A stretch of DNA of 64,000 nt, from IMG/VR virus record IMGVR_UViG_3300035181_001003, positions 24,309-88,308 of that record; one strand, given 5' to 3'. The translations under genes were made by a program, and so were the position numbers. Within the stretch, counting starts at the first letter, position 1; each line of letters opens with the position of its first letter. Origin of the DNA: a virus. This document shows positions 1-64,000 of this stretch, piece after piece. Below the pieces are notes generated by a model. It made no database searches. It was not told where the DNA came from and saw only the letters and a list, made by a program, of their open reading frames with translations.

Positions 1-229
1 GATAGTCATATTTCCCTGATTAAGCGAGCGTGCTTTACAGAAGCTATTCAGATTAGAAATAACCTGTTCCTCACCAGATGGAAAAATAATCTTAATTTCT
101 CTTGTTCAATAATTTACTTAGTCGTGTTTGCTTTGATTGAAGATGAGATTTGGCCCAATGGCCCTTGCCAACATATATTAGTGAATCGTTCTTAGGATTA
201 AACCAAATGTAGCAGTAGAAATTATGCAT
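1..229 (-). pseudogene. Relic of a GIY-YIG homing endonuclease (runs off left edge)
   Basis: An ATG at 229 overlaps the end of the upstream gene by 8 nt and opens a 45-aa frame (stop at 92) with the GIY-YIG hallmarks FYCYIWFNP and IYVGKG, followed by a helix ending in KLLNKRN. After the stop, another frame down to base 1 reads a segment containing FPSGEEQVISNLNSFCKARS, the style of C-terminal DNA-binding segment found in phage homing nucleases. The middle of such an enzyme (catalytic Arg and Glu region) is missing. I read this as an internally deleted homing endonuclease inserted after the gene at 222-602. The part left of base 1 is not visible. Confidence 0.6.
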
Positions 230-602
230 TTAGAACGTGCATTCTAAAATCAGTAATACTTACTTGTTCGTCTATTTGATCAGAAACTGATATACCGTAA
301 ACAGTTACCACAGGATCAAAGCTTGGGCGTTCAAGTATCTGACTGAAGGTCTGCCCAGCAAACTGGATAGTGACCGACACGTGCGACTGTTCAAGGTTAG
401 TGATCTCAACATCATCGTCTCTATCAGCATCTCTTCTGAAGATGCTCATAGGAACCTGCGTTACAGGATTAACGTGCTGTGGATGTCCACGCTCACCTAT
501 AACAGGAACTGGTGGACGCAGACTATCAATGATAGCCTGCCGACGTCTTCCACACAGGGTGTTAATTGTGAACTCGTTAATCGAGCAGGCGTTAATTGAC
601 AT
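222..602 (-). CDS. Hypothetical protein, 126 aa, probably virion-associated
   Basis: Not recognised. The ATG start lies just downstream of the papain-like gene. The N-terminus (INACSINEFTINTLCGRRR) and the alternating beta-like pattern resemble small baseplate or fibre-associated proteins, but no named domain can be assigned. It is the last intact gene of the leftward fibre cluster in this window, and its end overlaps the start of a homing-endonuclease relic. Confidence 0.65.
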   Translation of the reverse strand: MSINACSINEFTINTLCGRRRQAIIDSLRPPVPVIGERGHPQHVNPVTQVPMSIFRRDADRDDDVEITNLEQSHVSVTIQFAGQTFSQILERPSFDPVVTVYGISVSDQIDEQVSITDFRMHVLNA

Positions 603-1238
603 TTATCTCTTTATTTCAAGAACAACCTCAAAGTCTGGGCAGTCTCTGAACATTTGAGGAGTAAGATTGTTGATCTTATTTATCATGCGATCAAAGTTGG
701 CAAAGTCGGTTGCATAGTTTTGTTCACCTTGAAGAGCATCTCTAACTAATTCAACACAACTTACTGCTTTATCATTTGAAAGATCAAATAGCGTATCATA
801 TGGTTTACCGACTTCTGATTTTGCTTTGTCTAGAACTAATGTCCATTGGTCAATTGACATATTACGTGGCTTCAGAAGAGCAACCCCATCACAGTCGCCA
901 AATACTTCATCAAACGTGGAATACTTTGACCCAACTCCAACAGCCTCAACCAAACGGAAATCTTCTTTTCCTGGGGCATCACCTTCAAGATTCATGCATA
1001 CATGGCCATAAGTGCTCCATCTTCCTGTACAGCAGAATCCAGCCAAGCTAATTGCATAAGTTGACAAATGATTACTATGTCGTGTAGCAATAATGTAATA
1101 ATCTTTTTCGAGCATAGACATGATCAGTGCTTTATCCGCATCTGTAATTGGATGAGTTTGTTTCCAATTAATTTTACCGATAGTAGATGAAATCCAATTC
1201 ACCAACCATCCAAAATACTTTCTAAGAAAATCTTGCAT
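603..1238 (-). CDS. YiiX/NlpC-like permuted papain-fold protein
   Basis: A 211-aa protein with the arrangement of permuted papain-like (YiiX, DUF830-type) hydrolases: the catalytic-type His comes first in a GHVCMNLEG segment and the Cys later in SCVELVRDAL, before a helix. The N-terminal residues FGWLVNWISS could be a short amphipathic or membrane-proximal segment. In this family such enzymes cleave amide or ester bonds in peptidoglycan or lipids. Its position among fibre genes suggests a virion-associated hydrolase, which is inference. The stop is two bases upstream of the next start-codon region, so the gene is tightly packed with 222-602. Confidence 0.65.
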   Translation of the reverse strand: MQDFLRKYFGWLVNWISSTIGKINWKQTHPITDADKALIMSMLEKDYYIIATRHSNHLSTYAISLAGFCCTGRWSTYGHVCMNLEGDAPGKEDFRLVEAVGVGSKYSTFDEVFGDCDGVALLKPRNMSIDQWTLVLDKAKSEVGKPYDTLFDLSNDKAVSCVELVRDALQGEQNYATDFANFDRMINKINNLTPQMFRDCPDFEVVLEIKR

Positions 1239-1240
1239 AG

Positions 1241-1741
1241 TTATTCTCCATACACTTTAGGCCAACCTTGTGAAAAATCATATGTATCTGGGTGAGATGA
1301 AGCCATCATAGCTACTCTATGATGCTCCGCAACTCCGAAGATTACCATATCCTGTGTTGCAACAGCAAAGAACAATTGCTGCGCCAACTGTGGGGTCATA
1401 GGAATGAATGAACCATCCATAGTCTTCCACATAATGCCTGGCGGCATATTCGTCCCCATCATAACTAATCCCAGTTGTTGAATACGGGAGAAGTCATCTG
1501 AGTTAAACCATTTGTCTACAACGAAAGTACCTAATACTTTACGTTGATCTCTGTACGTTTGAATTTCTTTCCACTTGTTATTCTGAAGAACCTTTATAAG
1601 ATATGGATCTAATTCTGATTTTGGTGGTATAGGATCGCCGCTAACATGCATTAGATTATTATACTCGTATGCTGAGCCGTCAGCAGTAGCGCCCACATTA
1701 GGGAAAAATTGTGATATGACGTCAATGTAGCTAGCAGCCAT
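1241..1741 (-). CDS. DUF4376-like tail-fibre-associated protein
   Basis: A 166-aa protein whose second half follows the DUF4376 pattern: a YRDQRKVLGTFVVDKWFNSD stretch, then GIMWKTMDGSFIPMT and a helical end. DUF4376 domains occur at the end of phage fibre or fibre-assembly proteins. The start codon overlaps the stop of the preceding fibre gene (TAATG), indicating translational coupling. A role in fibre tip or fibre assembly is inferred from domain and context. Confidence 0.6.
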   Translation of the reverse strand: MAASYIDVISQFFPNVGATADGSAYEYNNLMHVSGDPIPPKSELDPYLIKVLQNNKWKEIQTYRDQRKVLGTFVVDKWFNSDDFSRIQQLGLVMMGTNMPPGIMWKTMDGSFIPMTPQLAQQLFFAVATQDMVIFGVAEHHRVAMMASSHPDTYDFSQGWPKVYGE

Positions 1742-2631
1742 TATAGAATCTCCCCTATTTCGAATGCAGTAACCATTTGGGCTGGAAGTGCTGTTGACAT
1801 TTGGTTCCAGTATAATGTTCCGGTACCAGATGTAACTCCTATGCGTGCACTAAATGTCAGAGCTGCTGTTGATACCGATGGCTGTGCTAAGTTGATAGCA
1901 ATACAAACTGGCTGATTAGCTAATGCTGATGAAACAACAAGAGACATGCCTATGCAGGTTGTCCCAGAATAAATGGCAAGATAGATAGGAACTGATACAG
2001 TAGAATATGCGACAGTGAATGCGCAACGAATAACGAATTTAGAAGCTGCAGAGATAGGTGTGACCGATTGTGACCATACCTGGAATCCTTGAGCAGTTGT
2101 TGGAGCAGTTGAACCTAATGTCCAGCGAATACCGCTAGTCATTGCACCAGATGATTGCGGGATTGCTCCAGTAATATACTGAAGCACTTTACCCAAAGGC
2201 TGCCACACTGCCCCATTAAATTGTTCTGCATAGTTGAGCGTGGAATTCCAACGTGTTTGACCATTGTTAGGAGCAACCGGCCGCTGGGCTGTTGTGCCCG
2301 TGGGGAATGTAAGACCGCCAAAACCTGGCATAATTGCATTATCAGCTAGACCAATTGTCGCTGCACCAGCCGATGACAAAACAGTTGTTTCATTTGCTTT
2401 AGGAGAGAGAGTAAGATTACTACCTACCTCATCCCACGTAGCACCGTTGTCTCTAAAGATACCTAATACTGACGTGTCGATAAACATTCTTCCAGCAACA
2501 CCAGCGGTTGGTCTAACACTTGCTATGCCAGAAGATAATGATGGCACTGTACCGTCGTTCAAGACAACAGGGCTACCATTGACGGTTGGTGCTGATGCAA
2601 ATGAATACGTACCTAAAACTTCCGTTGTCAT
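1741..2631 (-). CDS. Tail fibre / receptor-binding-type structural protein, 296 aa
   Basis: The N-terminal half carries segments typical of phage fibres (FGGLTFPTGTTAQRPVAP, then WNSTLNYAEQFNGAVWQPLG), the same 'PxGTTAQRP...YNG..W' module seen in the 479-, 864- and 1235-aa fibres of this cluster. The C-terminal about 130 residues are beta-rich with no recognised family and could be a receptor-binding head. Its start overlaps the end of the LamG-like gene by 4 nt. Confidence 0.7.
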   Translation of the reverse strand: MTTEVLGTYSFASAPTVNGSPVVLNDGTVPSLSSGIASVRPTAGVAGRMFIDTSVLGIFRDNGATWDEVGSNLTLSPKANETTVLSSAGAATIGLADNAIMPGFGGLTFPTGTTAQRPVAPNNGQTRWNSTLNYAEQFNGAVWQPLGKVLQYITGAIPQSSGAMTSGIRWTLGSTAPTTAQGFQVWSQSVTPISAASKFVIRCAFTVAYSTVSVPIYLAIYSGTTCIGMSLVVSSALANQPVCIAINLAQPSVSTAALTFSARIGVTSGTGTLYWNQMSTALPAQMVTAFEIGEIL

Positions 2632-3344
2632 AATACTGGCCTTATATTTGAATCTGCATATGAAGCTATGTAAGTATAAGTTATAGCTGTTCCATTGCCG
2701 GAATAAAGCATAGGATTATTGTGTCCTGACAGATCAACTGCACCTGTCACAGTAGCTCCCTCTGCTAATTCATCAAACTCATATCTAACAATTTCTCCAT
2801 AAAAAATACCATTACGCGTACCAGCAGAATTATAAATTGTTAATAGTTCGTCAGCAGATAAAGTTCTGCCATAATAACTATATGCATCTAATGTATACGT
2901 TGCTGTCTCATAAGCATTACCTGTTGGTGGGTACCCATTGATATAAATTTGGGTGAATGTCCCAGTAACTGTATTGCCCGTAGTTGTATTTAGTAGAACC
3001 CCATTAAGATATAATCTATGCGAAGTACCATCGAATGTATATGTAACCATCGCATATTTGTTGCTAAATGGTGTCATGACACCATTTGTGCTGGTTACTA
3101 ACATTGTCCCCCCATATGTCCAGACAGCTAAATCTCCGGCGCCATTGCGCGTGCCAATCTGTAATCCTGTTGTAGGTGTACCAGTTAAGGGGGTGCCGTC
3201 GTACATACCAACAAAGCTAGATACTGTCCCAGCATTCCAATTTGCATTGATCCAGATATTTATAGTGTAGGGATCAATCGATCTTAGAAAATTGGCGCCA
3301 GCCACATACATGTGCGAGTTTGACGAATTAAGCTTAATAGCCAT
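2628..3344 (-). CDS. LamG / concanavalin-like lectin-fold fibre protein
   Basis: A 238-aa protein with the laminin-G/ConA-like jelly-roll pattern: YTINIWINANWNAG near residue 28, then a KYAMVTYTFDGTSHRLYLNG strand pair around residue 95-115, and AYSYYGRTLSADELLTIYN near the end of the domain. These features are characteristic of the LamG_3 family. In phage fibres the fold usually binds carbohydrate, so a receptor-binding role is likely. It lies between two fibre genes and shares a 4-nt overlap with the downstream one. Confidence 0.75.
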   Translation of the reverse strand: MAIKLNSSNSHMYVAGANFLRSIDPYTINIWINANWNAGTVSSFVGMYDGTPLTGTPTTGLQIGTRNGAGDLAVWTYGGTMLVTSTNGVMTPFSNKYAMVTYTFDGTSHRLYLNGVLLNTTTGNTVTGTFTQIYINGYPPTGNAYETATYTLDAYSYYGRTLSADELLTIYNSAGTRNGIFYGEIVRYEFDELAEGATVTGAVDLSGHNNPMLYSGNGTAITYTYIASYADSNIRPVL

Positions 3345-3345
3345 A

Positions 3346-4785
3346 TTACGAGAACTCCAGTGTAAGCTCTGCTAGTAAGAATGCAAATGCAAGGTTGGTG
3401 CCAGTAAAACCGCTAGTAGGTCTAGTCATTTCAAACTGATACAAGTTACCAGCAGTTAATCCTAGGGAGGATAATGTAAGTGTTTGATTAAAATACTGAA
3501 AGAATGCATTCGTTGGAATCACATTATTTGCTAGATTGGAGCCAGACCACATTCCCATAGCAGCACCACTTGGGATCAATCTGTTGTATAACTTGAACAT
3601 TACAACAGATGATGCTGTGGGTGCTGTGGCTGGACGACCTTTAAGTCTAATAGTTACCTGTGTAGCGCCCTGTGGGATGGAGCACATGAAGCCAACACCA
3701 GTTTCGGTAGTATTTGAAAATGAACGAACGTTAAATGCAGGATTTGCTGGGTCAGTTGTTACAGGGGATAAACCATTAACAGCAAAGTCTGTGCTATTAA
3801 CAGAGTCTAATGAGTTAGCAAAATAAGTATAACGTGCACCAATGGTAATATTCGAAACACCTGCACCACCATCTGTCACATTAACGGCCTGACCAACAAA
3901 ATTTAATTTTGTTGCTGCTGTATTAACTGTTACACCACCAAGAGCAGTGATAACTGCTGAAGGAGTAGCTACACCTGTGATTGATGACCCAAATGCTACT
4001 ACAACTACTCTAAGTGTTCTAGAGTTTCCAGTAACTTGAACCCGGACATTATTAGCAGAAGTAAGTGTAACTAGATCTGGTTGAACAACAATATTTGTTG
4101 AACTGTCAAAGACTGTTACGACCACACTATATGTTCCCAAATTATGAGGGAAATCTGCATAGTAAGTTGTTCCAGAAATAAGTGTCCATGCCTGCCCACC
4201 AGTCTGCCCGAATCCGATTAATCCCGCTGCACTTCCAGCGCCATCAGAGTTAGAATTTACCCAGCGAGAACCATTATAAGTAAGATACTGCCCAGCAGTA
4301 GCTGAAGTTATCGTTACATCATTTAAATCATTCTGCGCTAGACCAATTGTTCTGAATGTAGGTGTTCCTGCGTTTCCAGATGGAGCGGCAAAAAACGTAT
4401 TGGCTGCTTGAGATGCAAGAGCTGCTGTTAGTGTTCCAGATGAAGTAACTGGCGAACCACTGACAGAAAAAATTGATGGTAATGACAGAGCAACTGAAGT
4501 TACTGTACCAGTACCTGCAGCTGAAATGGTTGAGACACCATTTGACGTAGCAATAGAAATGCCTGTACCTGCAGCGATTGCTCCCTGCGACATCCAAGTA
4601 GTTCCTGTATAGTATTCTAATTGAGAAGTATCAGTATTAATACGGATGGAACCAGCAACAGGAGTAGATGTTCTGCTCGCAGTAGCACCAGCTGGGATAT
4701 TAACTCCAGCTGTTCCGCCTAAGGTAATTGAATCTACCCCTGATGTCCAAGGGTAGATTACTTCAAAGCTGTGGTCAAATTCCAC
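3346..4785 (-). CDS. Tail fibre protein, 479 aa
   Basis: This low-complexity, Ser/Thr/Gly/Val-rich fibre protein has the modules shared with its neighbours: GSIRINTDTSQLEYYTGTTW near the N-terminus and repeated 'GTVTSVALSLP..FSVSGSPVTSSGTLT' segments typical of triple-stranded beta fibres. The last about 190 residues are more complex and probably form the tip. The region around residues 190-270 (AWTLISGTTYYADFPHN) looks like a separate small beta domain. Confidence 0.75.
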   Translation of the reverse strand: MEFDHSFEVIYPWTSGVDSITLGGTAGVNIPAGATASRTSTPVAGSIRINTDTSQLEYYTGTTWMSQGAIAAGTGISIATSNGVSTISAAGTGTVTSVALSLPSIFSVSGSPVTSSGTLTAALASQAANTFFAAPSGNAGTPTFRTIGLAQNDLNDVTITSATAGQYLTYNGSRWVNSNSDGAGSAAGLIGFGQTGGQAWTLISGTTYYADFPHNLGTYSVVVTVFDSSTNIVVQPDLVTLTSANNVRVQVTGNSRTLRVVVVAFGSSITGVATPSAVITALGGVTVNTAATKLNFVGQAVNVTDGGAGVSNITIGARYTYFANSLDSVNSTDFAVNGLSPVTTDPANPAFNVRSFSNTTETGVGFMCSIPQGATQVTIRLKGRPATAPTASSVVMFKLYNRLIPSGAAMGMWSGSNLANNVIPTNAFFQYFNQTLTLSSLGLTAGNLYQFEMTRPTSGFTGTNLAFAFLLAELTLEFS

Positions 4786-4797
4786 TTTTACTTCCTA

Positions 4798-7392
4798 TTA
4801 GTTAGTTACAACAACTGCCTTAACAGAAGCAACCCAGCGGATTGTCTTAGCTGCTTCGCCAGTAACTGTTACCTTGATAGAACCATTTGTTGTATCAGCT
4901 GATACGCTGCAATCCCAGCCTACGTTTGTTTCACCAAGAACAGTCTTAGATGGAGTACCCGTAAGAGCTGTAGAAGCTGAGGTTGTATCCTTACGGATGT
5001 TACCTTCGAACTTATAGCCAGCAGCACCACCAGTAGCATCAGTGCGACGTGCTGTTACCATAATCGTGAATGATGCTGCAGAGTTATTAGGAAGAACAAA
5101 ACGCTGGGTGCCAGTTACACCGTCAAGGAACAATTCAGTTGCTGTTGCAGTTGTTGTAATGTTGCGAAGCAATGCTTCAACTTCTTGTGCATCACCAGCT
5201 GTAGCGAATGAACCACTAGCAGAGACGAAGCTTCCTGGAAGAGTTGCAGAAGAACCAGAACCAACTGCTACAGAGTTTGCAGCTGCAGCTGAAGAACCAG
5301 AACCAATAGCAACTGCATTAGCACCAGCAGCTATAGGAGCTGTAGGAGTAGATGGATTTTCGACATAAAGCTTGATTGGAAGATCAGCATATGCAAGAGC
5401 ACGGAATGTAGGAGCACCAGCAGAACCATTAGGAGCTGCGAATACTGTGTTAGCTGTTTGTGAAGCAAGAGCTGCTGTCAAAGTACCTGTCGTTGTAACT
5501 GGAGAACCAGATATTGCGAAGATAGCAGGAAGAGCAAGAGCAACAGAAGTTACGCCAGTGTTGTTAACCGTGACTGCACCTGTAGCACCTGATACAGAAA
5601 TACCAGTACCAGCAACAATGGATGTAACACCAGTGTTAGCGATAGTGACTGCACCTGTAGCACCTGATACAGAAATACCGGCCCCTGCAACATTTGATGT
5701 AACGCCAAGGTTGGTAAGTGTGATAGAACCAGCTGCATTAATTACGCCAATTTGGCCAGCAGTACCAGTGATTGTTGCAAGAACTGGTGCACCGCCGGTT
5801 GAGCTGATAAGGATCTGTCCATTTGTGCCAGCAGCAGTAGAAGAAAGGATACCTCCAGCGCCCGCATAAACGTGACCATTAGCTGTAAGAGCTGTGTCAG
5901 TGATGTTGGCAAAAGTTGGTGAAGATGTGGTAGCGATTGACTGTGGCAATGTAAGAGTGATTGCACCAGTTGTAGCAGCACCCGTAGTACCATTTACCAT
6001 AACCTGGTTAGCAGTACCAGCAACAGAAAGAACACCAGTGTTGGTAACAGTCACAGCGCCTGTAGCAGATACATTAGCTGAAAGACCAGTATTAGATGTG
6101 AAAGCTGTTACGCCGGTATTTGCAAGTGTAATAGAACCGGCAGCATTAGTAACAGAAACACCAGTACCAGCTGTAAGAGTAGTACGCGTGAAGCTTGTGC
6201 CATTACCAATATCAATTTGACCATTGGCTGGGGTAGTCGTAAGACCGGTACCACCAAGAGCAATAGATACTGGAGCAGTAATTGCAAAGGAATTGCCAGT
6301 AAGTGTAAGACCCGCACCCGCAACGTATGTATTAGAACCAGAGAACTGAGACCACACAAGTGATGTAGTATCAAGAGTAATAATGTCTACAGTTTGTGTC
6401 CAGCCTGTATTAGCTTGTGAGGTACCCTGAGTAACATAAACAGCAGCGCCAACAAGTTCAGAAGCAGCGTCAGCATCCAAAGAGCGGGTCCAAGCACCAG
6501 TTGAAGCAATATAAATACCATTTGCTGAACCGGCAGTTTGGTTCTTGACAAGAACGCGATCACCAGCAACAGTAGTATATCCATCAATTGCTTGAAGACC
6601 TGAAAGAGTGATGTTACCAGTTGTAGCAGCTGCAACTTCTTGCTTCCAAGAAAGACCTGCAATAGCTTGGTCAATATAGTTCTTGTTAGCAGCATCAGTG
6701 CCAGCAACTGGAGTGCCTACGTTAGAGATAACGAAGCCACCCATGTTAAGGTTGCCACCCATGGTATCGCCAGCTTTATTTACTGGAGTATAACCAAGAG
6801 CCGTTGTGATGTTAGCTGAAGTAGCAGCACCAGTAGATGTTACACGACCGAATGTATCAGTAGTGATCTGACCAAAGAAGCCAGCAACTGGAGTACCAGC
6901 TGTTGCGAGGTTGATTGTTGGAGCACCAGTAGTGCCGGAGCCATTGGTAACAACGATATTACCAGCAGTACCAGCGATGGTAACAGCAGAGATAACACCT
7001 GCATTGTTAACAGTCAAACCAGAAGTTGCCAATGAAGACAAGCTTGAAAGGATTGGTGCTAAAGTGAATGTAAGAGTACCAGATGAAGTGATTGGAGAAC
7101 CACCAACTGTAAGACCCGTTGAACCGGTAGCAGTAATAGAAGTTACAGTACCACCGGTTTGCTGAACCCACGCTGTGCCATTGTAGTACTCAAGGTCAGA
7201 AATATCTGAGTTGTAACGCAATGCACCGGCTACACCGGCTGGACGTTGTGCTGTAGTACCAGCTGTTAAAACAACTGCACCTGTACCTACGATTGAAAGA
7301 ACGCCAGCTACTCCGCCAAGAGGAGGAGTAGTTGTTACGTCAAGTGTTTGAAGGCCGGTGAGAATAGTACCGGTATCGTGATTGAAATCCAT
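4798..7392 (-). CDS. Long tail fibre protein, 864 aa
   Basis: A repetitive fibre with multiple copies of 'GTAGQI.V.NG.G..TGAPTI.LAT' and 'GTGISVSGATGAVTVNNTGVTS'. An approximately 115-residue module (DNA about 6337-6672, containing GDRVLVKNQTAGSANGIY) also occurs in the 1235-aa and 1352-aa fibres. The C-terminus has YadA-head-like AVAIGSGSSAAAANSVAVGS repeats followed by a GDAQEVEALLRN domain homologous to the end of the 1235-aa protein. It is probably a trimeric fibre, and its similarity to the neighbour indicates internal duplication. Confidence 0.85.
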   Translation of the reverse strand: MDFNHDTGTILTGLQTLDVTTTPPLGGVAGVLSIVGTGAVVLTAGTTAQRPAGVAGALRYNSDISDLEYYNGTAWVQQTGGTVTSITATGSTGLTVGGSPITSSGTLTFTLAPILSSLSSLATSGLTVNNAGVISAVTIAGTAGNIVVTNGSGTTGAPTINLATAGTPVAGFFGQITTDTFGRVTSTGAATSANITTALGYTPVNKAGDTMGGNLNMGGFVISNVGTPVAGTDAANKNYIDQAIAGLSWKQEVAAATTGNITLSGLQAIDGYTTVAGDRVLVKNQTAGSANGIYIASTGAWTRSLDADAASELVGAAVYVTQGTSQANTGWTQTVDIITLDTTSLVWSQFSGSNTYVAGAGLTLTGNSFAITAPVSIALGGTGLTTTPANGQIDIGNGTSFTRTTLTAGTGVSVTNAAGSITLANTGVTAFTSNTGLSANVSATGAVTVTNTGVLSVAGTANQVMVNGTTGAATTGAITLTLPQSIATTSSPTFANITDTALTANGHVYAGAGGILSSTAAGTNGQILISSTGGAPVLATITGTAGQIGVINAAGSITLTNLGVTSNVAGAGISVSGATGAVTIANTGVTSIVAGTGISVSGATGAVTVNNTGVTSVALALPAIFAISGSPVTTTGTLTAALASQTANTVFAAPNGSAGAPTFRALAYADLPIKLYVENPSTPTAPIAAGANAVAIGSGSSAAAANSVAVGSGSSATLPGSFVSASGSFATAGDAQEVEALLRNITTTATATELFLDGVTGTQRFVLPNNSAASFTIMVTARRTDATGGAAGYKFEGNIRKDTTSASTALTGTPSKTVLGETNVGWDCSVSADTTNGSIKVTVTGEAAKTIRWVASVKAVVVTN

Positions 7393-7404
7393 TTAGGAAC
7401 TCCC

Positions 7405-10400
7405 CTAGTTTGTAACTTCTGTTGTTTCTACTACAGCGAACCATCTGATTGATTGCCCGGTAGCACCTTTTACTGTCAATTTTAAAGACCCCTGAGTTGG
7501 ATCAACTGAAGCTGATACATCCCATGAAGAGTCGCTGCGAGCCAAGATTTCCTTGGTAGGATTTCCTAGCATAGTGATACTATTTAGAGATGCGCCACAG
7601 TAAGTCACACCCTTAATTTTGAAACCTGCATGATCTGAACTATCAGTGCGGTGCGCAATAATAGTTGCTTCCCACACCCAGGTCATATCAGAAGCAAGCT
7701 GCAGTCTTTCTGAACCATTAGTTCCATCTAAGAACATCTCTGCAGTGAGTGCATTAATAGTTCCAGTTCTAAGAAGATATTTGCCTGCTTGTGCATCGCC
7801 CTGAGTTGCAAAACGACCATTAGCTTGAGTGATACCTGGCAATCTAGAAAGAGATTGCACACCAAGTGCAATCGAATCATGAGCATCAGCGGTTGCAGCA
7901 GAGCCAAGAGCAATAGAATTGATTCCCACTGCAACAGGTGGAACTTCTGATACATGATGCTCAGCATAAAGCTTAGGAGTAACAGAACCATTTACCCAAT
8001 TAGTACCATCAAATACTAGTGAATCACCAGCTAATGGAGTGGGAACAACGGCATTAGCTAGGTCACCAAGATTAACAGTGCCAAGATCAATAGAAGGATT
8101 GCCAGCACTACCATCGCCATTAGTTACAACAATCTTTGGAGTTGTTGCTACTATAGTACGAATAACTCCACTTGTTCCATTCTTTACCATTAACCCATTA
8201 AATGGAGAGTTTACAACTCCAGTTAGAATGGTATTTAACGGCTGCGCATCTGTAATTCCATATCCAGCTAATGTAGTTGGAGTAAGGTTGATTACGGACC
8301 AAGGAATTGTTGTTGCACCAGATGTTACACGGCCGAAAATATCAGTAGTAACTTTGTAATAATTACCAGGTGTTCCTACTGTTGATAGATCCAACCCAAT
8401 ATTTCCAGCAGTTCCCATTGGGTTAGTAATAGAAATGGTGCTAGCACCAGAAACTATTGATCTAGCTGTATATGTATTAGAAGCAGTGCGAGTTACAAAT
8501 CCTAGAGCACTTAGAGCTGATAATCCTTGAAGCTCAGCACTCAAAGTAAGTTGGATAGAACCACTTGAAGTTACTGGACCGCCTGTAGAAGTAATTCCTG
8601 TTGAACCAAGAACATCAACTGAAGTTACTGTACCATTGTTAACTGTCTCGAAATTAATTTCATTGTCTGTTGAAGTAACAATGATATTTGTTCCGGTGAA
8701 TGTCTTGTACTCTAAACCATTCGCTGCAACATTTACAGCAAGTACTTGGTTAGAAGTACCAAGTGTAGTTAGATTAGTACCACCCTTAGTAATGGCTAAA
8801 GTGCCACTGATATTATTTAGATCGAGGTTAGCTTCAACAACATCAACTGTTGGGTTGCCAATAATACCATCACCATCAATAACTGAAACCTTTGAGGAGC
8901 CAGCAATTATAGCGCGAGAGAAAGCAAGATCACCATCCTTGATGACAATACCATTACCTAAACCAGTGACTGCAGTAATATACGAATTTAGTGGCTGCGC
9001 ATCTGTAATTCCATATCCAGCTAAGGTATTTGGATTTGTGCCAGCAGTTACACGCCCTTTTGTATCTACTGTTACAGAAGTATAAGTGCCTGCTTCAACA
9101 CCTGTTGCAGAAAGTGTTGTAGTAATCGCATTAGTACCACTACCGCTAACATCACCACCAAGAACAATTGTCTGGTTGTTCGTCAGGTAGGGGATAGTTG
9201 ATGCAAGGATTACTTGGCCCTGTGCATTTACACTAAAATTATTATAGCCGGCACCAGGTGAAACAGCTGTGTTAGCAATTGAAACTACATTACCATTCTT
9301 AGTAAGACCAGTACCAGCTTGAATGATGCCAGCAGAACTGAACTGCACCCATTCAATTGCTGTTGTGCCAAGTGAACCACCGGATATAGCTGTAGAAATC
9401 CAGCCAGTATCTTGAAGAGTATTACCCTCTTCAACGAATGTAAATGCTGCAGGAACTTCTGCCCAATCATCAACATCTGCTGCGCGTGCCCAAGAAGCTG
9501 CATCAACAACATAGATACCATTTTCAGCTGGAGCTGATTGGTTCTTTACGAGAACTCTATCACCAGTTACAAGAACAATGCCATCTATTGTTTGCTCACC
9601 ACTAAGCGTGACATTAGCAGTTGTAGCAGCTTTAACAGATGCTTTTACCTGCAAGCCTTGAATAGCGTTATCAACATAATGCTTAGTAGCGAGATGGAAA
9701 GGCTGAGTTGGATCTGCTGCAACTGTTACTTCTGCAAAGACTGGAGATGCTGTTGCATCAATATTCTGTGGAAGAGAAAGAGTTACGTAGCCCGTACCAA
9801 GTGTAGGAGTTACTGCAACTTGATTGGCTGTTCCAGTTATCTTTAAGACACCTGTATTGGAGATAAGAATCTGCTGTGGTGTTGGCGCAAGGTTGATGCC
9901 ATTACCACCAACTAGCTCTTTATATTCTAACTCTGTTCCAGTAGTAGCAACGCCAAGAAGTGTATTAGCATTGCCTATTGTGCTACGACCTGTACCACCA
10001 AATTGAGTATTGATGACGGTACCTTCCCAGATACCAGAATTAATAACGCCAACAGTTGAAATAGAAGATTGACCTACATAAGCAGAGTCAATATCAATAG
10101 TTGGACTGCCACTGATGCCATCACCATTCGTAACAGCAACTCTACCGGTAGTTCCATTTATAGTTCGTGTAGTCCATGTATCAGTTGCTATACGAGTAGC
10201 AAAACCTAAACCATTAAGACCTTCAACACTGGCCAAATCATTGGCTAATGAAAGAACAATTGTCCCTGAAGTAGTGATAGGAGAACCAGATACTTGAATG
10301 CCAGATGATGGAGCATTTACCGCAATAGAAGTTACAGTACCACCAGTAGATGGATCAACTTGAACCCACACAGTGCCATCAAAATATTCTAAACGAGACG

Positions 10401-11112
10401 TAGTTGCATTGAAGCGAGTATAACCCGTTATATCAACACGCTGGGCAGTAGTGCCGGAAGGAGGAATGAAACCCTCTGTGCCTGGCAATGTGAGCATTGA
10501 CGTTGGAAGAGATATGACTGGATTGCCAGTAACTCCACTACCGTTAAGAATGCTAATTTGATTTGCTGTGCCAGTAATAGTTCTACCAGCAAATGTATCA
10601 GGAGCAGTCTGAACTAAAATACCATTGGTATTAAAGACAGCTAAAGCTGATAAAGTTTGATCTAACGGCTGTGCATCTGTAATTCCATATCCGCTAAGAG
10701 TAGTTGGATTAGAAGCAGAAATTACACGACCTTTTGAATCAGTAGTAATCTTTGTGTAGGTACCAGGAGTACCTACATCTGAAAGGTCTAATAGAAGAGT
10801 CTCATTGCCACCACTATTGATGACATCTTTAATGAGTGCAGCAGCAACTACTAACTTAGAGTTAAGATAGTTGGGCGTCGTATCAGTTGATGAAATCTTT
10901 ACGGCTTCGGAAAGTCCTTGAGAAAAACCGATCCAATCTGTATCGAGAGGACCGATCTTCTGAAATAACTGTCCATTTTGACGAATGAACAGCGAACCTA
11001 ATGGAGCTGTTTCACCAGCAATACTAGGGTCCGTTGTTCCTGTGAAAATACCTACAAGATCATCAAGGCTGATACCACCTTCAGCTGAGAATGAGAGACT
11101 GATATCCGCCAC
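7405..11112 (-). CDS. Long tail fibre protein, 1235 aa
   Basis: The start is GTG at 11112, with AAGG seven bases upstream. The protein is a fibre made of repeated 'TLAGYGITDAQPL', 'VTTDSKGRV' and 'GTANQI' modules, with one approximately 115-aa 'GDRVLVKNQSAPAENGIY' module (DNA about 9331-9666). The C-terminal 190 residues (SIALGSAATADAHDSIALG, then GDAQAGKYLLRTGT) match the C-terminus of the 864-aa neighbour. It ends in TAG, and a GGGGAG ribosome site for the next gene follows immediately. It is probably the longest fibre segment on this strand. Confidence 0.85.
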   Translation of the reverse strand: MADISLSFSAEGGISLDDLVGIFTGTTDPSIAGETAPLGSLFIRQNGQLFQKIGPLDTDWIGFSQGLSEAVKISSTDTTPNYLNSKLVVAAALIKDVINSGGNETLLLDLSDVGTPGTYTKITTDSKGRVISASNPTTLSGYGITDAQPLDQTLSALAVFNTNGILVQTAPDTFAGRTITGTANQISILNGSGVTGNPVISLPTSMLTLPGTEGFIPPSGTTAQRVDITGYTRFNATTSRLEYFDGTVWVQVDPSTGGTVTSIAVNAPSSGIQVSGSPITTSGTIVLSLANDLASVEGLNGLGFATRIATDTWTTRTINGTTGRVAVTNGDGISGSPTIDIDSAYVGQSSISTVGVINSGIWEGTVINTQFGGTGRSTIGNANTLLGVATTGTELEYKELVGGNGINLAPTPQQILISNTGVLKITGTANQVAVTPTLGTGYVTLSLPQNIDATASPVFAEVTVAADPTQPFHLATKHYVDNAIQGLQVKASVKAATTANVTLSGEQTIDGIVLVTGDRVLVKNQSAPAENGIYVVDAASWARAADVDDWAEVPAAFTFVEEGNTLQDTGWISTAISGGSLGTTAIEWVQFSSAGIIQAGTGLTKNGNVVSIANTAVSPGAGYNNFSVNAQGQVILASTIPYLTNNQTIVLGGDVSGSGTNAITTTLSATGVEAGTYTSVTVDTKGRVTAGTNPNTLAGYGITDAQPLNSYITAVTGLGNGIVIKDGDLAFSRAIIAGSSKVSVIDGDGIIGNPTVDVVEANLDLNNISGTLAITKGGTNLTTLGTSNQVLAVNVAANGLEYKTFTGTNIIVTSTDNEINFETVNNGTVTSVDVLGSTGITSTGGPVTSSGSIQLTLSAELQGLSALSALGFVTRTASNTYTARSIVSGASTISITNPMGTAGNIGLDLSTVGTPGNYYKVTTDIFGRVTSGATTIPWSVINLTPTTLAGYGITDAQPLNTILTGVVNSPFNGLMVKNGTSGVIRTIVATTPKIVVTNGDGSAGNPSIDLGTVNLGDLANAVVPTPLAGDSLVFDGTNWVNGSVTPKLYAEHHVSEVPPVAVGINSIALGSAATADAHDSIALGVQSLSRLPGITQANGRFATQGDAQAGKYLLRTGTINALTAEMFLDGTNGSERLQLASDMTWVWEATIIAHRTDSSDHAGFKIKGVTYCGASLNSITMLGNPTKEILARSDSSWDVSASVDPTQGSLKLTVKGATGQSIRWFAVVETTEVTN

Positions 11113-11131
11113 AAGACGTAACCTTTAAAAA

Positions 11132-12532
11132 TTAAACAATAACACCAACTCTACGTGCGATAACATTGACTGCGCCTGTTGATGCAACCCGAAGACGAAG
11201 ATCAGTTCCACTAAGGTCAACAGTAACTGTCAAGCCCATAATAGAAGCACCAATCTTAAGGGTAGCATAGCGTGTATAGTCTGCAGATACACCATTTGAA
11301 ACAGCATAAACTTCTGTAGAGTAAACATTTGTTGGGTCAGCAGCATTCTCAACTCTTACCAACCATTTAGCGCTAGCTGCACCGACTGCAGTATCAACTG
11401 TTTGAACCGCAGTGATATTAGTAACTGCAACTTGCTTGCTTGTTGTAGCAATTGCTGTATCAAGAGCTTGAACGTTAGCATTGGTGCTAACAGCTGGTGA
11501 TACATACTGTCCAGCAAGAACATTAGCACCAATCTGTGTATCAAGAGCTTGAATATTTTGGTTAATTTTTGCTGTTGGATCTACAAAGTTGCCAACTGCA
11601 ACATTAGGACCAAGTTCGCTGTCAAGAGTTGTGATAGCAGCAGAAAGCTTTTCACCAGCAGTAATGAAGTTACCAGCTGCAAGTGTTACACCAGTGAAGG
11701 TATCAAGAGCTTGGATATTTTTGTTAACAGTATTTGCTGGGGAGATGTGGTTACCAGCAGAAACATTAGCACCAATTTCTGTATCAAGAGCTTGAATGTT
11801 AGCATTTACAGTATTAGCTGGAGTAACATATGCGCCAAGATTTACATTAGCACCAATTTCACCATCTAATGCGCCGATAGCAACTTCAAGATTTGACCCA
11901 TCAGCAATGAAGTTTGTTGTGCTGTAAGTTGGAAGAACGTTACCAGAACCAGACTTACCAACGAAAGCGCGAATGTAACCTTCTTCGTCAAGAGAAGATT
12001 GGTCAGTAAGAACCCACTGAGTACCATTGTAAACGAATGTCTTACCAGCGGATGTACCAGATTGAATGTAGGTTGCATCACCAGAAGATTCTTGGTTGCT
12101 GTCTTCTGTGAATGTTCCTGTTGCTTGGTTGTAAATATAGATGTTCTTACCAAGACCACCAACGATAGCAGAGAAAAGAACTCTACCACCATCTGTAACT
12201 GTTACACCATCAACAACGATTGGCGATGTTGCTGTGGACGTTGGAAGAACTGTAGCTACGTTATCACGAACGATAGCTGGTTCTCTCCAAGAAATAGTAG
12301 CACCAACGGCGTCGTTGACATACTTTTCAGATGCCATCTTTTGCCATTTGACAACACCAACACCAGAAGCAATCTTCGTGTAAAGGGAACCGTCGGTGTT
12401 GTCTTGATATGTTGAACCTACTGGTGCAATTGATGTATCACCTGCTGCGCCTGGTGCTCCAGAACCCTGAAGTATTTGTACTGTTTCATCGAGCTCCAGG
12501 CCACGCTCAATGCGGAAAAAATCTTGTGACAT
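11132..12532 (-). CDS. Repeat-containing tail fibre protein, 466 aa
   Basis: The N-terminal region (FFRIERGLELDETVQILQG, then SLYTKIASGVGVVKWQKMA) resembles the virion-attachment part of phage fibres. Between about residues 215 and 365 there are five imperfect copies of a roughly 29-residue unit built around NIQALDTEIGANV..GN, which suggests a coiled or stacked shaft. The C-terminal 100 residues form a beta-rich domain (KWLVRVENAADPTNVYSTEV). A late-promoter-like AATAAATA lies about 55 nt upstream of the ATG. Confidence 0.8.
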   Translation of the reverse strand: MSQDFFRIERGLELDETVQILQGSGAPGAAGDTSIAPVGSTYQDNTDGSLYTKIASGVGVVKWQKMASEKYVNDAVGATISWREPAIVRDNVATVLPTSTATSPIVVDGVTVTDGGRVLFSAIVGGLGKNIYIYNQATGTFTEDSNQESSGDATYIQSGTSAGKTFVYNGTQWVLTDQSSLDEEGYIRAFVGKSGSGNVLPTYSTTNFIADGSNLEVAIGALDGEIGANVNLGAYVTPANTVNANIQALDTEIGANVSAGNHISPANTVNKNIQALDTFTGVTLAAGNFITAGEKLSAAITTLDSELGPNVAVGNFVDPTAKINQNIQALDTQIGANVLAGQYVSPAVSTNANVQALDTAIATTSKQVAVTNITAVQTVDTAVGAASAKWLVRVENAADPTNVYSTEVYAVSNGVSADYTRYATLKIGASIMGLTVTVDLSGTDLRLRVASTGAVNVIARRVGVIV

Positions 12533-12585
12533 TTAGTGTCTCCTAAAAATTAGCCCGACAAACGAGCAGTTGAGTTTATAAATCT

Positions 12586-12593
12586 TATTTATT
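12586..12593 (-). promoter_or_regulatory. T4-type late promoter (AATAAATA)
   Basis: The minus strand reads AATAAATA, one base from the T4 late consensus TATAAATA. It lies about 55 nt upstream of the 466-aa fibre gene and just after the 254-aa gene. The position fits late expression of fibre genes. Confidence 0.45.
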
Positions 12594-12605
12594 AGATATG
12601 GTCTG

Positions 12606-13370
12606 TTATAGTGAAAGATGTGCCACTGATACAGTAACGGACATAAGCGGCTCAGAATTTGTCCAAGCTAGCGCAAGCGTGTTGTTTGCTTGGTCCAGGA
12701 CAATGTTAATCGATCCAAGGAAGTCATATCCAATCCTGTTAGTTCTTGTCCAGTCAACTGTTTCATTAGTGGTGTCAACTAACCCTTGAATAATAGCTAA
12801 TACTTCAAATGTTTGAGCTAAGCCATTGGCAGGACAGAAGAGAGTTACCCAGAACTTATGACCTCTTTTAAGATCAGAGTAGGGAATTGGGGTAGAGACT
12901 GATGTTGTCCAAGCTGGATCAACTACTACAGGGTCTTGGTTAGAACCAGAGATGCTTCCACCAGTTCCAGGAGAGCCGGGATCGCCTTTATCTCCCTTGT
13001 CGCCTTTATCTCCCTTAGGACCAGGGATAGCATCCGGCTGAAGGAACGCTTGCCGCATAGTTTCAGCTGTAACTCTATGATCAACAAGAGTATCGCCTGC
13101 AGCCCAGTCTTGTGCTATCGTTCCTTCTTGGCCGCGGCCAGCCGCGTCGATGATGAGCGTATCGCCAGCACGTGCGATGATTTTTACAATTTCACGCTTA
13201 GATGGGTTGGCTACGTCTTCAAGCGTAACAAGAAAGAACTCGCCAGGATTTAATGGGAGCGGAAATTCAGCGCCAAGACCCGGCTGAACCTGAATAGATG
13301 TAGCTGAAATTCCAAGAGGCGCGTTTAAAAGTGAAACCGCGTTATTCGCGAATAGCTGCAATAGACTCAT
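12606..13370 (-). CDS. Fibre-base protein with a short collagen-like segment
   Basis: A 254-aa protein. Residues 1-110 form a beta-rich domain (LGISATSIQVQPGLG, REIVKIIARAGDTL, QEGTIAQDWAAGDTL) commonly found at the virion-proximal end of phage fibre proteins. A Gly-X-Y run (GPKGDKGDKGDKGDPGSPG) follows near residue 117 and then a globular beta domain. The collagen-like stretch suggests trimerisation. The gene overlaps the start of 13367-13585 by 4 nt. Confidence 0.75.
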   Translation of the reverse strand: MSLLQLFANNAVSLLNAPLGISATSIQVQPGLGAEFPLPLNPGEFFLVTLEDVANPSKREIVKIIARAGDTLIIDAAGRGQEGTIAQDWAAGDTLVDHRVTAETMRQAFLQPDAIPGPKGDKGDKGDKGDPGSPGTGGSISGSNQDPVVVDPAWTTSVSTPIPYSDLKRGHKFWVTLFCPANGLAQTFEVLAIIQGLVDTTNETVDWTRTNRIGYDFLGSINIVLDQANNTLALAWTNSEPLMSVTVSVAHLSL

Positions 13371-13585
13371 TGTACAGAGCCTCCAAATTCTTCAGCAAGC
13401 TTACTTAGAGCCGAAATGCTCTTTGGTTTTACTTGGGATACCCTTGTTTCAAATTGTTCAGCATCAATATAGGGAATCAGAACTGTGGCCTTTTCAAAGC
13501 CCATCTCAACTTCAAAAAGCTGATACTTTACCTTTGGCGTCTTAGCGTCTTCCGCTAATCCCGATATTAACCCAAATTTTGACAT
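13367..13585 (-). CDS. Small hypothetical protein, 72 aa
   Basis: Not recognised. It is a soluble, charged protein (KFGLISGLAEDAKTPKVKYQ at the N-terminus), translationally coupled by a 4-nt overlap to the collagen-containing fibre-base gene. That coupling suggests a structural or assembly role in the same unit. Confidence 0.6.
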   Translation of the reverse strand: MSKFGLISGLAEDAKTPKVKYQLFEVEMGFEKATVLIPYIDAEQFETRVSQVKPKSISALSKLAEEFGGSVQ

Positions 13586-13610
13586 GGCACTTCCACATTG
13601 ATTCTATTAT

Positions 13611-13838
13611 TTAGTGCAGAAAGGCAAAAAGCAGCGTCCCGATTGAGACCACTATGGCCGTGGCTGAAACTACCATAACAGCTAGAAACCTTGACTTCAA
13701 GTCTGACATTTGAGCCTGAGCATCAATAACAGCGCATTGGTAATCAGCACATGTGTGTTTTAGCTTCTTAACATCATCTTCAAGAAAGTTTTTAAATTCA
13801 TCGTGTGTTACAATTTCCTGTCCGAGTAATTTAGCCAT
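13611..13838 (-). CDS. Small C-tail-anchored membrane protein, 75 aa
   Basis: The first 50 residues are hydrophilic and helical (EDDVKKLKHTCADYQCAV), followed by one strong transmembrane helix at about residues 51-73 (FLAVMVVSATAIVVSIGTLL) ending in FAFLH. The topology resembles small phage lysis or superinfection membrane proteins, but one helix and no partner gene nearby do not allow a call of holin or spanin. Confidence 0.6.
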   Translation of the reverse strand: MAKLLGQEIVTHDEFKNFLEDDVKKLKHTCADYQCAVIDAQAQMSDLKSRFLAVMVVSATAIVVSIGTLLFAFLH

Positions 13839-13839
13839 T

Positions 13840-14340
13840 TCAAACTCCAGTATAGTGCTTGTAGTATTTTAAAAATTCTTCACGATTAAAGGCACTGCCA
13901 CCAAGAGCTGGCGTGATGTCAAGTATCTGCTTTAAACGATGGTAAACACCATTAGAGTCCTTCACAAAGAGTCCTTTGTTAATTCCGAGGGATTTTGATT
14001 TGAGCTTCAAGCTATCAACCTCCGCCTTCTCCTTGCCTACATCATCATCGTCAGAGATGTTGTCGGTAAGAACGACTATCTTGTCGTCTGGTTGTGGGAG
14101 CTGCTGAAGACGCTTTATCTTTCCAAGTGCTTGGAAAATCTTAGCACCCTTCAAATAGTCTACCTTGGTCCCATTGATTGACGCGATGTCAAAGAAGTAA
14201 ACAAGTGCAACACCTCCACCATCAACTGGTTTAGCGTAGACAGCTGGACCACCATCCTTATAGTTGGTGTACTCAACTACCTTGTACTTAGCACCATCCC
14301 TTGTTTCAATGGTATCTTTATAGAGCGGAACTACTAACAT
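13840..14340 (-). CDS. Hypothetical protein, 166 aa
   Basis: Not recognised. The N-terminal half is beta-rich (VPLYKDTIETRDGAKYKVVE, then AVYAKPVDGGGVALVYFFD), reminiscent of a small beta-barrel. The middle is acidic (TDNISDDDDVGKEKAEVD). It lies in a run of small leftward genes between the fibre-base gene and the predicted internal head proteins, with one base separating it from 13611-13838. Confidence 0.6.
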   Translation of the reverse strand: MLVVPLYKDTIETRDGAKYKVVEYTNYKDGGPAVYAKPVDGGGVALVYFFDIASINGTKVDYLKGAKIFQALGKIKRLQQLPQPDDKIVVLTDNISDDDDVGKEKAEVDSLKLKSKSLGINKGLFVKDSNGVYHRLKQILDITPALGGSAFNREEFLKYYKHYTGV

Positions 14341-14352
14341 GTTTGTCCTAGG

Positions 14353-14685
14353 TTAAACTGGAATGACTCTATAAACTTTAGAAGAACCTTCTGGCTCTAA
14401 GTCATAAAGACGATCTACCTCATCTTGGGCTTCATCTTCTGTTACGAAGACAGCAAGCTCTTTACCAATAAAGTCGCCACCATCATCGATGATACCACCG
14501 TGAACAGCGTACTCTTCACCATTACCCTCTTGAGCAATTTCTTCCTCACGAAGCTGTCGAATGTAATTCTTGAAGCTAACGCGTGAGCCTCTTGATTCAA
14601 GAACCGCTTCCTCATTGTAGACCTTTTGTTTCTTCTTAATGCCTGCCCGTGGCTGGTGATGTTCGTATTCTGAGCTTTTAGCCAT
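14353..14685 (-). CDS. Hypothetical protein, 110 aa
   Basis: Not recognised. The N-terminus is basic (KSSEYEHHQPRAGIKKKQK) and the rest acidic (DEAQDEVDRLYDLEPEGS). It sits about 28 nt downstream of a late-promoter-like CATAAATA, so it is probably expressed late with the neighbouring structural genes. Confidence 0.6.
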   Translation of the reverse strand: MAKSSEYEHHQPRAGIKKKQKVYNEEAVLESRGSRVSFKNYIRQLREEEIAQEGNGEEYAVHGGIIDDGGDFIGKELAVFVTEDEAQDEVDRLYDLEPEGSSKVYRVIPV

Positions 14686-14712
14686 ATCTCCTAATCCTCT
14701 TGATTAACATTT

Positions 14713-14720
14713 TATTTATG
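14713..14720 (-). promoter_or_regulatory. T4-type late promoter (CATAAATA)
   Basis: The minus strand reads CATAAATA, one base from T4 late TATAAATA. It lies in the gap between the 374-aa gene and the 110-aa gene at the spacing expected for a late promoter serving 14353-14685. Confidence 0.5.
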
Positions 14721-14729
14721 GGTGTCAGG

Positions 14730-15854
14730 TTACTTAGCACCCTTCATCACTGTCAGCTGAATCTGGGTAGGTTTAGCTGATCCCTTTCCTCTTGGGTTTC
14801 TAACCTCAAGCTTAAAGTTCATAGTGACGCTATGCAGGTAGATGTTGATCTGCTTTCTATCCTTTGACGGATAACAAATCTTCGTCACAACAAGGTCCTT
14901 GAGAAGTGATTTATTGACGTAGTCAGCATCGATCTTTAGCGCCTTAAAGTCCTTACCCGTGTGGCGGAGATAGTAGTAGTTCGAACCCCACATTTTCTGC
15001 ATAATCTTGTGAACAGCTGATTCTGACGTTACCTTCTTTGACATTTCCTCAACATCATCAAAGTCAAGGTCATCACCACTTTGTGATGCTTCCAAACCAG
15101 CGGTAATTTTCTTTGGGTCAAGACCAAATGGAGCTAGCCACGTCTTCCATTCTGAAGAGTTAGTGTTGACAGTTAAGTCGTCATTGAATGCAGCTGATAG
15201 GCCGAACTGCCCAACAGTTTTACCATCTTGATTCTTTATTGAGATGTACTTCTTATCTCCATTCTTTAGCTCGACGATAACATCAGCGATGATCTTACCA
15301 ATATCATCTGGTGATAAGTCTCCCGAGCGCTTAGTGGAACCAGAACGAGCTGTAACATTCGCGATGTTCGTGATCTTAAAGACGGGGTCTACCTTTTCAA
15401 GGGCCTTGAAAGCAGCTTCTGCTTCTTCAGAGCTTTCAATTCCACCAACCAAGTTGTCCATCTTTACTAGTATATCCTTCTCAAAGTTCTCACCTTTGTT
15501 ACCACCCCGAGCTACGACTACATCGTAGATAATTCCTTCACACTCAAATGAAACGCTTGAAAACTTGCTTGAATTGGCTGATAGATCATTTGTCTTGGCA
15601 TTAGAGATACCAAGCTTCTTTGCATCTGGTGTCTTAAGAACCTTCTCAATGCGAGCTAGGATTAGGTCAAGCTCATCATCCTTGTCAGTTGGCTTAACAC
15701 GAATCTGGTATTGGTTAGAAATGTTATAGTCTGAACCGCGCTTGCCTCTCATCTCCTCAACACCTGCCTTATTGCAGATGAATGGGACAAGAAATTCTGC
15801 AGCCTTTGCTGCCTCGGTAGGCGCTCGCTCTATAAGAAATTGGAGTAGTTTCAT
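14730..15854 (-). CDS. Predicted internal-head protein with nuclease-like core, 374 aa
   Basis: The first residues (MKLLQFLIERAP) resemble T4 capsid-targeting leaders such as MKTYQEFIAE, with a candidate prohead-protease site after LIE (residue 9). Around residues 180-210 a pattern LSPDDIGKIIADVIVELKNG followed by KKYISIKNQDG is compatible with a PD-(D/E)xK-type nuclease core (D...ExK, ISIK), which I regard as tentative. The start overlaps the stop of the ADP-ribosyltransferase gene (ATGA), so the two are translationally coupled. The function is inferred: a DNA-acting protein packaged in the capsid. Confidence 0.6.
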   Translation of the reverse strand: MKLLQFLIERAPTEAAKAAEFLVPFICNKAGVEEMRGKRGSDYNISNQYQIRVKPTDKDDELDLILARIEKVLKTPDAKKLGISNAKTNDLSANSSKFSSVSFECEGIIYDVVVARGGNKGENFEKDILVKMDNLVGGIESSEEAEAAFKALEKVDPVFKITNIANVTARSGSTKRSGDLSPDDIGKIIADVIVELKNGDKKYISIKNQDGKTVGQFGLSAAFNDDLTVNTNSSEWKTWLAPFGLDPKKITAGLEASQSGDDLDFDDVEEMSKKVTSESAVHKIMQKMWGSNYYYLRHTGKDFKALKIDADYVNKSLLKDLVVTKICYPSKDRKQINIYLHSVTMNFKLEVRNPRGKGSAKPTQIQLTVMKGAK

Positions 15855-17551
15855 TTAATATCCTGAATGTCAGATTGTAATTGTTCAAGCATCTGAATCA
15901 TTTCGTAATTGCGGTACGCCTTACGAATTAGGTTCAACATCATCTTTATTGCTTCATTTAGATCACCTGGTTTTGCTACACCAATCTTATTGTAGAAGGC
16001 ATTTACTACTTCATCGATGACCGGTTTCTGCTTTGCCGAGCCAAACATTGCGAACCCTGCTGGTACAGGAAGATCAATGCCCAGCGCGCTAGCAAGATTA
16101 CCAAATGCAACTTGTCCCTCACGATCAACTATTCTTCCCTGAAGTAGTAGCTGCTTTTCAAGGTCAGCAAGATCGTAGCACTTAATGGTTGCACGGTACT
16201 CTTCACTGGAAAGTTCGTGCATCTTACCCTTAGCATTTGGATTTTTATCTGACTTGAACTTTGAATGATTGATGGTGTTTCTGAAACGCGTAACTACCTT
16301 CTTAAGCGACTGAACCTTTTCACGAAGCTCATCACTGTGAGCATACTTGTCATTGAGTAGATCATCATCTTGCAGATAATCAAGGTTGTGCTTGTAGAAG
16401 TCAAGCAGCTTATCATAGGCGTGAAGCGTTGCGGTCGTTGCACTGTTGAGAATAAGCTTCTTAAAGAGGGAGGTATTGTTAAGAATTTTTACTGAACTCG
16501 AACCCCAAATGTTCTGCTTTAATTCCTTAGCTGATACGTCTATGAGATCGCTAACCTTAAAGGTTTGTGAAAGCTCTTCGGTCGCCTTGATAGCTTTGCT
16601 GACTGGCAGGTCTTCATCAGCAGCCGTGCTCATCGATGGGTCAACTTCACCATTGACAGTGAACTTGTGAACGACTCTGGTAAGGTATTCGCCTGGCTGA
16701 AGAAGCATCTCACCTTCATTACCATGCTTGCCATTAAGCGTTACTAACTGGGTGTCCAAAAGTATGTCTTCTGGATTCGCGAATGTCGAAATAACGTAGC
16801 CAAGGGCTCCATCTATCTCGTGCTTTTCGATTTGACTGTCAAACCATCCCATCATAGCACTAACGTGACTTGATGCAGGTCCGTACTTTGCAAATTGGAT
16901 CGCAATGCTCTTGTCAGTTGTCCAGCTGGAAGGACGGTCCCACTTAAGGTCAACTTCACGTCCACCTTCACGTATTGTCTTTAGGAATTTTAGACCATCA
17001 CCAATCTCAAGGGTGCCATCGTACTTTTCGCGCGACCCAAGATCGCTGTTGTTAAACAGCAGACCACGGTAAAGAAGGACTCTCTTGTTCGGCCTAACCC
17101 CTGGAAGGCTTTTCAGCTCAGCTAAAGCCCACTTTGGTAAGTTAAAGTAGCGACCTGATGTATTGATCCACTTACTAAGCTCACGCTTGAGTTCAGCTGA
17201 CATTGATCCGCGATCTACTGCGGAGTACTCCTTGAAAACAATGTTAACCATGTCCTGAATTTGATAAAGGTCTGCTTGGGTAAGATCCTTGCCCTGCTTC
17301 TTCTTAAGATCGTCAAACTCTAACTTGTTAATTTCCTTGATGCTGTGACGTGCTGCAATGAAATCTCTTACTTCTTGGTTGTTGAAGAAGTAGTACTTAA
17401 GGGTTGCAAGAAAACCGTCCTTGTCTCTGATGTTCTCAAGTGACAAGTCCTTGTCGAAGATAATAGCTGCACGCTTATCCTTCTTGATAGCCTTCTTGAG
17501 ATCAGAAATTTTAAGGGAACTTGCTTCCTGAAGAAGTTTTAAGAGATACAT
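15851..17551 (-). CDS. Alt-like mono-ADP-ribosyltransferase, predicted internal head protein
   Basis: The open frame runs from an ATG at 17833, but I prefer the ATG at 17551. From there the protein begins MYLLKLLQEASS, another leader ending in hydrophobic-x-Glu, and a late-promoter-like CATAAATA lies 33 nt upstream. Numbered from 17833, the R-S-E class motifs are Arg256 in LLYRGL, Ser302-Ser303-Trp-Thr305, and Glu373-Gly-Glu375 in NEGEMLLQPGEY. These define arginine-type ADP-ribosyltransferases such as T4 Alt and ModA/B, which modify host RNA polymerase and other proteins. The C-terminal 260 residues are helical and unassigned. No strong ribosome site precedes 17551, so the exact start is uncertain. 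Confidence 0.75.
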   Translation of the reverse strand: MYLLKLLQEASSLKISDLKKAIKKDKRAAIIFDKDLSLENIRDKDGFLATLKYYFFNNQEVRDFIAARHSIKEINKLEFDDLKKKQGKDLTQADLYQIQDMVNIVFKEYSAVDRGSMSAELKRELSKWINTSGRYFNLPKWALAELKSLPGVRPNKRVLLYRGLLFNNSDLGSREKYDGTLEIGDGLKFLKTIREGGREVDLKWDRPSSWTTDKSIAIQFAKYGPASSHVSAMMGWFDSQIEKHEIDGALGYVISTFANPEDILLDTQLVTLNGKHGNEGEMLLQPGEYLTRVVHKFTVNGEVDPSMSTAADEDLPVSKAIKATEELSQTFKVSDLIDVSAKELKQNIWGSSSVKILNNTSLFKKLILNSATTATLHAYDKLLDFYKHNLDYLQDDDLLNDKYAHSDELREKVQSLKKVVTRFRNTINHSKFKSDKNPNAKGKMHELSSEEYRATIKCYDLADLEKQLLLQGRIVDREGQVAFGNLASALGIDLPVPAGFAMFGSAKQKPVIDEVVNAFYNKIGVAKPGDLNEAIKMMLNLIRKAYRNYEMIQMLEQLQSDIQDIK

Positions 17552-17583
17552 TTTTGAGTTTATCTGAGCAGAATCGATAAAAC

Positions 17584-17591
17584 TATTTATG
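17584..17591 (-). promoter_or_regulatory. T4-type late promoter (CATAAATA)
   Basis: The minus strand reads CATAAATA about 33 nt upstream of the preferred ADP-ribosyltransferase start at 17551. It lies inside the longer open frame, which supports the shorter start and late expression. Confidence 0.45.
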
Positions 17592-17596
17592 AAATC

Positions 17597-18086
17597 CTGC
17601 TCGTAAATCCAAAGGGTTCGAGGCTTATCCTTGTGTTCTGGCTTAGCAAATACTGCTTCAATGATGTCTGAGATGATAGCCAAATCACCACCTCCTAAAC
17701 CAGCACCTATTAAAGGGTAGTGAATAGTCATCCTGCAGCCATCTGGATCGAGGTATTGAATACTTTCTGACGCTGACGCTACCTGTTCAAAGCACTTCTG
17801 AACAGCTTGGTAGCTAACGTACTTCGTTCCCATTCTGCCGTAGTTGAGCTGTGTTATGCAGTTTGCTATGAACAGGCTTGGAGTGACGGGGCGATAGAAT
17901 AACCTGTCCCATTAGATCAGCAGGCTTGTTTTTCTGACAGGCTTCAACATAATCACCATAGGCTTGCGGATATCTCTACTTGATGTGAAGAGCTGTGCCC
18001 GAACCCATAACACCCTGTGCATTGCACCCATGAACGATGATGCCATATTGGGCATCAAGAATGTCACCAAATTTAATTTGTTTCAT
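17597..18086 (-). pseudogene. Broken macro-domain (ADP-ribose-binding) gene
   Basis: An ATG at 18086 opens a frame reading IKFGDILDAQYGIIVHGCNA, then QGVMGSGTALHIK, the N-terminal half of a Poa1-type macro domain. A TAG near 17978 interrupts it before RYPQAYGDYVEACQK. A frame change near 17905 then leads into FIANCITQLNYGRMGTKYVS and the C-terminal half HYPLIGAGLGGGDLAIIS, which is in frame with the 660-aa open frame. One stop plus one frameshift therefore separate two clear halves of one domain. Macro domains bind or hydrolyse ADP-ribose, and this one sits directly upstream of an ADP-ribosyltransferase. Confidence 0.75.
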
Positions 18087-18495
18087 AGATAGCTTTATTC
18101 GCCGCCGCGTTATCTTTAAATTCAGACATGCGAGCTTCTGAATAATTAGAGAAGCCAATTATTTCTCTAACATAAGCTGATACTTCAGATGGAAGTCCGT
18201 GTCTAGAAGCTAAGACAGATCCGATTAATTGATCAATGATTGGAGTACCATCTAAATTGATAGTACCCCAAGGCATTGCGTCTCTAGCAGCTGTATCACG
18301 CAGGGATTTTACAGCTTGCTTTGTAGAGAATTGAATATCCTTAGGACAAATATAGATCCAGTAATCATACTGCTTTTCAGCTGTAGGCTTAAGCATGAAG
18401 GATATTCCTCCATTAATACCTGGAACTAACTGGGCTGTAGTTCTATCAAAGAACTGTCGGCGGAGATGTCTAAAGATTTCAAGATTATCGGTCAT
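18073..18495 (-). CDS. Hypothetical protein, 140 aa
   Basis: Not recognised. I use the ATG at 18495, which overlaps the end of 18485-18856, rather than an upstream in-frame ATG lying inside that gene. The protein contains GINGGISFMLKPTAEKQYDYW and is mixed alpha/beta. Its end overlaps the macro-gene start by 14 nt. The three genes 18856 to 17597 look like one transcription unit. Confidence 0.6.
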   Translation of the reverse strand: MTDNLEIFRHLRRQFFDRTTAQLVPGINGGISFMLKPTAEKQYDYWIYICPKDIQFSTKQAVKSLRDTAARDAMPWGTINLDGTPIIDQLIGSVLASRHGLPSEVSAYVREIIGFSNYSEARMSEFKDNAAANKAIYETN

Positions 18496-18856
18496 GTTCT
18501 TCTTCAAATGTTTCAAGTGTGGTGAAAACATTTTCTTCGAACAGCGTAAAGAAATCCATGTTGCTCACGATGGACTGGATTCTCTTATCGCTACCACAAA
18601 GACCTTTAGGATTGTCTGGCATACCTTCCCACCAAATGGCGCAGAAGTCATCATCCACGTCTTGCTCACCATATGAAATAGTGCTCGTTCCATCTGGAAC
18701 AAAGTGCCATGAGAGCTTGTTGTAGCAACCAGGTTCCTCGACATCAGCAACAAGTCCCTGAATCCAGAAGTAGACCTTCTTAGGGACTGACTTCAAGAGT
18801 TCTTCTGATACAGTGTCTTCAGGAAAGAAGGAATCGATTGAGGATTTTGAATTCAT
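18485..18856 (-). CDS. Hypothetical acidic protein, 123 aa
   Basis: Not recognised. It is an acidic protein with several aromatic residues (VYFWIQGLVADVEEPG; CAIWWEGMPDNPKGL). It overlaps the next gene (18073-18495) by 11 nt. Confidence 0.6.
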   Translation of the reverse strand: MNSKSSIDSFFPEDTVSEELLKSVPKKVYFWIQGLVADVEEPGCYNKLSWHFVPDGTSTISYGEQDVDDDFCAIWWEGMPDNPKGLCGSDKRIQSIVSNMDFFTLFEENVFTTLETFEEEHDR

Positions 18857-18868
18857 ACTTTTATTATG

Positions 18869-19012
18869 TTAAAGCCGTTTAATGTTTGGGAAATTTTTAC
18901 TATTTGCTCGATACCATAAGGTCTCTTGTTTAAGTCCGGTTGCTTCTGCTGCATCTCTTCTATGAGAATATTCTGTTCCATCTACTAACATTCGTCTTGC
19001 ATTTGCAGACAT
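18869..19012 (-). CDS. IENR1-like helix-turn-helix remnant, 47 aa
   Basis: The ATG at 19012 has AGGA six bases upstream. The protein contains MLVDGTEYSHRRDAAEATG followed by LKQETLWYRANSKNFP, the pattern of the intron-encoded-nuclease repeat (IENR1), a small DNA-binding motif of homing endonucleases. No nuclease domain is present. It lies just after thyA, whose T4 counterpart td carries an intron with a homing endonuclease, so it may be the tail of a lost mobile element or a stand-alone DNA-binding peptide. A longer reading from 19144 would overlap thyA and is less likely. Confidence 0.55.
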   Translation of the reverse strand: MSANARRMLVDGTEYSHRRDAAEATGLKQETLWYRANSKNFPNIKRL

Positions 19013-19067
19013 TAATTCCTGATATCGTAAATTTTCTTTCTTAAGTAATGATTTATAGGAGTAGCAG

Positions 19068-19991
19068 TCAAACTGCCATTTGATATTTGATCTCAGGGTG
19101 GTGTTTATATCCAACAACTTCAAAATCGGACATTTTAAAGTCATCTATATTTTTTATAGCTGGGTTAATTTTTAGTTCAGGAAAATCATATGGGGCGCGT
19201 GATATCTGTTCTTCTATACCATCTAAATGATTGAGATACAGATGAGTGTCTCCCAATGTCATAATTAATTCACCTACTTGCAAATTCACAACTTGGGCAA
19301 CCATATGCGTTAATATTGCATAAGACGCAATATTAAACGGCAAACCAAGTGCAACATCTACAGAGCGCATGTAGACTTGGCAAGACAGCTTGTCTGTACG
19401 AGCATTGACATGGAACTGGGCAAACATATGGCACGGTGGAAGAGCCATGTTATCCATTGCCCCAACATTGAATGCTGTTAGAACCATTCGACGTGATGCT
19501 GGTTCCTTTTTGATAGTCTCTACAATAGTCTTAAGCTGGTCGAACTGCTTTACTAGAACCTTTGCGCCATAGTAAGTGTGGCCACCTTCGGGGTGGGATA
19601 GAACATCATTGGAACCACGGAGCTCTGAGTGAGTCCAATTACGCCACTGAGTGCCATAAACACGCCCAAGATCACCAGGAAACTTAGCCTTAGGCTTCCA
19701 GTAATCGGCATTTGCGTTAGCAGTCCAGATGGTGGTGCGGCTTGGGTCACGAGTACCATAGGTAATTTCAGCAAGACGGCGTTCATCAGAACTTCCTTCT
19801 ACAAACCAAAGAATTTCACCAAGGATAGGTTTAAAGTAAGTCTGTTTGGTGGTAATCAGTGGGAATCCCTTTTCAAGGTCTCCACGAATCTGACGTCCGA
19901 AGAGTGAGCGTGTTCCTACTTTAGTGCGATCAATACGATCATCACCATTTTTCATAACGTCATTGCATAGGTCTAAGTATTGTTGTTCCAT
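19068..19991 (-). CDS. td: Thymidylate synthase (ThyA / T4 td type)
   Basis: This 307-aa enzyme converts dUMP to dTMP using methylene-tetrahydrofolate. Hallmarks are the N-terminal folate-loop GTRSLFGRQIRGDL, the catalytic Cys187 in LPPCHMFAQFHV, the phosphate-binding Arg167-Arg168, and MRSVDVALGLPFNIASYA with Asn220, the residue that selects dUMP over dCMP. It is therefore a true TS rather than a dCMP hydroxymethylase, which is encoded separately at 54629-55378. The gene is uninterrupted, with no intron. A CATAAATA late-type promoter is 25 nt upstream. Confidence 0.95.
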   Translation of the reverse strand: MEQQYLDLCNDVMKNGDDRIDRTKVGTRSLFGRQIRGDLEKGFPLITTKQTYFKPILGEILWFVEGSSDERRLAEITYGTRDPSRTTIWTANANADYWKPKAKFPGDLGRVYGTQWRNWTHSELRGSNDVLSHPEGGHTYYGAKVLVKQFDQLKTIVETIKKEPASRRMVLTAFNVGAMDNMALPPCHMFAQFHVNARTDKLSCQVYMRSVDVALGLPFNIASYAILTHMVAQVVNLQVGELIMTLGDTHLYLNHLDGIEEQISRAPYDFPELKINPAIKNIDDFKMSDFEVVGYKHHPEIKYQMAV

Positions 19992-20015
19992 ATTTTCTAT
20001 TCGTTATAGGTTTTG

Positions 20016-20023
20016 TATTTATG
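20016..20023 (-). promoter_or_regulatory. T4-type late promoter (CATAAATA)
   Basis: The minus strand reads CATAAATA about 25 nt upstream of thyA, overlapping the end of the SLOG-like gene. It is one base from the T4 late consensus. Confidence 0.4.
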
Positions 20024-20555
20024 CTGCTCTGACCAGAAATCCTCTGCGGTCTAACTCTGCGAAGGCCATGACCATAATGCAGTATGTCATGTTGTGAATA
20101 GGTCCTATTTCGGTTTCTTTGTCTCGATTACCAGCGACATTTAGAATGCCTATATCATTTGCTATGAGCCACTCAACTATCTCTAGTGTATGTTCGATAG
20201 ATGGTGGTATTTGAAGGTACGGCTTCTGATATTTTCTGTTGAGATTGTGTGTAAGCGTTACGCCAGGAGAATTGAAATTAGATGCGACAACTAAAGTGCC
20301 TTCAGCTGCAACAACATTCCATTCAGTGCGTGCATGATACGTAACACTTGAATGCTCCTTTAGACCAAACTCTGCCAGGTCGGGCCTTGGGCCGTGATGG
20401 GTGCGCCATCCATGAGGAGCATACCCACCAGTCTTTATGCCATGATCTCGTGCAGCTGTAATACCTGCTCTATCTGCCCCACACTGGCCGCCACTTATTA
20501 CCTTATGAAGTCCTCTATAATCAAATGCAAGAATCTGTGTATTTTGCAACGACAT
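20019..20555 (-). CDS. SLOG/YpsA-like nucleotide-binding protein ('putative molybdenum carrier')
   Basis: A 178-aa Rossmann-like protein with the N-terminal signature VISGGQCGADRAGITAARDH and TGGYAPHGWRT, typical of the YpsA / molybdenum-carrier group of the SLOG superfamily, which binds nucleotides or nucleotide-derived ligands. The TEWNVVAAEGTLVVAS strand matches the second half of the fold. Its phage role is unknown, and SLOG proteins often occur in NAD or nucleotide-signalling contexts. AAGGAAG lies seven bases before the ATG. It overlaps dnaJ by 35 nt. Confidence 0.75.
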   Translation of the reverse strand: MSLQNTQILAFDYRGLHKVISGGQCGADRAGITAARDHGIKTGGYAPHGWRTHHGPRPDLAEFGLKEHSSVTYHARTEWNVVAAEGTLVVASNFNSPGVTLTHNLNRKYQKPYLQIPPSIEHTLEIVEWLIANDIGILNVAGNRDKETEIGPIHNMTYCIMVMAFAELDRRGFLVRAA

Positions 20556-21159
20556 TTAATTCTTCCTTATCGTATTCATGTAATTGTTTTATATCTGGGA
20601 CTAACCTAAGGTAGCAATCACCACGCTCCGGGTCTTCTGTATTCTTCCAATAACCACCCTGCGCCAATTTCAGAATGCTATTTGCTCTGAAACCTGGGTG
20701 GATGTAAGCCTTCTTAGTGCCACCAAGAATAGGAACATCAACCCAACCACCAAGGATCATCTTGAATGGACTAAGTTTGAAGTCTTTCATGACATCACCT
20801 TTGGGATAATCATCACCCCAACGTGGAGACCATGATTCAGAAGTGATTTCAATCACAACATCATTTTCAAGAACATCGCCTGGATAAACACCGGGGCGTA
20901 TTACAAACACGCGTCCATCCAATTCCTTGATGCAGCCACTGAATGCTTCCTCTAAAGTAATTGTTATTACCTCAGTCTTAGTCTTGGTTAAAGGTGAGAG
21001 GGTTTCAAAAGCTTCTTTGATGAGCTTGAACTTCTCTTCATTTCCACCTTGCTTATCAGGGTGATATTGCTGTGCAAGCTTTCTATAAGCCTTTTGTGCT
21101 TGCTCAAAATTGGCTGAGGTGTCTATCCCTAGTAGCTTATAAGCCAGTTCAGTCTTCAT
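20521..21159 (-). CDS. DnaJ-type co-chaperone
   Basis: From the ATG at 21159 (ATGA overlap with the upstream gene) the protein begins with a J-domain: LAYKLLGIDTSANFEQAQKA and the diagnostic HPD in QQYHPDKQGGNEE. A C-terminal region resembling the DnaJ substrate-binding sandwich follows (TEVITITLEEAFSGCIKEL; LAQGGYWKNTEDPERGDCYL). There is no zinc finger, so it is a type B or CbpA-like J-protein. It would recruit host DnaK, perhaps for replication or assembly. An in-frame ATG at 21183 is possible but lacks a ribosome site. Confidence 0.85.
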   Translation of the reverse strand: MKTELAYKLLGIDTSANFEQAQKAYRKLAQQYHPDKQGGNEEKFKLIKEAFETLSPLTKTKTEVITITLEEAFSGCIKELDGRVFVIRPGVYPGDVLENDVVIEITSESWSPRWGDDYPKGDVMKDFKLSPFKMILGGWVDVPILGGTKKAYIHPGFRANSILKLAQGGYWKNTEDPERGDCYLRLVPDIKQLHEYDKEELNVVAKYTDSCI

Positions 21160-21323
21160 GCCCACAGTTTCACGATTGTCCATTCAGCTGTTTTAGAAAC
21201 GAATAGCTGCTCAAGTGCATATTGTGCATCACCCTTACTATCGAACTCAATGAGCTGTTGAGATACAGCCCGCCCACCATCAAAGCTTCCTACTGCACGG
21301 ATAACAACCAAAATCTTATACAT
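21156..21323 (-). CDS. Small hypothetical protein, 55 aa
   Basis: The ATG at 21323 follows AAGGA and is preferred over an upstream in-frame codon at 21383. The product (MYKILVVIRAVGSFDGGRA start) has a beta-strand/helix pattern with no recognised family. Its stop overlaps the dnaJ start (ATGA), so the two genes are coupled. Confidence 0.65.
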   Translation of the reverse strand: MYKILVVIRAVGSFDGGRAVSQQLIEFDSKGDAQYALEQLFVSKTAEWTIVKLWA

Positions 21324-21542
21324 ATTTGCATTCCTTATAGAGAGATTAGCATAAATCAGAGGTCTATTGTTACTGAACAACAAAGGTATTATATCATTAC
21401 ATAATCAACAACCCGGGTATATTGAAAACACCAAGAATAATTTAGTATTTCTATCTGCTAGACAACATTATGTCTGTCATTTACTCTTAGTAAGGATGGT
21501 TGGCAGTTCATTACGTTCCAAGACGTCCTGGGCACTTCACCA

Positions 21543-21580
21543 AATGCTCATCAGATAGAAAAGCAAATCTGATGAGCATT
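21543..21580 (-). terminator. Strong hairpin downstream of topoisomerase gene
   Basis: A perfect 13-bp inverted repeat (AATGCTCATCAGA / TCTGATGAGCATT) with a 12-nt loop lies 22 nt after the stop of the gp52-like gene. It is followed by a short T-containing tail on the minus strand. The about 220-base gap 21384-21601 otherwise holds no recognisable gene. Confidence 0.6.
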
Positions 21581-21601
21581 CTCAGAAAATAGCTAATACA
21601 C

Positions 21602-22981
21602 TCAAGGAATATTGGATGAGGAAAAAACTTTTAGCTCTCGAGAATACATTGCCTTAGCAGTATCTTCTTCAAGACTAGCAAGTTGTTTTCTGAACTCATC
21701 TAGTTCGTCTTCAAGCTCTTTTATTTTATCCTTAGTTAAATTCCAAAGAGCCATCGACAACAGACGGTCATACTCATTAAATTCATTTTTGATAAGGAGT
21801 TCAATCAACTCTTTCTTACCAGTATTTTTAAAGAGTACAGTATTCTTCAGATAAAAATTAATGAACCTGATTTTCATAGAGGACCAATGAATGGATTCCT
21901 TAGCATCAGCAATAAGCTTCTGACGCCGAACTTCATACTGGCTCAGGCGCCACGGGACAAATGCTTCAACTATTGCTTCAACAGAATCAAAGCGCTTTAG
22001 AACTCCATCAACATCCCAAAGAGTCAGATTTTCTGTATCACGAGAGATGAGCTTGAACTTCTTGTAAAGTTCTTCTTCAGGCAAAGCAGTCAGTGAGCGA
22101 GGAACAGTGATAGTGAAGTCGAATCCATCTTCAGTGGAACGGTCTTCCCAATCCTTGATCAACTCAGCATCTTCCATCTTGTTCAAGTGGGATTTGTATT
22201 GGTCGAGATACACTCCAACTGGAAGCTCTGTGACCTTGATGGTGGTTGAGTTAACCACTTGAAGCTTGCCAGTAATAACAACTTGCCCAGTTTCTGGATT
22301 GCGAGTGATGTTGCCACTAAATCCATTGTACCAGGGGGTCAAGGTACCAGGCTTCAGCTTCTTACCAGCCAGAACATTTAAGCACGCAGCAGCAATCTCT
22401 TTAGGATTGTATGCCATGATAACACAAGCGTGTCCAGTTCCGGTACCTTGCGCACCATTAATCAATGACAAAGGAAGGATTGGAAGATAGGTTTTTGGTT
22501 CAATCTTCTCACCATCGGTTTCATTGTGAACCAGGATGGCATCATCTGCCTTAGGAAAGAGTGCGCGAAAGAATGTAGAGAGCTTCGTCTCAATATAACG
22601 AGGAGCAGCTGCTTCAGAAGTCAAACGAGAACCAAACTGTCCTTCAGGGACAAAGAGGTTCATGTTGTTCGAACCAGGATAATCGTTTGCAAGACCAATG
22701 ATAGTTGATGTAAGGCTGCCAATGCCGTGGTGATAGTCAGTGGACGCGGCAACTGCAGCAGATAACCGCTCTACGTTTAATAGTCCAGCATTTTCTCCTC
22801 TAAGAAATGTGCCATATACTGCTTTTCGCTGAGCAGGTTTTAATCCGTCCGTCAAAAGTGGAATACTTCTAACGTTATCATATAGTGAAAATTCTTTAAA
22901 TGCCGTATTAAAAAAGTGTCGGGCTGGGATACAGCGAACCTTAAGATTGCCAGTATCAGTAGGTGTATGTTTTGTAACCAT
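21602..22981 (-). CDS. 52: DNA topoisomerase II medium subunit (gp52-like, GyrA/ParC family)
   Basis: This 459-aa DNA-cleaving subunit contains the family features LTDGLKPAQRKAVYG, DYHHGIGSLTSTIIGLA, FVPEGQFGSRLTSEAAAPRY with the catalytic Tyr129, and GTGTGHACVIMAYNPKEI. The length matches T4 gp52 (442 aa). It acts with the large subunit encoded immediately upstream at 23022-24968 to pass DNA duplexes during replication. It lacks the gyrase-type wrapping C-terminal domain, as expected for phage enzymes. Confidence 0.93.
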   Translation of the reverse strand: MVTKHTPTDTGNLKVRCIPARHFFNTAFKEFSLYDNVRSIPLLTDGLKPAQRKAVYGTFLRGENAGLLNVERLSAAVAASTDYHHGIGSLTSTIIGLANDYPGSNNMNLFVPEGQFGSRLTSEAAAPRYIETKLSTFFRALFPKADDAILVHNETDGEKIEPKTYLPILPLSLINGAQGTGTGHACVIMAYNPKEIAAACLNVLAGKKLKPGTLTPWYNGFSGNITRNPETGQVVITGKLQVVNSTTIKVTELPVGVYLDQYKSHLNKMEDAELIKDWEDRSTEDGFDFTITVPRSLTALPEEELYKKFKLISRDTENLTLWDVDGVLKRFDSVEAIVEAFVPWRLSQYEVRRQKLIADAKESIHWSSMKIRFINFYLKNTVLFKNTGKKELIELLIKNEFNEYDRLLSMALWNLTKDKIKELEDELDEFRKQLASLEEDTAKAMYSRELKVFSSSNIP

Positions 22982-23021
22982 ATAGTATTATAACCTGTTC
23001 TTTAACGGAAGTAATCTTGTA

Positions 23022-24968
23022 TTAGGCTGCTTCAACTATGAAGTCTTCAAAGTTATCGGCAGGAGTCTCGAGCCAGGCCTTACGGTCATCAGCGCGTTCT
23101 CCATTGAAAGCAAGGTCAAGAGCTTGCTTGTCATCCTGCCCATCCATTGTAATCTGGAACAGATATTGATTCAAGTTTTCCATGTATGGGATAAAGTCAT
23201 TGGTCTTTGTCGTACCCAATCCTTTATAGTAGCGATGTGACCAACCCTTTGCCTTCTGACCGTCTTTCTTTACCCAATCCTTGAATTCACGTTCAGTAAA
23301 GAACTCAATAACTTCCTTGTTCTTCAAAACAACCTTCACAACAGGAGTACGGAGGATGTGAATGAACCCAAGCTCGAACAATTCAGGCCAGAATGTATCG
23401 AATACATTCATGAGCAGACCGGCAATGTGGGAGCCGTCAACGTCAGCATCGGTGGCAAACGCAACCTTACCGAAGCGGAGTTCAGACAGAGAGTTAACCT
23501 TCTCACCGATACGAAGACCGATGATAGTCAGAATCTTCTGGATTTCATTTGGCTCAGACTTACCGTCCTTCTTCTTATCAAGTCCAAGTACTCGAGCAAT
23601 ATCCTTTTCACGGACATTCAATGGCTTACCCTTCAGAGGGAATGTACCAATGAAGTTAGTCTTACCACGAGCAGCGAACAAAGACTTAGCCGCAGAATCT
23701 CCTTCAGCCAAGAACAGAACGCACTTAGTGCGGTCCTTCTTTTCGAGAGCATCGCAGAACTTATCAACACGACGAGGGTCAGCCTTATCAGTATCCTTGT
23801 TAAGCTTGCGCAGGTCCTTCATCTGTTCCTGGTGGGCCTTAGCTTCTGCCCAATCCAGAATTGATTGGATGATCGTCGACTTGACAATCTTGTTGATCAT
23901 CTTGTCTGGAACTTCCCAGCTTGTCTTGTAATCGCTAACAGCTGAAATCATATTCTCTTTTGTCTGTGAAGAGAACTTAGGGCGATTAATGTTGGCAGCA
24001 ATGTAGACACGGAAGTGATCACGAATTTGAGCTGGGGTAACATCGATTTTGTGCTTTTTCTTAATGAACTCGCGGACAGCATTTGCAATCTGCATCGTCA
24101 CGTACAGAATATGGGTACCGCCTTGGTATGTTTCAACTGAGTTCACAAAGCTTACATGCTCAAATCCGTCGCTCGAAGAGATACCAACCTTCCAATCTGG
24201 AGTTGAATCAACAACATAGTCAGTAGCATAGAGTGCAACATAATCCTCGAAGTCTCGAATCATAATACGTTCACCATTGATATAGAACTTTACACCAATG
24301 TTACATGCAGCAGCATCAACAACCTTCTTCATCATACGAAGACGATTGCCTTCATTCAACCCTTTCAGGTTGAAGAACTCGTAATCAGGGGTAAAGGTAA
24401 TCTTTGTGCGATTCTTGTTATCAGCCTTTATGGTAGGTTCGTCACGCTCGCGCATACCCTTCCGGAAGTCTTGCTTGAACAACTTCTTACCATCACAACT
24501 TTCGATTCTGAAATGTGAAGAGAGAACATTTGTGAGGGTTGAACCTACACCGTTGGTTCCAATAAGCTGTTGATCTTCATCATCGTTGAAGTTTGAACCA
24601 GCACGAAGATTAGAGAACACTGTCTCAGCAATATACTTACCAGTTTGCTCATGAATCTGAACGGGAATTCCGCGACCGTTGTCTTGAACTGAAATGCTTC
24701 CATCATCCTCAAAGGATACACGAATAGAATCGAGTGTCTCTGGTGCTCGACGAGATTCGTCAATAGCATTATCGAGAATTTCTGAGAAGATTTTTACCAA
24801 TGCTGGGATGTAGTTGATGTCTCGCTTCACCATCTTCTTGGTTTCGAGATCATAAACCCATTCCATTGCTTGCTGTTCTGCTGTAGAACCAGCATACATA
24901 CCAGTCCGTTTACGGATGTGCTCAATTTCGTCTAGAACCTGGTACGTCTGTTTTGCGTATTTTGTCAT
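23022..24968 (-). CDS. 39: DNA topoisomerase II large subunit (gp39 and gp60 equivalent in one gene)
   Basis: A 648-aa ATPase plus TOPRIM subunit. The GHKL ATPase motifs are ILDNAIDESRR (about 63-73), QDNGRGIPV (about 95) and IGTNGVGSTLTNVLS (about 136). The TOPRIM motifs are FLAEGDSAAKSLF (about 419) and ATDADVDGSHIAGLL (about 505). In T4 this protein is divided between genes 39 and 60, but here it is a single uninterrupted reading frame. A degraded HNH homing-endonuclease gene lies just upstream on the opposite strand. Confidence 0.93.
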   Translation of the reverse strand: MTKYAKQTYQVLDEIEHIRKRTGMYAGSTAEQQAMEWVYDLETKKMVKRDINYIPALVKIFSEILDNAIDESRRAPETLDSIRVSFEDDGSISVQDNGRGIPVQIHEQTGKYIAETVFSNLRAGSNFNDDEDQQLIGTNGVGSTLTNVLSSHFRIESCDGKKLFKQDFRKGMRERDEPTIKADNKNRTKITFTPDYEFFNLKGLNEGNRLRMMKKVVDAAACNIGVKFYINGERIMIRDFEDYVALYATDYVVDSTPDWKVGISSSDGFEHVSFVNSVETYQGGTHILYVTMQIANAVREFIKKKHKIDVTPAQIRDHFRVYIAANINRPKFSSQTKENMISAVSDYKTSWEVPDKMINKIVKSTIIQSILDWAEAKAHQEQMKDLRKLNKDTDKADPRRVDKFCDALEKKDRTKCVLFLAEGDSAAKSLFAARGKTNFIGTFPLKGKPLNVREKDIARVLGLDKKKDGKSEPNEIQKILTIIGLRIGEKVNSLSELRFGKVAFATDADVDGSHIAGLLMNVFDTFWPELFELGFIHILRTPVVKVVLKNKEVIEFFTEREFKDWVKKDGQKAKGWSHRYYKGLGTTKTNDFIPYMENLNQYLFQITMDGQDDKQALDLAFNGERADDRKAWLETPADNFEDFIVEAA

Positions 24969-25011
24969 GATTGGCTTTGTGTCAACGTTGTTATAATAGA
25001 TTATAAACTAG

Positions 25012-25592
25012 CCTAATAAGGAAGTAAACTGTGAGTCGTTGAGTCGTCCTAGAAAAATTATTCAACCTGTATGTGAGATGTGCGTAGAATCAACACTTCA
25101 CTAGTGCTATAATGGGAGGTATTGTTTTCCGAGAACGTGCTCAAGTTACTGTAGAGGTAAACTTATATCTATAGGAAAATCAAAATTAGTAGATGGCCTG
25201 AAATTTTCAGTAGTATCCGCACGGAAAACTGCTATTACAAGAAAACAGAATGATGGATATTTAGAAGCAGCACAAAAGAGACTAAACACTATAAAATTTG
25301 ATGAAAATTTTTTTCTCAGAAAATAAGAGTCGGGATGACCAGACCGGTTTATCTCGAGCTCAAAGCGGAGCTAATAATGACGTACTAACTAAAACAGTTA
25401 ATAGTTAATAGTGATATTGTTTCTCCTGTGCTGCGTTCAGATTTCGAAAACTATAAAAGAGAAGTTTGGAAAATAACTAGAAAACAAAACTTAGAACAAC
25501 TTCCAAATATTGAAAAGCGAGGTCACATAAGTAAAACAAGGGTGACACCCAACGAGATATGCAGTACCATACAAAAGAAATATCTGGCGTAA
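25012..25592 (+). pseudogene. Degraded HNH homing endonuclease gene
   Basis: On the plus strand, opposite to its neighbours, conceptual translation in shifted frames gives a Cys-rich segment (IIQPVCEMCVESTLH, stop, CYNGRYCFPRTCSSYCRGK), a helical segment (VVSARKTAITRKQNDG), and finally DFENYKREVWKITRKQN...NIEKRG. The last is the hallmark run that precedes the HNH core in phage homing nucleases, but the catalytic DHI segment is gone. At least two stops and frame changes interrupt it. It fills the roughly 630-base gap upstream of the topoisomerase large subunit, a classic homing target in T4-like phages. Confidence 0.65.
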
Positions 25593-25600
25593 ACTTGAGA

Positions 25601-25876
25601 TTAGGTTACGTCAAAATGTTTACGAAGATGTTGTGCTACTTTCATAATGCCAGCCTTTTGTCCTATGTGAATACCCACATCTCGCAGAGTTTCACCTTCG
25701 GCAGGAGGTGTATCATTAAGCTGGTACCAAACCTTCTGTGTCTCTTTGAGAACTTCTTTGAGAAGCAAATTAGCAAACTTTTCTTTGTTAAAGACAGATG
25801 ACATTGCATCCCAATCTCGCTCATGAGGAACTTGATCGTAAGATTGCTCAATAAGCTTTTTTATCTTCTCGTTCAT
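25601..25876 (-). CDS. Hypothetical protein, 91 aa
   Basis: The ATG at 25876 is chosen because it follows the stop of the upstream zinc-finger gene by one base. An in-frame ATG four codons earlier lies inside that gene. The product (MNEKIKKLIEQSYDQVPHE start) is helical with a conserved-looking end (VGIHIGQKAGIMKVAQHLRK). Proteins of this type are common small phage genes of unknown function. Confidence 0.65.
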   Translation of the reverse strand: MNEKIKKLIEQSYDQVPHERDWDAMSSVFNKEKFANLLLKEVLKETQKVWYQLNDTPPAEGETLRDVGIHIGQKAGIMKVAQHLRKHFDVT

Positions 25877-25877
25877 T

Positions 25878-26015
25878 TCAACCACCATGTGTTCGTGTTA
25901 ATCCACAATGAGTGCATCGCTCTACCTGACATGCATCATCTTCATGTTCTACTTCCATTGTATGTAAGCATGAGAACTGCTTCCACCATAGAGCAAATCT
26001 TTCTTTCAAACTCAT
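25878..26015 (-). CDS. Small protein with CxxC, 45 aa
   Basis: The ATG at 26015 overlaps the stop of 26015-26197 by one base (TAATG). The product starts MSLKERFALWWKQFSCLHTM and ends with CQVERCTHCGLTRTHGG. The Cys and His residues (CTHC plus nearby C and H) suggest a small zinc-binding fold. It is embedded in a chain of overlapping genes, which supports it being real. Confidence 0.6.
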   Translation of the reverse strand: MSLKERFALWWKQFSCLHTMEVEHEDDACQVERCTHCGLTRTHGG

Positions 26016-26197
26016 TATTCTCCAAGCCTTTCCTTGATACGAGCCATAGCCATGTAGATAGCAGATTGCTCTTCAACAATCCGTCGCTCTTCATTAGTGT
26101 AGAACGATGGGGTGCAGCTATTGCTGTTCTCTACAGCTCGGCGTTGATCTTGGATATAACTAGCAAGACATTCTTCAATGAATTCGATATCGTTCAT
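26015..26197 (-). CDS. Small helical hypothetical protein, 60 aa
   Basis: Not recognised. It is helical (MNDIEFIEECLASYIQDQRR; IVEEQSAIYMAMARIKERLG). It overlaps the SpoT-like gene by 4 nt and the next small gene by 1 nt, so all are in one operon. Confidence 0.65.
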   Translation of the reverse strand: MNDIEFIEECLASYIQDQRRAVENSNSCTPSFYTNEERRIVEEQSAIYMAMARIKERLGE

Positions 26198-26637
26198 ACT
26201 ACCACCTTGAGGTTCAGACGCGTTTCAATGTCGGCATAGAACTTCATGTACTTTGCCATTCGAGCAGTGTCCTTGTTGGTAATACCCCTCAAGCGCCGGG
26301 TATCTGTGTTATGGCGGAGGTCGCATTTCTTGACCTTCATAGCATCCACACTGCCGAATACATCTGCTTGGTATTCTTCATAGGTTTGACCAGGAACTTT
26401 TGTCAAGCAGCGGATACCTTCGATGACATGTTCAGACATTCCCTCATCTCGGAGGAACTTGTAAGTCGTAGAAGTATCTTCAATGACATCGTGCCCAACT
26501 GCAATACATTGGAGTTCTTCATCATCCTCTTTGAGAGAGGACATCACTTGCAATGGATGCAAGATATAGGGGTTGCCACCTTTGTCGAACTGTCCTGCAT
26601 GGGCATTCGTTGCGATGACAATCATCTTGGAAAGCAT
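26194..26637 (-). CDS. SpoT/MESH1-like HD-domain hydrolase
   Basis: I choose the ATG at 26637, preceded by AAAGG, over a TTG ten codons earlier. The protein carries the RelA/SpoT-type HD hydrolase motifs: HAGQFDKGGNPYILHPLQV, GHDVIEDT with the metal-binding His-Asp, and KKCDLRHNTDTRRLRG. Its length of about 147 aa matches stand-alone small alarmone hydrolases (MESH1 type), which remove the 3'-pyrophosphate of (p)ppGpp. No synthetase domain is present. It may prevent the host stringent response during infection (inference). It is expressed in the operon downstream of early promoter P1. Confidence 0.8.
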   Translation of the reverse strand: MLSKMIVIATNAHAGQFDKGGNPYILHPLQVMSSLKEDDEELQCIAVGHDVIEDTSTTYKFLRDEGMSEHVIEGIRCLTKVPGQTYEEYQADVFGSVDAMKVKKCDLRHNTDTRRLRGITNKDTARMAKYMKFYADIETRLNLKVVV

Positions 26638-26650
26638 TTCACCTTTTTCA

Positions 26651-26863
26651 TCAGAATCTTCCTTCAAGTGGATGGGCTTTTACGATACCAGGATTGGGGA
26701 AACCACCGAAACCTTCACAAGGACTTTCAATGCCATCACTCTTTGGGATGAAGCCGTAGTTCTTTTGAACATATTCGACAACTTCAAAGAGGGTAGGATC
26801 ATTACCATCGAAGATAAGAGTGACCCATCCATCTAGGTAGTTCTTACTTGAATCGTAGATCAT
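26651..26863 (-). CDS. Hypothetical protein, 70 aa
   Basis: The first gene downstream of early promoter P1, with GAGGAATAA directly before the ATG. The product (MIYDSSKNYLDGWVTLIFDG; EYVQKNYGFIPKS) has a small alpha/beta pattern of unknown family. The SpoT-like gene starts 14 nt after its stop. Confidence 0.65.
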   Translation of the reverse strand: MIYDSSKNYLDGWVTLIFDGNDPTLFEVVEYVQKNYGFIPKSDGIESPCEGFGGFPNPGIVKAHPLEGRF

Positions 26864-26893
26864 TTATTCCTCAGTATCATCAATTTATGATTT

Positions 26894-26959
26894 ATTATAC
26901 ACTGCAACCTGGCAAAAGTACACAGTTATTTGCAAAAGAAGTGTAACTTGTTACACTTC
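26894..26959 (-). promoter_or_regulatory. Early promoter P1 with upstream GTTACA dyad
   Basis: Read on the minus strand: GAAGTGTAAC-TT-GTTACACTTC (a perfect 10-bp dyad, 26938-26959), then ACTGTGTAC, a CAGGTTG block and TATAAT (26894-26899). The same elements recur at five other sites with near-constant spacing. It drives 26651-26863 and onward. The dyad also overlaps the last codons of the metallophosphatase gene and may double as its terminator. Confidence 0.75.
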
Positions 26960-27757
26960 TACAAAGAATGGACCTTTTTTGTACTTATTGTATTGAGAGT
27001 TAGGACCAAATTCGCGAGGATATCCCATCGGGTTAGCAATAGCACGTGTCTTCTCAATCACAGTATCTCCGCAGTCATGCGTATGACCATAGATCCAGAT
27101 TGGGGGTGCATAATCCTCGTGCAAAATGTCATCGCATTCTGCTGCAAAGCCACCATTAATATGGTTTCCAAATCGTGGATGACACAGCGAATAGCTGGGC
27201 ATGTGATGGGTAATCACAACGGGCCGAACTCCACCCTTCCATTCCGTCAGCAGCCGAACAATCTCTTTCTTCTGTCGCTTGTGGTACATCTCCATCAGAC
27301 TAACGGTGAAGGGACTTTGTCCGTGGCGAATCAAACGGAAGTCATTCATTGCAGAACCAACCATCGCACGTTCTTGTAGAGTACGCCCACCCTCGGTCCA
27401 CATGGTTGCGAAGATGAAAGGTTGCCCTTCAAGGATGTAGAAGCCGACCCTATCATTCGCCCATTGAGTTCGAGTCAGAACCTCAGTAAAGCGATCATCC
27501 AGGGTTTTGTTCCAAGCATGATACTCATGTCGGTAATATTCATGGTTACCCGGAATATAGATGACTTGGCGGAATCGAACCTCAACCAATCGCAGAAAAT
27601 CCAGCAGCTGGTTAGGATCGGCAGAGATGTCACCTGCCAAAATGAGTACTGATTCTGCATCTTGTGGGTCAGATGGAAGAACATCAACAATTAAAGACTC
27701 CATGTTGCACCCGCGAAAGGCTTCAAGATGCAGATCAGATGCGATACGAATTTTCAT
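26951..27757 (-). CDS. Calcineurin-type metallophosphoesterase, 268 aa
   Basis: All five metal-site motifs are present: SDLHLE (about 8), LAGDIS (about 40), PGNHEYY (about 69), ITHHMPS (about 185) and YGHTHD (about 222). These define the calcineurin-like phosphoesterase family. The substrate is unknown, and phage members include nucleotide, RNA and protein phosphatases. The end overlaps the dyad of promoter P1. The start is coupled to 27754-27972 by a 4-nt overlap. Confidence 0.9.
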   Translation of the reverse strand: MKIRIASDLHLEAFRGCNMESLIVDVLPSDPQDAESVLILAGDISADPNQLLDFLRLVEVRFRQVIYIPGNHEYYRHEYHAWNKTLDDRFTEVLTRTQWANDRVGFYILEGQPFIFATMWTEGGRTLQERAMVGSAMNDFRLIRHGQSPFTVSLMEMYHKRQKKEIVRLLTEWKGGVRPVVITHHMPSYSLCHPRFGNHINGGFAAECDDILHEDYAPPIWIYGHTHDCGDTVIEKTRAIANPMGYPREFGPNSQYNKYKKGPFFVEV

Positions 27758-27972
27758 TGTCCAATCCTCGAAACAACTTCTGCCTTGCTATCTTGGAGCT
27801 TGATGAGAAGAGAACGATAGGCCTGTAAATAAGTGTCCATTCCAGGGTCAGTTAGAACTTCTTTTTCAAGTTCTGCAATCTTTTCACGGAGTTCTTTTTC
27901 TTTTATGCGATGACGAGCGATGTCGGCATTGAGGCCTTTAGTCTTGGACCAGAAGAAACCGCGCTTCATCAT
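27754..27972 (-). CDS. Small coiled-coil protein, 72 aa
   Basis: The ATG at 27972 forms an ATGA overlap with the preceding stop and has GGGG five bases upstream. An in-frame codon at 28002 is less likely. The N-terminus is short and basic (MMKRGFFWSKTKG), followed by heptad-like charged helices (HRIKEKELREKIAELEKEVL). The function is unknown. Confidence 0.6.
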   Translation of the reverse strand: MMKRGFFWSKTKGLNADIARHRIKEKELREKIAELEKEVLTDPGMDTYLQAYRSLLIKLQDSKAEVVSRIGQ

Positions 27973-28208
27973 ACTACCCCTACTATAACTTTCAGCTTCC
28001 AAACTGTTAAGCAGTAAATGGTCAGATTATCGGTTGATTTGGTAGTGTGAATTGAGAACCACAAAGTCTGAAGTTTATCGCCAACTAGCTGAGACCAGCA
28101 ATCTGCAGCCCGCCGCCATTCACCCATCAATCTTCCGAACTTGAATTCATGACCGGGGTTTGGGCAAGGCTTCAAGTCAAAGATTTTTCGAAGCTCGTCA
28201 TTCGTCAT
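27969..28208 (-). CDS. Hypothetical protein, 79 aa
   Basis: Not recognised. It starts MTNDELRKIFDLKPCPNPGH and has two beta-like segments (KLQTLWFSIHTTKSTDN). It is coupled at both ends to neighbours by ATGA overlaps, consistent with a single operon from promoter P2. Confidence 0.6.
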   Translation of the reverse strand: MTNDELRKIFDLKPCPNPGHEFKFGRLMGEWRRAADCWSQLVGDKLQTLWFSIHTTKSTDNLTIYCLTVWKLKVIVGVV

Positions 28209-28411
28209 TTTATTCTCTCAACTAATGCTTGTGCATCCCTAATATGTTCTATGTCATCAAAGGCAGCCGCAATTAAGAGGGAACGAATTTTAGCAAACTC
28301 AATGCCTCCCTTTTCAACTACTTCATCTGCTTCTTCTTGTGTCTCGCACGCCCAAAGAATGCTGGCAATCTTGCACTGCTCATCGGTAAGATTATCGAGT
28401 TGAACGGCCAT
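28205..28411 (-). CDS. Hypothetical protein, 68 aa
   Basis: Not recognised. It is a helical protein (LTDEQCKIASILWACETQEE; IRSLLIAAAFDDIEHIRDAQ). The start lies two bases after the stop of the 42-aa gene at 28414-28542. It belongs to the P2 operon. Confidence 0.6.
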   Translation of the reverse strand: MAVQLDNLTDEQCKIASILWACETQEEADEVVEKGGIEFAKIRSLLIAAAFDDIEHIRDAQALVERIK

Positions 28412-28413
28412 TT

Positions 28414-28542
28414 TTACTCTACTTGAAATTCGATTACACTGGTTTGGCGGATAAATTCGCCATCAATGTCAATGTATGTATGCGAGGAAAGATTTTCCTT
28501 AATTGGCATTTTAACTTCTTCCATAACTATTTCAACATCCAT
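28414..28542 (-). CDS. Small hypothetical protein, 42 aa
   Basis: An open frame with ATG at 28542, reading MDVEIVMEEVKMPIKENLSS and ending IRQTSVIEFQVE. Its end abuts the next gene and it is the first frame downstream of promoter P2. The codon pattern and tight packing support it. The ribosome site is weak. Confidence 0.5.
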   Translation of the reverse strand: MDVEIVMEEVKMPIKENLSSHTYIDIDGEFIRQTSVIEFQVE

Positions 28543-28574
28543 TTTTAATTTCTATTATAATCAACTGATAAGTA

Positions 28575-28597
28575 ATTATACACTGCAACCTGCGTAC
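28575..28597 (-). promoter_or_regulatory. Early promoter P2 (variant)
   Basis: The minus strand reads GTAC, then GCAGGTTGCAGTGTATAAT (28575-28593). It keeps the CAGGTTG block and TATAAT of the family, but the spacer to GTAC is about five bases shorter and no TGTAAC dyad is seen. The adjacent plus-strand bases also read GTACTTTTTGCCAGGTTGCA, an inverted second copy lacking a -10 box, facing the pseudogene at 28663. Confidence 0.6.
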
Positions 28598-28662
28598 TTT
28601 TTGCCAGGTTGCAAAAAGATTTTACAAATAAGTTTGTCAAATACTCGAGAAAAGTGTTACAC

Positions 28663-29367
28663 GTGAAAGTTTTTGAACTATTCTGCCCTCGTGCAATCCA
28701 TAACCTGGCTGACCCTAAAGATAAAGAAGTCACTAAGGTTAGTAAGGTTGAAGGCCTGGCTACCATTTTGAAAGCATAGTGTTCTGACATTATTAATGCT
28801 TACAAAGAAGCAGGTCACTGCATCTACTCCTATGGGGCTGAATGTAGTATATGAAGGTTTTGTGGCCTATACAGCTCCACTTGTATTCTTGAAATTAGCT
28901 ACTCAAGCTGACAGGTCTGAAGATTTACAGCAAATCAGGAAGTATGTAGAAGCTGATGCCCACTTGCCACACCAGTGATTAAATTCAAAATTAACCCTGA
29001 GTTCGATGGCACTCATAATAAGCCGGGTGAATTATGGAAGTCTCCTGGTGCAAGCAAAGGATCAATACCTCCAAGAAAGATATTAGCTACTTATACTGAC
29101 AAGGAAGGCCACACTAACCGTATAGTATGACAAACGCCGGAGGGTGAAGAGACTGCTATGGGCATGCAGCGATTTGGGACAAGGGCTATCACTAACCCTG
29201 ATGGGAAGATGAAGAAGGGCAGTTATTGGATGGCCTTCCCCTAGAAAGGCTAGAACATTCCAAATAAGGAATGGAAGAAGTTATCACGGGAAGATAGAGC
29301 AGCGCTTGACGTTAAACAACAAGCTACTGCATACCAACCATTATCAACTCAATTTGACCACTTTTAA
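28663..29367 (+). pseudogene. Decayed plus-strand gene of unknown function
   Basis: The gap between promoter P2 and the Nudix gene contains a plus-strand coding remnant. A GTG at 28663 gives VKVFELFCPRAIHNLADPKD, then TAG. Other frames continue with VVYEGFVAYTAPLVFLKLAT and INPEFDGTHNKPGELWKSPG, with further stops before GTRAITNPDGKMKKGSYWMA and WKKLSREDRAALDVKQQ. At least two frame changes and four stops occur. I do not recognise the family. Its end overlaps the 3' end of the Nudix gene. Confidence 0.6.
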
Positions 29368-29772
29368 CATGTCAATAATACCCGGGTGAAGAGGTGATGG
29401 AAGATCGTTAGCATTGCACCAAATGTAATCAATATTTTCCCAGTTGAGTGTAGGTTCAAATTCATCCCACACATCGCCAATATAGTTAGTGTAGGTAAAC
29501 TTACCATTGTTGAAAGTGAAAACTTTCTTTAGCTTAACAGCATTTGAATATCCAGCTTCTTCTTTGAGCTCGCGAATAACTGCTTCTTCAGCTGTTTCAC
29601 CCGGATCAATCTCACCACCGAAGCCTGCCCAGGTTCGGGGCTGCATAACACGATTACCACGCTGCACGAATAGATAACGATTAGATTTAACTGAGTGCAG
29701 GATAACGCCTGCAGCTTTAAAATCTGGCTTCAATTCAAGTGTGCAGGCAAGCTCGCACGTGAAGTTTGTCAT
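29344..29772 (-). CDS. Nudix hydrolase
   Basis: A 142-aa protein with a complete Nudix box G-x5-E-x7-REL-x-EE-x-G (GEIDPGETAEEAV, then IRELKEEAGY), preceded by PRTWAGFGG. Nudix enzymes cleave nucleoside diphosphates linked to another group, such as modified NTPs, ADP-ribose or NADH. The specificity cannot be read from the sequence. It overlaps the downstream metallophosphatase gene by 4 nt. Confidence 0.9.
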   Translation of the reverse strand: MTNFTCELACTLELKPDFKAAGVILHSVKSNRYLFVQRGNRVMQPRTWAGFGGEIDPGETAEEAVIRELKEEAGYSNAVKLKKVFTFNNGKFTYTNYIGDVWDEFEPTLNWENIDYIWCNANDLPSPLHPGIIDMLKVVKLS

Positions 29773-30353
29773 AGTTCTTTCTTCTCGTTTTCTGTTTTGC
29801 GGTTTGAACGAATATTATCAGGTTCTCCAGCAGGGATACTATCGAGCGTCTTCTTAATTGTTTCCCACCTAACTGGTGCATAATGGTTAGCATCAACACC
29901 TACATCATATCGACGGACTTTGCCATCTATAGGTTGAGGACTATGCACATGACCATGAAGCATATAGGAACCGTGAAAAGCTTTGTTCCAGGAATGCATT
30001 GGGTAATGGCACATATGAACCATAATACCGTCAATGTGCTCAGTGTAAAGTTCAGGAAGAATTTCCTCGAATAGATCCTGAATAGGTTTTTGATTACGAA
30101 TAACCTTGTCATGGTTTCCATAGACTAATCTCTTTTTACCATTTAGACGATTGAGGATAGTCTTTGCTTCTTCTTGATTGCAGAAGAAGACATCCCCCAA
30201 AATGTAGATGATGTCATCAGGCTTGACTGCAAGGTTCCAGTTGTAAATCAACGCTTCGTCCATTTGGCGAGCAGACTGGTACGGTCGGTTGCAATATCCG
30301 ATAATACGTTCATGACCCCAGTGGAGGTCAGATGTAAAAAACTTATTTGCCAT
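29769..30353 (-). CDS. Metallophosphoesterase, 194 aa
   Basis: The motifs are TSDLHWGHE (about 7), LGDVFF (about 52), YGNHDK (about 78), HMCHYPM (about 113) and LHGHVHSP (about 132). This is the compact 'GHEE'-type calcineurin-like phosphoesterase common in phages. It is unrelated in detail to the 268-aa member at 26951. A tandem with a Nudix hydrolase suggests nucleotide clean-up, which is inference. Confidence 0.88.
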   Translation of the reverse strand: MANKFFTSDLHWGHERIIGYCNRPYQSARQMDEALIYNWNLAVKPDDIIYILGDVFFCNQEEAKTILNRLNGKKRLVYGNHDKVIRNQKPIQDLFEEILPELYTEHIDGIMVHMCHYPMHSWNKAFHGSYMLHGHVHSPQPIDGKVRRYDVGVDANHYAPVRWETIKKTLDSIPAGEPDNIRSNRKTENEKKEL

Positions 30354-30576
30354 TTCTCAATCGTTCTATTTCATTTGCAGCTTCTTCAAGAAGATCAGCA
30401 ATACGATCAGGCTTACCTTCTTGCACGCTCTTACGTGTAGAAATCTGTCTGCGAATTTCTGCTCGCTTGCGAAGCCGAAAAACCAAATCGTCGCTAATCA
30501 GCTCTTTAGCTCTTCGCTCAATGCGTTTCTGTCTATGTACGTTGATGCTTTCAAGTATTTCAGTCAGTGTTATCAT
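30343..30576 (-). CDS. Small basic coiled-coil protein, 77 aa
   Basis: The N-terminal half is very basic and helical (HRQKRIERRAKELISDD; FRLRKRAEIRRQ). It ends with PDRIADLLEEAANEIERLRN, a pattern frequent in small phage early proteins. The start overlaps the frame downstream of 30628-30786, and the end overlaps the metallophosphatase start by 11 nt. Confidence 0.6.
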   Translation of the reverse strand: MITLTEILESINVHRQKRIERRAKELISDDLVFRLRKRAEIRRQISTRKSVQEGKPDRIADLLEEAANEIERLRNGK

Positions 30577-30627
30577 TTGTCATTATAGCTTCACGCAGTA
30601 TTTGGAAGTCTGCAGAAAGCCGCAAAC

Positions 30628-30786
30628 TTATATCTTCAAGAGACCCCTGGATATACCGAATTGAACTAGCAATTCAGTAGCATTAGAGGTAGGCATGCCA
30701 TTTACTATCACATTGTAAAGATTACGCAGCTCACCCAGACGGATAATCTGGGTCTCTACTGCATCAAGTAGTTCAAAGGCGGACAT
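30628..30786 (-). CDS. Small hypothetical protein, 52 aa, possibly frameshifted
   Basis: The ATG at 30786 lies one base after the upstream stop. The product MSAFELLDAVETQIIRLGEL... stops at 30628. Around 30660 the -1 frame continues with a plausible coding sequence (IRYIQGSLEDISLRLSADFQ and beyond) that runs into the start of the next gene. Either the protein is about 85 aa with a -1 shift or indel, or the 52-aa form is real. Confidence 0.45.
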   Translation of the reverse strand: MSAFELLDAVETQIIRLGELRNLYNVIVNGMPTSNATELLVQFGISRGLLKI

Positions 30787-30787
30787 G

Positions 30788-30961
30788 TCAGTAGGTCTCT
30801 TTGATGACGTCAAACCGGTCCTTAGGATACTTCTCAATGAAGGCTGGATCCCTCACAAACTCGTTGTATGCCTTGGCTTCAAAGAAGACCTTCTTGAAAA
30901 CACTGATGTGGCTGCCCTTAGGGCAAACGGTCAGATAAATCGATGTTGCTTTTCCGCCCAT
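30788..30961 (-). CDS. Small hypothetical protein, 57 aa
   Basis: The ATG at 30961 is preceded by AAAGGAAAATATC. The product starts MGGKATSIYLTVCPKGSHIS and ends RFDVIKETY, with a beta-beta-alpha pattern. It is followed after one base by the next start. The roughly 115 bases upstream (30962-31077) contain a coding-like stretch (TIDGFEVLSSDGDCMTISW) that lacks an ATG. Confidence 0.55.
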   Translation of the reverse strand: MGGKATSIYLTVCPKGSHISVFKKVFFEAKAYNEFVRDPAFIEKYPKDRFDVIKETY

Positions 30962-31077
30962 GATATTTTCCTTTGATGCGTTAAACTATTTACTTACCAG
31001 CTAATCGTCATGCAGTCACCATCAGAACTGAGAACTTCAAAACCATCAATAGTAAATGCCTGCGTGATTTTCTTTCC

Positions 31078-31539
31078 TTAAGCAATCAGGGTAGCAATAG
31101 CAGCGGTGAGAGCAACAGCTTCCATCTTTTCGGGAGCTGCGATACCCAGCATTTCAGCTTGGTGGTTGAGCTTCACACGGTTGGCTTCAACCAATGCGAT
31201 ACCCTTACCCTTGATAACCGAAGCATTCCAGATTGGACCGAAGCTGAAGCGAACTCCATTGACTGCAGCAACCTTGATGCGAGCACCCTTAGGGCTAGAC
31301 TTGATTTTCAGAACCTTCTCAATAGGTTCAGCAGTAATTGCCTTGACAAGGCTCACAATGCAGAGATTGCCTTCAGCATTAACTCGATCTTCGGCCATAG
31401 CAACCATGCGAGCGAAGTACTTGTCATCAGCCTTCACGTTTGCTGGGATGTAGTTAGCAATGCGGTTCAGGAGCCCCATTGCGATAGTGTCTTGTTCATT
31501 GTAACGGAGACCAGTGATTTCAGCGATTTGTTTCAGCAT
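31078..31539 (-). CDS. Hypothetical protein, 153 aa, first gene after promoter P3
   Basis: Not recognised. It is Ala-rich and basic (LLNRIANYIPANVKADDKYF; SPKGARIKVAAVNGVRFSFG). It is the first gene downstream of the strong early promoter P3, so high early expression is expected. Its basic beta-rich middle could bind nucleic acid, but no motif proves it. Confidence 0.7.
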   Translation of the reverse strand: MLKQIAEITGLRYNEQDTIAMGLLNRIANYIPANVKADDKYFARMVAMAEDRVNAEGNLCIVSLVKAITAEPIEKVLKIKSSPKGARIKVAAVNGVRFSFGPIWNASVIKGKGIALVEANRVKLNHQAEMLGIAAPEKMEAVALTAAIATLIA

Positions 31540-31572
31540 TTTAAACTTTCTAAGTTAATCAATCGATAAGTA

Positions 31573-31634
31573 ATTATACACTAAACCTGACAAAATGTAC
31601 ACAGTTTTGCAGTTTAAGTGTAACAAAGTGTAAC
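31573..31634 (-). promoter_or_regulatory. Early promoter P3 with upstream GTTACA repeats
   Basis: The minus strand reads GTTACA at 31619-31624 (with a second copy ten bases further out), ACTGTGTAC, a CAGGTTTAG block and TATAAT (31573-31578). The element order and spacing match P1, P4, P5 and P6. Confidence 0.75.
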
Positions 31635-31817
31635 ATTCATGTCTGCTGTCATCAAGATGTCTCGGGTTTCTACCTTCCCCATCCAAGGGAAGCGGACACG
31701 CATAGAACTAGCATTCAGATTCAAGGTGAGAATTGCAGCTTCAATCTTAGTATTGACGTAATATTCATGCCATTTTCCACCTCAGCAATCGCTTGATTGA
31801 GAAACTGCTGTTTTCAC
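31614..31817 (-). pseudogene. Frameshifted small gene remnant
   Basis: From a GTG near 31817, shifted frames read QQFLNQAIAEV and then, after a one-base frame change, GKWHEYYVNTKIEAAILTLN and MRVRFPWMGKVETRDILMTA, ending at TAA 31614. The two parts form a plausible small protein disrupted by a single indel. Its end overlaps the upstream element of P3. Confidence 0.45.
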
Positions 31818-31843
31818 AATGGTAAGTTTTCGTTTGAAGTTTA

Positions 31844-31954
31844 TTATAGTTCTCCACCAATTAAAAATTCGGCATAGTCAGCATCGAAGGTTTCCCAAGG
31901 GACAATAGAAACAGTTTCCACAAAATGGAGATATTCGTTATTGAAAGTGGACAT
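31844..31954 (-). CDS. Small acidic protein, 36 aa
   Basis: The ATG at 31954 overlaps the stop of the previous gene (TAATG). The product reads MSTFNNEYLHFVETVSIVPW and ends AEFLIGGEL. The tight coupling supports translation. The function is unknown. Confidence 0.5.
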   Translation of the reverse strand: MSTFNNEYLHFVETVSIVPWETFDADYAEFLIGGEL

Positions 31955-32247
31955 TACATACTCCAATAGGTCTCTGAACTAGGGTCACAGCAGAGAGGGG
32001 TGTTTACAGACTGAACTACTGGCTTACCAGACATCAAACTGCAAACCGTTTCTGTCTTCTCGATCTTCTTGAACTCGGACATTTCCATGATGGAAAACTT
32101 CGAAGGATCGATCTTGCCAGCCTTGGTAAGCTTGGTCATTGCAGTCTTTGCGGCACCTTCATCAGCATACTTTGCATCTTGCCAATAACCTTGGCGCCAC
32201 ACACGAAAGAATTCGGTAGTTTCGGTGTTGAAGATGACATAAGACAT
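31954..32247 (-). CDS. Hypothetical protein, 97 aa
   Basis: This protein has a small helical/basic middle (DEGAAKTAMTKLTKAGKIDP) and an end of the type '..NTPLCCDPSSETYWSM' that recurs in small early proteins of large phages. The function is unknown. It is the second gene downstream of P4. Confidence 0.65.
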   Translation of the reverse strand: MSYVIFNTETTEFFRVWRQGYWQDAKYADEGAAKTAMTKLTKAGKIDPSKFSIMEMSEFKKIEKTETVCSLMSGKPVVQSVNTPLCCDPSSETYWSM

Positions 32248-32253
32248 TTGGAT

Positions 32254-32415
32254 TTACTCCTTGACTTCGGTTTCGGGCTTCTTGTAAAGCACAGTAACCG
32301 GACCAGGCAACATGCGCTTTTTAGCAGCAGTACTGGGCTTCAAGACCAAGGAAGAAATCTTCTTTTGTTCTTTGGTTTGAGGAGCTGGACTACGAGAAAC
32401 AAAGATTGAGGACAT
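32254..32415 (-). CDS. Small basic protein, 53 aa
   Basis: First gene downstream of promoter P4. The ATG is at 32415 and the product is basic and Pro/Ser-rich (MSSIFVSRSPAPQTKEQKK; LKPSTAAKKRMLPGPVTV). Its composition suggests an unstructured nucleic-acid- or protein-binding peptide (inference). Confidence 0.55.
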   Translation of the reverse strand: MSSIFVSRSPAPQTKEQKKISSLVLKPSTAAKKRMLPGPVTVLYKKPETEVKE

Positions 32416-32447
32416 AAAATACTTTCTGCATTTGTTAAAGATAAGTA

Positions 32448-32533
32448 ATTATACACTACAACCTGCTAAATGTACACACTTATTTAGGTTATTTTGTAAC
32501 CAAAATGTGTAACAATTCTTGTAACTTTGTAAC
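32448..32533 (-). promoter_or_regulatory. Early promoter P4 with TGTAAC repeats
   Basis: TATAAT (32448-32453) is preceded on the minus strand by a CAGGTTGTAGTG block, AGTGTGTAC (32472-32480), a GGTTACAAAATAACC inverted repeat (32488-32502) and further GTTACA copies to 32533. About 45 bases of the upstream part are nearly identical to those of P6. Confidence 0.75.
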
Positions 32534-32538
32534 AAGAT

Positions 32539-32853
32539 TTAGGTCAATTTACCTTCTACGACTTCGATTTTCAAGGCTCCCTCTTTTTTAGCTTCCTCGA
32601 GCCAAAAGCTGCATACAGTCATCATGTACATGCTCATCTTCTGAGTACTTTTATGACACTTGTAGGTGCTTCCGCTCTCGCACAAGAACTCGTAGTGATT
32701 TTGGAATTCAGATATGGTGTTGATCATTGAGCTGAGCTTCCAACTATCAGAGCCAGCAAAACCACCATACCATCCAGCAAATACCTTGCGAACAGTTTCA
32801 TTTTCAGTTGTGAATTCTAGCACTACCCAAACATCTGGATTGTAAATTGACAT
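32539..32853 (-). CDS. Hypothetical protein, 104 aa
   Basis: Not recognised. It is an alpha/beta protein (VWVVLEFTTENETVRKVFAG; GFAGSDSWKLSSMINTIS) of a kind common among phage early genes. It is the last gene before the P4 upstream element, and its start overlaps the stop of the 51-aa gene (TAATG). Confidence 0.65.
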   Translation of the reverse strand: MSIYNPDVWVVLEFTTENETVRKVFAGWYGGFAGSDSWKLSSMINTISEFQNHYEFLCESGSTYKCHKSTQKMSMYMMTVCSFWLEEAKKEGALKIEVVEGKLT

Positions 32854-33008
32854 TATGGTTCCCGTCCGATACCCATGGCATCTTCAAATTCTGTGTTAGT
32901 AAATTCTTCTTGTATTTGGTGGTAGTCCCCATGCGTATGAACATATGGTGGAGGAGTTGGTTTGTCACGCTTAATACAACGCGGGTCTCCCCGTGTCGTG
33001 TAAGCCAT
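32853..33008 (-). CDS. Small hypothetical protein, 51 aa, possibly a truncated zinc-finger protein
   Basis: The ATG at 33008 starts MAYTTRGDPRCIKRDKPTPP and the frame ends EDAMGIGREP, coupled to the next gene by TAATG. Upstream, in another frame, is a coding-like PVCSVCHRAVAVGADKTNMF with a CxxC pair, following MRNKY and a TAA. The two may once have been one zinc-finger protein (CxxC...C) now broken by a stop and a frameshift. Confidence 0.45.
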   Translation of the reverse strand: MAYTTRGDPRCIKRDKPTPPPYVHTHGDYHQIQEEFTNTEFEDAMGIGREP

Positions 33009-33090
33009 TTACCATCAAACATATTTGTTTTGTCTGCGCCAACAGCAACAGCCCTGTGACAAACAGAGCAGACGGGTTAATATTTGTTTC

Positions 33091-33321
33091 TCATTTTGAA
33101 TTCTTTCCAGCTTCAAAACCATCCTTGTATGCTTGATCAATTGACACCCATTCATCAGCATCTTCAGGTGACACTTCACTTAATGCATCTTTAGCCCAAG
33201 ATAATACTAGAGCATTTTCTTTATTGCAATGTTCCTGCATTCTGGGGTGCCAATTATTAGCGGCTCTAAAATGAAAATAGTCGAACATGGCTTTGGCCCC
33301 AGCCCTAAAGTCGTCTGTCAT
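33091..33321 (-). CDS. Hypothetical protein, 76 aa
   Basis: Not recognised. It starts MTDDFRAGAKAMFDYFHFRA and ends QAYKDGFEAGKNSK, the 'DGFEAG' style found in many small phage early proteins. It is coupled by a 4-nt overlap to 33318-33515. Confidence 0.65.
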   Translation of the reverse strand: MTDDFRAGAKAMFDYFHFRAANNWHPRMQEHCNKENALVLSWAKDALSEVSPEDADEWVSIDQAYKDGFEAGKNSK

Positions 33322-33515
33322 TTTACAAACCTTGGCATAGGATCAAACGGTGTGAGTTCAAAGTGCTCAAGCATTGGGATGAGCTCTTCAATCTTATCTA
33401 GAGGGTGGTGCTCTACAACTTTATGCGCACCATCAACTAGCAGAAAATAAAGGCTTGTGGTGCCTTCTTTGATCTGCTTACTGAAGATAAATTTCAAATC
33501 ATCCAAGGTCATCAT
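33318..33515 (-). CDS. Small protein, 65 aa, paralogue of 50849-51085
   Basis: LDDLKFIFSKQIKEGTTSLY and ELIPMLEHFELTPFDPMPRF align with LKEYFAEQISRGITNLFF and ELAELVPHLQDYTYYRN of the 78-aa protein 17 kb away, so the two are paralogues. The function is unknown. It is coupled by 4-nt overlaps on both sides. Confidence 0.65.
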   Translation of the reverse strand: MMTLDDLKFIFSKQIKEGTTSLYFLLVDGAHKVVEHHPLDKIEELIPMLEHFELTPFDPMPRFVK

Positions 33516-33913
33516 GGTACCTTCACAAAACTTACATCACTAAAGCTAAATGTATGCCGACGATCTTGCTCCAAGAGGATAACTTCACCAGCACTATTGA
33601 TCCAGCTCTCGTCTAGAAATTCTACTTCAACCCGAAAGCCTTTTCCATCGCACGACACGTGCTTCACTATAGCTAGTGACCCGGGCTTGAGATAGTGCGA
33701 ACAGCTGACCCATCCAGACGGCATAGGATCTGGGGCCTTCAATAGCATCACAGTATCGCCAGGCCAAAAAGGCGCAAAACGATTCATCAAGTATTCATAG
33801 GCGCCCACCATCTGTTCCACATAGATGGTTGCTTGCCCATGTGATAGAAGTTCTTGCACCTCAGCCAGCTTTTTCATTGCTGTTAGGAAGGGTGCATACG
33901 GTTCTTTGCTCAT
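33512..33913 (-). CDS. Hypothetical protein, 133 aa
   Basis: The ATG at 33913 has AGGA six bases upstream, better than the ATG two codons earlier. The N-terminal half is helical (AMKKLAEVQELLSHGQATIY). The C-terminal half looks like a small SH3-type beta barrel (FWPGDTVMLLKAPDPMPSGW; KPGSLAIVKHVSCDGKGFRV). The function is unknown. Confidence 0.65.
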   Translation of the reverse strand: MSKEPYAPFLTAMKKLAEVQELLSHGQATIYVEQMVGAYEYLMNRFAPFWPGDTVMLLKAPDPMPSGWVSCSHYLKPGSLAIVKHVSCDGKGFRVEVEFLDESWINSAGEVILLEQDRRHTFSFSDVSFVKVP

Positions 33914-34014
33914 TTTCATTCCTCATCTTTATCTTAACATTTATGATTGCACTGGAGACCTTGATGTCTTCCATATTCTTTATCTTATCAAACTATTTTT
34001 GTTAGCTCGTTCTA

Positions 34015-34239
34015 TTATAGACCAAACAATGCTCTAGCAGAACTTGCAGCCTGGGCCAGACCTGCATCATAGCCATCGTCGAACTCATCAGTATTATGAT
34101 CACCACAAGTTACAGCATCAAACTCTTCACAAAGACGTTCAATGATCAGCTTACAGAATTTATTCTGGCCAATGTGTTCAACCATAAATCGGGCTTCATC
34201 AACTGACCAGTAGTCTTGGGCTCTGTCCTTAGCTAACAA
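34015..34239 (-). CDS. Hypothetical protein, 74 aa
   Basis: Not recognised. It has a helical N-terminus (MLAKDRAQDYWSVDEARFM) and an acidic 'DEFDDGYDAGLAQA' end. It belongs to the same early gene run. Confidence 0.6.
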   Translation of the reverse strand: MLAKDRAQDYWSVDEARFMVEHIGQNKFCKLIIERLCEEFDAVTCGDHNTDEFDDGYDAGLAQAASSARALFGL

Positions 34240-34243
34240 TTCT

Positions 34244-34486
34244 TTAATCAGAAGCTGAGTCTTTTTTCAATCCAAGAGTTTGCGGGGAGTGGTCGATTCG
34301 GTCAATACCATCTCCACTATAGAAGAAAGCATCTTCATCTTCGATGGTAACACAAAGATCAACATGATGAATATCATAGTCAATAAAGGTATGATCAGGA
34401 CCATAAACACGAAAAACATATCCCCCTCCTTCATGGCCAAAAGTTCTCAACAGATGCCCGCTAACTTTGTTTGCAGATTTAATCAT
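34244..34486 (-). CDS. Hypothetical protein, 80 aa
   Basis: Not recognised. It is beta-rich (GHEGGGYVFRVYGPDHTFID; VDLCVTIEDEDAFFYSGDG). The 80-base gap upstream (34487-34567) contains a coding-like stretch ending PEHDEALQQLEEEDNW, whose only ATG gives 17 aa. Confidence 0.6.
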   Translation of the reverse strand: MIKSANKVSGHLLRTFGHEGGGYVFRVYGPDHTFIDYDIHHVDLCVTIEDEDAFFYSGDGIDRIDHSPQTLGLKKDSASD

Positions 34487-34567
34487 TACCAGTTATCCTC
34501 TTCTTCCAGTTGTTGCAAAGCTTCATCATGCTCAGGCATTTGTGATCTTGGGAATACTGTATGACAT

Positions 34568-34765
34568 TTATTCGACCTTTGATACTGGAGAACCCACAAG
34601 TTCCAAAATCTGATAACTGATAATCAAGCCCTCTTCGAGCATTCTATCTCCTAATTCATTGAGCAGATAGACACTATCTTCCTCTGCAAGAAGATAGTCT
34701 TTGTCGGTATGCATGAGACGAACTCGGCCATCGAGATGCTCGGCCATGATTGTAAAGTGTCTCAT
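34568..34765 (-). CDS. Hypothetical protein, 65 aa
   Basis: Not recognised. It begins MRHFTIMAEHLDGRVRLMHT. Its start overlaps the stop of the AAA+ ATPase gene by one base, so it is translationally coupled to it. Confidence 0.6.
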   Translation of the reverse strand: MRHFTIMAEHLDGRVRLMHTDKDYLLAEEDSVYLLNELGDRMLEEGLIISYQILELVGSPVSKVE

Positions 34766-35730
34766 TATGCAGCATTCAACAGGTATTCTGCCCGCCGTTC
34801 CCAGTTATCTCCACGACCTGCAACCTTCGTAACAGCAATCAAAGTCCGCAGATTCAAATCCGTGGCTTCATCTTTCATCTTGTCGAGGAAAGCAAGAGCC
34901 ATTTTCTTGGTGTTCAATTCGTATTCAGGCAAGAAGTCATCCCCCTTGATGATAGCTCCCATGCGTTCAATCTTCTGAGCAGTCGTCATGGACAAATCAA
35001 CACATATTGCACGAGACCGGATAGCTTGATCGATTTTGTAGAGTGGGAAATTCGAGATGAAGATCACACCACCAGTGAATTCAAACGAGCGAGGAAGATC
35101 ATCGTCACCGAAAGACTCGGCATTCCAAGAAATGATGCGACGATCATAGGAATCGAGAGCACCTTTCAAAAGGTTCAGGGCAACAGGGTCACGGAGAATA
35201 GAATCACAGTCATCGAAGATCACAATACGATTACGGTTTTCGTAGAGAGTGCGGTAGAGACCCTTAGCAGTCGAGTAGCCTTTGACTACTGAGTAAATCT
35301 TCGCAGACACAGAAGGATTCAAAAGGGAGTCAGATCCGAACCCGACCAGATCAGCAGTATTTTGGAGACCGGCATTTTGAAGGGCTTTGTTGACTGTGAA
35401 AGTTTTTCCAAGACCACCTTCACCAGTTACGATAACTGAAGCACAGGTGTGGTCAGCAACCATGTTAACAAAGTCGGTCATAAAGTCGAAACGTTCATTG
35501 ATCGAAAAACGATCAACCTTCTCGGTCTTTCCAGTTGTAACATTCACAGTAGCTTCGCCAACCTCACGAACTTCAGTTACACCCGCAGCTACGGCTTTAG
35601 TGCAACGACCGGAGCGGATATTACCTATCACATAGTCCTTGTTAGGAGAGGAAGCCAGAATCTTTCCGTTGAAGGAGGCCACCCACTTGTTTGTGGAGGT
35701 CTGAAAGGAGAGAGTAGCAACATGGGACAT
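34765..35730 (-). CDS. AAA+ family ATPase, intact paralogue of the intein-split ATPase
   Basis: A 321-aa protein. A basic N-terminal region of about 90 residues precedes a P-loop domain with Walker A VTGEGGLGKT (about 118-127), Walker B RIVIFDDCDS (about 182-191), a sensor-like GGVIFISNFP, and RSRAICVDL, which contains a candidate Arg finger. It aligns along the ATPase core with the split protein (42046-43020 plus 39980-41032): both have FEFTG..IFISN.PL.K. and end ...NWERR/LV.. . Its role is unknown, perhaps remodelling or DNA transactions. It is the first gene after promoter P5 and is expected to be early. Confidence 0.8.
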   Translation of the reverse strand: MSHVATLSFQTSTNKWVASFNGKILASSPNKDYVIGNIRSGRCTKAVAAGVTEVREVGEATVNVTTGKTEKVDRFSINERFDFMTDFVNMVADHTCASVIVTGEGGLGKTFTVNKALQNAGLQNTADLVGFGSDSLLNPSVSAKIYSVVKGYSTAKGLYRTLYENRNRIVIFDDCDSILRDPVALNLLKGALDSYDRRIISWNAESFGDDDLPRSFEFTGGVIFISNFPLYKIDQAIRSRAICVDLSMTTAQKIERMGAIIKGDDFLPEYELNTKKMALAFLDKMKDEATDLNLRTLIAVTKVAGRGDNWERRAEYLLNAA

Positions 35731-35765
35731 CTGATAAACTTTCTAAGTTAATTAACTGATAGGTT

Positions 35766-35829
35766 ATTATACCCCATAACCTGAGCTTTGAACACAGTTA
35801 TTTACAAAAGAAGTGTAACAATTGTTACA
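35766..35829 (-). promoter_or_regulatory. Early promoter P5 with perfect TGTAACA palindrome
   Basis: The minus strand has TATAAT (35766-35771), a CAGGTTATGGG block, ACTGTGTTC (35790-35798), and the 16-bp perfect palindrome TGTAACAATTGTTACA (35814-35829). The dyad starts 43 bases from the -10 box, the same distance as in P1. Confidence 0.75.
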
Positions 35830-35848
35830 TTCTGTCCAAAAGTATTGT

Positions 35849-36010
35849 TTAAGGAACAATGACTTTAGTCAATTTTACAGATCCGTCTTCCTGTACAGAC
35901 CAGTTTACAGCATCTCCCTCTTTTAGGTCAAGAGAGCTCAGTACTTCCTGAGGCAATGGCAGAATGACATCATCACCATCCTCGATTAGTTCTACAGTGA
36001 ATGATTTCAT
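35849..36010 (-). CDS. AbrB/MazE-like swapped-hairpin protein, 53 aa
   Basis: The ATG at 36010 directly follows the upstream TAA, with AAGGTGG before it. The product has the SpoVT-AbrB/MazE pattern: a strand, then VILPLPQEVLSSLDLKEGD, then VNWSVQEDGSVKLTKV. This fold forms DNA-binding dimers in transition-state regulators and antitoxins. No toxin gene is adjacent, so a regulatory role is more likely than toxin-antitoxin (inference). Its stop lies 20 bases from the P5 palindrome. Confidence 0.65.
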   Translation of the reverse strand: MKSFTVELIEDGDDVILPLPQEVLSSLDLKEGDAVNWSVQEDGSVKLTKVIVP

Positions 36011-36421
36011 TTAGACCACCTTTGCAAAAATTTTGTCTTTGTATGCAGGATCAAATGTTACGTTTTTGTAATCAATCGTAATCAATCCCTTGCGCTTCAG
36101 TGATTCACACGTAACCACATTCACAAAATAGCAGAGGTTTGACATCCGCTCATTCTCATCATTGTTGAAAATGCTATCACCTTCACCACTTGCGACAATC
36201 TCTGCAAGTATAATGACGTCGTTGATGACACGATCATCAGACAACTTGTCGAATGATTGCACCAAACCTTCCAAGTCAGATTCGCTCAAGCCTTGAATGA
36301 ACTCAGCAAGCGTCAGGTACTGTTGAGTTTTCAGCTCCATGGCAGTCAGCTTGGTCAAAGCCGAGATACTGGGATCACTCAGCACCTTGTCATAATTTAC
36401 GGTGAATAGTTCTTTAGACAT
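36011..36421 (-). CDS. Hypothetical protein, 136 aa
   Basis: Not recognised. It is an acidic helical protein (YLTLAEFIQGLSESDLEGLV; SNLCYFVNVVTCESLKRKG). It overlaps the HNH gene by 8 nt and is followed directly by the AbrB-like gene, in the P6 operon. Confidence 0.65.
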   Translation of the reverse strand: MSKELFTVNYDKVLSDPSISALTKLTAMELKTQQYLTLAEFIQGLSESDLEGLVQSFDKLSDDRVINDVIILAEIVASGEGDSIFNNDENERMSNLCYFVNVVTCESLKRKGLITIDYKNVTFDPAYKDKIFAKVV

Positions 36422-37046
36422 TTGCAGTTTCCGTTAGGTCAGCTTTCTTAAACACTGGCACAGCTTGAGTATTTTCCCATTTCTGGTTCATCTCACGAAC
36501 ATCTTTCAAAGTACGTGTAATTCCGTTGTCCTTGTTAAGTTGTATTTGCGGCAAGCTATACATGAGGTGAGCATTCTTATGACTGCCAATCTCAACCAGC
36601 TCAGCCAAACTCAGATAATTGCCTTTAGCAGCATTGCACTTTTGACACATGCACTGAGCATTCCACAGCCGGTTTGAACCACCTAGAGACTTAGGGATGA
36701 TGTGATCCCACGTCATCATGACTTCAAAACCATCTTCTGTGAGAGCATACAGATTGAGACTGTACTTGCTAGCCAAATCTTTCTTGTGGCGTTCAATGTA
36801 GAAGTGATTACCTTTCAGGCCGCATTTAACGCAAGCAGTTTGACCATTTGCGATCATACGGATGCGAGTAGATTGCGGATCAGTGATACCCTCAACTTCA
36901 ACACCATGGAGATTCTTCTGTTTGATGTGGTTGATAACATACATACCTTCTTCGAAGGTGAAGGTAGCAACCCGGTGGAAAACTGTCTTGGGCTTGAAGG
37001 TATGTCGCCGCATACCAGGCAGAAAGGTTTCTTGATTTTGAAACAT
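36414..37046 (-). CDS. HNH endonuclease
   Basis: A 210-aa protein with a clear HNH core: CVKCGLKGNHFYIERHK (a zinc-type Cys pair) and TWDHIIPKSLGGSNRLWNAQ, then MCQKCNAAKGNYLSL with the second Cys pair. It can be a free-standing homing endonuclease or another phage HNH nuclease. It is preceded by CAGGAGAATAA and packed between small early genes of normal composition. No intron or split target is visible next to it. Confidence 0.8.
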   Translation of the reverse strand: MFQNQETFLPGMRRHTFKPKTVFHRVATFTFEEGMYVINHIKQKNLHGVEVEGITDPQSTRIRMIANGQTACVKCGLKGNHFYIERHKKDLASKYSLNLYALTEDGFEVMMTWDHIIPKSLGGSNRLWNAQCMCQKCNAAKGNYLSLAELVEIGSHKNAHLMYSLPQIQLNKDNGITRTLKDVREMNQKWENTQAVPVFKKADLTETANV

Positions 37047-37343
37047 TTATTCTCCTGCATGAGCCAGGCGAGCTGCACGTTTTTGCTTCTTAGCAACTGT
37101 CTTGGCTAAGAAGAATTCATCATCATCGAATGTCGCAGCAATAATGTCATCAGTGTAAGCATCGAAACCTTCATACCATTCATGGCACAGAACTTCAAAG
37201 GTTTTGAGATCAAAGCCGGGAAATTCCTTCATGATCTCAGCAAACTTTACGCAAGTAGCAGTAGCACGAGGACGTTCAGCTTTTCGAGCAGCATAACCAG
37301 CTTCAAAGAGAGCATCACGTTGAGACATAGTAATGGGCATCAT
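37047..37343 (-). CDS. Hypothetical protein, 98 aa
   Basis: Not recognised. It has a basic start (FEAGYAARKAERPRATATC) and an acidic helix (DDIIAATFDDDEFFLAKTV). It is coupled to the GIY-YIG gene by an ATGA overlap and directly abuts the HNH gene. Confidence 0.6.
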   Translation of the reverse strand: MMPITMSQRDALFEAGYAARKAERPRATATCVKFAEIMKEFPGFDLKTFEVLCHEWYEGFDAYTDDIIAATFDDDEFFLAKTVAKKQKRAARLAHAGE

Positions 37344-37672
37344 ACAGTATTCAAGGCCGGGCGGCCTTCTTTCTTCAGTTGGGTTTCGAGAGTGTGGGCT
37401 GCAGCCTTACCACGAACAAAGCAAATGATTTCCTTGTGGAAAACTTCTGGACCATACTTACGAATGGATTCGCAAAGCTTCCAGCCTTTGTCTTGATTGA
37501 AGGCACGACCTACGTGACGTGACCAACGAGCAGCTAAAGTTTCCTTGCCCGAACGATCTACACAAACAGCCAGACCAATGTAGGTTTCCGAGGTAACGCA
37601 GTTAGTAAGAAGATAGATGATGTGAGATCTATCGGTTCTACGCTTTCTGGAGGACTTTAGCTTTTTGGTCAT
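37340..37672 (-). CDS. Small GIY-YIG nuclease-domain protein
   Basis: A 110-aa protein with HIIYLLTNCVTSETYIGLAV (the GIY-YIG strand pair), the catalytic-type Arg in AARWSRHVGRAF, and a Glu in THTLETQL-type context near the end. It has no separate DNA-binding domain. It is the first gene after early promoter P6, so it is expressed as part of the early programme rather than as an inserted element. Confidence 0.75.
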   Translation of the reverse strand: MTKKLKSSRKRRTDRSHIIYLLTNCVTSETYIGLAVCVDRSGKETLAARWSRHVGRAFNQDKGWKLCESIRKYGPEVFHKEIICFVRGKAAAHTLETQLKKEGRPALNTV

Positions 37673-37677
37673 AAGTA

Positions 37678-37756
37678 ATTATACCCTACAACCTGAGGAA
37701 AGTACACAGTTTTCAGGTTATTTTGTAACCAAAATGTGTAACAATTCTTGTAACTC
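37678..37756 (-). promoter_or_regulatory. Early promoter P6 with TGTAAC repeats
   Basis: TATAAT (37678-37683) is preceded on the minus strand by a CAGGTTGTAGGG block, ACTGTGTAC (37702-37710), a GGTTACAAAATAACC inverted repeat and further GTTACA copies to 37756. The upstream 45 bases nearly duplicate those of P4. The outermost copy touches the stop of the nucleotidyltransferase gene. Confidence 0.75.
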
Positions 37757-37758
37757 TG

Positions 37759-38790
37759 TTACAGTTTTGCTATGAGTTCTTTTGACTTAGATCTAAGCAT
37801 CTCTTTTGTAGCTTCAGCTCTATTCTTCGCATCAACAGTAGCTGCTTTCTCAAATTTCGATGCATTTGCTGCATCTTCTGCCTTAGCAATATAGGATGCC
37901 TTGACTTTCGATATAAAATCAGAGTAGTCTTTAATATGTTTCAAATCGCCCTGGCCCCACATATTATTAAGCTCAAAAGACTTGCCCATTCCGCGAACAG
38001 CATTTGCTAAATCGTCGAATTTAATATCTCCTCTCTTCATACCGGGGTTTGAATTAAGTAGTGGAGCAATTTTCGGTTTGCTTCCAGTAGCATGAGTGCG
38101 ATTGTATAGGTAATTGAAAGTATCTAAAGCAAAATGTCCAATATCAGTTGTAATAGTATTAACGCTATCAACCTTTATTTTCTTAAATGGAACCATTTCA
38201 CCATCAATATGTTTTACTTGAACACCAGAAGTGCCAATACTTACATTTAATAACTCACTTAATGAAGCATAAAGGAATCCCATTAGAGCTCCCTTTAATC
38301 CATACTCGGGGGTCATACGATGGGTAGTCCAATCCTCAGTCTCAGTAAATGCTGCTACTAAATCTACTTGCGCCCACTTATCATCTCCTACTGAGACGGT
38401 AATATTAGTTCCATTTTCAGAACCACCATCGTAAATGTAAGAAGGTTTTTCATCCTTAATGAATGAGATAACCATTTGACGATATAGGGATTGATTCTTG
38501 CTCTCAGTTGTCCCTTGAATACGTGGCATTGAAAAGATAATATCAATGTCTCCATATTCTTTATCTGGATGCTCCTTCAAATCTCTTTCAAGATATGCAG
38601 TTGAACCGATTGGCTTACCAATTTTAATAGGAGCATAATCGTGCGTCTTCAAATAAGCATTAAACTCTTTTTCGAATTTAGGCATATTAGCTAATGCTTT
38701 CTTTGCTGTAGCTGGGGTAAGCTTTACGTCTTGCGTAATAGTCTTAGACCAACCGCCCATTTCGGTAATAAATTGCTTGAAGGAAATCAT
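37759..38790 (-). CDS. Nucleotidyltransferase with capsid-targeting-like leader, 343 aa
   Basis: The ATG at 38790 follows the stop of the preceding gene. A longer in-frame start lies inside that gene and is rejected. The leader MISFKQFITEM ends in I-T-E, like T4 internal-protein leaders. The catalytic pattern of the DNA-polymerase-beta-type nucleotidyltransferases is complete: Gly62-Ser63, Asp81-Ile-Asp83 in YGDIDIIF, and Asp143 in AQVDLVAAF. It may be injected with the DNA and transfer NMP to a host target (inference). The 56460-57341 gene encodes a second enzyme with the same leader and motif set. Confidence 0.75.
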   Translation of the reverse strand: MISFKQFITEMGGWSKTITQDVKLTPATAKKALANMPKFEKEFNAYLKTHDYAPIKIGKPIGSTAYLERDLKEHPDKEYGDIDIIFSMPRIQGTTESKNQSLYRQMVISFIKDEKPSYIYDGGSENGTNITVSVGDDKWAQVDLVAAFTETEDWTTHRMTPEYGLKGALMGFLYASLSELLNVSIGTSGVQVKHIDGEMVPFKKIKVDSVNTITTDIGHFALDTFNYLYNRTHATGSKPKIAPLLNSNPGMKRGDIKFDDLANAVRGMGKSFELNNMWGQGDLKHIKDYSDFISKVKASYIAKAEDAANASKFEKAATVDAKNRAEATKEMLRSKSKELIAKL

Positions 38791-38791
38791 T

Positions 38792-39097
38792 TTAGGATGC
38801 CATCTCTCTGCAAGTTTTAAATCCAGCGTAAAAAGACTTCTCATCAAATGAGATAGGGCTTCCGCCACCATAATACATCTTGTTGAAAATTTCTTTTGGA
38901 TCTCCTGATGGATCTGCTTGACAACAAAACCATCCGATTTGCCATCCCATGATGTCATACTTCTTTTCACCACCTGCTTGAATGAAAGCAGGCTTCATTC
39001 GTGGGTCAGTAGGAATAACTTCTTTCTTCTTGAAAAATTTCTTCACCTTATCAAGTATAGGACCTTCTTGAACGAACTGTTTGAATGAAGTTTTCAT
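38792..39097 (-). CDS. Small predicted internal-head protein, 101 aa
   Basis: From the ATG at 39097 the product starts MKTSFKQFVQEGP, nearly matching the T4 IPII/IPIII leader style (MKTYQEFIAE), with a probable cleavage after V-Q-E. The remainder is basic then globular (KKFFKKKEVIPTDPRMKPAF; MGWQIGWFCCQADPSG) with no recognised family. A perfect late promoter TATAAATA lies 83 nt upstream, which fits a virion protein. Confidence 0.7.
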   Translation of the reverse strand: MKTSFKQFVQEGPILDKVKKFFKKKEVIPTDPRMKPAFIQAGGEKKYDIMGWQIGWFCCQADPSGDPKEIFNKMYYGGGSPISFDEKSFYAGFKTCREMAS

Positions 39098-39924
39098 ATT
39101 ATGCACCTAAAATTTGGTGATCTCCGACTATTTTGACCAGAACCTAAAGCTTTAACCATTTGACTTACTGATTGATAGATATTTATACCATCTACAGTAC
39201 ATTGGCGGGTTTTTGGCTTTTTATGAGGTTTTCGCATATTAGATTTGGCTTCTTCAGAGTGCTTTTTACCAATGCGATCTTGTCTAATATTCTCTTTAGC
39301 TTCTTCTGATACAGGTTTTCTATCTACCCCAGATTTAAACTTCTTTCCCTTTAGAGACTTAGAGATATTCAAACATGTTTCTTCTGTTCTCTTCTGCCCA
39401 GTACCACCTTCTGATATTTTCTTCTTGTGCTCTTCAGTTAAAGTTTTACCGGTTAGAGAAGCTCTAATCTTTTCTCTTGCTTCTGGGGTATGAGTATAAC
39501 TGTTGTTTGCTTTTCGAGTAGCTACTACTTTTTCATACCACTCTTTAGTGCGAACATATTGCTTAGAAGCTTTAGAAAGTTTAGCTGACGTTTCTTCTTT
39601 AGTAGCTGGTCTATCATAATAGCCTTCACCACCAGGTCCGCAGTTCATACACTTTGGATCCTTTCTTAGTTCAGCAGTAATAAGTTCTCTTTCTTTATCT
39701 GATGCAGCCTGTCTATTTTCTAATTCGAATAAGATTTCAGTCTTATGTGCAGCTTCACCATATTTTCTAATCGATTTTCTAAGCCTAACCCCACTTCCCA
39801 GATAACCATCATTTAGATTATCAGTGCTGTGCATGCCTATATAGAATGCATTTGTTTCTATACATGTCGTTTTATAAACTATGTGATGTTTTCTGTTTGA
39901 TGCTCTTACATATTTCTTTTCCAT
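39094..39924 (-). CDS. GIY-YIG homing endonuclease with NUMOD3 repeats
   Basis: A 276-aa protein with an N-terminal GIY-YIG domain (HHIVYKTTCIETNAFYIGMH; LRKSIRKYGEAAH). About four NUMOD3 DNA-binding repeats follow (PEAREKIRASLTGKTLTEEH; SEEAKENIRQDRIGKKHSEE). The end is NUMOD1/IENR-like (CTVDGINIYQSVSQMVKALG). This architecture is the Seg/Mob class of free-standing phage homing endonucleases. It lies between the C-terminal half of the split ATPase and the internal-head genes. Its 3' end carries the late promoter used by the next gene. Confidence 0.88.
   Translation of the reverse strand: MEKKYVRASNRKHHIVYKTTCIETNAFYIGMHSTDNLNDGYLGSGVRLRKSIRKYGEAAHKTEILFELENRQAASDKERELITAELRKDPKCMNCGPGGEGYYDRPATKEETSAKLSKASKQYVRTKEWYEKVVATRKANNSYTHTPEAREKIRASLTGKTLTEEHKKKISEGGTGQKRTEETCLNISKSLKGKKFKSGVDRKPVSEEAKENIRQDRIGKKHSEEAKSNMRKPHKKPKTRQCTVDGINIYQSVSQMVKALGSGQNSRRSPNFRCII
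39180..39187 (-). promoter_or_regulatory. T4-type late promoter (perfect TATAAATA)
   Basis: The minus strand reads TATAAATA within the 3' end of the homing-endonuclease gene, 83 nt upstream of the small internal-head gene start (39097). It is the only perfect match to the T4 late consensus that I found near a gene start in this window. Confidence 0.65.
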
Positions 39925-39979
39925 AATAAAATACTCTCATTGTTTAGATAAGAGTATTATAGAAATCGGCAAAAACAGG

Positions 39980-41032
39980 TCATGCATATAGGGAAACCAG
40001 GCGCTCCCAGTTGGGCGCACCAGATGCTGCAAGGTTAAGAGCTCGAACAAGCTTACGAAGAGATACATCTCCCTTGCGCTTTGACTTCTTGACAACTGTT
40101 AGAACATTCTCACGTTCTTCATTTGAGAGTGAAAGGCCATCTTCGAGTTTAATTTCGTGAAGAATCTTTTCCATGTGCTCGTAAAGCTCTTCATCCGTTG
40201 GATCGATGTTGATGACGAAGGCTCGAGTTCGAAGCGCACCATCTGGATCAAGCTTGCTTAATGGCAAGTTAGAAATAAAGATGATGCGCCCAGTGAATTC
40301 AAAATGCCGTGGCAACTTGTCCGCATCTTCTGCATACTCTTCTGCATCTTCATGTTCTGGATCATACATACCTGCAGACTTTTTGTTCCAAGCAATCTTG
40401 CGGTGCTTCTTGGTATCAGTAGCTGCTTTGATAAGGTTACGACCATCTTGATCGGCCAAAGCTCCATCGGAGTCATCAAACAAAAGAATGCCGTCGCGGT
40501 GCTTGTAGAGAAGCGAGTAGATACCGAGTGCGGAAGCCGTACCAGTATTCTTGAAGTAACCGTTACCATCTGACAAACCATGATTATGAAGAACCTTTTC
40601 AACAGTCTGTGTCTTACCTGTATTATGGCTTTGAATACCATCTGCTGTTACAAAAATTTGATCATTAGAATCAACAGATAAGTCATAAGCAAACATCTCA
40701 TTTTCGGTAATTGTTACAGCTTTAACAATATCAATACCATTTCTTGTACGAATTTTATCTCCTGGCACCATATTATAAACAAAATGTGCTTTTCCATTTT
40801 CGGCAATATACATATGATTGGAAAGACACTCATGCTTGATACCTGACTCAAATTCAACAAAAGCTTGATTTCCCTTTTTCTTTATAAATCCAATAGTAGG
40901 TTTAAACCCATTTGGGGTTTCAATCATTATATCAGAAATTTTGTACAAGTGCCCAATTTCTAGTTCTTCAATCTTATATGTGTCTTTAACATACTGCTCT
41001 AGCCAATACATATTGACTTGTATATACTGCAT
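39980..41032 (-). CDS. C-terminal split intein fused to the C-terminal half of an AAA+ ATPase
   Basis: A 350-aa protein. Residues 1-137 are an intein C-part: block-B-like SGIKHECLSNHMYI (about 63-76), block-F-like FAYDLSVDSNDQIFVTADG (about 114-132), and the terminal QSHN with its Asn137. Thr138 is the +1 residue and starts the C-extein TGKTQTVEKVLHNHG. Residues 138-350 supply the second half of Walker A, Walker B ILLFDDSDG, and sensor and Arg regions (IIFISNLPLSKL; LRTRAFVINID). Joined to the protein from 42046-43020, it restores FVAGKGG-TGKT. AAAGGA lies eight bases before the ATG. No endonuclease domain is in the intein itself. Confidence 0.9.
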   Translation of the reverse strand: MQYIQVNMYWLEQYVKDTYKIEELEIGHLYKISDIMIETPNGFKPTIGFIKKKGNQAFVEFESGIKHECLSNHMYIAENGKAHFVYNMVPGDKIRTRNGIDIVKAVTITENEMFAYDLSVDSNDQIFVTADGIQSHNTGKTQTVEKVLHNHGLSDGNGYFKNTGTASALGIYSLLYKHRDGILLFDDSDGALADQDGRNLIKAATDTKKHRKIAWNKKSAGMYDPEHEDAEEYAEDADKLPRHFEFTGRIIFISNLPLSKLDPDGALRTRAFVINIDPTDEELYEHMEKILHEIKLEDGLSLSNEERENVLTVVKKSKRKGDVSLRKLVRALNLAASGAPNWERLVSLYA

Positions 41033-41033
41033 A

Positions 41034-42089
41034 TTAATTTTCCTTTACGATGAATTCAACAGCCTGAATAAGATATTTATTCCAAAGTTCATTATCATAT
41101 GTTTCTGGAATTCTTAAAACCGAATAACCTAATTCTTTTAGCATTTTATCTCTTTTTTCATCTTCTATGGTTTTTTCAGAATGCCAATATTTTCCATCAA
41201 ATTCTATTACCTTCTTAGTTAATTGATGATAAAAATCTAAATATATGCGTCTTTTTGAACTAATATAAATGCATTCTTCGTTATCACCATACTTGAATTC
41301 ATTTTCTAAATAACCATATTTTTTAAGCTCTAATAATAATTCGGTAAAAAATTTTTTGGATATTTTTGAAACTTTTGATGGCATCTGAGCTTTTTGTGCA
41401 AGATAGGCTTCTTTTTGTGCTTGTTCTAATGTGTATCCTCTGTGTAACCAATATTCTATACTTAATTTACTTCTAAGTTTTTGTAAATTAGATATTTCCT
41501 TTTTCGCATATTCCTTTGAATATCCCTTGTTTAACCAATACTCGATACAGTTATTTCTTCTTTTCTTTTGAACTTCACTTTGTGCCCTAATTGCTTCATC
41601 TTTATTAATACCCCTTTGCAAATAATATTGTAAAGAAATTGGATTGTTAAAAACAGTTTTCTTTTTTCTTTTACTTAGTTTAGTTTGGATTTCTGATACT
41701 TTTTTAATAGCATCTTTTTCAGATAATCCGTGATGTTTAATCCAAAATTCTTTCATACACGGAGTTAAACCTCCAGAAGAATTTTTTATTATATTATCCT
41801 TACTTTTTATTAATGAACTTATTTCTTCTTCACTCCATCCAAATATATTTTTATACTGATCACTAGAAAATGTCCCGGATCGCATGTGTAAAACATCTTT
41901 ACGTAAGTCTAGATGAAATAGATTCATTCCTGAATAAATTGGATTTCTTGAAAGAAGTGATAAAAGGCTATCTTTAACTTGTGGTGTTAAAGATCGCCAG
42001 CTTTTTGATACTCGTTTAAGATGAGGAATAATTTCTTCTATCGTTTTAATTATGATTGGCAATCTTGTTTTCGGTTTGATGATTATCAT
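41034..42089 (-). CDS. Free-standing Vsr-like (EDxHD-type) homing endonuclease between the split-intein halves
   Basis: A 351-aa protein. The C-terminal 75 residues match the very-short-patch-repair-like fold: IYLDFYHQLTKKVIEFDGKY, then WHSEKTIEDEKRDKMLKELG and YSVLRIPE, with the E..D..H..D residues of the EDxHD class. Four repeats of about 30-40 residues precede it, of the form (F/Y)W(L/I)..GYS.E.A...(I/S).. Q (at about 115, 155, 184 and 213), probably DNA-binding. The gene is visibly more AT-rich than its neighbours, a sign of recent arrival. Its start overlaps the N-part gene by 44 nt, and the C-part gene starts two bases after its stop. Confidence 0.85.
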   Translation of the reverse strand: MIIIKPKTRLPIIIKTIEEIIPHLKRVSKSWRSLTPQVKDSLLSLLSRNPIYSGMNLFHLDLRKDVLHMRSGTFSSDQYKNIFGWSEEEISSLIKSKDNIIKNSSGGLTPCMKEFWIKHHGLSEKDAIKKVSEIQTKLSKRKKKTVFNNPISLQYYLQRGINKDEAIRAQSEVQKKRRNNCIEYWLNKGYSKEYAKKEISNLQKLRSKLSIEYWLHRGYTLEQAQKEAYLAQKAQMPSKVSKISKKFFTELLLELKKYGYLENEFKYGDNEECIYISSKRRIYLDFYHQLTKKVIEFDGKYWHSEKTIEDEKRDKMLKELGYSVLRIPETYDNELWNKYLIQAVEFIVKEN

Positions 42090-43020
42090 TTAAATTTATT
42101 GATGAATTATTAACCATAACATTTACAAGAGTTGAACCTGAAAACGATCCACCCTTACCAGCAACAAAGAGAGCGTTGAATGCCCCCTTTATGGTACCTG
42201 TTACGAGACCTTCCAAGTGTTCAAGGGTGTCACCAAATGGAATGCGTTCAGCGGTATCCTTTTCAACTTGCTCTTCCTGCTTGGTCTTCATGAAGGATTC
42301 ATCTGTACCACCTTGGGTTACAGTGATGACTCCTGCCTTTGAAAGAATAGAGTCCTTAAGAGAGTCGATCTTCGAACCTGGCTTTAGCGAAACTCTCCTG
42401 GCATCAATTTGAAACCTGTCATTGAAGTCCCTGAAGACTGTGTCAAAGATACCGGCATTGATAATGTGGTAGGAACCAATGAATTCAGAACGGGTGAATG
42501 TCTTGCCTGCTGCGAGTTTTCCGAGGAAGTCATTGAGAGCAGCTTCAGGCGAGAATGCATCCCGCGCAACTTCCATGATAACTGACTCAGACAAAGCTTC
42601 AACAGGGCTAACTGGGAAGGCACGAACATGACCAATTGTTGGAGAATGAAGAATTGCTACAAGAGCTGGCAGTGATTGCGCGAAGGAAATACCCTTGCAG
42701 TGAATGCTGAACGTTGGATCAGCAGACTTACCATTGAAGATGTCGATGGAGTGAATCTCACTAGTCTTACCAGCTGAAGCTTCAGAACCCCAGTTGAAGC
42801 GAAGACAGCGCGTTGTACCTGAAAATACATAGCGAATACCATACCCGCTGTCAGTGGAATTGTGAAAATGCTCAATTCCAGGAATCCTGATGAGCTTTTC
42901 ATCCATCTTTCGTTGGATAAACTTGATCATCTTCTCCATGGCTAGGGCTACGCTGGCAGTTCCAACCGTAGCTTCCTTGATAAGTTCATGGTGCGCGTTT
43001 GCAAGTACAAGTAGTTTCAT
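42046..43020 (-). CDS. N-terminal half of an AAA+ ATPase fused to a short N-terminal split intein
   Basis: A 324-aa protein. Residues 1-291 are the N-extein: an unassigned N-terminal domain of about 220 residues (IRYVFSGTTRCLRFNWGSEA; SLKPGSKIDSLKDS), then IPFGDTLEHLEGLVTG and ALFVAGKGG, the first half of Walker A. Residues 292-324 (SFSGSTLVNVMVNN...IANHN) form a 33-residue intein N-part beginning with Ser1 and block A. The very early break point, before block B, makes this an atypically split intein. The spliced product would be about 504 aa. Confidence 0.9.
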   Translation of the reverse strand: MKLLVLANAHHELIKEATVGTASVALAMEKMIKFIQRKMDEKLIRIPGIEHFHNSTDSGYGIRYVFSGTTRCLRFNWGSEASAGKTSEIHSIDIFNGKSADPTFSIHCKGISFAQSLPALVAILHSPTIGHVRAFPVSPVEALSESVIMEVARDAFSPEAALNDFLGKLAAGKTFTRSEFIGSYHIINAGIFDTVFRDFNDRFQIDARRVSLKPGSKIDSLKDSILSKAGVITVTQGGTDESFMKTKQEEQVEKDTAERIPFGDTLEHLEGLVTGTIKGAFNALFVAGKGGSFSGSTLVNVMVNNSSINLNDNHQTENKIANHN

Positions 43021-43055
43021 ATTCTCGAGCAGGTTATATGGTAATTATTACCTTT

Positions 43056-43063
43056 TATTTATC
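43056..43063 (-). promoter_or_regulatory. Late-promoter-like GATAAATA
   Basis: The minus strand reads GATAAATA, one base from TATAAATA, 36 nt upstream of the ATPase N-half start. It is immediately downstream of a terminator-like hairpin, so the split ATPase probably begins its own transcript here. Confidence 0.4.
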
Positions 43064-43075
43064 ACTGCTCAAACA

Positions 43076-43101
43076 AAATAGGAGCCCAAAGACTCCTATT
43101 T
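43076..43101 (-). terminator. Intrinsic terminator
   Basis: A 9-bp stem (AAATAGGAG / CTCCTATTT) with an 8-nt loop is followed on the minus strand by TTTTGTTTG. It separates the small genes at 43.3 kb from the split ATPase. The gap 43102-43249 shows only a frame-disrupted coding-like stretch (WSECSQLGVDLSVKTGPTAD). Confidence 0.6.
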
Positions 43102-43249
43102 AGACTATCTAAGTAATCGAATTAATACTTATCGGCAGTAGGCCCAGTTTTAACAGAGAGATCAACTCCAAGTTGGCTGCATTCTGACCATCATTGCCCA
43201 TTCCTCTTTCACCCATCACACTTCATCGCGGGATAAGTAATCTAAGACA

Positions 43250-43275
43250 ATGAAGGGAGCCAAGGCTCCCTTCAT
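43250..43275 (-). terminator. Terminator-like hairpin
   Basis: A perfect 12-bp stem (ATGAAGGGAGCC / GGCTCCCTTCAT) with a 2-nt loop lies 20 nt after the stop of 43295-43594. The tail on the minus strand is only moderately T-rich. Confidence 0.5.
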
Positions 43276-43294
43276 ATCCTGAGAGCTGCCTGGC

Positions 43295-43594
43295 TTAAGC
43301 CGCCAATCTCTTGTCAAGAAGTTCAGAAACTGCAGAGAGCCCCCGACGGTATTGATCAGTCGCCTTTTCAGCTGTTACGCGACGGGCAACGAATTCATTG
43401 CTCAATACCGCGCCACTGGCAGTGACCGCGTAGGTAGGCTTGATTGTCTTACGACCAGCCTTAATCTTTCCAGAGAAAGCAAGGGTGCCATTTTGAAGTT
43501 GACGATCTGTAGATACCAATTGAAGACCCGCGGCAAGCAAGTTCTGGAATGGCTTAGAGCGTTGTACTGCTGCGATTGTTTTTGCTGTAGACAT
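43295..43594 (-). CDS. Small basic hypothetical protein, 99 aa
   Basis: Not recognised. It is Ala- and Lys/Arg-rich (TAKTIAAVQRSKPFQNLLAA; GKIKAGRKTIKPTYAV; ARRVTAEKATDQYRRG). It stands alone between two strong hairpins, suggesting its own expression level. Its composition would suit a DNA-binding or virion-internal protein, but nothing proves it. Confidence 0.65.
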   Translation of the reverse strand: MSTAKTIAAVQRSKPFQNLLAAGLQLVSTDRQLQNGTLAFSGKIKAGRKTIKPTYAVTASGAVLSNEFVARRVTAEKATDQYRRGLSAVSELLDKRLAA

Positions 43595-43629
43595 AATTTG
43601 TTTCCTTTATTTCTTATACATCAAAGTTG

Positions 43630-43651
43630 TAGAAGAGCTTCGGCTCTTCTA
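43630..43651 (-). terminator. Terminator-like hairpin
   Basis: A 9-bp stem TAGAAGAGC / GCTCTTCTA with a four-base loop (TTCG on the plus strand, CGAA on the minus strand) lies between the stop of 43668-43856 and the start of 43295-43594. The T-tail is better on the plus strand (ATTTGAG), so minus-strand termination is uncertain. Confidence 0.45.
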
Positions 43652-43667
43652 TTTGAGATACTTCATC

Positions 43668-43856
43668 TCAAACTGGTTTACCTGCAGCAAGGTGAGGTTT
43701 CTCAATCAAGATTTGCCGTTGTTGCTGCACATTAATGTTTTCTTGAACTTCATTGAGTTCAGCTGCAGATGCAACTACTCGTCTAGTTCCATCAGTGTAT
43801 GTCACAATAGCTTCTTTGCCATTGTAAACGTATTCTACAGATTTAATCTGTTTCAT
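43668..43856 (-). CDS. Small hypothetical protein, 62 aa
   Basis: Not recognised. It starts with a beta hairpin (SVEYVYNGKEAIVTYTDGTR), followed by a Gln-rich helix. The start overlaps the MazG-like gene end by 4 nt. Confidence 0.6.
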   Translation of the reverse strand: MKQIKSVEYVYNGKEAIVTYTDGTRRVVASAAELNEVQENINVQQQRQILIEKPHLAAGKPV

Positions 43857-44299
43857 TTGAAAATCTTGCTAAGCAAGCCGAGGTTGTCAAGGTGAGAAGG
43901 AGCGGTCCATCCAGCCGGCTTAATCAAGTCAGGGAATCCGTAAGGGTTAGGACGACCTTCTTTAACACCTGGAGACTTTTCCATGTTCTTTGCATGGACA
44001 ATGTTCCATGCTTTATAAGCATCGACACCCAATACATTAAGAGTTCCGATTACAAAGACGATGTCGTCGATTAATGCATCAACAATTCCATCAGCATCTG
44101 CTGCTTCAAAAGCAGCATGGGCTTCTGTAACTTCTTCTTGAACCATATCCAAGCGGAACTTAAGATAAGTTTTGAGTTGTTCATTAGTAAGAGTATCGAC
44201 GACCTTGTTAACACCAAACTTGGTGTGCATATCTTCAATATCGGCGGGCCAGAAAGTAGGAGTAGTTTCGCTCATAGGAGTGTTGTCTGTAATTTTCAT
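43853..44299 (-). CDS. MazG-like nucleotide pyrophosphohydrolase
   Basis: A 148-aa all-alpha NTP-PPase. The metal-binding helices are RLDMVQEEVTEAHAAFE and DGIVDALIDDIVFVIGTLN (the ExxE and ExxD-type pattern), followed by NIVHAKNMEKSPGVKEG and FPDLIKPAGWTAPS, typical of phage MazG/dCTP-pyrophosphatase-like proteins. In T4 a member of this superfamily (gp56) removes dCTP so that hydroxymethyl-dCTP is used instead. The same job is plausible here because gp42 is present, but specificity cannot be read directly. Confidence 0.8.
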   Translation of the reverse strand: MKITDNTPMSETTPTFWPADIEDMHTKFGVNKVVDTLTNEQLKTYLKFRLDMVQEEVTEAHAAFEAADADGIVDALIDDIVFVIGTLNVLGVDAYKAWNIVHAKNMEKSPGVKEGRPNPYGFPDLIKPAGWTAPSHLDNLGLLSKIFK

Positions 44300-44333
44300 A
44301 AAGGTATTTACTTTGTAGTTAATCTCGATCCGT

Positions 44334-44996
44334 TCAGTTGCTATTCAGATTCATTTGCTGAATCTTACCAAGGATTACTGACATGTTATGATTTGGCGAA
44401 TCTAATCCTGACAATACTCCGTCCCATGCCACTAAGTCAATCCATCCCGGTTCAACAGTCAGCATGGCTTTATATCGTTTCAACCCCATTTCAACACATG
44501 ATTGAATTTGTTTCTTCTTATTAAGTTCATCCTCAATGGTGGGGGTGTGACGATCCATAACCTCAGCCAGATCGGCATCTAGCCGTTTTTTGAATCGTTC
44601 AAGACGAACTGTTTGTGGAACAGTGATGAAGTATTTTAGATGTATTGCCCCAGCATCGAGAGCTGGCTTTACATAATGGTCAATACCAGAAGGTTCAACG
44701 ATTAGGAATGTTAAACCCGTATCAAGCTTCGTCTTGAATTCCGATTTAGTAACACCATAGCGTACACCATTATAGATAGCAAGCTCTGCGAACCCATCTG
44801 CTGCCTCAATGTCTTTTGATTGTTCTTCAGAGATAAAGAAGTAGTCAACGCCGTCAACTTCACCTGGGCGAGGAGGTCTAGTTGTAGTTGACACTATGCA
44901 TGGAAGCTTTTGCTCATTGCGAATGTAGTTTAAAAGGTGACTCTTTCCACTGCATGATGGTGCAGTAAGGGTCACGAGGACTGATTGTTCTGCCAT
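44334..44996 (-). CDS. Guanylate-kinase-like NMP kinase
   Basis: A 220-aa P-loop kinase with TLTAPSCSGKSHLLNYI (about 9-25), then CIVSTTTRPPRPGEVDGVDY and FFISEEQ, the nucleotide-binding signature of guanylate kinase. The C-terminal lid region is atypical, with a Lys-rich insertion (EDELNKKKQIQSCVEMG). It could act on GMP or dGMP, or on a modified nucleotide within the hypermodification cluster. It overlaps the NTP-transferase gene by 25 nt. Confidence 0.8.
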   Translation of the reverse strand: MAEQSVLVTLTAPSCSGKSHLLNYIRNEQKLPCIVSTTTRPPRPGEVDGVDYFFISEEQSKDIEAADGFAELAIYNGVRYGVTKSEFKTKLDTGLTFLIVEPSGIDHYVKPALDAGAIHLKYFITVPQTVRLERFKKRLDADLAEVMDRHTPTIEDELNKKKQIQSCVEMGLKRYKAMLTVEPGWIDLVAWDGVLSGLDSPNHNMSVILGKIQQMNLNSN

Positions 44997-45790
44997 TTTT
45001 TGTTAATTTCCTTTTGAATATCTGCTACTTCTTCAGGTGTATTGAAGCTTAGCGTTGGGTAATCTGTTTCATAAACAGATGCGGGTGATTCTGTGTTATA
45101 CAAATAATGGAAGGTGTGAAGCAGTGAGAGCTCACCACCAGGTGTCATATAGCGACCATTCTTCCAGTAGGCGTCATGAAGAGTATAAAGGGTTTGGCTC
45201 AATAGATTTCTATTGAATCTAAAAATGGATTGATCATGGAATCCAGTAGGATGGTTCTCACCATACTTAGAAAAATCTGCTGATATGCATTGCATATCAG
45301 AATTCGTAAGCAAGGTCACGTAAGGATTATCTTCTCTAACAACAGGGAACAATCCATTCTTTAGTGGTCTAGATAGCAACTCATCGATAAGTTCTGCATG
45401 GGGAAAGAATACATCACCCCAGCAAACAACGATGTCATCTGAGAACTTAGGTGTTGATTTCGTCTTGCCTAATTCTGCAACAACTGATTCTAATGCAGAC
45501 ATAACAGCATGGCCATCGCCCAATCCTGATTTAATGGGGACTAGGGTAACATTCCTTGCATAGTCAAGTGGATACTCGGTATAATCAACTTGCGTGCGGA
45601 GATACTTTTCCCAAATCTCAATGATGTCAGTATTAACAACTAAGAATACATTTAGAAATTTATTTCCAATCTGCTTTAGAGTTGTTGTTAAACATGGTTC
45701 TGTACCATTAATTGGAACTAATGCTTTAGGAAGGCTCCCTCCCATTCGAGAGCCTTTACCTGCAGCAATAATATAGAGGTCTTGTTTCAT
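44972..45790 (-). CDS. Sugar-nucleotide (NTP) transferase, GlmU/RmlA-type GT-A fold
   Basis: A 272-aa protein with N-terminal IIAAGKGSRMGGSLPKALVP, the NTP-binding signature of sugar-1-phosphate nucleotidyltransferases. A DGHAVMSALESVV segment and the metal-site region VCWGDVFFPHAELID (GD) follow. Such enzymes make NDP-sugars from NTP and sugar-1-phosphate. It overlaps the CofD-HAD gene by 4 nt, so the two are co-expressed. The likely product is the sugar donor for the glycosyltransferase at 48129 (inference). Confidence 0.82.
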   Translation of the reverse strand: MKQDLYIIAAGKGSRMGGSLPKALVPINGTEPCLTTTLKQIGNKFLNVFLVVNTDIIEIWEKYLRTQVDYTEYPLDYARNVTLVPIKSGLGDGHAVMSALESVVAELGKTKSTPKFSDDIVVCWGDVFFPHAELIDELLSRPLKNGLFPVVREDNPYVTLLTNSDMQCISADFSKYGENHPTGFHDQSIFRFNRNLLSQTLYTLHDAYWKNGRYMTPGGELSLLHTFHYLYNTESPASVYETDYPTLSFNTPEEVADIQKEINKKWQNNQSS

Positions 45791-47697
45791 TTATTAAACA
45801 TTATAACTTGTAAGTTATCAAGTAGCGTGTTGATCAGCCATGCGGTGTGAATAGGTGATCGCACTTTCAAACAGGACAGCTGAATATTCTTCTGTGCGAG
45901 TTCTTTAATACAGAAGTCATTTCCGTAATCAAGCTCGTCACCGATGAATACAATTGGTTCAAATGTTGATGCTAGCAATTCCTCAATAGCACGAGCTTTC
46001 GAGATTCCAGATTTAGAAATTTCAATAGTCGTTCTACCTGAAGGTGTAATAGCCCATGAGTTCTTTTCATTTCCATTCTGAGAAAGGAAGGTAAGTTCAA
46101 GTAATCGTGTAATCGAGTCACGGTACTCAGCATCAATCGGTTTGATGGCAATGACAGTGTCTCCACGATTTTCAATTTTAGCAACAGGAATTCCTGCTTC
46201 CTTCAATCGCATCATGACTAATGACAGTTCTGTTTTGCTTAGCACTTTAGAAGGATCAAGATGTTTCATTGCAAGAGCACAAACTCCATCATTGCTGTCT
46301 TCGCAGTTAGTGCTGTAAGCATATTCATTAATACCACCATCTGCAAATACTCGCAGCATAGGTTTATCAAATCTCATTGGCGTCAAACCATTGCCCATGA
46401 TTTCAGCTTTGCGGGTTAGTTTGACAGCTTTGATACCGTTACCAGTGCAGACAGCAACATTAATCTTTTCGTTTAGTGCGCTTAACCCATTGACATTGTA
46501 TTGTGATGCTCTCTTGTATGCATTACCACGACCAACAAGGGTGTCATCATAATCAAAAACGTATGTGGTGTTCTGCACTTGGCTACTTGATTCGATGTTC
46601 CAGTAAATGGATGCAATAGACTTTGCTAGAGCTCTAGGACTATGCTTGTTGGATTCGGAATCAGACAAGTCATAGCTATAAATGCCTGCTACAGTAGATT
46701 GGATATTGAAGTCAATGTTAGAACCCTGCATAAGTTCATGAGCAGTATTATCACATAGAACATGCAAGCGACCTGCTGGGAAATAGTTTGGCACAAGAAT
46801 GTTGATGATGTCAGATGCAGACTGGCCAGGAGAATCCTTATCAGGAATTCGATTCATAACCATTAGCAACTTCGCATTGCACTGGTCAATGGCTGATTTA
46901 AATCCAGAAGATGCATAAGTAGGAATCAATGATGACCATTGTGTTCCAGATGAAAGGATAATCAGATCAGCATCCATAATTGCATGGTGAGCTTCATTGC
47001 ACAACACTGGTTTCGATTCATTACCTCTTGAATCAGTAAAAAAGATGTCTACGAATGGATCGTCCATTCTTCCCCATGAAACAATATCTCCCTCATCTGT
47101 CACGCGGATACCAGACTTAGTAATAGCCCCAAGGAACAAAGAGGTGTCATCATTCAATAGAACATTGTCTTTGATACCAAGCAATTTTGCCATCTCACGA
47201 GCTGCAGCACGAAGAGAGTTCTTATGCATGCGAGCAAGGCCTGCATAGATAATATTCGCTAAAGAGAAATCATAGTAGTCAATCTTAGTAGCAAGTGGCG
47301 CATTGAAGTAAGACCCGACCGCCTTGTCAATAACACTAAGATTAGATGGAAGTTCATAATCTTCTAGTTCCTTTTGAAGTGTATTAATCTGCTGAATACA
47401 GAATGCTTCTACTTCGGTCGCAGGTTTTGAGAATCGAATGTCAAGAAATTTATGCCACGGAGATACAGGATGCTCAAGCTTAAGCCGTGTGGTCTGGTTC
47501 TTACGAACATCAGATGGACCAAGGATGTCACCATTCATTACTCGTCTAACGGCACCAGTACTCAAACCTGCATCATATGCATTCACTAGGATTTTTATAT
47601 CAACATCTCCTTTATCCCCGATTTGTTCTAGAGAGTTATAGAGCGCTGTCTGGATAGCAATACTGCCGGTGCCACCAGCTAAGATAACAATGTTCAT
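45787..47697 (-). CDS. CofD/YvcK-like and HAD phosphatase fusion protein, 636 aa
   Basis: Residues 1 to about 350 follow the CofD/YvcK family: VILAGGTGSIAIQTAL, then VNAYDAGLSTGAVRRVMNG, GPSDVRKN, NAPLATKID-type segments and ILSSGTQWSSLIPTYAS. From about 377 a HAD phosphatase begins (TYVFDYDDTLVGRGN, with DxDxT), continues with VAVCTGNGIK, and closes with FIGDELDYGNDF (about 594-605). CofD transfers phosphorylated lactyl groups and YvcK binds UDP-sugars. HAD enzymes dephosphorylate sugar phosphates. The fusion, coupled to an NTP-transferase, suggests an unusual nucleotide-sugar pathway. Confidence 0.78.
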   Translation of the reverse strand: MNIVILAGGTGSIAIQTALYNSLEQIGDKGDVDIKILVNAYDAGLSTGAVRRVMNGDILGPSDVRKNQTTRLKLEHPVSPWHKFLDIRFSKPATEVEAFCIQQINTLQKELEDYELPSNLSVIDKAVGSYFNAPLATKIDYYDFSLANIIYAGLARMHKNSLRAAAREMAKLLGIKDNVLLNDDTSLFLGAITKSGIRVTDEGDIVSWGRMDDPFVDIFFTDSRGNESKPVLCNEAHHAIMDADLIILSSGTQWSSLIPTYASSGFKSAIDQCNAKLLMVMNRIPDKDSPGQSASDIINILVPNYFPAGRLHVLCDNTAHELMQGSNIDFNIQSTVAGIYSYDLSDSESNKHSPRALAKSIASIYWNIESSSQVQNTTYVFDYDDTLVGRGNAYKRASQYNVNGLSALNEKINVAVCTGNGIKAVKLTRKAEIMGNGLTPMRFDKPMLRVFADGGINEYAYSTNCEDSNDGVCALAMKHLDPSKVLSKTELSLVMMRLKEAGIPVAKIENRGDTVIAIKPIDAEYRDSITRLLELTFLSQNGNEKNSWAITPSGRTTIEISKSGISKARAIEELLASTFEPIVFIGDELDYGNDFCIKELAQKNIQLSCLKVRSPIHTAWLINTLLDNLQVIMFNK

Positions 47698-47698
47698 T

Positions 47699-47884
47699 TT
47701 ATTTCCTCTTAAGAATTTGTTCTAAAAGCTCGGTCCCAATAATAGTAGCTGCCTCATTCGCTCCATACATCTCCTTGATGAGAGCTAAATCATCAAGGAG
47801 AGTTTGACTAACTTTAAATGTTAGTGTGTGAATAGGTTCATATGTCACATCATCTATTACAGTGGTTTTGCTGATAAGTTCCAT
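47699..47884 (-). CDS. Small hypothetical protein, 61 aa
   Basis: It starts with a beta segment (TTVIDDVTYEPIHTLTFKVS), then a helical end (DDLALIKEMYGANEAATIIG). The arrangement resembles small ribbon-helix-helix-like proteins, but the match is weak. It lies one base from the CofD-HAD start. Confidence 0.55.
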   Translation of the reverse strand: MELISKTTVIDDVTYEPIHTLTFKVSQTLLDDLALIKEMYGANEAATIIGTELLEQILKRK

Positions 47885-47903
47885 TATACTACCTTTAAGA
47901 GTA

Positions 47904-48107
47904 TCACAATTTTATTGCTTCAAATAATATCGAGAACCCTGTATCTTCAATAATACGCTTTGAATAACCTAGAGAGGGAAATTCTACACACATCTTATCT
48001 CTATCTACAGTGCAATCTACACCCATAATATTTGTAGCAAATATTCTATCATCAGTATAGATTTCCATAAATCCACAATAAACGCCAACCTTTAAATGCA
48101 CTACCAT
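47904..48107 (-). CDS. Small hypothetical protein, 67 aa
   Basis: Not recognised. It is beta-rich (VHLKVGVYCGFMEIYTDDRI; DKMCVEFPSLGYSKRI). It lies between the glucosyltransferase and the CofD-HAD gene on the same strand. Confidence 0.55.
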   Translation of the reverse strand: MVVHLKVGVYCGFMEIYTDDRIFATNIMGVDCTVDRDKMCVEFPSLGYSKRIIEDTGFSILFEAIKL

Positions 48108-48128
48108 AATTTTCCGGGCTCGCTTTAT

Positions 48129-49250
48129 TTACGGGATTCTGATATTGCTTTTAATCAGATTGACAAATGATGCGCAATATTCTTCAGGATTAAAGTTAAG
48201 TGCTGTAAACTGATCTGACAGTATTTGCTTGCGAAGTTCATTATCAGACTTTAGTAATAGTATTTTCTCAGAAAGTTCTTGTCTATCTTTTACATAAAGA
48301 AAATCGCCTAGCACTTTATCTGCTGCCCACACTCTACGCATTTTATCCATTTCATAATCAATAAACGTAACCACATTGGAATTAACGCTCTCCCACAAGC
48401 GCTGCGGAATGTCATTAATCTTCTCGTAATAAGGATCTCCGATAACACAATGCGCCATTGCTTTATTCATCTTAGGAAGCATGTCATCGTATTTAACTGG
48501 ACCAGTGTAAGTAGGATGGCGTAGACCCATAACATATTTGTCTTCAAAGTCTTTAGCTTCAATCTTACCAAACATCTCTACAGAGATTTCATCTGGATGA
48601 CCAAAGTAAAACTTAGCCATCTTCTTAACACGCTTACCGCCCCGCATTGTTCCGCCGTAAGATAGATCAACTTCTGGAGCTGGGTTGAATGGGAGCCGTT
48701 CATTCAAACAGGGAAACTGTTCGAACGGGAAATGAATGATATTCTGTGGAATGATTTCATGCTTCTTCAGATCATTTCGAATCATCTCAGTGTCGAAGGG
48801 CTGACACAGATAATTGATGTCCTTACGAACGATATCAAGTGTGCCTTGAGACCAATTGCCAGCCCATGGCTTCTTAGCAACTGATGGCCATACTTGCTTC
48901 AATGTAAGTTCAGGGTCGCAGTATACATAAAAGATAGGGCCTTCAAATGCATTGATGATTGCATAGTTCAAAAGCTGTTCGCGATCTTCAGCACCACCAA
49001 AGAAGTTAACATTACCATTCAGAATAACAAGAATATCTTCTGTGGGGTGGTCAAGAATATGCTCAGACAGATCATGCCACTGGTAATCTTCTACTAGTTT
49101 ATCTTTCTTAAGAATCTTCGTGTAGATATGAACCTCGGCTCCTCCACCTTTAAGCATCTTACAGATGCTTCTAGCTTCTCCATTGGCACCGGACGTATCA
49201 TTAGCATTGAAGGAGATACGCGATCCCAACTTGATGACTGCAACTTTCAT
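48129..49250 (-). CDS. DNA glucosyltransferase, T4 beta-glucosyltransferase-like
   Basis: A 373-aa protein that can be followed along T4 BGT (351 aa): N-terminal KVAVIKLGSRISF, then ILNGNVNFFGGAEDREQLLN, YCDPELTLKQVWPSVAKKPW, IIHFPFEQFPCLNER, LSYGGTMRGGKRVKKM, HCVIGDPYYEKINDIPQRLW and FLYVKDRQELSEKILLLKSD. T4 BGT transfers glucose from UDP-glucose to hydroxymethylcytosine in DNA. With gp42 in the same window, glycosylated hmC DNA is strongly suggested. Whether the sugar is glucose cannot be read here, and the nearby sugar-nucleotide genes leave room for another donor. Confidence 0.85.
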   Translation of the reverse strand: MKVAVIKLGSRISFNANDTSGANGEARSICKMLKGGGAEVHIYTKILKKDKLVEDYQWHDLSEHILDHPTEDILVILNGNVNFFGGAEDREQLLNYAIINAFEGPIFYVYCDPELTLKQVWPSVAKKPWAGNWSQGTLDIVRKDINYLCQPFDTEMIRNDLKKHEIIPQNIIHFPFEQFPCLNERLPFNPAPEVDLSYGGTMRGGKRVKKMAKFYFGHPDEISVEMFGKIEAKDFEDKYVMGLRHPTYTGPVKYDDMLPKMNKAMAHCVIGDPYYEKINDIPQRLWESVNSNVVTFIDYEMDKMRRVWAADKVLGDFLYVKDRQELSEKILLLKSDNELRKQILSDQFTALNFNPEEYCASFVNLIKSNIRIP

Positions 49251-49862
49251 TTAATAATCTCCATCTTCAAATAATGCATATGGTGTTAAGATGCTTCCCT
49301 TAATATACGACTGTGTGGGGATAGCAAATGCTTTGGCAGATTCAATCATTAGCATAAAATCTGCTGATTTGTCAGCATCATTAGTGTATATTATATCATC
49401 ATTAACATCTTTTCGGGATTTTATTTCGCCAGTCTGAATGTTTAACACTTTAACATCAAATCTTTTGCTTAAAGATTTCCACAGGTTTATTCCATCAGGT
49501 GTTTGCGATTCATCACTGAACATGGCAAACATTGGTGACTTGAGATATTTTCTTATGAAGACATAAAAATCTGAACCATATCCTTTTTTTTCTTCTGATG
49601 GAATAATATATGAACGTCTACAGATATACCCACTAATTTTGCAAATTTCAGTTTTTTCAAGAGCTAACTGACCAATAATATTCTCTTCCTTTTTCGCATA
49701 AAATACTTTCAGTCCCCCGACTTCACCATTAATTTCAAACACTTCAAAACTATGTGCCATAAAGCCTAAACTTTTAGCATTATTAATCTGTTCTTGGCTG
49801 AGTTTAATTTTTGATTCTAAATCGGATAAAGAAGCTACACGTAAAATTTCATTCAATTTCAT
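49251..49862 (-). CDS. GNAT-like protein with short leader, 203 aa
   Basis: The middle resembles a GNAT acetyltransferase: YIIPSEEKKGYGSDFYVFIR (acetyl-CoA loop region) and LWKSLSKRFDVKVLNIQTGE. It is a diverged paralogue of 53292-53891, with the same GY loop, 'KLMIDNKSGEI'-type strand and a tail about a C-terminal nucleus. The N-terminus MKLNEILRVAS resembles the leaders of the predicted internal-head proteins, but without a clear x-Glu cleavage site. The target is unknown. It abuts the glucosyltransferase gene directly. Confidence 0.55.
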   Translation of the reverse strand: MKLNEILRVASLSDLESKIKLSQEQINNAKSLGFMAHSFEVFEINGEVGGLKVFYAKKEENIIGQLALEKTEICKISGYICRRSYIIPSEEKKGYGSDFYVFIRKYLKSPMFAMFSDESQTPDGINLWKSLSKRFDVKVLNIQTGEIKSRKDVNDDIIYTNDADKSADFMLMIESAKAFAIPTQSYIKGSILTPYALFEDGDY

Positions 49863-50431
49863 TGTAAAGCTTCTTTTAGAATGTCTTCTTTAGAGCGGAA
49901 CTTGCCCGTTGCAGGGTCTGTTACACAGATGATCTGTTTGTTCTTAATGATTGATTTATGAAACGCTTCTTCGAAAAGGTCTTGCTCTTGCTGACGCTTT
50001 GTAATGTCGAAGGATAAACCATCGTCAACAAAGTGTTCAGAGATAGACATATTCTCTACCAAGAGTATGAGTTTGGTAGAGTCATTATGATCCATGCCAT
50101 GATAGCACTCAAGATCATACACGTAATCACCAGAATAGTTGCGATAAATTGGTGAGTAGACGCATTCTCCGAGATGTGCTCGATCAAAGATAACTCTTGC
50201 TGTTGAATTAAGGATTCTGAACATGTTGTCGAATGAGGCGTGCTGGTAAAGATACGCGCTCTCCCCAGTCGAAACAAATCCATTGTTGTCTTTTTGCTCA
50301 TAGAACTTCAAGTGTTGTGGCTTCCCAAAATGAATGACTTGGAAATATCCGAGCTCTTGTTGAATACTTTCTACTAATGTACTCTTGCCCAATCTGTCCA
50401 AACCCTCCACGAGGATAGCATTTATTGTCAT
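49859..50431 (-). CDS. Deoxynucleoside monophosphate kinase, thymidylate-kinase-like
   Basis: A 190-aa P-loop kinase with ILVEGLDRLGKSTLVESIQQ (about 6-25), a DRAH motif in VIFDRAHLGECVYSPIYR in place of the DR(Y/F) of thymidylate kinase, and a helical lid. It likely phosphorylates dNMPs. In this phage one enzyme must accept hydroxymethyl-dCMP, and this gene or 44334-44996 is the candidate. It overlaps the GNAT-like gene by 4 nt. Confidence 0.78.
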   Translation of the reverse strand: MTINAILVEGLDRLGKSTLVESIQQELGYFQVIHFGKPQHLKFYEQKDNNGFVSTGESAYLYQHASFDNMFRILNSTARVIFDRAHLGECVYSPIYRNYSGDYVYDLECYHGMDHNDSTKLILLVENMSISEHFVDDGLSFDITKRQQEQDLFEEAFHKSIIKNKQIICVTDPATGKFRSKEDILKEALQ

Positions 50432-50485
50432 ACTTTTACTCTATCTATTTTAGATGGGTCAATTTATAGAAGGTTATGATAACTA

Positions 50486-50800
50486 TCAATCGCCACAACT
50501 GCATCCTGAGCAGCAACCTTGGCATCCCATACCTTGGAATGCAGCTTCCTCGACTTCAATAGTCGTATACCCTCCCTTATCAATGGAAGATCCAACAGTG
50601 ATGTGTGAATCCAAAACAGAACAATTAAAGTCTTCTGTGCTACCAAATAACTCGCACAGATTAAATGCAACTTCTTTATAGATGTCACCACTGCCAAGAC
50701 GAACCTGCTGCACTAAGGCCGCAATTAGTTCAACTTCAGTATGAGTGAGGTTCAAACGATAGATACACTTGTCTTCTTTATACTTCAACTTTTTGGACAT
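50486..50800 (-). CDS. Hypothetical protein with Cys-rich tail, 104 aa
   Basis: Not recognised. Its core is helical (TEVELIAALVQQVRLGSGDI) and the end is Cys/Gly-rich (GMGCQGCCSGCSCGD), which could bind metal. It is the first gene after the promoter at 50830, with AAAGGAGAC before the ATG. Confidence 0.6.
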   Translation of the reverse strand: MSKKLKYKEDKCIYRLNLTHTEVELIAALVQQVRLGSGDIYKEVAFNLCELFGSTEDFNCSVLDSHITVGSSIDKGGYTTIEVEEAAFQGMGCQGCCSGCSCGD

Positions 50801-50829
50801 TACGTCTCCTTTAAAATAAGATAAAATTT

Positions 50830-50857
50830 ATTATAACACGCAACTTGCCTATGTAAA
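50830..50857 (-). promoter_or_regulatory. Sigma70-type promoter (TTTACA, 16 bp, TATAAT)
   Basis: The minus strand reads TTTACA (50852-50857), a 16-base spacer and TATAAT (50830-50835) ahead of 50486-50800. A CAGGTTGAG block lies further upstream, and GTTGCGTGT in the spacer resembles the P1-P6 family, so it may be a diverged member. Confidence 0.6.
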
Positions 50858-51085
50858 GCTCAACCTGACTTGACACTTGTAAAAATGTGGGCAGTGATTC
50901 GTATTACGGTAGTATGTATAATCCTGCAGATGTGGAACCAGTTCTGCGAGCTCAGCCGCTGGGATAACCCTCACGCACCATTCATCTTTATTAGCAGGAT
51001 GAACTTCCTGTGTCATGAAGAATAGATTAGTGATACCACGGCTGATTTGTTCTGCAAAATATTCTTTTAGTTGTTCGATGTTCAT
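50849..51085 (-). CDS. Small protein, 78 aa, paralogue of 33318-33515
   Basis: LKEYFAEQISRGITNLFFMT and LAELVPHLQDYTYYRNTNHC align with the 65-aa protein encoded at 33318-33515. The function is unknown. It is coupled to the helicase gene by a 4-nt overlap, and its end contains the upstream part of the 50830 promoter. Confidence 0.65.
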   Translation of the reverse strand: MNIEQLKEYFAEQISRGITNLFFMTQEVHPANKDEWCVRVIPAAELAELVPHLQDYTYYRNTNHCPHFYKCQVRLSFT

Positions 51086-52824
51086 AAGAATTTAGTATAT
51101 CGGGTATTGAATTCGTTTTTCCATATGTTTGCTGGTGATCCCCAAATTCTTTGCCCATTTAAATCTAGGATATATGTAACTGCGTGATCATCTATCGATC
51201 TTACACTTCGGCCAGCGCCTTGCACGCATTTCATGATCGTAATTATCTCGTAAATGTCTTTGTGGTGGTCTAGAATGAACTTCATTCTCTTATCACCCAG
51301 AGATGGGAATGGAGCCTTAACTAAAATCTGAAACCGTGATAGGTCTCCAGGTAAGTCAATACCTTCAAACATAGAAGGTGATACAAGAATAGCAGGGAGT
51401 TCTCCCTTATATTCTTTGAATGCTGTTAGAGTAGCTTCAAGCTTAGTGCCCTGTACATGCTCGAACAATTTCATCCTGCCTGCTCTAGCAAGAGGAGTAA
51501 TTTCTGCAACCAATTCGGCTTGTAGCTTAAATGATGGCGTAAGAATGATACCACGTTCATTATCGTCGATGTGCTTTCTAACTACCCGTGCTACATTCTT
51601 TCGAAGTGCTTTCACTGTGTCGGGATTCTGAAGAGAGGTGTAACTCAAAGATAGCGGATCAAAGAACACAACTTCCTTATTCTCTTTAGGGAATGTAGGC
51701 TCAAGCTTAATGAACTTTGTCTTCGCAACATCCAAGTGCAAAGTCTTAATCATGAACTGATCGGTTACAGTAGCTGACATAAAGAGATTATGCGGACTGC
51801 ACTGCAAAGCTTCTGTCATTGAACCAACAAATACAGGCTTCACCGTAACTGAGTTATCTTCTTCCTTATACTCGAACACATGCTCGTAGTTATAGTTGAA
51901 GAGGTCATCAATCTTACAAGCAAGTCCTTCATACTTCTTCGTGAAGCGTGTCAGCTTGGAGTACTGCCCATTTTGATTTGAGCGTAATGCTTTTTCAGCA
52001 GCAATGGTTCCCTGTTCCTTAGCATAAGAATAAACTTTATGCATGGCACGAAGGTAAGCTTCATAGTTGCTTTGGTTAATCTTATCCTTCTTGCTACAGT
52101 CTGCAGCCACTGAAGTCAGAATTTTAGAGATTTCCAAATCAGTTAGGCGAACTGTATCAGCAATTTCCTGAGCCATTTGTTGTACTCGCTTCTGTGAGAA
52201 GTGAATTGCATTATGTTCAGAGAAGAGATCATTAACAAGGTGAGCTTCATCCCAGATAAGTAGATCGCGGTCTTCAAACTTACCAGTGTACATCCGATCA
52301 ATAAAGAAATAGGAGTAGTTGGTTGTAAGATGTCGAGTAGTGTTCTTTAGCTTCTTAACTTTCAGGTACTCACACTTATTGCAATGCTGGTTAATTACTT
52401 CTTCAAACTCAGAACCAGATTGTACCATCGTATACCATGCGCAAGCTTCTGCATTTTCTTCTTCATCACCAGTAGATAAAGCAGAACAACCGTAATTGCC
52501 TGCTCCCTTAATCTGTATGTACTTGCCATTACCACCCAGCTTTTCAAAGGTAGTGGAATACTGTTTTGCGAGGACGTTTGTGGCCGTCAATGAGATACTA
52601 GCCTTAGTAGCAGAATCCAACCCACCACGAATCTCAATCAATGCCTCAGCAACAGCAGCGCCGATGATAGACTTACCGGTTCCAGTAGAAGCATTCAAGA
52701 CAACATTCTGCATGTTCTCATCCACAAATGCAACCAAGACCTGGTTAACGGCATCCATCTGCCCTGCACGGGGAACGAATCCTAACCGCTCAAAGGCATT
52801 AGCAACTTGTTTTTCGTATTTCAT
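51082..52824 (-). CDS. DinG/XPD-type Fe-S superfamily 2 helicase
   Basis: A 580-aa protein with Walker A NASTGTGKSIIGAAVAE (about 44-60), four Cys at 113, 128, 148 and 151 as expected for an Fe-S cluster, Walker B IWDEAHLVND (DEAH about 192-195), NLFMSATVTD (motif III-like), and a C-terminal motif VI in CVQGAGRSVRSIDDHA. This is the XPD/DinG (5'-3') family rather than T4 Dda or UvsW. It probably acts in phage DNA replication or recombination. Confidence 0.88.
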   Translation of the reverse strand: MKYEKQVANAFERLGFVPRAGQMDAVNQVLVAFVDENMQNVVLNASTGTGKSIIGAAVAEALIEIRGGLDSATKASISLTATNVLAKQYSTTFEKLGGNGKYIQIKGAGNYGCSALSTGDEEENAEACAWYTMVQSGSEFEEVINQHCNKCEYLKVKKLKNTTRHLTTNYSYFFIDRMYTGKFEDRDLLIWDEAHLVNDLFSEHNAIHFSQKRVQQMAQEIADTVRLTDLEISKILTSVAADCSKKDKINQSNYEAYLRAMHKVYSYAKEQGTIAAEKALRSNQNGQYSKLTRFTKKYEGLACKIDDLFNYNYEHVFEYKEEDNSVTVKPVFVGSMTEALQCSPHNLFMSATVTDQFMIKTLHLDVAKTKFIKLEPTFPKENKEVVFFDPLSLSYTSLQNPDTVKALRKNVARVVRKHIDDNERGIILTPSFKLQAELVAEITPLARAGRMKLFEHVQGTKLEATLTAFKEYKGELPAILVSPSMFEGIDLPGDLSRFQILVKAPFPSLGDKRMKFILDHHKDIYEIITIMKCVQGAGRSVRSIDDHAVTYILDLNGQRIWGSPANIWKNEFNTRYTKFL

Positions 52825-52864
52825 TTAATAAGTACCACTTTGTAAATTTGAAAGTCATCAGACT

Positions 52865-53126
52865 TTGGCTACCACTTGCATTTTCTGTCACTATCCCGAG
52901 CAATTTTTACTTTGGATGTGTTTGTGCAGATCAACAGCTTCAGCCAGTGTTCTAAGATTGCTTTACCATTTAGCCATGCAAAATAGCTTTATAGTATGTT
53001 ACATCTGTCTCAGCATCTTCAATGCGGTCAAACGGCTCGCTGAAAACTTGGAGGCGTTGTTCCTCATTTCCATTAATTATAATACGTTTCCTGCGGGGCA
53101 ATATCTTTACAGACTTGACATTCACA
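52865..53126 (-). pseudogene. Frame-disrupted small gene remnant
   Basis: The gap between the helicase and the 53-aa membrane protein gene shows minus-strand coding-like pieces in different frames: TCECQVCKDIAPQETYYN, NGNEEQRLQVFSEPFDRIED (continuing to YYKAILHG), LNGKAIL and RTLAEAVDLHKHIQSK. They read as one small protein with at least two indels. No family is recognised. Confidence 0.45.
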
Positions 53127-53128
53127 GG

Positions 53129-53290
53129 TCACACAATCTCTTCCAAGACGCCAAGAACTTCAGCAATGATGATAAGCAAACCACCAGTATAAAACATCTG
53201 GCTCATTATAACAGCACCTGCTAAAACACGAAAGACACTCTTTACGAGAGAGATGTGTAAGTGCGCTTTACGCGGATCTTTAACTTGCAT
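53129..53290 (-). CDS. Small membrane protein, 53 aa
   Basis: The ATG at 53290 starts MQVKDPRKAHLHISLVKSVF, followed by a hydrophobic helix (RVLAGAVIMSQMFYTGGLLI) ending in IAEVLGVLEEIV. One or two membrane passes are predicted. Small proteins beginning with this 'KDPRK.H' style recur in T4-like phages. The start overlaps nothing and lies one base below the stop of 53292-53891. Confidence 0.6.
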   Translation of the reverse strand: MQVKDPRKAHLHISLVKSVFRVLAGAVIMSQMFYTGGLLIIIAEVLGVLEEIV

Positions 53291-53291
53291 T

Positions 53292-53891
53292 CTATGTCTC
53301 ACTAAAATCTATATTGTCATTCAACCAAAATTTTACAAGGCCAGCATCAGTAAATGCTTCAAACATTCCAGCACTTTCTATTAATAGCCCAATTTTTGGT
53401 TTTTTCATTAATAGGCCATTATCATAATCCAAAATTTCGCCCGATTTATTATCGATCATCTTTAGTTTTATACTTCTAATCTTTTCAAGATAATTTGCTA
53501 GTTTGACTGTAGAACCTTCACCTGCAGTTGTAAATGATCCGCCGATGTAAATTGGTTCTTCAATGATTAGATGTAATTCCCAAATAAGTTCTTGGGAATA
53601 ACCTTTTCGCTGAAATTCCTTTAGTGTATGAGAAAATAAAATACTAAGATATTTCTTAGCAGCAATAGTTATGAAAGAACATACGCTAAAGGAAACAAGT
53701 ATCTCACTAAGCCAAAGAGAATAGTAAATTTTACCATCACTGTGCTTGATCTTCACTGTCTTATTTTCATTTATTTGTTTTACATCCGTTGAAGTTGATA
53801 ACAGTTTAGAAAATTCATCAAGCTGAGAATCCGTCAAATTCATTTCCATAGGATTCCTGACTGCCATTTCACGGAGTTCTTTTAATCTCAT
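53292..53891 (-). CDS. GNAT-like protein with leader, 199 aa
   Basis: It begins MRLKELREMAVRNPMEMNLT, a leader-like start. The KEFQRKGYSQELIWELHLII and SIKLKMIDNKSGEILDYDNG segments parallel the GNAT-like protein at 49251-49862. Acetyl-CoA-binding residues are only partly conserved (R-K-G-Y). It is possibly a packaged effector. It overlaps 53888-54124 by 4 nt. Confidence 0.5.
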   Translation of the reverse strand: MRLKELREMAVRNPMEMNLTDSQLDEFSKLLSTSTDVKQINENKTVKIKHSDGKIYYSLWLSEILVSFSVCSFITIAAKKYLSILFSHTLKEFQRKGYSQELIWELHLIIEEPIYIGGSFTTAGEGSTVKLANYLEKIRSIKLKMIDNKSGEILDYDNGLLMKKPKIGLLIESAGMFEAFTDAGLVKFWLNDNIDFSET

Positions 53892-54124
53892 TTTGGTGTA
53901 TCCAGGGGGTGAACTTTGCCTGCTTCGCGAGTGTCGTAATACTCGTCATCATCAATAGCAGTAACCACTATTGTTGGGCAAGATTGGGGATACTTGGTGT
54001 GGGCATCATCATTCTTAATGATAGTGCAAAGCGTAGAATTATCACCTGTAGCTTTGCGGTCTAGCTTGTTAAGCAGGGTCAACAGATTACGGCGAGATAG
54101 GAAGACATGTTCAACATCAGACAT
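53888..54124 (-). CDS. Small protein, 78 aa, tandem paralogue of 54117-54314
   Basis: The ATG at 54124 has GGAG upstream. The product (MSDVEHVFLSRRNLLTLLNK; PTIVVTAIDDDEYYDTREAG) clearly parallels the next gene, so this is a tandem duplication. The shared FLSRRNLL.LL.KLD motif suggests a common helical core. The function is unknown. Confidence 0.65.
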   Translation of the reverse strand: MSDVEHVFLSRRNLLTLLNKLDRKATGDNSTLCTIIKNDDAHTKYPQSCPTIVVTAIDDDEYYDTREAGKVHPLDTPK

Positions 54125-54314
54125 GATTTGCTCCATAATAAATTTCATCTTCGACTGCTGTTACGCAGATGATTGGAATTGTTTGATTGAAATCCTCACC
54201 TTGCCCGTCATGTTTGATAATAGATGCAGCAATAATAGGATCGCCGGGCTTCTTCTTGTCAAGCTTATCAAGAAGCAAAAGAAGGTTGCGACGGGATAGG
54301 AAGACTTGTTCCAT
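54117..54314 (-). CDS. Small protein, 65 aa, tandem paralogue of 53888-54124
   Basis: The ATG at 54314 (MEQVFLSRRNLLLLLDKLDK; PIICVTAVEDEIYYGANHV) is preferred over an in-frame upstream codon at 54419. It overlaps the next gene by 8 nt. It is about 50 percent identical by eye to its neighbour. Confidence 0.65.
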   Translation of the reverse strand: MEQVFLSRRNLLLLLDKLDKKKPGDPIIAASIIKHDGQGEDFNQTIPIICVTAVEDEIYYGANHV

Positions 54315-54470
54315 TATTTTCTCTTTTTTAGGTTTAAATATGCCAACGGATGCTAAACAATCACGATGATCCCTATAAAGGTAACATCTTGCAATATTAC
54401 CGTCACGAATAATATCCATGACTGCCTCTTTTGGAAATCTACCAGACCTAAGATGTTCTAGCTTATGTGC

Positions 54471-54596
54471 TCAATAACGCTTTACCGTAGTTACGACAAC
54501 ATACTCATCAGTTATTGAACGAACACACGTGCTATCATGTATCCAATAAACTACGCAGTCTTCATCAGTAGATTGAGACGGTAATACTCGTCTCAA
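54471..54596 (-). CDS. Possible small protein, 41 aa, from a TTG start
   Basis: From a TTG at 54596 the frame reads RRVLPSQSTDEDCVVYWIHD and ends VRSITDEYVVVTTVKRY, with a coding-like beta pattern. No ATG is available and the start lies inside the hairpin at 54568-54601, so translation could be structure-controlled or absent. Confidence 0.3.
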   Translation of the reverse strand: MRRVLPSQSTDEDCVVYWIHDSTCVRSITDEYVVVTTVKRY

Positions 54597-54601
54597 TCTA
54601 C
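54568..54601 (-). terminator. Terminator-like hairpin after gp42
   Basis: A perfect 13-bp inverted repeat (GTAGATTGAGACG / CGTCTCAATCTAC) with an 8-nt loop lies 28 nt downstream of the gp42 stop. There is no T-tract, so it may be a processing or attenuation structure rather than a simple terminator. Confidence 0.45.
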
Positions 54602-54628
54602 TCTTCTCGAGTACCTGCGAAAACGTGA

Positions 54629-55378
54629 TTAGATATATTCAGACTCTGGATAAAGTTCTTTGTATTTTTCTTTAGAAATATGGTATTTACCAGTTTTAGA
54701 ATAGTGATCTACAAGATAATAATTCCGTGCATAAACATGGAGTGAGGTTACATTCCAATAAAGATTACCAGGCTCAACAGAGAGTTCTGCGGCCATCTTT
54801 TCTAAAATATGCTGCTGCCATGCTCTATCATTTCGATACCCGGCCCAGGCATCATTACTGCGCATTTGAACAACTGCGTGAAGCTCATCTTGTCTAATAA
54901 GATAGCCGACGGCATTAGTGCATAGAAAATCACTACGCCCATTTAGATTGTAATCTTTCCACATTGACGGTCGATTGTAAATCGCCGTAGCTCTTCGCGA
55001 GCCAGGATTAGACTTTAGTTCTGCTACACAGTTTTCATATTGATTACCGTTCCAATCAGAAAAAAGAATAGCACCATAATTGCTGTTAATAAAGCCGTCC
55101 TTATCTGCAACCGCTTTCCAGATGGCGGGGGCACCGCCAGGAAAATCATTTACATTACAGGATAAAGAGTTATACCAAGCTTCTTCGCGTTCAACGTAAT
55201 CCCAATTGACTTCGCCGAAGATAGCATCTTCATCAGCAATAAAAGATGCGCCCACAATTTCAATGGTTGTGTTGCCAACCAGGTTGGTCATTGAAGCTTC
55301 ACGGTTGATTGACGTGAATTGCTTTGCTGCTAAGCGAGCCTTAAACAGGTCGCGAATGTCTGATGTTGTTAATGTCAT
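54629..55378 (-). CDS. 42: dCMP hydroxymethylase (T4 gp42 homologue)
   Basis: A 249-aa protein followed closely along T4 gp42 (246 aa): IEIVGASFIADEDAIFGEVN, GFINSNYGAILFS, ELKSNPGSRRATAIYNRPSM, GRSDFLCTNAVGYLIR with catalytic Cys153, and MRSNDAWAGYRNDRAWQ with Asp184 in the place of T4 Asp179, the residue that selects cytosine over uracil. It makes 5-hydroxymethyl-dCMP. With the BGT-like enzyme this indicates modified cytosine in the phage DNA. AAGGAGCC precedes the ATG. Confidence 0.95.
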   Translation of the reverse strand: MTLTTSDIRDLFKARLAAKQFTSINREASMTNLVGNTTIEIVGASFIADEDAIFGEVNWDYVEREEAWYNSLSCNVNDFPGGAPAIWKAVADKDGFINSNYGAILFSDWNGNQYENCVAELKSNPGSRRATAIYNRPSMWKDYNLNGRSDFLCTNAVGYLIRQDELHAVVQMRSNDAWAGYRNDRAWQQHILEKMAAELSVEPGNLYWNVTSLHVYARNYYLVDHYSKTGKYHISKEKYKELYPESEYI

Positions 55379-55435
55379 GTAGGCTCCTTGTAAGCTGTAA
55401 TGTATATTTTATCACGGCTTCAATAACAAGAAATC

Positions 55436-56446
55436 TTAGACCTGTTTTGCTATCCCCTTAAACCATTCAGAGGATACAAGTTTATCAGTCTCCTCATATC
55501 CGCCAGGGTCTGCTGCAATTGCAACATAGCTACCTTCAAACCAGACTTCAGAATTTTTAGGAATTTTCATCCCAGGATATGAATCGAATAATTTTATTCC
55601 TAACGCTTTAGGGGCAATATGTTCTGATAGCCACTCGTCCAATGAACGTGTGTTAAATTCATCTTCGAAATAATCTAGCGCTTCTTTCAAGCTAACAATG
55701 TTACGAACATCTTTATAAGTCTGTGAACCTATTTCGTCAAATTCATATATCAGTTTTTCAATGGTATCTGATAACTGCTCTATTTCTTCAATTGAGTATC
55801 GGTGGCGTTCTGGAACAAATTTAAGAATACGAGAATCTACAAGACTAAAAATTTTAGGCCCTAATGCTCTTAGCTCTTTCGACTTAGATTTTAGCACATT
55901 TTGGGCTGTGAGGATCACATTATCAATTATGCTAAGCCGGTCTATCATACCTTCTGTTCCATCACCTAAATCTATGTAATTGAAATCGCCCTTACATCTG
56001 GCAAATGGTCCTACGTCATCGTAAGGAATAATCAGCCAACACACCCCGCCAAACTGTTTAGCAGCAGAATAATCTGGAGTAGCTGAATTTGAAATTTCTC
56101 TTTTAGGATATCCAGCCCAATCGTGAGATTGTGATGCATAGTTCATGAATAGATTACTACCAGTCTTTGAACGGCGTGGTTCAGTTCTTCCTGTAATATC
56201 TGCAAACACATAATCACCAAGCTTCACATAATTTGGCATGTTAGTTGATCTATACAGAATTGATGACGTACCATTTACCAAGGCAGTAAAGTTCTTTTTA
56301 CATTTTGTTTTTAGCAAATTTATAAGTTGGCTTTGGGCCGCGGTTTTCCTTTTAAGTCTTTCATCCTGTTGGGCCTTCAGCTCATCATCAGAATACGTAT
56401 CACCTGGCTTTCGCTTCACTGCTTCAAATAGTTCTTTGACTTTCAT
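55436..56446 (-). CDS. ADP-ribosyltransferase-like protein with capsid-targeting leader, 336 aa
   Basis: The leader MKVKELFEAV resembles T4 Alt (MELITELFDE), with a likely cleavage after L-F-E. R-S-E elements: Arg66 in SILYRSTN, Ser119-Asn-Ser121 in KREISNSATPDYSAAKQFGG, and Glu300-Val-Trp-Phe-Glu304 in NSEVWFEGSYV. The insertion between S and E motifs is long and helical. By family it would transfer ADP-ribose from NAD to a host protein early after injection. A 17-bp tandem duplication spans its start codon. Confidence 0.65.
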   Translation of the reverse strand: MKVKELFEAVKRKPGDTYSDDELKAQQDERLKRKTAAQSQLINLLKTKCKKNFTALVNGTSSILYRSTNMPNYVKLGDYVFADITGRTEPRRSKTGSNLFMNYASQSHDWAGYPKREISNSATPDYSAAKQFGGVCWLIIPYDDVGPFARCKGDFNYIDLGDGTEGMIDRLSIIDNVILTAQNVLKSKSKELRALGPKIFSLVDSRILKFVPERHRYSIEEIEQLSDTIEKLIYEFDEIGSQTYKDVRNIVSLKEALDYFEDEFNTRSLDEWLSEHIAPKALGIKLFDSYPGMKIPKNSEVWFEGSYVAIAADPGGYEETDKLVSSEWFKGIAKQV

Positions 56447-56471
56447 AGTTCTTTGACTTTCATAGTTCTTT
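56430..56471 (-). repeat. 17-bp tandem duplication at the gene junction
   Basis: The plus strand reads two full copies of AGTTCTTTGACTTTCAT plus a partial third (AGTTCTTT). On the coding strand this is ATGAAAGTCAAAGAACT twice. The outer ATG overlaps the nucleotidyltransferase stop (ATGA) but now runs out of frame. The inner ATG is the true start of the ADP-ribosyltransferase-like gene. Confidence 0.9.
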
Positions 56472-57341
56472 CGGGATAGGTAGCTTCAGACGTTCAAGCT
56501 CTTTACGTGCAGCTTCTATAATTTCAGTAGAATTCTTAAGCTTCTTGATATGCTTGATAACATTCTCTGCTGTCATAACATCAGCAGCTTTGACACTCTT
56601 GCCAAAGATAAATGCTGCCACTTCATCTGGAACATCAGTGTGATCCTTATCCTTGGAGAACTTTACATCCTTACCAAGTGACTTAAGGTGAGCTTCTATT
56701 TCTTCAGGAGCTACAGTTTCAATGGTCTTGTTGTATTTTCCCGTCTTAGCATTGACTTTAGCCATCTTGAATAGACGTTCCATTCCAGAGTCTAGCTTGA
56801 CAGACTTAGATGCTCTGATGATTGCTTTACCATCTTCATCACGCATAACAAAATCTTTACCAGGCTCTTGTGTATGTGCAAGAGCCGTAAGCATGATGAT
56901 ATTGCGAACGGAACCTGGATAGACTGAACCTCTTCCAATTGCAGAGTGATACGCAAACTTAGCCCAGTCCTTATTGTTCACGTACATAAGGTCGACCTGA
57001 ATCTTCTTTCCGTTAACTGGAACTGCGTAGGAACCCACCTTTGTTCCAGCATTGTAGTCACCCTCTCCACCAGTTGCCTTAAGCATCTCGTCATTTATTT
57101 TGTTGACGTCAGAATCCTTAAGTGACATAGCGATGTCTACATCTCCGCTGTCTTTCTTTTTACCTAGAAGAGTAAGCTCTGTTGAACCTAGAAGATCATT
57201 TTTGAGCGTGTCAAATGGAATTCCAAGCACTTTAGATACAAATTCTAAAGCTGCCTTTACATCAGCTTGCTCTGCTCGCTGCACATCAAACTTAGCAGTT
57301 GCTTTGCCGCCCTCCATTAGAAACTGTTTGAAAGAGATCAC
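56460..57341 (-). CDS. Nucleotidyltransferase with capsid-targeting leader, 293 aa
   Basis: A GTG start at 57341 follows AAAGGA. The leader MISFKQFLMEGG is almost the same as that of 37759-38790 and ends in L-M-E. Catalytic residues: Gly52-Ser53 in LLGSTELTLLG, Asp67-Val-Asp69 in SGDVDIAMSL, and Asp117 in IQVDLMYV. The C-terminal 130 residues are helical and Lys-rich. It is a probable packaged nucleotidyltransferase. AATAAATA 26-33 nt upstream would give late expression. Confidence 0.75.
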   Translation of the reverse strand: MISFKQFLMEGGKATAKFDVQRAEQADVKAALEFVSKVLGIPFDTLKNDLLGSTELTLLGKKKDSGDVDIAMSLKDSDVNKINDEMLKATGGEGDYNAGTKVGSYAVPVNGKKIQVDLMYVNNKDWAKFAYHSAIGRGSVYPGSVRNIIMLTALAHTQEPGKDFVMRDEDGKAIIRASKSVKLDSGMERLFKMAKVNAKTGKYNKTIETVAPEEIEAHLKSLGKDVKFSKDKDHTDVPDEVAAFIFGKSVKAADVMTAENVIKHIKKLKNSTEIIEAARKELERLKLPIPKEL

Positions 57342-57366
57342 GAGAAAATCCTTTGAATAATTCCAA

Positions 57367-57374
57367 TATTTATT
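57367..57374 (-). promoter_or_regulatory. T4-type late promoter (AATAAATA), leftward
   Basis: The minus strand reads AATAAATA 26 nt before the GTG of the nucleotidyltransferase gene, back-to-back with a rightward late promoter in the same 100-base divergent region. Confidence 0.45.
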
Positions 57375-57410
57375 GGGGATGAGTAAGATATGTCAATCGT
57401 AGCACGTTTT

Positions 57411-57418
57411 CATAAATA
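57411..57418 (+). promoter_or_regulatory. T4-type late promoter (CATAAATA), rightward
   Basis: The plus strand reads CATAAATA 24 nt upstream of the 1352-aa fibre start, followed by the ribosome site TTAGGAG. Confidence 0.5.
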
Positions 57419-57441
57419 TAATGACTTAGGAGATTAATGAC

Positions 57442-60400
57442 ATGCAATTTTCCGGCATCAATTTGGTAGAAGGTTCAGAGATTTCCACTCTGATTGTAGC
57501 GAGTGGCAGTGCTTTTCCATCTGCCCCGCACGTTCCAGTTAAGGGTGAGCTCTTCAACCTTATCGGCAACCCAAACCCTGCACTTAATGGTGTCTACTCC
57601 TATAATGGAGCAGACACCGGAAACATCTATAATCCAACTAACTGGACATTACAGCTTAACCAGAACAGCATTACGCCTGAAGAAATTCGCAACATCCTTC
57701 CTCCAGTATCACCTATTGACCCAGTGTCCGGACTTGCTGCATTTACGCCAGCAATTGATCCGGTGCAAGGTACATTCTACACGAAAGTAAAGGTCGATTC
57801 ACTTGGCAGAGTTATAGGTGGTTCTACTCCAACTACCCTTGGTGGCTACAACATAACTGATGCACAGCCACTTGATGCTGATCTTACGGCTATTGCTGCT
57901 ATTAGCGATACAGCTGGCTTTTTGAAGAAGATAGGAGTAAATTCGTGGGCGCTGGATACCACTACTTATATTACCCAGAACCAACAGATAGCCGTTTCTG
58001 GCGATGCAACTGGTTTTGGAACCACTTCTATCGCCTTGACACTAGCTAACTCTGGTGTTACTGCCGCATCCTATGGAATAGCTTCTTCGGTTCCACAGCT
58101 CGACATAGATGTGAAGGGTAGAGTTACTCATGCAGTAAATGTTCCTATTGGAATAGATGCTTCTCAAATGATAAGCGGTTCTGTTTCTAGTGCTAGAATT
58201 TCAGTTGATTCTGTTACTCAGTACCAAGCATCTCTCGCTATATCTGAAAATCAAATTCTTGACGGCACTGTTTTAGCTCGTGTCGCGGGTAATGAAACGA
58301 TCACAGGCAATTGGACATTTAACAATCCAGTCACTGGTTCTCCTCCAACAATCGCATCTCACCTTGCTACTAAGCTTTACGTTGATAACGTTGCTGCTGG
58401 TCTTTCACTTCAGAAATCCGTTAGAGTTGCAACAACTGGACCTATCGTCCTAAGCGGTCTTCAAACTATAGATGACATCGTCTTGACTGCAGGTGATAGA
58501 GTTCTTGTAAAGGACCAATCTAATGCAGCTGCAAATGGTATTTACACTGCAGCAAGTGACGCTTGGGCTAGAGCCACTGACTTTGACAACCTTGATTCTA
58601 ACAATCAGCCAGTAGTTGAGATTAAAACTGGCGCGCTTATCTACGTTGCTGTTGGTACATCTTCTGGTAACAGCTCATGGGTTTTAACAACCACTGGCAC
58701 TATCACCGTTGATGTTACCGCACTTATTTTCACGGTCTTTAGCCGTCCAGGTGACTTCACTGCAGGAGCTGGTCTTACTCTTACTGGTCACACGTTTGAC
58801 ATTGGCACAGCTTCAACCTCCCGCATCGTAGTTAATGCTGACAACATTGACCTTGCAACTACTGGAGTTGCTGCTGGAAATTATGCAGGCATTACGGTTG
58901 ATACATACGGTCGCGTCACTGCAGGTACTTCAACTCTTGCGTGGACATCTATAGATGGTAAGCCAACAACTCTTAATGGTTACGGAATCACCGATGCTCA
59001 ACCGTTAAATGGAAATCTAACAAGTATTTCAAGTGTAAGCTCTACTGGTTTACTTGCTAATATTGGCACTAACAGCTTTAACACGATAAGTCTAGCCGTA
59101 AGCGGTCTTGGTATTTCAATTACTAACCCTGATGGTGTTTCTGGCAATCCAACCATTACCTCTAATGCGACAGCTGCGAACGTGGGATCAACATTGGTTG
59201 CTAGAGATGCAGCTGGAAGTTTCGCTGCTGGTATTGTTACTGCTGATCTTATCGGTAATGCAAGCACCGCCACCAGCTGGAAGAATGCTAGAAAGATAAA
59301 TCTTTCTGGTGATCTTCTTGGATCAACTCCAAACATTGATGGTACGTCTGACGTTATTCTTACTGCAACTCTCGGTAACACTGGTGTTACGGCAGGAACA
59401 TATACGAAAGTTACTGTTGATGCAAAGGGCCGTATTACTATCGGAACTACTATTTCTTCAGCCGATATTATCACAGCGCTTGGATATACACCAGCTAGCT
59501 CAAGCGGTGGTAGCATTGGTGGATCAATGGTTCCATCTGCTACCAACAGCTACACGATTGGTACGCCTTCTGCTGTTTGGCAGAATGTTTACGCGACTAC
59601 ATTCACCGGTAACTTAACTGGTAATGCTTCTACAGTCACGACTAATGCAAACCTAACCGGTCCAATTACCTCTGTTGGAAACGCTACGTCTGTAGCATCT
59701 CAAACTGGTACTGGTTCCAAGTTTGTAATGGACACTTCACCAACAATAGCTGGAGCAATCCTTGTAACTCCTAATATCGGCGTTGCTACTGGTACCTCAT
59801 TCAACTCTATTACTGGCCTTGCAGTTGCAACACCGCTGGTCCCTGGTGCAGCTACTGTTGGAACATCCACTCTTGTCGCTAGACAAGATCACGTTCACCC
59901 CAGCGATCCAGCCACCGCAGTAACAAGTGGTCCTCTAGCGCAGTTTGCATCTACAACTTCAGCGCAACTCGCCGGTGTTATCTCTGATGAGACTGGAACT
60001 GGTCAACTTGTATTCAACAATGGTCCTCTTCTTGTAGCGCCAAGCATTGGCATTGCTACGGGTGTTTCATTCAACTCGATTACAGGACTTTCAAGCACTG
60101 TCCCACTAATGGATGGAACTGCTGCTGTTGGTTATGATTTTGAAGTTGCTCGCGCTGATCACGTTCACCCTAGTGACACGTCTAAGCTGTCGCTGAGTGG
60201 CGGGGTAATGACTGGTTCAATTACCATTCCTACCGGTCAAAGCATTACAGTAGCCGACACTCCTACATTGGGAACACAAGTAGCTAATAAGAACTACGTT
60301 GACGCTGTAGCCGCAGGATTGACCTGGAAGAACACGGTCTTAGTTGCTACTACCACTAACATCACACGTAGTGGAACGCAAACTATTGATGGCATCGCGG

Positions 60401-61500
60401 TTACAGTTGGCACAAGAGTTCTCGTAAAGAACCAAACTACATCTTCTGAAAATGGTATCTACGTTGTAAGCACTTCAGCTTGGTCTCGGGCAGCTGATAT
60501 GGATGCATCAACACCAATTAATGAGTTCAATGGTGCTGCTGTTCTTGTAACAAGCGGAACATCTCAGTCAAATACAGGCTGGATAGTTACATCAACAGTA
60601 ACTACGGTAGATACATCTCCTGTTACGTGGGCACAGTTCAGCGCTGCTGTTCTTTCAGCTGGAACCGGTGTTGGTATCTCTGGTAACACTATTAGCGTTC
60701 TTGCAAATCAATCCCAAATTACAACGCTAGGAACAATTACGAGTGGTACATGGTCTGCAGGATTTGGTTCTTCAACTGGTACCGGAGCTGTTGTTCTATC
60801 TACATCTCCAACGCTTGTAACCCCAAACCTTGGCACGCCTTCAGCTGTTGTTCTTACCAACGCAACTGGTACTGCTAATAACTTGACGGTAGGAAATGCT
60901 ACCTACTTCTCAGCAACACAACAGACAAATCCTATGTTTGGTGTAACAACTAGCATGGCAATGTCTCAAGATGGTGGTGCTACTAGAGGTTCAGTGATTG
61001 TCAGGGCTAGTGGTACAGGTGATTCAAATCTTGCTGGTATGACTTTCTGGAATGATGCTTACGCTGTTAAGATGGGTATTAGAGCTGATGGCTATTTTGG
61101 TCTAGGCGGGTGGAATCGCGCAGCATGGTCTTGGTACTCAGATCCATCTGGTAATATGGTGGCTGGCGGTAATGTAACTGCTTACTCTGACCCACGCCTT
61201 AAGGAAAACTTCAAAGTTATTGCTAACCCAATTAGTATTCTTAAACAGCTTGACGGTGGTACATTTGACTGGAAGTCGGGAATTGCCCACACTTCATTCA
61301 AGGCTGGTAAACATGACTATGGTATTCTTGCAGACCAAGTCGAAGCTGTAATGCCAGAAATAGTAACTGACTCTGTTCAAATTGATGGCGATGTTTACAA
61401 GACAGTTGACTACTCTAAAATAGTCCCTGTTCTTATTGAAGCTATAAAGGCACTGGATGCTAGAGTTGCACTCCTTGAAAATGAATTGAGCAAGAAGTAA
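57442..61500 (+). CDS. Long tail fibre with C-terminal endosialidase-type chaperone domain, 1352 aa
   Basis: A repetitive fibre (VSGDATGFGTTSIALTLANS; GYNITDAQPLDADLTAIAAI) carrying two copies of the about 115-aa GDRVLVK(D/N)Q module (DNA about 58387-58738 and 60304-60645) that also occurs in the leftward fibres. Two 'DHVHPSD' motifs lie near 59890 and 60160. The C-terminus is a Peptidase_S74 intramolecular chaperone: YSDPRLKENFKVIANPISIL with the Ser-Asp site, ILADQVEAVMPEIV and VDYSKIVPVLIEAIKALD. The chaperone trimerises the fibre and then cleaves itself off. Confidence 0.88.
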   Translation: MQFSGINLVEGSEISTLIVASGSAFPSAPHVPVKGELFNLIGNPNPALNGVYSYNGADTGNIYNPTNWTLQLNQNSITPEEIRNILPPVSPIDPVSGLAAFTPAIDPVQGTFYTKVKVDSLGRVIGGSTPTTLGGYNITDAQPLDADLTAIAAISDTAGFLKKIGVNSWALDTTTYITQNQQIAVSGDATGFGTTSIALTLANSGVTAASYGIASSVPQLDIDVKGRVTHAVNVPIGIDASQMISGSVSSARISVDSVTQYQASLAISENQILDGTVLARVAGNETITGNWTFNNPVTGSPPTIASHLATKLYVDNVAAGLSLQKSVRVATTGPIVLSGLQTIDDIVLTAGDRVLVKDQSNAAANGIYTAASDAWARATDFDNLDSNNQPVVEIKTGALIYVAVGTSSGNSSWVLTTTGTITVDVTALIFTVFSRPGDFTAGAGLTLTGHTFDIGTASTSRIVVNADNIDLATTGVAAGNYAGITVDTYGRVTAGTSTLAWTSIDGKPTTLNGYGITDAQPLNGNLTSISSVSSTGLLANIGTNSFNTISLAVSGLGISITNPDGVSGNPTITSNATAANVGSTLVARDAAGSFAAGIVTADLIGNASTATSWKNARKINLSGDLLGSTPNIDGTSDVILTATLGNTGVTAGTYTKVTVDAKGRITIGTTISSADIITALGYTPASSSGGSIGGSMVPSATNSYTIGTPSAVWQNVYATTFTGNLTGNASTVTTNANLTGPITSVGNATSVASQTGTGSKFVMDTSPTIAGAILVTPNIGVATGTSFNSITGLAVATPLVPGAATVGTSTLVARQDHVHPSDPATAVTSGPLAQFASTTSAQLAGVISDETGTGQLVFNNGPLLVAPSIGIATGVSFNSITGLSSTVPLMDGTAAVGYDFEVARADHVHPSDTSKLSLSGGVMTGSITIPTGQSITVADTPTLGTQVANKNYVDAVAAGLTWKNTVLVATTTNITRSGTQTIDGIAVTVGTRVLVKNQTTSSENGIYVVSTSAWSRAADMDASTPINEFNGAAVLVTSGTSQSNTGWIVTSTVTTVDTSPVTWAQFSAAVLSAGTGVGISGNTISVLANQSQITTLGTITSGTWSAGFGSSTGTGAVVLSTSPTLVTPNLGTPSAVVLTNATGTANNLTVGNATYFSATQQTNPMFGVTTSMAMSQDGGATRGSVIVRASGTGDSNLAGMTFWNDAYAVKMGIRADGYFGLGGWNRAAWSWYSDPSGNMVAGGNVTAYSDPRLKENFKVIANPISILKQLDGGTFDWKSGIAHTSFKAGKHDYGILADQVEAVMPEIVTDSVQIDGDVYKTVDYSKIVPVLIEAIKALDARVALLENELSKK

Positions 61501-61501
61501 A

Positions 61502-62326
61502 ATGTCATATCAACAAGCTGGGATAATCCAAGCACCACACTATAACGCGATGGCTGGCATTTCTTCAACTGCAGCAATATCGGCAACTGCAGCAACTGGT
61601 TGGTCAGTAACCTCCAGCGGATATTATCACCTACTTAGCACCACCCACAGCAACAGCACTAACTATTATGCGATGCAGTTATCTGCAGATTTCTACACAA
61701 ACAACTTATACTATCGTTCCACAAATGGTAATGGCGCTTCAGCTTGGAACAAAGTTGTAATCGATAATGCTGCTACTTATAACATCAGCATTTCTGGTAG
61801 TGCAAATACCTTGTCAAATGCATATGCTCATACAAATGGAACTGATGGATGGTGGAGAACTGCTGGCAATGCTGGCTGGTACAATGAAACATACACAACT
61901 GGTATTTTCTCTACTAGTGCAAGCTTAGTTCAAACCTATAATAACTCTTCATTCCAAGTCAATGGCACGTTATATGCAGCAGGCGATGTTGCAGCATTCT
62001 ATTCTGACGTGCGTCTTAAAGACAGGACTGGCGAAATAGTTGGAGCATTGGATAAGGTAAATAAGCTATCCGGATTCTACTACACAGTAAATGCACTTGG
62101 TAAATCATATGGCTTCACCGATGAACGTGTTCAAGTAGGTGTATCAGCTCAGGAAGTTGAAGCTGTTGTTCCTGAAGCAGTTCAAGCAGCACCATTCGAT
62201 ATCTCTAGAGATGAAGGAACTACTAGTCAATCTATTAGCGGAGAGAATTACAAGACAGTCCAATATGAACGTCTTGCTCCTTTGCTGATTGAAGCTATCA
62301 CAGGGCTGCTTGCGAAAATTCGCTAG
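61502..62326 (+). CDS. Short fibre protein with endosialidase-type chaperone domain, 274 aa
   Basis: It starts one base after the previous stop. The N-terminal region is a beta fibre (SGYYHLLSTTHSNSTNYYAM). A WW-rich turn (TDGWWRTAGNAGWYNETYTT) is followed by a second S74 domain: FYSDVRLKDRTGEIVGALDK, VGVSAQEVEAVVPEAV and QYERLAPLLIEAITGL. It is probably a fibre tip or alternative tip, processed like its neighbour. Confidence 0.85.
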   Translation: MSYQQAGIIQAPHYNAMAGISSTAAISATAATGWSVTSSGYYHLLSTTHSNSTNYYAMQLSADFYTNNLYYRSTNGNGASAWNKVVIDNAATYNISISGSANTLSNAYAHTNGTDGWWRTAGNAGWYNETYTTGIFSTSASLVQTYNNSSFQVNGTLYAAGDVAAFYSDVRLKDRTGEIVGALDKVNKLSGFYYTVNALGKSYGFTDERVQVGVSAQEVEAVVPEAVQAAPFDISRDEGTTSQSISGENYKTVQYERLAPLLIEAITGLLAKIR

Positions 62327-62397
62327 CAGCCCTGGCAGCGAAATGATCTGATAGACTTCACTACTAAATAATACCAGTTAAGGACTTCTTTTACAAA

Positions 62398-64000
62398 ATG
62401 ACATATTCGCAAAACAGTAATATAGCTACCACTGACTATACAGCTCTTGCAGGCCTAACAGCAGCTGCTGCACCAAATGCAGCAGCTGCTGTTGCTAAAG
62501 CAGGTTATTTGTGGGGTGTTGGCTATGGAGATAGAGGATATGGGCAAACTACTCCTAATTTGGGAGTTAAGACCATAGGTAGTGTAATTGGCCAAGAATG
62601 GCAGGATTTAAGAACAGTTATATCTAATCTTGCTGCTTGGCAGGGAACTAGTACTGTAACAGTACCACCTAGTACTGATTTTAATGCCGGAAATAACATC
62701 AAAGCATATCCTGCTGGCAATCCTTCTTACGACTTAGTAACTATGCTTAGTGCTCTGGATGCTAACAGATTTAATTACTTAATAGGAAATATGTCTGTAG
62801 TAGCAGGCACGACAACTGTTAGGTCATATGCTTGGGGTAATGCATCTAACAACATTTCCATATCTGCTGAATATAGCATGACCTTCATAAATGAAGATCA
62901 GGTTCGTTTTTTCTTCAATACTGGTGGAGAAGTTCGCTTTGCACTAAGCCATCCTAGTGGTGTTACACCTCAAGATGCAGCATGGGCAAATGCATTGAAT
63001 GGAGTAGTGGCTGCTTTCAGAGGGAACAATTCATATAAAATATCTGGAGCTACTGGGAATGCTACTGGCATAGGATACTATCAGCTAAATGGAACTTGGC
63101 AAACCATTTATAATGGAGTAAATTCTGGTGGTGGTGCTTATAGCGCCAATGACTATTATATTGAAGCATCCACGTCAAATGTAGCTGGCGTAAATGGTGG
63201 TAATGGGCTTACACTTAATTTTAGAGTTACATTCACTGACGAATATACTAACACTGTTGACAATGTTAGTCCTGGAACAACAGTAAATGTGACTATCTTA
63301 AAAGCTTCTAGTTTGGCACTTATAGTGCCATCTATATCTACTACCACAACACTAGATGCATCATATGTTCCTCCGCCACCAGCAATGTACATTACGATTA
63401 CTGGTAACGTTCAGAATTTTGTTTTATTTGACAATAGGATTAATAGCCAGTACGGTTCAGCAGTGACAATTAATGGAACATATGCTCCAGGAACAACTAT
63501 AAATGTAAACGTTAATCCAGGCGTTGTCGTAGGCGCATCATCTATTGCTAACTTCGCTTTTGATACTGGCACTGGATGGAGTGGGTCAGATATAATTAAC
63601 CTAACTAACAACGGTTACATTGTTGGAGCGGGCGGTAATGCTAATGGCAGTGCTGGTGGGCCAGCAATGTTAGCACAGCAGGCAATCACAGTAACAAATA
63701 ACAACATTATCGGTGGTGGCGGCGGAGCGGGAGGTATGGGTCAGTACATTTACGGCCAGACTAATTTTGGCAAGGGCGGCATAAAAACCGTTTATGCAGG
63801 CGGCGGAGGCGGCGGAGGCGGCGCAGGCGCGAATGCTGGAGCTGGTGGTGGTGTTAATGGAAGTAACAGCGGTTCAGTTGGTTACTCTGGTAGTAGAGCT
63901 TCTGGTAATGACAACCCATATCCAGGTACATCAGGTTCATTAACTGCAGGTGGAGCGGTAGGACCAATTTATGGACTTGGTGGTATTGCATATACCTATT
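62398..64000 (+). CDS. Glycine-rich tail-fibre adhesin, partial (runs off right edge)
   Basis: An ATG at 62398 opens a frame (MTYSQNSNIATTDYTALAGL start) with no stop to the end of the window, so at least 534 aa. The N-terminal half has beta domains (FINEDQVRFFFNTGGEVRFA). From about residue 400 comes NLTNNGYIVGAGGNANGSAG and then Gly-rich blocks (IIGGGGGAGGMGQY; YAGGGGGGGGAGANAG). Poly-glycine helix bundles of this kind form the receptor-binding tips of T4-like adhesins. AAGGA lies about 13 bases upstream of the ATG. Confidence 0.8.
   Translation, partial: MTYSQNSNIATTDYTALAGLTAAAAPNAAAAVAKAGYLWGVGYGDRGYGQTTPNLGVKTIGSVIGQEWQDLRTVISNLAAWQGTSTVTVPPSTDFNAGNNIKAYPAGNPSYDLVTMLSALDANRFNYLIGNMSVVAGTTTVRSYAWGNASNNISISAEYSMTFINEDQVRFFFNTGGEVRFALSHPSGVTPQDAAWANALNGVVAAFRGNNSYKISGATGNATGIGYYQLNGTWQTIYNGVNSGGGAYSANDYYIEASTSNVAGVNGGNGLTLNFRVTFTDEYTNTVDNVSPGTTVNVTILKASSLALIVPSISTTTTLDASYVPPPPAMYITITGNVQNFVLFDNRINSQYGSAVTINGTYAPGTTINVNVNPGVVVGASSIANFAFDTGTGWSGSDIINLTNNGYIVGAGGNANGSAGGPAMLAQQAITVTNNNIIGGGGGAGGMGQYIYGQTNFGKGGIKTVYAGGGGGGGGAGANAGAGGGVNGSNSGSVGYSGSRASGNDNPYPGTSGSLTAGGAVGPIYGLGGIAYTY

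What the first reader, a model, noticed from the sequence alone, without database searches (positions are those of the whole stretch)
39980..43020. An AAA+ ATPase gene broken inside its Walker A motif by an atypically split, trans-splicing intein
The gene at 42046-43020 ends ...FVAGKGG followed by a 33-residue intein-like N-part starting Ser-Phe-Ser-Gly. The gene at 39980-41032 begins with 137 residues carrying intein blocks B and F and ends SHN, then TGKTQ. Joining the exteins gives GKGGTGKT, a perfect P-loop, and an ATPase that aligns with the intact paralogue at 34765-35730. Three features combine: a very short N-part, Ser as the first residue with Thr at +1, and an independent endonuclease gene between the halves. 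That is the 'fractured gene' arrangement known from phage metagenomes. Placing it in a P-loop makes ATPase activity fully dependent on splicing.
Basis: partly seen in the sequence, partly recalled or inferred. Interest (0 to 1): 0.92.

Follow-up and report, generated by a model that had tools for sequence, protein, structure and literature searches.

The report
Phage ATPase gene split by intein
A bacterial virus carries an ATPase gene cut in two exactly inside its ATP-binding loop by a split intein and a probable DNA-cutting gene, so the enzyme most likely has to be stitched together after translation; related viruses show the uncut gene and other copies cut in the same loop.

Summary
A 1526-bp AT-rich insert (40622-42147) interrupts a T4 NrdC.10-type AAA+ ATPase between GKGG and TGKT of Walker A. 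It encodes a 33-aa intein N-part, a DUF559-type endonuclease gene and a 137-aa intein C-part. An intact relative (L008) aligns with the joined exteins over 504 of 504 residues without a gap, and the DNA match breaks and resumes at the splice junctions. Profile search and fold comparison point to inteins, VidaL and gp41-1 above all; several single-sequence searches fail. P-loop insertion, atypical splits and fractured genes are each known, so this is a variant of a known kind. Unusual here: Ser1/Thr+1 in an atypically split intein with no histidine where motif NX would lie. Relatives add: five lineages split in this loop at two sites three residues apart; predicted N-parts of 13 aa (reported natural range 15-37); one lineage without an endonuclease gene between the halves, whose intein parts look under purifying selection; and two contigs with identical exteins and C-part but different N-part and endonuclease. 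Splicing, cleavage and homing are inferred, not shown.

The parts
42148..43020 (-). N-extein, 291 codons, ending VAGKGG (first half of Walker A)
   Evidence: 78.0% identical to codons 1-291 of L008, no gaps
42049..42147 (-). intein N-part, 33 codons from Ser1 (stop at 42046-42048); its last ~14 codons overlap the endonuclease reading frame
   Evidence: start fixed by the empty site
41034..42089 (-). probable homing endonuclease gene, 351 aa: YWLxxGxSxxxA-type repeats (three by a simple pattern), then a DUF559-type domain
   Evidence: PF04480 29.6 bits, cut-off 20.6; related genes between the halves of other fractured copies
40622..41032 (-). intein C-part, 137 codons with its own ATG behind an AAGGA, ending SHN
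39980..40621 (-). C-extein, 213 codons plus stop, starting TGKT (second half of Walker A)
   Evidence: phrog_1250 2e-27; 82.6% identical to L008
40622..42147 (-). whole inserted element, 1526 bp, absent from L008
34765..35730 (-). intact paralogue of the ATPase (T4 NrdC.10 type, phrog_1250)

Best explanation
The insert is a mobile, atypically split intein with a free-standing endonuclease gene between its halves (a 'fractured gene'). Each half of the ATPase is translated on its own. The 33-aa N-part docks on the 137-aa C-part to form one Hint domain. Ser1 takes the N-extein by an N-O acyl shift, Thr+1 takes it over, Asn137 cyclises, and a seamless 504-aa ATPase with the P-loop GKGGTGKT results. 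The endonuclease most likely cuts the uninterrupted P-loop sequence of related phages so that repair copies in the whole unit. Shown here: exact insertion at the junctions, intein homology and predicted fold of the C-part, intact relatives, parallel cases, and signs of purifying selection on both intein halves in a pair of relatives, one without an endonuclease gene between the halves. Inferred: splicing of this copy, its Ser1 chemistry, DNA cleavage and homing.
For: Intact 504-aa relative without gaps; DNA break at both junctions. TIGR01443 over cut-off. Window C-part vs Vibrio phage Kuja terminase 34.8%, 2e-8; the Klebsiella phage Magnus record annotates its related element as an intein. Profiles vs PDB: A2 (four NrdC.10 C-parts) best CatC 1.2e-6, VidaL 1.7e-6, gp41-1 3.3e-6; A3 (nine C-parts) best VidaL 8e-28. 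Foldseek: VidaL first, 28 of 28 at E <= 0.001 are inteins. Parallel copies in the same loop: L011, L046, L092-L095, L118-L121. L011 vs L119 dN/dS (NG86): C-part 0.120/0.952, N-part 0.273/1.044, C-extein 0.146/1.261, N-extein 0.354/1.318. No RNA family at E <= 1 in 39900-43100, so no sign of a group I or II intron.
Against: No Pfam family for either half or for the two parts alone. The Pfam intein profile run over the whole virus record finds only the RNA-ligase locus, not this one. Phmmer of the window C-part, or of the whole C-half, against the PDB finds no intein. The C-part of the sibling L046 has no tblastn match at 0.01 in the phage records. Ser1 stands among NrdC.10 copies that are otherwise Cys1, with no histidine in C-part residues 29-66 where motif NX would lie, so this copy could splice poorly. 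The model is moderate (pLDDT 72.6, pTM 0.47) and lacks the N-part. The tree does not settle where the window intein belongs.
Confidence: 0.88

Rival explanations
1. The intein of this copy is dead or nearly so: a Cys1 to Ser1 change without the supporting histidine leaves a broken ATPase, covered by the intact paralogue.
For: The other NrdC.10 copies read here are Cys1; no histidine in C-part residues 29-66; a paralogue is present; Cys1-to-Ser changes inactivated several inteins (PMC10189870 introduction).
Against: Both halves are full length and in frame; the C-extein shows dN 0.145, dS 1.78 against L008, though much of that divergence may precede the insertion; an atypically split intein with serine and cysteine nucleophiles is published (title seen in a reference list), and L156 looks like another Ser1 case (by eye).
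Confidence: 0.13
2. Gene in pieces without splicing: an endonuclease gene broke the ATPase and the two polypeptides work together unspliced, as reported for a phage ribonucleotide reductase.
For: Such a case exists (passage and reference in PMC10448857).
Against: The break lies inside the phosphate-binding loop, and the C-half carries 137 extra residues of intein fold ending in the HN splice motif.
Confidence: 0.04
3. A self-splicing intron with an endonuclease gene, joined at RNA level.
For: T4 carries such an intron in nrdD with I-TevII (annotation).
Against: No Rfam match at E <= 1; both intein parts are continuous in frame with their exteins and conserved as protein in relatives.
Confidence: 0.02
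4. Assembly or sequencing artefact.
For: A virus record of IMG/VR type, probably metagenomic.
Against: Identical over 17,050 bases in L006 and L007; other lineages have the same layout.
Confidence: 0.01

Closest known systems
Fractured genes with split inteins and free-standing homing endonucleases (Dassa et al. 2009, NAR; paper not held, known from citations and recall)
   Same: gene broken at an intein site, endonuclease gene between the halves
   Different: here the split lies near the N-terminus, the host is a NrdC.10-type ATPase, and one related lineage has no endonuclease gene between the halves
VidaL, AceL-TerL, GOS-TerL and CatC atypically split inteins
   Same: short N-part, long C-part; VidaL is the best structural match
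   Different: host protein; Ser1/Thr+1 here, whereas VidaL, AceL-TerL and GOS-TerL are called cysteine-dependent (PMC13014065 passages)
PolB16 OarG intein, described in 2026 as the only known natural, cysteine-less, atypically split intein (PMC13014065; PMC10189870)
   Same: Ser1, no catalytic Cys, atypical split, non-catalytic Cys present
   Different: PolB16 is Ser1/Ser+1 with a 15-aa N-part and needs the motif-NX histidine; here Ser1/Thr+1, 33 aa, no such histidine found
Contiguous TerL mini-inteins of Ackermannviridae (phages Kuja, VAP7, Magnus, IME250)
   Same: sequence relatives of the C-part, inserted in RQSGK|TT of the terminase in 4 of 4 read
   Different: one polypeptide, Cys1, no endonuclease gene between halves

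Membership tests
intein, class 1 (Hint splicing domain) | nucleophile at residue 1 and at +1 | tested here: met
   Ser1 and Thr+1, placed by the empty site
intein, class 1 (Hint splicing domain) | N3 (block B) histidine, conserved G and D of later blocks, C-terminal HN | tested here: met
   H73, G91, G99, D117, G132, H136, N137 invariant in 9 of 9 aligned C-parts; TIGR01443 over cut-off
intein, class 1 (Hint splicing domain) | Hint fold | tested here: met
   C-part without N-part: Foldseek VidaL 1.2e-6, 28 of 28 at E <= 0.001 inteins; VIA-align Z 8.5, rmsd 4.0, 102 aligned; model pLDDT 72.6
intein, class 1 (Hint splicing domain) | splicing activity | not testable with these tools
   needs expression of both halves
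atypically split intein | natural split near the N-terminus, N-part about 15-37 aa | tested here: met
   33 aa here; range from PMC13014065
fractured gene | free-standing endonuclease gene between the two halves | tested here: met
   41034-42089, PF04480 over cut-off, by sequence only
fractured gene | endonuclease cuts the uninterrupted site | not testable with these tools
   no assay; PF04480 is by name a family of unknown function
cysteine-less (Ser1) intein subgroup | only Ser or Thr at 1 and +1 | tested here: met
   one other Cys at C-part residue 69
cysteine-less (Ser1) intein subgroup | motif NX: His preceded by Arg or Lys, upstream of the N3 His (2 of 58 published members have Tyr or Asn instead) | tested here: not met
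   No His in residues 29-66, that is 7 to 44 residues before H73; the only [RK]H pair is K66-H67. The spacing is 41 in PolB16 and 22 in CP21 PolB1 by my reading of its K-H pair. Caveat: MAFFT alignments with CP21 were unstable. I do not file it in this subgroup
T4 NrdC.10-type AAA+ ATPase (phrog_1250) | similarity over the ATPase domain and an intact Walker A once joined | tested here: met
   phrog_1250 2e-27 on the C-half; T4 NrdC.10 28.9% over 253 columns, 3e-23; AAA+ chains among VIA-align rows for residues 139-350

The most novel reading that the evidence does not exclude
In this P-loop the split has turned the intein into a two-part element: a C-part that stays, and an exchangeable cassette of endonuclease plus ultra-short N-part (13-14 aa in relatives) that is swapped between phages. 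The C-part would accept different N-parts, and the split can outlive loss of the endonuclease. In the window copy, Ser1/Thr+1 chemistry would run without the motif-NX histidine, by an activation route not yet described.
Probability: 0.35. Interest if true: 0.75.

Novelty: new variant of a known kind. Interest (0 to 1): 0.6.

Why it matters
[quoted passage not shown] a 2026 paper names one natural example (PMC13014065 passages). By its junction residues the window offers a second, and relatives offer predicted N-parts of 13 aa, shorter than the 15 aa called the shortest characterised (PMC10189870 abstract). The family also gives natural controls for intein evolution at one ATP-binding loop: intact, fractured with different endonuclease genes, and fractured without one between the halves.

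Tried and rejected
Profile searches of single sequences (Pfam, PDB phmmer) gave no intein; the whole-record Pfam intein search missed this locus; tblastn of the L046 C-part in the phage records gave nothing. A nine-row alignment was too diverse for a collection scan. One scan of genome contigs with A1 matched 95 stretches, none confirmed. The endonuclease model is poor (pLDDT 56.2) and was not searched for folds. The intein tree is unresolved, with long branches and the NrdC.10 set as one group in 20% of bootstrap trees. dN/dS by YN00 failed, and a first N-extein comparison was cut at a wrong TGKT and redone. MAFFT alignment of the window C-part with the CP21 PolB1 N-part, meant to place motif NX, was unstable, so that test rests on spacing. 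LR756502 (L097), fetched because its match ran into the intein part, is intact there.

Full report
What is there. On the minus strand three genes follow one another: 42046-43020 (324 aa), 41034-42089 (351 aa) and 39980-41032 (350 aa). The first ends VAGKGG and then SFSGSTLVNV..., 33 residues; the third starts with 137 residues that end SHN and goes on TGKTQ. The endonuclease frame starts inside the end of the first gene, and the C-half starts one base after the endonuclease stop codon, behind an AAGGA.

The junction is exact. L008 (IMGVR 3300045993_000648) holds the same gene as one ORF of 504 aa. The joined exteins align with it over 504 of 504 residues, no gap, 80.0% identity: 78.0% in the N-extein, 82.6% in the C-extein. 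At DNA level the match ends one base short of the Ser1 codon and resumes at the Thr+1 codon. The insert is 1526 bp at 28.4% G+C between exteins of 46.3% and 45.3%. L006 and L007 are identical to the window over 17,050 bases.

What the gene is. The C-half matches phrog_1250 (2e-27) and the paralogue P0004 matches it at 2.4e-58. T4 NrdC.10 matches the joined exteins at 28.9% over 253 columns, 3e-23 and is annotated 'hypothetical protein'. By tblastn P0001 has matches in 1155 of 50,697 phage records, all under 60% identity. One paper of the held library mentions NrdC.10 (listing seen, not read). I know of no stated function.

Why it is an intein. The C-part passes the curated cut-off of TIGR01443 (22.6 against 15.6 bits). 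By tblastn the C-part alone has matches at E <= 1 in 60 phage records, best 2e-8, many of them annotated terminase large subunits. In Klebsiella phage Magnus the submitters annotate the element as an intein, and in the four such terminases that I read it interrupts RQSGK|TT. A profile of four NrdC.10 C-parts has as best PDB matches CatC 1.2e-6, VidaL 1.7e-6 and gp41-1 3.3e-6; with TerL, PhoH and UvsX-type relatives added (A3) VidaL reaches 8e-28. An AlphaFold model of the C-half (pLDDT 72.6) gives VidaL first in Foldseek, and 28 of 28 matches at E <= 0.001 are inteins; residues 139-350 align with AAA+ ATPases. Against this stand the negative searches. The N-part has no independent match; it rests on position and counterparts. 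No RNA family reaches E 1.

Not a single case. Of the 80 loci kept from the scan with P0001 (86 had been confirmed), 76 show an uninterrupted Walker A by motif and 4 are fractured: L006 and L007 (window type), L011, L046. A second scan gave 37 loci, 28 intact and 9 fractured: L111-L115, which are the contigs of L092-L095 and L046, and L118-L121. In all, 12 contigs besides the window's record, in five lineages by my grouping, are split in this loop. Window, L011 and L118-L121 are split at GG|TGKT; L046 and L092-L095 at GK|T, three residues on. N-parts are 33 aa in the window, 13 in L011, L094 (with L092, L095) and L118-L121, 14 in L093, 20 in L046. The window is the only Ser1 among these. A related C-part also sits fractured in a PhoH gene (PF02562, GKAG|TGKT, L107) and unsplit in a RecA-type gene (PF00154, GDSG|SGKS, L106).

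Two natural experiments. First, L118-L121 have both intein parts but only 144 bp between the genes, too little for an endonuclease gene; a piece of the 3' end of the L011 endonuclease gene still aligns there, so loss is the likely reading. Between L011 and L119, dN/dS by NG86 is 0.120/0.952 for the C-part and 0.273/1.044 for the 13-codon N-part, like the exteins (0.146/1.261 and 0.354/1.318). One pair, dS near 1, simple method: suggestive, not proof. Second, L093 and L094 have identical N-exteins (316 of 316 residues) and identical C-halves (356 of 356) but different N-parts. Their DNA is 98.0% identical up to the second base of the Cys1 codon, then diverges through the N-part and nearly all of the endonuclease gene (the proteins are 43% identical), then is 99.6% identical from 32 bases before the end of that gene. 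The simplest reading is that N-part and endonuclease moved as a cassette.

The endonuclease. PF04480 DUF559 at 29.6 bits (cut-off 20.6). The genes between the other halves are related (BLAST 1e-10 to 2e-18 with the window copy; composition correction off and repeats present, so optimistic). By eye they share YWxxxGxSxxEA repeats with varying C-terminal parts; Pfam gives the others nothing over cut-off. The 9 phage records matched by the window gene at 1e-3 are all Prevotella Lak phages, over residues 152-228 only; in the one I fetched, Lak-B4, the hit lies beside a RecA-type gene with what looks like a canonical intein N-part.

Comparison with what is known. P-loop insertion between Lys and Thr is called a classic site, and about 70% of inteins are said to lie in ATP-binding proteins (passages of PMC5050341). 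Natural atypical N-parts span 15-37 aa, and PolB16 is called the only natural cysteine-less atypically split intein (passages of PMC13014065). PolB16's 15 aa was the shortest characterised, and in the 58 Ser1 inteins examined two lacked the motif-NX histidine (PMC10189870, abstract and sections). The window intein has Ser1/Thr+1 but no histidine in C-part residues 29-66, where the spacings of PolB16 (41) and CP21 PolB1 (22) would put it; alignment could not place the motif. I do not file it in that subgroup. Three typically split cysteine-less candidates reported in 2025, CP21 among them, are said to have the motif (passage of PMC12707363). Dassa et al. 2009 and Bachmann and Mootz 2015 were not held; what I say of them rests on titles in reference lists and recall. 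Block names and the order of the splicing steps are standard knowledge, also given in the passages.

Verdict. A real, exactly placed, atypically split intein in a fractured phage ATPase gene. The kind is known; the Ser1/Thr+1 combination without the NX histidine, the 13-aa relatives, the copies without endonuclease between the halves and the cassette exchange are the parts worth a specialist's time. Splicing, cleavage and homing are not shown.

Noticed in passing
own virus record G000:C1 14855-17468 (outside the window; L003): A second fractured gene: T4 RNA ligase 1 type (PF09511 positions 1-55 on one half, 63-227 on the other) split after KRDG with a 99-aa N-part and a 34-aa C-part, a canonical split, and an ORF on the opposite strand between them.
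   Followed up: partly
L118-L121 (e.g. L119:4954-7056): Split intein at the same P-loop with no endonuclease gene between the halves; 13-aa N-part.
   Followed up: yes
L093:2265-3641 and L094:2140-3642: N-part plus endonuclease differ between contigs with identical exteins and C-part; DNA identity breaks at the Cys1 codon.
   Followed up: yes
L107:1171-4433 (LR756500.1), same sequence in L148: PIN-PhoH gene (PF13638, PF02562) fractured at GKAG|TGKT with a related endonuclease gene and C-part.
   Followed up: partly
L106:3210-5195 (Salicola phage SCTP-2): RecA-type gene with two intein stretches (PF14890, 62 bits), the first in the P-loop; both look Cys1.
   Followed up: partly
L110:5478-6398 (Prevotella phage Lak-B4): RecA-type gene with an intein-like N-part (PF14890 21 bits, below cut-off) beside a stretch resembling the window endonuclease repeats.
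   Followed up: partly
L156:3065-4721: Terminase gene split, by eye, at QEFE|CEFLGS with a Ser1 N-part of 36 aa and no endonuclease gene between the halves.
   Followed up: partly
window 39094-39924: ORF with NUMOD3 motifs and a GIY-YIG-like start (by eye), a probable free-standing homing endonuclease just downstream of the C-half.
   Followed up: partly
window about 32441-32534 and 37671-37763: A 94-bp direct repeat, 89.4% identical, seen as a side match in the comparison with L006 and L007.
   Followed up: no
L094:6859-7041 and L093:6859-7135: Tandem repeat of about 75 bp downstream of the C-half (offset matches).
   Followed up: no
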